In this document: one piece after another, positions 1 to 6,889 of the stretch
Layout of the letters: every line of letters begins with the position of its first letter
How positions within the stretch are numbered: position 1 is the stretch's first letter
Assembly (NCBI GenBank): GCA_027886785.1
Contig: JAPCJV010000095.1
Span: 1 to 6,889, forward strand
Source of the DNA: Nitrososphaerota archaeon
Lineage (GTDB): Archaea; Thermoproteota; Nitrososphaeria; Nitrososphaerales; CADDZS01
Length of the DNA: 6,889 nt
Direction: 5' to 3'
Notes under the pieces: model-generated
Databases searched by the model: none
Told to the model about the DNA's origin: nothing
Seen by the model: only the letters and a program-made list of their open reading frames with translations
Program-made: the position numbers and the translations under genes

Positions 1-9
1 ATACATTAG

Positions 10-174
10 CGAGCGCGCTTTCTTCCAAGCCTGGGTCATGGATTTCGTGGCGGGGAAAAAGATGGGATAGCTCTCGTCGCGGACGGCTTCAAGCGCGCGA
101 GTGCGATCGTTTTGATTAGCTGGAATACTGCTGTTGACGTAGCTTCAGAAGCGATAGAGACTGTTGTCGCATAA
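10..174 (+). pseudogene. Possible frame-broken 3' end of an unidentified gene
   Basis: This frame is open from just after a TAG at 7-9 to a TAA at 172-174. It has no ATG or GTG start. Its last part reads like real protein: DGIALVADGFKRASAIVLIS, then an amphipathic end VASEAIETVVA. The left piece reads more naturally one frame over (2-67: SERAFFQAWVMDFVAGKK), and the two frames meet at a GGGGAAAAA run (52-60), a typical place for an indel. I read this as the tail of a gene entering from the left with a +/-1 frameshift, either a mutation or a sequencing error. I recognise no family. It could also be chance open frame; the absence of a start is the main reason to call it broken. Confidence 0.25.
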
Positions 175-325
175 GAATTTTCCAAATGGCCCTAAATAAA
201 ATCGGCCGCATTTAATAATCCAAACTGCCCCAGGTGCATTTACATTGCATAAGGGATGACCAGGATTCTTGACCACCGGAAGAAAGCAAACGCTCAAATC
301 AACGAGCTTTAGGTCGTGTTGAACT

Positions 326-505
326 GTGGTCTCGACTGGAATCCAAAGACTAGACCAAATCCTATTCGACGGTTATCCGGATAGATCTTCTGTTTTGATC
401 ATTGGTCAACCGGGAATAGGAAAAGAAGCATTAGGCTACTGGTTCACTCGTTCGGGGCTAATCCAAGGAGAATACTGCCTGTACGTAAGAACCGTTCGGT
501 TGTAG
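326..505 (+). pseudogene. Truncated KaiC-like (RecA-superfamily) ATPase fragment
   Basis: From a GTG at 326 to a TAG at 503-505 the frame encodes 59 residues matching the start of a KaiC-domain ATPase. It has the TGIQRLDQIL element (usual form TGIxxLDxxLxGGxP), then GYPDRSSVLIIGQPGIGKE as P-loop strand and Walker A (residues 27-34), then ALGYWFTRSGLIQGEYCLYV, corresponding to the usual QF...G...GE..LYV segment. Everything after that strand (Walker B, the second half of the roughly 230-residue domain) is missing, and no other frame downstream resumes the pattern. The Walker A Thr/Ser is Glu here, which may be subfamily-specific or a sign of decay. An in-frame TGA lies just before the GTG (320-322) and no good promoter is visible. 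KaiC-like archaeal ATPases act in signalling and regulation. This copy cannot be a complete ATPase and is most likely a relic; a short expressed peptide is less likely. Confidence 0.6.
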
Positions 506-540
506 TGCTTTGCTCGTGGGCACGCAGATTAACCCCCAGA

Positions 541-548
541 TTTATTCT
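541..548 (+). promoter_or_regulatory. TATA-like box of the Hef-like helicase gene
   Basis: TTTATTCT lies about 25-29 bases before the TTG at 570. With the usual archaeal spacing, transcription would begin on or next to that TTG, giving a leaderless message. The GGGTGG at 563-568 is too close to the TTG to act as a Shine-Dalgarno for it, but lies 16 bases before an in-frame GTG at 585. The match to a TATA consensus is modest. Confidence 0.35.
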
Positions 549-569
549 GAGAAGATTTAACAGGGTGGC

Positions 570-2183
570 TTGGTTTCTTCGCAAGTGTTTCCTGTGGAGG
601 ACGCTTCCTCGTTAACTGAGGCTGGACTAGATACAGCACTCCAGTACAGGGAATACCAAACGGACATAGCTTCTGAAGCAGCGAAATCAAACACTCTTGT
701 CATACTACCTACAGGATTGGGTAAGACAATTATCGCAATCCTTGTGGCCAAAGAAAGGCTGAACGGGCCCGACAATTGGCTGAAAAATAGAAGGGTGCTT
801 GTGTTAGCTCCGACGAAACCCCTCGTCCTCCAACATCGCGAGAGCTTCTTTCGAGCCTTTAATTCAGTCCCACCGTTTTATCAGGTGAGCGAATTCGTTG
901 TCTTGACTGGCGAGTCGTCGCATGAACAGAGATTAAGATTCTGGGAAGGCAATGGAGGAACTTTCCTTTTCGCAACCCCTGAAACGGTGGCAAACGACCT
1001 TGAATTAGCCGGAGAAAAATCTATTCTGGAGGACTTTGTCCTAATTGTATTCGATGAAGCCCACAGAGCAGTCAAGGAGTACGCATACACAGAAATTGCA
1101 AGAAGATACGTTGGTGCAAAGCCGAGCGATCCTCTGATTTTGGGTCTTACTGCCTCGCCCGGAAGTTCACGAGAAAAAATCGAAGAGATAAAGGGCAACC
1201 TCTTCATCCAGAAAGTGGCATCGAGGAATGAAGAAGACGCAGACGTATCTCCTTACGTTGAGGAAACCACGACCGAAGCGATTAGAGTCAGGCTCAGCGA
1301 CGAGTATGAGGGATCATTAATTTCTCCGCTTAAGGTTGTCTTCGAGGAAAAAATCGGCAAGCTCAGAAAGCTTGGACTAGTTCCACGCGCTGGGAACCTG
1401 GTGTCCAAGAAGATCTTGATCGGAGCGCGGGAAACAATTCTCGCGAGAATGAAAAAACAGAGAAGCCGGATGTATCTTTTCAATGCACTCTTTGTGCAAG
1501 CTCAAGCTGTTATGATTCTCCACGCTATCGAAGTCGCTGAAACACAAGGAGCGTACACATTGACGAGATACTTCGAGAGAATGAGAGAAAATCCAGATCA
1601 AGGAAGGGCTACCAAATCCCTGCTGAAGGATGAGCGGTGGATGAGGGTCGAGGCAAGTACGAAGAAAGCAGTTCGTAGCGATCTGTTTCCGAAGTTCGAA
1701 CTTCTCAGCACACTCGTCTCCGAACAGTTAGAAAGGAAATCCACATCAAAGATCATAATTTTCAGTCAGTACAGAGATACAATAGAGGAAATAGTAGGAA
1801 AGCTTCTCCTCGTTTCTCCCACGATAAGGCCGCACAAGTTTGTGGGCCAATCTTCCAAGGGCGAACAGGACAAGGGGATGAGCCAGAAAATCCAGGGAGA
1901 AATCCTAGAAAGATTTCGAACTGGGACAGAGTTCAATGTACTCGTCAGTAGCAGTATAGGGGAGGAAGGGTTGCATATTCCCGATGTGGACTTGGTGGTT
2001 TTCTACGAAGCAGTTCCATCGGAGATCCGATCCATTCAGCGGAAGGGAAGAACCGGAAGGACCATGCCTGGGAGAGTAGTCATACTGCTCGCAGAAGGAA
2101 CTGTGGACGAGGCGTACTACTTCAGCACGCTCGCAAAAGAAAAGAAAATGAAATCCTTGGTAGTAAAAGCGAGTGAGGTTTAG
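570..2183 (+). CDS. Hef/FANCM-type superfamily 2 DNA helicase, no nuclease domain
   Basis: 537-residue DEAH-type helicase of the Hef/FANCM/Mph1 group, which remodels stalled replication forks and branched DNA. Visible motifs: YREYQ (26-30); Walker A PTGLGKT (47-53); Ia APTKPLVLQH (80-89); TPE (136-138); DEAH (162-165); TAS in GLTASPG (192-198). A charged helical insert of about 230-350 is typical of Hef. Domain 2 has IIFSQYRDT (396-404), a VGQSSKGEQDKGMSQK segment strongly reminiscent of Hef/FANCM (425-440), GEEGLHIPDVDLVVFYE (464-480) and motif VI QRKGRTGR (490-497). Euryarchaeal Hef continues into an XPF-like nuclease and HhH domains; this protein stops soon after motif VI, so it is a stand-alone translocase, as known for other archaeal lineages. 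The start is TTG at 570: an in-frame TAA lies at 558-560 and no ATG precedes the helicase core. GTG at 585 or 594 are alternatives. A single-gene transcript is suggested by its own TATA-like box and a T-rich tract after the stop. Confidence 0.93.
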   Translation: MVSSQVFPVEDASSLTEAGLDTALQYREYQTDIASEAAKSNTLVILPTGLGKTIIAILVAKERLNGPDNWLKNRRVLVLAPTKPLVLQHRESFFRAFNSVPPFYQVSEFVVLTGESSHEQRLRFWEGNGGTFLFATPETVANDLELAGEKSILEDFVLIVFDEAHRAVKEYAYTEIARRYVGAKPSDPLILGLTASPGSSREKIEEIKGNLFIQKVASRNEEDADVSPYVEETTTEAIRVRLSDEYEGSLISPLKVVFEEKIGKLRKLGLVPRAGNLVSKKILIGARETILARMKKQRSRMYLFNALFVQAQAVMILHAIEVAETQGAYTLTRYFERMRENPDQGRATKSLLKDERWMRVEASTKKAVRSDLFPKFELLSTLVSEQLERKSTSKIIIFSQYRDTIEEIVGKLLLVSPTIRPHKFVGQSSKGEQDKGMSQKIQGEILERFRTGTEFNVLVSSSIGEEGLHIPDVDLVVFYEAVPSEIRSIQRKGRTGRTMPGRVVILLAEGTVDEAYYFSTLAKEKKMKSLVVKASEV

Positions 2184-2204
2184 ACTTCTAAAACAAATGA
2201 AAGA

Positions 2205-2227
2205 TTTTTAGTCTCTTTTCCTTCTTG
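2205..2227 (+). terminator. T-rich termination tract after the helicase gene
   Basis: A pyrimidine tract with T5, T4 and several shorter T runs begins 21 bases after the TAG of the helicase gene, with no notable hairpin before it. This is the usual form of archaeal intrinsic termination. It is followed at once by the TATA-like box of the next gene, so the two genes are probably separate transcripts. Confidence 0.5.
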
Positions 2228-2230
2228 AAG

Positions 2231-2241
2231 AAAAATAAATT
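2231..2241 (+). promoter_or_regulatory. TATA box for the 78-residue protein gene
   Basis: AAAAATAAATT is centred about 32 bases before the ATG at 2268. Transcription would start about 2262-2266, leaving almost no leader, and there is no Shine-Dalgarno-like sequence before the ATG. Its position directly after the upstream T tract supports an independent promoter. Confidence 0.5.
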
Positions 2242-2267
2242 ACTATTGACAGGTTGGAATTCGACAA

Positions 2268-2504
2268 ATGTCAGAAGAAGACAAACAGGGTAAGAACCGA
2301 AGGCTACGTGTTATTTTTGAAGAAGATGCAAATGGCCAGAAGAGGATTCTGAGAGAAATACCTTTACCATTCAAGAAATTCTCCTCGGGCAGCGACGGGT
2401 TCTACGGAAGCGACAAGATTCCTCTGGATAATGGGGAGCGATATCAGGTCAGCGTCATCATGACCAGAATTGGCTCAAAGCCGAAAGATCCCCCCAAAAA
2501 TTGA
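2268..2504 (+). CDS. Small charged protein, unknown function
   Basis: 78-residue soluble protein of a family I do not recognise. It has a Lys/Arg/Glu-rich N-terminus (about 1-14), then an alternating strand-like segment RLRVIFEE (12-19) and a second, KRILREIPLPF (25-35). A Gly/Ser-rich loop with GSDGFYGSD (42-50) follows, then a third strand, YQVSVIMTRIG (58-68), and a basic Pro-rich tail, KPKDPPKN. The pattern suggests a small all-beta fold. There is no signal peptide, membrane helix or cysteine pair. ATG at 2268 is chosen because it lies at the right distance from a good TATA-like element and is the first start in the frame. It follows the helicase gene by 84 bases on the same strand but with its own promoter, so co-function is not implied. 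Confidence 0.7.
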   Translation: MSEEDKQGKNRRLRVIFEEDANGQKRILREIPLPFKKFSSGSDGFYGSDKIPLDNGERYQVSVIMTRIGSKPKDPPKN

Positions 2505-2570
2505 ATCATCAAGGAACGCTCTAAATTTGGAAGAGTGGATAACGATCATTAGCTCGAGTTATTGAAGCTC

Positions 2571-2593
2571 TCTCTTCGGTTTCTTTTTCGTTT
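2571..2593 (+). terminator. T-rich tract downstream of the 78-residue protein gene
   Basis: A pyrimidine-rich stretch with a T5 run (2584-2588) and flanking T3 runs lies 66 bases past the TGA of the small charged protein gene. It fits an archaeal T-tract terminator without a hairpin, though the distance from the stop is long. Confidence 0.3.
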
Positions 2594-2700
2594 ACGGGAT
2601 GCGTAATTCACCCTTAATAGTTGAGGCGCCGGCGAGTGGATCCTCACCCAATTATTGCTTTGTCAATACGAAGTTGACGGTTGCTGTTTGGGATTGGCTC

Positions 2701-2714
2701 AGCGCGCGCGCGCT
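2701..2714. repeat. (GC)6 alternating tract, 14-bp palindrome
   Basis: AGCGCGCGCGCGCT is a perfect palindrome made of six GC dinucleotides in moderate-GC intergenic DNA, 77 bases before the start of the next gene. Alternating GC favours left-handed DNA or cruciform extrusion under negative supercoiling, and such a run is also prone to slippage. Whether it has a role here is unknown. Confidence 0.6.
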
Positions 2715-2790
2715 AGATTTCTGATTTGCTTGTATCATTTCTTCACTCCCGATCAGTTTAGGTCAAGCTAGGAATAGAGATTGGTACTTC

Positions 2791-3006
2791 GTGAACGAGA
2801 GGTTTCGATTCGTTATCATCCTTGCGGTGCTGGTGTTTTTGATTTTGATCGCGATTCCATCTCTGTTCGGTCATTTTTCATTAACAGACATTTTCGCTCT
2901 GAGTGCGATATACATTGTTGCGATAGTAATTGATCGCATTGTCATTTACATGGCTTTTCGAAAAGTTCCTCTGGAAGCATATTATCAAGATGAGTCCCAC
3001 TATTGA
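2791..3006 (+). CDS. Small two-helix membrane protein, unknown function
   Basis: 71-residue protein dominated by two hydrophobic helices: about 7-28 (FVIILAVLVFLILIAIPSLF) and about 31-54 (from LTDIFALSAIY to VIYMAF). A short basic N-terminus (NERFR) and a polar C-terminal tail (RKVPLEAYYQDESHY) point to a hairpin with both ends on the cytoplasmic side. No family recognised. The start is GTG at 2791: the frame is open back to a TGA at 2722, but there is no ATG or better-placed start. A weak TATA-like TTTAGG (2757-2762) lies about 30 bases upstream, which would again give a leaderless message. The hydrophobicity pattern and length make a real gene likely even without homology. It converges with the minus-strand membrane protein gene ending at 3182. 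Confidence 0.6.
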   Translation: MNERFRFVIILAVLVFLILIAIPSLFGHFSLTDIFALSAIYIVAIVIDRIVIYMAFRKVPLEAYYQDESHY

Positions 3007-3181
3007 TTTTCTCGGGTTCTTGCGTTTTGTTTGAATGCAACTCCGTATTCGGTTTTCATTTCTCGTCGCTTTCCCTTAATTCATGTAGTGGGAGAAATTC
3101 ATACTCCTTGGGTGAGTTTTGTATGATCGAAGTCCGGAGTGTTAGTTGGATCAGACCCACTTCTTTCTTGTTCGGGGCTCT

Positions 3182-3625
3182 TTAGACAATTCGCGAGATC
3201 AGCACAGGTATGTTATGGAGCAATACGATATAGCCGTAAAATAGGTTCGCGACAACTAGAGCGATTATCACCGCCAATTTTACCTGCCTAATTTCATGCG
3301 GCTGGGAGTCAGGATGATCATTCTCCTTCAGCAAGAGTGGATAGATAATCAACATTGTAGGGATTACCATTAGGACGATCACGGAAAAAACAAACCCAAA
3401 AATTCCACCGCCAAACAGGATCGCTGCAACCCTGTTCAGCTCGTAGAACGAATCACGAAAGACGGTCATCGCCACAAGAGTGGAGGCTACGTCTAGTACA
3501 CTCAACGCCACGAACAAAACAAATAAGGCGCGGAGAGCTTTGTCGAGTACTAGAAGATCTAGAGCAGAGAGCCACTTTTTGTCGCGCTCATTGAGCTGAC
3601 GTATTCTTTCTGAATAGTTGACCAA
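3182..3625 (-). CDS. DUF5658-like three-helix membrane protein
   Basis: 147-residue integral membrane protein. Predicted helices: about 33-54, 66-98 (long, probably kinked, Gly-rich at its start) and 114-138. It carries the pattern I associate with DUF5658: an Asp and Thr in the first helix (LDVASTLVAM, D45 and T49) followed by an acidic-Asn signature before the second (YELNRVAAILF, E62 and N64). The molecular role of that family is unknown. The N-terminus is charged and cytoplasmic in character (SERIRQLNERDKKW). The start is TTG at 3625 because no ATG or GTG exists between the upstream in-frame stop and the first helix, so the exact start is uncertain. It lies 219 bases downstream of the isomerase-fold gene on the same strand; that gap is long for tight coupling but no strong separate promoter is evident. 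The family call rests on motif memory only. Confidence 0.72.
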   Translation of the reverse strand: MVNYSERIRQLNERDKKWLSALDLLVLDKALRALFVLFVALSVLDVASTLVAMTVFRDSFYELNRVAAILFGGGIFGFVFSVIVLMVIPTMLIIYPLLLKENDHPDSQPHEIRQVKLAVIIALVVANLFYGYIVLLHNIPVLISRIV

Positions 3626-3725
3626 AAAGTTTCGAGCTTTCGAGAGTAAGTGATGAAGTTCCCGAAAAGAAGATTAAAGTTTGCCGGATGCCCCTTGTCA
3701 GAGTCATCCATAATGTGGGGCGAGG

Positions 3726-3746
3726 GAATCTTTTTCATTCAGATTC
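3726..3746 (-). repeat. Short inverted repeat in the gap between two minus-strand genes
   Basis: GAATCT (3726-3731) and AGATTC (3741-3746) are perfect inverted arms with a 9-base loop. The 219-base gap 3626-3844 that contains it otherwise shows no gene. The arms lie about 100 bases past the end of the isomerase-fold gene and 100 before the membrane protein gene, so the element could be an RNA hairpin in a shared transcript. A 6-bp match of this kind can also arise by chance. Confidence 0.3.
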
Positions 3747-3844
3747 TGTCCATTAGATCGTAGCCCTGACCCCCACGCATGGTCGGAGCGTGAACTCGAA
3801 ATGTGTACTAGCTAGGGTGGTTTATTCGCTACTTGATTTCTTAT

Positions 3845-4186
3845 TTAGGGCATGCGGGCCGCCATCGCTTTCATCCCGTTCGCTTGTTCCCTCGCAAGTC
3901 CAAGAACGGTGCTGAACGAAGTCATGAGGTGGATATCCCATTTCGTGACCGCCCACAATGGAAGAGAACTGAGCATCTTACTCAATCCCTCGGCCGAAGA
4001 AGCTTCCATTATGAAGCATCCCGCTCTCTGTCCCGCGAAACCTCCGCCTATTATTTTTCCCTCTTTTTCCCATTTCTCTAACGTCTGGAAGCTGGGGATT
4101 ACCAAGTTCTCCATGAACGCGATGCCATCTTTTGGATTGACTGGTCCTCCATAATCTACACTCTCTGCCGAAACTAGGAATTTCAT
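3845..4186 (-). CDS. Muconolactone-isomerase-fold (dimeric ferredoxin-like) protein
   Basis: 113-residue soluble protein. The N-terminal strand MKFLVSAES, a helix spanning about 21-43, the strand pair with GGGFAGQRAGCFIMEASS (47-64), a helix SAEGLSKMLSSLP (64-76) and the last strand KWDIHLMTSF (82-91) reproduce the order of the muconolactone delta-isomerase family (small dimeric alpha/beta-barrel proteins). The most telling stretch is the 'G.....CFIMEASSAEGLSKMLSSLPLW' block, which matches the family's glycine, strand, helix and LPLF pattern. In bacteria the namesake enzyme acts in aromatic ring degradation. No such pathway is visible here, so substrate and activity are unknown, and a YCII-like or stress-type role is possible. 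Residues 94-113 form a short extra helix. The start ATG (4184-4186) is 25-32 bases from an excellent TATA box, implying a leaderless message. It is transcribed divergently from the G1-like exported protein. Confidence 0.8.
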   Translation of the reverse strand: MKFLVSAESVDYGGPVNPKDGIAFMENLVIPSFQTLEKWEKEGKIIGGGFAGQRAGCFIMEASSAEGLSKMLSSLPLWAVTKWDIHLMTSFSTVLGLAREQANGMKAMAARMP

Positions 4187-4210
4187 TTCGAGATTCTGAA
4201 CTCACTCTCT

Positions 4211-4218
4211 TATTTATA
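4211..4218 (-). promoter_or_regulatory. Strong TATA box for the isomerase-fold gene
   Basis: Read on the minus strand this is TATAAATA, a near-ideal archaeal TATA box. Its centre is about 29 bases before the ATG ending at 4186, placing the transcription start within a few bases of the start codon. The flanking upstream bases, where TFB binds, lie next to the dyad at 4221-4235. Confidence 0.7.
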
Positions 4219-4220
4219 CA

Positions 4221-4235
4221 CCTTCGCTCCGAAGG
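4221..4235. promoter_or_regulatory. 15-bp dyad abutting the TATA/BRE, candidate operator
   Basis: CCTTCG-CTC-CGAAGG is a perfect 6-bp inverted repeat with a 3-base spacer. It begins two bases upstream (minus-strand sense) of the TATA box of the isomerase-fold gene, covering the TFB-recognition position, within the 152-base divergent region shared with the exported-protein gene. A dimeric regulator bound here could control one or both promoters. No regulator gene is visible in the window. Confidence 0.4.
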
Positions 4236-4297
4236 CTTTAGTTTAGGGCGGGTAATCGCAACTTGGTCTCTTGATTTTCCTGATTCCATACACTTGG

Positions 4298-4307
4298 AAA
4301 AATAACT
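4298..4307 (+). promoter_or_regulatory. TATA-like box for the exported G1-like protein gene
   Basis: AAAAATAACT is centred about 36 bases before the ATG at 4339. Transcription would begin about 4328-4332, giving a leader of roughly ten bases. The match is weaker than that of the divergent gene. Confidence 0.4.
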
Positions 4308-4338
4308 TTGAAATAGCCACTCATTCTCCAATCAGCTC

Positions 4339-5142
4339 ATGGTTTATTTTTCTCGCAGAACTGGAAATTTCTTTTATCGCGCTAATTTTGAGATCGCCTT
4401 AATTTTAGTTCTGATTTTAGGCAGCGCATCTGTTTCGGCATTTCCCGCAGCCCCCGTGAAGAACATTTTTCAGGGGGGATATGCGGGAGTGATTAACCCG
4501 TCCACAACTTCGAACACGGTGATCAAAGGAAGTTGGAATGTTTCTCCGTTAGCGTGTCAACCGACTCTTAGCCAAAACCAAGAGGTGGCGAGCTACATAG
4601 GATTTTTTGCCGTGGAAAAAGGTACTTCGAATAGTCTGTTCCTGGGCATAGGGGTGTACGAGCAGTGTCTGCAAGGTCAGACCACACCTGTTTACTCTGC
4701 GATTACGATCGTATCCACCGCCGGAACCGGGATAATCTACACCCTCTCTACGATCCATGTAAAGCCTCCAGACAAAGTAAGCGCAGTGATTACATTGAAT
4801 CCATCAACTGATGCGGTGAAAGGGACAATAAGAGATACCACGAATTCGCAATCCGGGAGCCATTCCGATACGTTGACGTTCACTCCCACCACTTACAACG
4901 CGCAATGGCTCATCTCTCCCACAATCACATCTGCCACAACCATTCTTCCTCTTGCAGACTTTACTACTCCAATTAAGTTTGCAAATGCTGCTTTGACCGA
5001 TACAACAGGAACGCACTTCCTTTCGAAACTTCCGGGGCTAACTAACTTTGAACTAGTTTTGGGAAGCGATGTGCTTGCAATAGCTTCGCCGATCTCTGGT
5101 AATGGTAATTCTTTCCATATTACCTGGAAAGCATCGACATAA
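4339..5142 (+). CDS. Exported G1 (eqolisin) peptidase-fold protein, catalytic residues absent
   Basis: 267-residue secreted protein. Basic N-terminus, hydrophobic core about 17-31 (ALILVLILG) and a likely signal-peptidase site after SVSA (34). The remainder follows the beta-sandwich order of glutamic peptidases of family G1, compared from memory with scytalidoglutamic peptidase. GGYAGVI (46-52) stands for the WxG start; VIKGSWNV (61-68) for the 'VxxxxNVP' strand; SYIGFF (85-90) for WVGIDG; SLFLGIGV (99-106) for ILQTGF; DKVSAVITL to TIRDTT (145-168) for the GD.I...V to L.N.TTG hairpin; NAQWLIS (187-193) for NAEFIIE; and LPLADFTTPIKF (204-215) for VPFASFSPAVEF. The catalytic Gln (Q53 there) falls on Gly103 and the catalytic Glu (E136) on Ser193, so peptidase activity is unlikely. 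A binding or structural role outside the cell is my inference. Two cysteines (73, 110) could pair. There is no C-terminal anchor, so it is probably released or non-covalently wall-bound. Confidence 0.8.
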   Translation: MVYFSRRTGNFFYRANFEIALILVLILGSASVSAFPAAPVKNIFQGGYAGVINPSTTSNTVIKGSWNVSPLACQPTLSQNQEVASYIGFFAVEKGTSNSLFLGIGVYEQCLQGQTTPVYSAITIVSTAGTGIIYTLSTIHVKPPDKVSAVITLNPSTDAVKGTIRDTTNSQSGSHSDTLTFTPTTYNAQWLISPTITSATTILPLADFTTPIKFANAALTDTTGTHFLSKLPGLTNFELVLGSDVLAIASPISGNGNSFHITWKAST

Positions 5143-5176
5143 AGGGAAATGGTGGAAATGAAGCCGTTTGGCTCGA

Positions 5177-5196
5177 TTTTCCTCGTGTTTGTTTTT
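5177..5196 (+). terminator. T-rich tract after the exported G1-like protein gene
   Basis: Four T runs of 3-5 bases, starting 35 bases after the TAA of the exported protein gene, fit an archaeal T-tract terminator. No strong stem precedes it. Confidence 0.4.
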
Positions 5197-5377
5197 CCCC
5201 ACGAGTAGTCTAGGATCTTTGTAATCCTCGATGGGAACTTGGAAAGAACAAAGGGGGCGCGGGGTAATAAATCTCCTGGATACTTGCGTTACCGTTTATT
5301 TTTCTCAAACATCAGAGCTTCATACGTAGTGTCCAAATTCACCTTGTGCCTGATGTCTTTTGGTCCTTAACAGCAGG

Positions 5378-5397
5378 GCTTTTCTTGGTTTGGAGAG
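5378..5397 (+). repeat. Direct repeat copy 1 (GCTTTTcTTGGTTTgGAGAG)
   Basis: This 20-base copy matches 5589-5607 (GCTTTTTTTGGTTTGAGAG) with one substitution and one single-base gap, 211 bases apart, and weaker similarity continues about 15 bases to the right (both end in a GGG/CGAG-type run). It contains a T run, so part of the match may be low complexity. Confidence 0.45.
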
Positions 5398-5432
5398 TCT
5401 ACGGAAAGGGCGAGCGTTCCAGTATTTCATCA

Positions 5433-5449
5433 CCTAGGGCCCCCCTAGG
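5433..5449. repeat. 7-bp GC-rich hairpin, CCTAGGG/CCCTAGG
   Basis: CCTAGGG (5433-5439), loop CCC (5440-5442), CCCTAGG (5443-5449): a perfect 7-bp stem, each arm containing a CCTAGG site. In archaea, where hairpins are not the main terminator signal, a regulatory or RNA-structure role is as likely as termination. Confidence 0.5.
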
Positions 5450-5483
5450 GGTTCTGCAAAGCGGGGGGAGCTACCTTCCGGAA

Positions 5484-5508
5484 TTTGTATCGTACAAACT
5501 AGTTTGTA
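5484..5508. promoter_or_regulatory. Operator-like TTTGTA/TACAAA/TTTGTA array next to a TATA-like element
   Basis: Three alternating half-sites, TTTGTA (5484-5489), TACAAA (5493-5498) and TTTGTA (5503-5508), are separated by 3 and 4 bases. The last two form the perfect 16-bp palindrome TACAAACTAGTTTGTA (5493-5508), which runs straight into TGTATAAAAC (5506-5515), a TATA-like element reading rightward. The arrangement is that of a repressor site occluding a promoter. A transcript would start about 5535 and first meet the T7 run at 5591-5597, so the product could be a short RNA. The regulator is not in the window. Confidence 0.4.
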
Positions 5509-5588
5509 TAAAACATATCAGCGGTTCAAATAGAAAAAAATCCTGTTCTGCAAGTGCTTGTACCAGTTCACGGCACAAAGTGTTTCAA

Positions 5589-5607
5589 GCTTTTTTTGGT
5601 TTGAGAG
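5589..5607 (+). repeat. Direct repeat copy 2, including a T7 tract
   Basis: Partner of 5378-5397. The T7 run (5591-5597) is preceded by CAAGC (5586-5590), complementary to GCTTG at 5556-5560, so this copy may also act as an intrinsic-type stop for a short rightward transcript. Confidence 0.4.
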
Positions 5608-5640
5608 CTAGCGTTTGGGCCGAGGAAGCTATGAGGGGAC

Positions 5641-5673
5641 TACTCAATGTCCACAAAGTGGATCCATTGAGTA
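5641..5673. repeat. Long hairpin: 9-bp plus 5-bp perfect stem
   Basis: TACTCAATG (5641-5649) pairs with CATTGAGTA (5665-5673). Inside it TCCAC (5650-5654) pairs with GTGGA (5658-5662) across an AAA loop, leaving a 2-base bulge (TC, 5663-5664). Fourteen pairs in 33 bases make this the strongest foldback I found in the window. Function unknown. Confidence 0.65.
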
Positions 5674-5723
5674 TGGAGTATATTGCTATGAGATAGTGTA
5701 GGATGTTAGCTGACGTGGCCAAC

Positions 5724-5737
5724 GCGGAAATTTCCGC
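5724..5737. repeat. 14-bp perfect palindrome GCGGAAATTTCCGC
   Basis: A gapless dyad in the gap, about 90 bases past the 3' end of the Ser/Thr-rich surface protein gene. Typical of a dimeric protein-binding site, with no adjacent TATA-like sequence that would identify a target gene. Confidence 0.45.
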
Positions 5738-5825
5738 CTATGGTATGCACTGTTATTGAGTCTGGCAGTTTATCAGCGGAAGTACAAGCTAGATCTATTT
5801 CTCCGCCTCGTAGTTGGGTTTCTGG

Positions 5826-6889
5826 TTACCAGCGCCAGCCGCTGCTTTCTTTATTGGATCTTTCGCGCCTGTTCAGTAACGCTTTCACCGGCAACCGGGC
5901 GGTGAAAAAGACCCCGAAAGCCGCTAGGACACCAAGGGCTAGAGCTACCGGCTGGTGGGGACTAGGCGCAAACATGGTCGCTGAAAAGAATTCGAATCCG
6001 CTGCGTGGAACTGAGGGTGGTTGAGCTCCTGTTACCGGGTGGGAGGGTAAAGATACTCCTTCCCCGCGACCATTTCCGTCGCAATGATCGTATCGCGCCG
6101 CGTGAATTAAATCCATTCCCCACATTCGATCTTGATACTGGCATGGGTGACGTCGATCATTATCCGTGCTGGTCGTACTCGAAGAGCTCAAAGTTGTTTG
6201 AGTGGTTTGGGAACTGCTCGTCTCTGAGGTCCATGTCGACGTAGCAGTCGAGGTAGCGGAACTGGTATCCGAGGTGGTAGTTGAAGGGTCTGTGGAAGTT
6301 ATAGAACTCGTCTCAGTAGTCAAACTTGTCGTAGAGGAGTCGCTCGTTTGCGAAGTGCTCGTCGGTAAAGTCTCTGTAGATACAGAACTGGTGATTGTAG
6401 AGGAATCAGAGGATGTTGAATAGCTACTTGTCGTCGGACTTGTAGAACTTGTCACTGATGAACTGGAACTGCTGGTTGCGGAGGTCGAGCTGTCAGTCGA
6501 AGTCGTTTTGGTTGTCGAGGTAGTGGAAGAGGTGGAGGATGAGGTGTGGGTTGTCGAATGAGAAGTGGAAGAGGAAGTGGAGGTATGTGAAGTTGACGAG
6601 CTAGACGAAGTAGAGGAATGAGTGGAAGTCGTTGAAGAGCTTGTCGTGCTGGTAGTGGAGTGAGAGGATGAGGTGGTCGTGATGCCTTGGGATTGCATAT
6701 ACAGATTCGTGTATTGCTGGGCACTGACGGGGACATAGCCGGAACCTAGTTGGTTCATCACCTGCTGAATGAAGGGGAATCCAGGATTCTGAGCATTCAT
6801 TATAACGTAGACGAAGTGTCCCCCTCCTCTTATCTGATTAACAGCGGTGGTCACATCGCTCGAGCCATATGAATAGCCGGCTGCTTCCC
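5826..6889 (-). CDS. C-terminal part of a Ser/Thr-rich, membrane-anchored surface protein (5' partial)
   Basis: The frame enters from the right edge without a start and ends in TAA at 5826-5828, giving 353 residues. The first about 68 visible residues are a folded ectodomain end: AAGYSYGSSDVTTAVNQIRG, then GGHFVYVIMNAQNPG, IQQVMNQLGSGYVPV and QQYTNLYMQSQG. I do not recognise the domain; a carbohydrate- or phosphoester-active secreted enzyme is only a guess. Then comes a roughly 170-residue stalk almost wholly of Ser and Thr (6165-6680), expected to be extended and O-glycosylated. A mixed segment with two Cys (about 6000-6164) follows, then a hydrophobic helix (VALALGVLAAFGVFFTARL, about 5890-5950) and a basic tail (NRRERSNKESSGWRW), the stop-transfer layout of a C-anchored envelope protein. 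The GTG at 6852-6854 is an internal Val, not the start. The segment between stalk and helix has different composition and may have been shifted out of frame. Confidence 0.8.
   Translation of the reverse strand, partial: EAAGYSYGSSDVTTAVNQIRGGGHFVYVIMNAQNPGFPFIQQVMNQLGSGYVPVSAQQYTNLYMQSQGITTTSSSHSTTSTTSSSTTSTHSSTSSSSSTSHTSTSSSTSHSTTHTSSSTSSTTSTTKTTSTDSSTSATSSSSSSVTSSTSPTTSSYSTSSDSSTITSSVSTETLPTSTSQTSDSSTTSLTTETSSITSTDPSTTTSDTSSATSTATSTWTSETSSSQTTQTTLSSSSTTSTDNDRRHPCQYQDRMWGMDLIHAARYDHCDGNGRGEGVSLPSHPVTGAQPPSVPRSGFEFFSATMFAPSPHQPVALALGVLAAFGVFFTARLPVKALLNRRERSNKESSGWRW
6165..6680 (-). repeat. Low-complexity Ser/Thr-coding tract
   Basis: About 516 bases of near-repetitive TCN/AGY/ACN codons encode the stalk of the surface protein. 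Units are irregular rather than exact tandem copies, with occasional Asp, Glu, Pro, His and Trp. Such tracts expand and contract easily. The opposite strand reads as a Val/Glu-rich open frame, which is an artefact of this composition. Confidence 0.75.

Follow-up and report, generated by a model that had tools for sequence, protein, structure and literature searches.

A predicted secreted G1-fold protein of a Nitrososphaerota archaeon that appears to have lost the catalytic residues of the glutamic peptidases

In the glutamic peptidases of family G1 (eqolisins), residues W67, E69 and D43 are described as important in passages of PMC6154417. Fungal G1 homologues without the catalytic dyad are known according to parts of two papers (PMC3009609; PMC6154417), and possible 'non-functional homologs' are discussed in a section of the latter. 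For the bacterial and archaeal glutamic peptidases, the in vivo role was stated to be unknown in a passage published in 2010 (PMC3009609). Outside this family, cFLIP and procaspase-8 are presented in part of PMC10211241 as a case in which a catalysis-free protease relative regulates a protease. Here the G1-like protein P0001, which appears to lack the Gln/Glu dyad, was analysed together with its surroundings in a stretch of 6,889 nucleotides from a Nitrososphaerota archaeon, the window hereafter (Table 1).

Table 1. Features of the window discussed in the text
Feature	Position	Strand	Remarks
Pseudo-eqolisin P0001, coding sequence	4339..5142	+	267 aa; ATG 4339, stop codon 5140-5142
N-terminal export signal of P0001 (predicted)	4339..4440	+	residues 1-34; cleavage after ASVSA inferred by eye
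Cys73 codon	4555..4557	+	first Cys of conserved pair
Gly103 codon	4645..4647	+	column of catalytic Gln (Q53 of scytalidoglutamic peptidase)
Cys110 codon	4666..4668	+	second Cys of conserved pair
Ile122-Thr123-Ile124	4702..4710	+	replaces W-Y-E motif (W67, E69 of scytalidoglutamic peptidase)
Ser193 codon	4915..4917	+	column of catalytic Glu (E136 of scytalidoglutamic peptidase)
Hef-type helicase	570-2183	+	537 aa; NCBIfam NF010337 547 bits, below model cut-off 610
Small protein	3845-4186	-	sub-threshold muconolactone-isomerase match (PF02426); divergent, upstream of P0001
Ser/Thr-rich open-ended ORF, C-terminal part	5826-6887	-	convergent, downstream of P0001

The sequence-only reading of this DNA had described an exported eqolisin-fold protein without both catalytic residues. 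Its open reading frame was confirmed, and the predicted export is supported by a hydrophobic, export-like N-terminus (residues 19-33; 15-residue window, mean KD 2.53). In a structure model whose input alignment included G1 relatives, the pLDDT fell below 50 at residues 14-35. A TATA-like element of its own had also been ascribed to the gene, a claim that did not hold: the clearest TATA-like box of the intergenic stretch, TTATTTATA at 4210-4218, reads TATAAATAA on the minus strand and lies about 24 bp upstream of the ATG (4186) of the divergent minus-strand gene. Read by eye, the sequence offers only a weak A-rich stretch at 4297-4306 for the plus-strand gene of P0001.

An archaeal origin, as proposed, finds support in the Hef-type helicase of the window, which is 57-58% identical to genes of the genomes G531 and G582. 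Bins with the names Nitrososphaeria, Nitrososphaerales and Thaumarchaeota (G004, G005, G007, G008) belong to the order of these two genomes as well. The helicase matches positions 14-504 of the 781 positions of NF010337 and so lacks the C-terminal nuclease part. In that order its closest relatives are likewise short, at about 520-600 aa, and more distant ones measure 640-770 aa. At the other end of the window, the last hundred residues of the Ser/Thr-rich frame seem different from the rest, which may reflect a frame change in a low-complexity stretch.

P0001 was not recognised by the available family models. Pfam gave no match to PF01828 at E ≤ 10 and only sub-threshold matches to DUF7300 (E 0.01) and Amelin (E 1.7), NCBIfam and PHROGs did not recognise the protein, and a sequence search of the PDB yielded a single, unrelated match (E 0.17). 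Scans of genome contigs, viral contigs and plasmids with P0001 returned nothing useful. An archaeal G1 profile was built from 121 G1 proteins, gathered in a search that started from an archaeal member of the family; the named ones are archaeal. Against this profile the mature protein scored 34.6 bits, the best of 2000 shuffles reaching 11.0, and the homology to G1 expected from the sequence was borne out. The whole protein scored 33.7 bits, compared to at most 5.6 bits for the non-G1 frames in a set of 412 real ORFs of at least 150 aa. Profile-profile comparison (hhalign) of P0001 and its database relative P0002 with 25 G1 proteins gave a probability of 97.1% (E 5.6e-11, 203 columns). A chance resemblance to G1 was ruled out by the shuffles, the unrelated ORFs and the profile-profile comparison.

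With P0001 as query, matches at E ≤ 1 were obtained in 16 of 398 genomes. The best three of these, in G282 (E 7.9e-7), G241 (E 6.9e-6) and G350 (E 2.1e-4), all lie at PF01828 places, and the best two matches in 200 further genomes (E 1.5e-4 and 4.4e-4) were intact G1 proteins. The weaker matches (E 0.005 to 0.58), found in 13 of the 16 genomes and in five of the seven matched genomes of the 200, are of doubtful kinship.

A model computed from the P0001 sequence alone was poor (pLDDT 42, pTM 0.34) and gave no significant match in a fold search. With G1 relatives included in the alignment, the model showed the G1 fold of two bent antiparallel beta-sheets, in agreement with the fold proposed before. 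A fold unrelated to G1 was ruled out by the profile score, the fold search and the profile-profile comparison. The fold comparison gives aligned ranges only; the assignment of single residues rests on alignments and on the register of a cysteine pair.

The first alignment, A1, comprised 107 of the 120 homologues among the matches listed, of 1184, with P0002 outside the conservation counts; the larger residue count used 156 rows, with P0002 left out and the duplicates L046, L047 and L069 dropped. In the column of Gly103, Gln occupied 106 of the 107 homologues of A1 among the matches listed and His the remaining one. The larger set showed Gln in 152 of the 155 other rows, one His and two rows without the region. 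The column of Ser193 was invariably Glu (107 of 107 in A1, among the matches listed; 155 of 155 in the larger set). Equally invariant in A1, among the matches listed, were the Trp and Glu of the W-Y-E motif (107 of 107 each); in P0001 the block W-Y-E-F-Y-P is replaced by I-T-I-V-S-T. By the same alignment, P0001 has also lost the Glu preceding the catalytic Gln, and the Asp of GIDG (D43 position) corresponds to Lys94, the least sure assignment in a column near an insertion. P0001 retains 17 of the 46 columns in which at least 95% of the homologues agree, including the start Met and four glycines.

Cys73 and Cys110 are the only cysteines of P0001. Among the matches listed in A1 the pair was complete in 69 homologues and entirely missing in 38, with none of the 107 carrying one cysteine only. 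The distance from the catalytic Gln to the second Cys was 7 residues in 65 of the 69 proteins with the pair (8 in three, no Gln in one). The pair fixes the register, in which Gly103 is the residue seven before Cys110. Alignments and register together supported the earlier placing of the Gln at Gly103 and of the Glu at Ser193. No alternative Gln/Glu pair in the catalytic place was evident from either. The mature protein has only four glutamates (82, 93, 108 and 238); none lies at residues 109-237, so the strands that bear the catalytic Glu in G1 peptidases are free of Glu in P0001. The Gln111 considered in the sequence-only reading is in fact a Leu, and the nearby glutamines are 109, 112 and 114. 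Since neither of the two residues that define the G1 peptidases was found at its position, P0001, judged from its sequence, is a G1 homologue and not a G1 peptidase.

A database search over 5.8 billion proteins returned one relative of P0001, the 157-aa protein P0002 (58% identity over 44% of the query), and given this coverage no full-length close relative is known. In A1 P0002 has Ser at the Glu site as well. Its N-terminal part aligns poorly, with no frameshift signal above shuffles, and a search with both proteins found nothing beyond P0002.

More relatives came from nine genomes of the family of G531, in which P0001 found G553 and G547. The matches were two intact, near-identical G1 paralogues (L084, L086) and two proteins without the dyad (L087, L085). 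L084 and L086 may be one gene assembled twice. In L087 (P0124, also L162) Gln is replaced by Asn and Glu by Thr; in L085 (P0125, also L160) Gln is lost and Glu, by alignment, changed. BLASTP aligned P0001 with P0124 and P0125 over most of the length (E 4e-10 and 5e-8). A profile of these three proteins produced 51 matches in 26 of 300 genomes of the order, intact proteins included; the matches covered were those of G531's family, eight further loci and many others, leaving aside some, such as L131, L138 and second matches on some contigs. One survey read 25 G1-like ORFs, two of which (L096, L103) were unjudgeable at the Gln site; L153 is fragmentary, and a contig end truncates L151. Six proteins (L044, L065, L099, L100, L101, L104) are very divergent archaeal G1 relatives of about 25-46 bits against the archaeal profile, with recognisable Gln and Glu motifs and, in some, insertions.

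In G531's family 13 dyad-less G1-like ORFs were found in five of the nine genomes (G531 one, G543 four, G547 three, G553 two, G557 three), in addition to ten intact ORFs read in six genomes. P0001 as the sole archaeal dyad-less relative of G1 was thereby ruled out. All 13 retained both cysteines (allowing for a shift of several alignment columns), and none had Gln seven residues before the second Cys or an aligned Glu. The residues at these two sites were, in this order, L157 (L, I), L159 (I, V), L162 (N, T), L143 (Y, D), L130 (Y, G), L148 (T, D), L149 (S, T), L146 (G, D), L150 (G, D), L147 (L, G), L154 (D, Q), L160 (V, G) and L152 (E, S). The Glu site holds Asp in four of the 13, which have thus kept an acid at this place. 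Less clear are L147, with a Gln three residues further upstream, and L160 and L159, with a Glu two residues earlier and later, respectively. By comparison, all eleven intact or reference rows with the cysteine pair had Q and E at the two sites. A hydrophobic N-terminal segment was present in 12 of the 13; L159 has none in its first 90 residues. As read from the sequences, the cysteine pair and the missing Gln and Glu are group traits that P0001 shares with all 13.

L157 and L159, from G543 and G547, are 60% identical and carry LEL and IEI for VEQ and FYAFYP and FYAFVP for WYEFYP; the end of the block is kept, and Gln, Trp and Glu are gone. L159 (1227-2720, plus strand) is a 497-aa ORF with a dyad-less, C-terminal G1 part (residues 278-435). 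The roughly 270 residues before this part gave no Pfam match, and the ORF may be a fusion or have been given the wrong start. For PF01828, with its cut-off of 22.3 bits, the dyad-less proteins L159 (57.8), P0124 (40.4) and P0125 (31.8) all pass, while P0001 and L152 went unmatched; peptidase counts based on this model include dyad-less members.

No peptidase gene lies beside P0001 in the window. Among the 13 relatives, four genes directly follow an acid-peptidase gene on the same strand. L087 (1495-2283, minus strand) starts 18 bp after a kumamolisin-like sedolisin gene (2305-3612, minus strand; PDB match E 4.8e-17), which aligns with the E..D and GGTS motifs of kumamolisin. Another sedolisin-like gene (PDB match E 2.5e-19) precedes L147 by 149 bp, and L152 and L130 follow thermopsin genes (PF05317, 137 and 111 bits) at 403 and 231 bp. 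Two thermopsin neighbours among the 13 compare with 0.02 expected (p about 2e-4), a post hoc figure that assumes one gene per kb, is based on 22 thermopsin matches in about 14.8 Mb of five genomes and has the sedolisin genes outside the count. Pfam was applied to 18 neighbouring ORFs and two at L087, a selection of the flanks; among the neighbours tested, the other nine relatives had no acid peptidase beside them, and L154 starts at a contig end. The intact G1 gene L158 has an adjacent convergent subtilase-family gene, and the intact G1 gene L145 (1440-3369, minus strand) starts 4 bp after a same-strand gene that Pfam matches as NHL/arylesterase-like. For the acidic-soil family Gagatemarchaeaceae, which at a guess is the family of G531, part of PMC10640624 mentions S53 and A05 peptidases that are putatively extracellular.

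The alignments and the structure model make it very probable that P0001 is a secreted pseudo-peptidase descended from an archaeal G1 glutamic peptidase, and in these points the sequence-only reading stands. Its ancestor would have passed on an exported, disulfide-locked double-sheet fold, and the catalytic set would have been lost by the changes of Gln to Gly and Glu to Ser together with the surrounding W-Y-E-x-Y-P and the Asp. With this set gone, P0001 should not cut by the G1 mechanism. Of the further dyad-less relatives in related Nitrososphaerota genomes, at least some are kept by purifying selection, as measured for one pair. Outside the cell, P0001 may bind through the old cleft and take part in acid proteolysis there, be it as a partner, an inhibitor, a decoy or a chaperone. 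This role, proposed because acid-peptidase genes adjoin some of the relatives, is tentative and rated at somewhat less than even odds. For the explanation as a whole, a secreted pseudo-peptidase whose most likely role is a binding one in acid proteolysis, we estimate a probability of about 0.65. A wider version, in which acidic-soil-type Nitrososphaerota pair a diversified, secreted repertoire of pseudo-eqolisins, as inhibitors, activators or substrate presenters, with sedolisins (S53) and thermopsins (A5), and in which P0001 is a divergent stand-alone member, is doubtful as a joint claim. If true, archaea would have extracellular pairs of a protease and a pseudoprotease that come from unrelated peptidase families.

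The best rival is a lectin-like, glycan-binding wall or matrix protein whose acid-free cleft binds cell-surface sugars or soil polymers. In the fold searches with P0001, glutamic peptidases were followed by 1,3-1,4-beta-glucanases, legume lectins and alginate lyases, and the likeness of eqolisins to lectins and glucanases is noted in a passage of PMC6154417. This likeness, however, belongs to the G1 fold as a whole and not to P0001 specifically. Moreover, the mature protein has three Trp, the old catalytic and supporting positions are now Gly, Ser and Ile, and four of the relatives adjoin acid-peptidase genes. A sugar-binding role is unlikely on this evidence, and a partner or regulator in acid proteolysis is the best lead that the relatives provide.

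Selection was assessed on the relatives L146 (G557) and L150 (G543), not on P0001. Both lack the two catalytic residues, are 79% identical over 284 aligned residues and share the upstream gene, with different downstream genes. Their dN/dS was 0.15 (NG86) and 0.149 (YN00) over 284 codons, which indicates purifying selection on at least one branch of the dyad-less proteins. The only other dyad-less pair close enough to try, L157 and L159, was saturated in dS. In a tree without the dyad-less relatives, P0001 stood apart on an end branch of 7.29 (median 0.34); in later trees this branch measured 3.71 and 2.89. When the dyad-less relatives were included, P0001 grouped on long branches with L087 and L085 (84/93) or with L147 and L160 (83/89). 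These placements are weakly supported, and the long branches may join falsely. On the unresolved tree a single loss of the dyad suffices.

Such divergence, together with a single database relative that matches in part, would suit a functionless, decaying peptidase relic whose frame is open by chance. Against this stand the 267-codon open frame, the signal peptide, both cysteines, the 17 of 46 near-invariant columns retained, the 58% identity of P0002 over 44% of P0001 and the low dN/dS of the comparable pair L146 and L150. Codon use, compared with that of the helicase gene of the window, was also best of six in the frame of P0001 (-0.008; minus frame 1 came next, and the other five frames ranged from -0.039 to -0.545), a slight preference that is support, not proof. 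A relic is very improbable in view of these features. Least probable of all is a hydrolase that uses the same cleft with newly arranged catalytic residues, for which neprosin, with a different catalytic pair on a fold related to G1, would be a precedent, as P0001 has Gly and Ser at the two sites and the Glu-free stretch described above, and the replacements at the Gln site vary among the proteins (L, I, N, Y, T, S, G, D, V, E) and therefore look more like relaxed constraint than like a single new site common to all.

We return to the secreted pseudo-peptidase as the preferred reading. The lineage has several copies in which the fold was kept while catalysis was discarded, and purifying selection acts on one pair of them. 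This suggests a second use of the G1 fold, and operon-like pairs such as the dyad-less L087 and its sedolisin-like neighbour make this use directly testable. No description of archaeal pseudo-eqolisins was found in the portions of the open-licence literature on eqolisins, glutamic peptidases and pseudoproteases that our searches covered. Within this literature and as far as these searches show, it is new that dyad-less G1 proteins occur in archaea, that they have multiplied within one family, that there is evidence of purifying selection on them and that some have peptidase genes as neighbours.

P0001 shares the fold, the strand order and the export signal with the archaeal endopeptidases of MEROPS G1 / PF01828 (Peptidase_A4), as well as the framework glycines G47, G95 and G105 and the LAxF and SF motifs; its cysteine pair is that of many archaeal members. 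It differs from them in that the catalytic pair is gone along with the cleft residues W, E, Y, P and D, and in that Pfam does not recognise it. Compared by alignment to scytalidoglutamic peptidase (2ifw, 1s2b) and aspergilloglutamic peptidase (1y43, 3trs), Q53 is replaced by Gly, E136 by Ser, and W67 and E69 both by Ile. In contrast to the fungal non-peptidase homologues in MEROPS, the proteins described here are archaeal, and genomes of one family can carry several of them; one pair is under purifying selection and some copies adjoin other acid-peptidase genes. For the proposed role of P0001, whose partner is hypothetical, cFLIP and procaspase-8 may serve as an analogy, unrelated in fold and cell biology.
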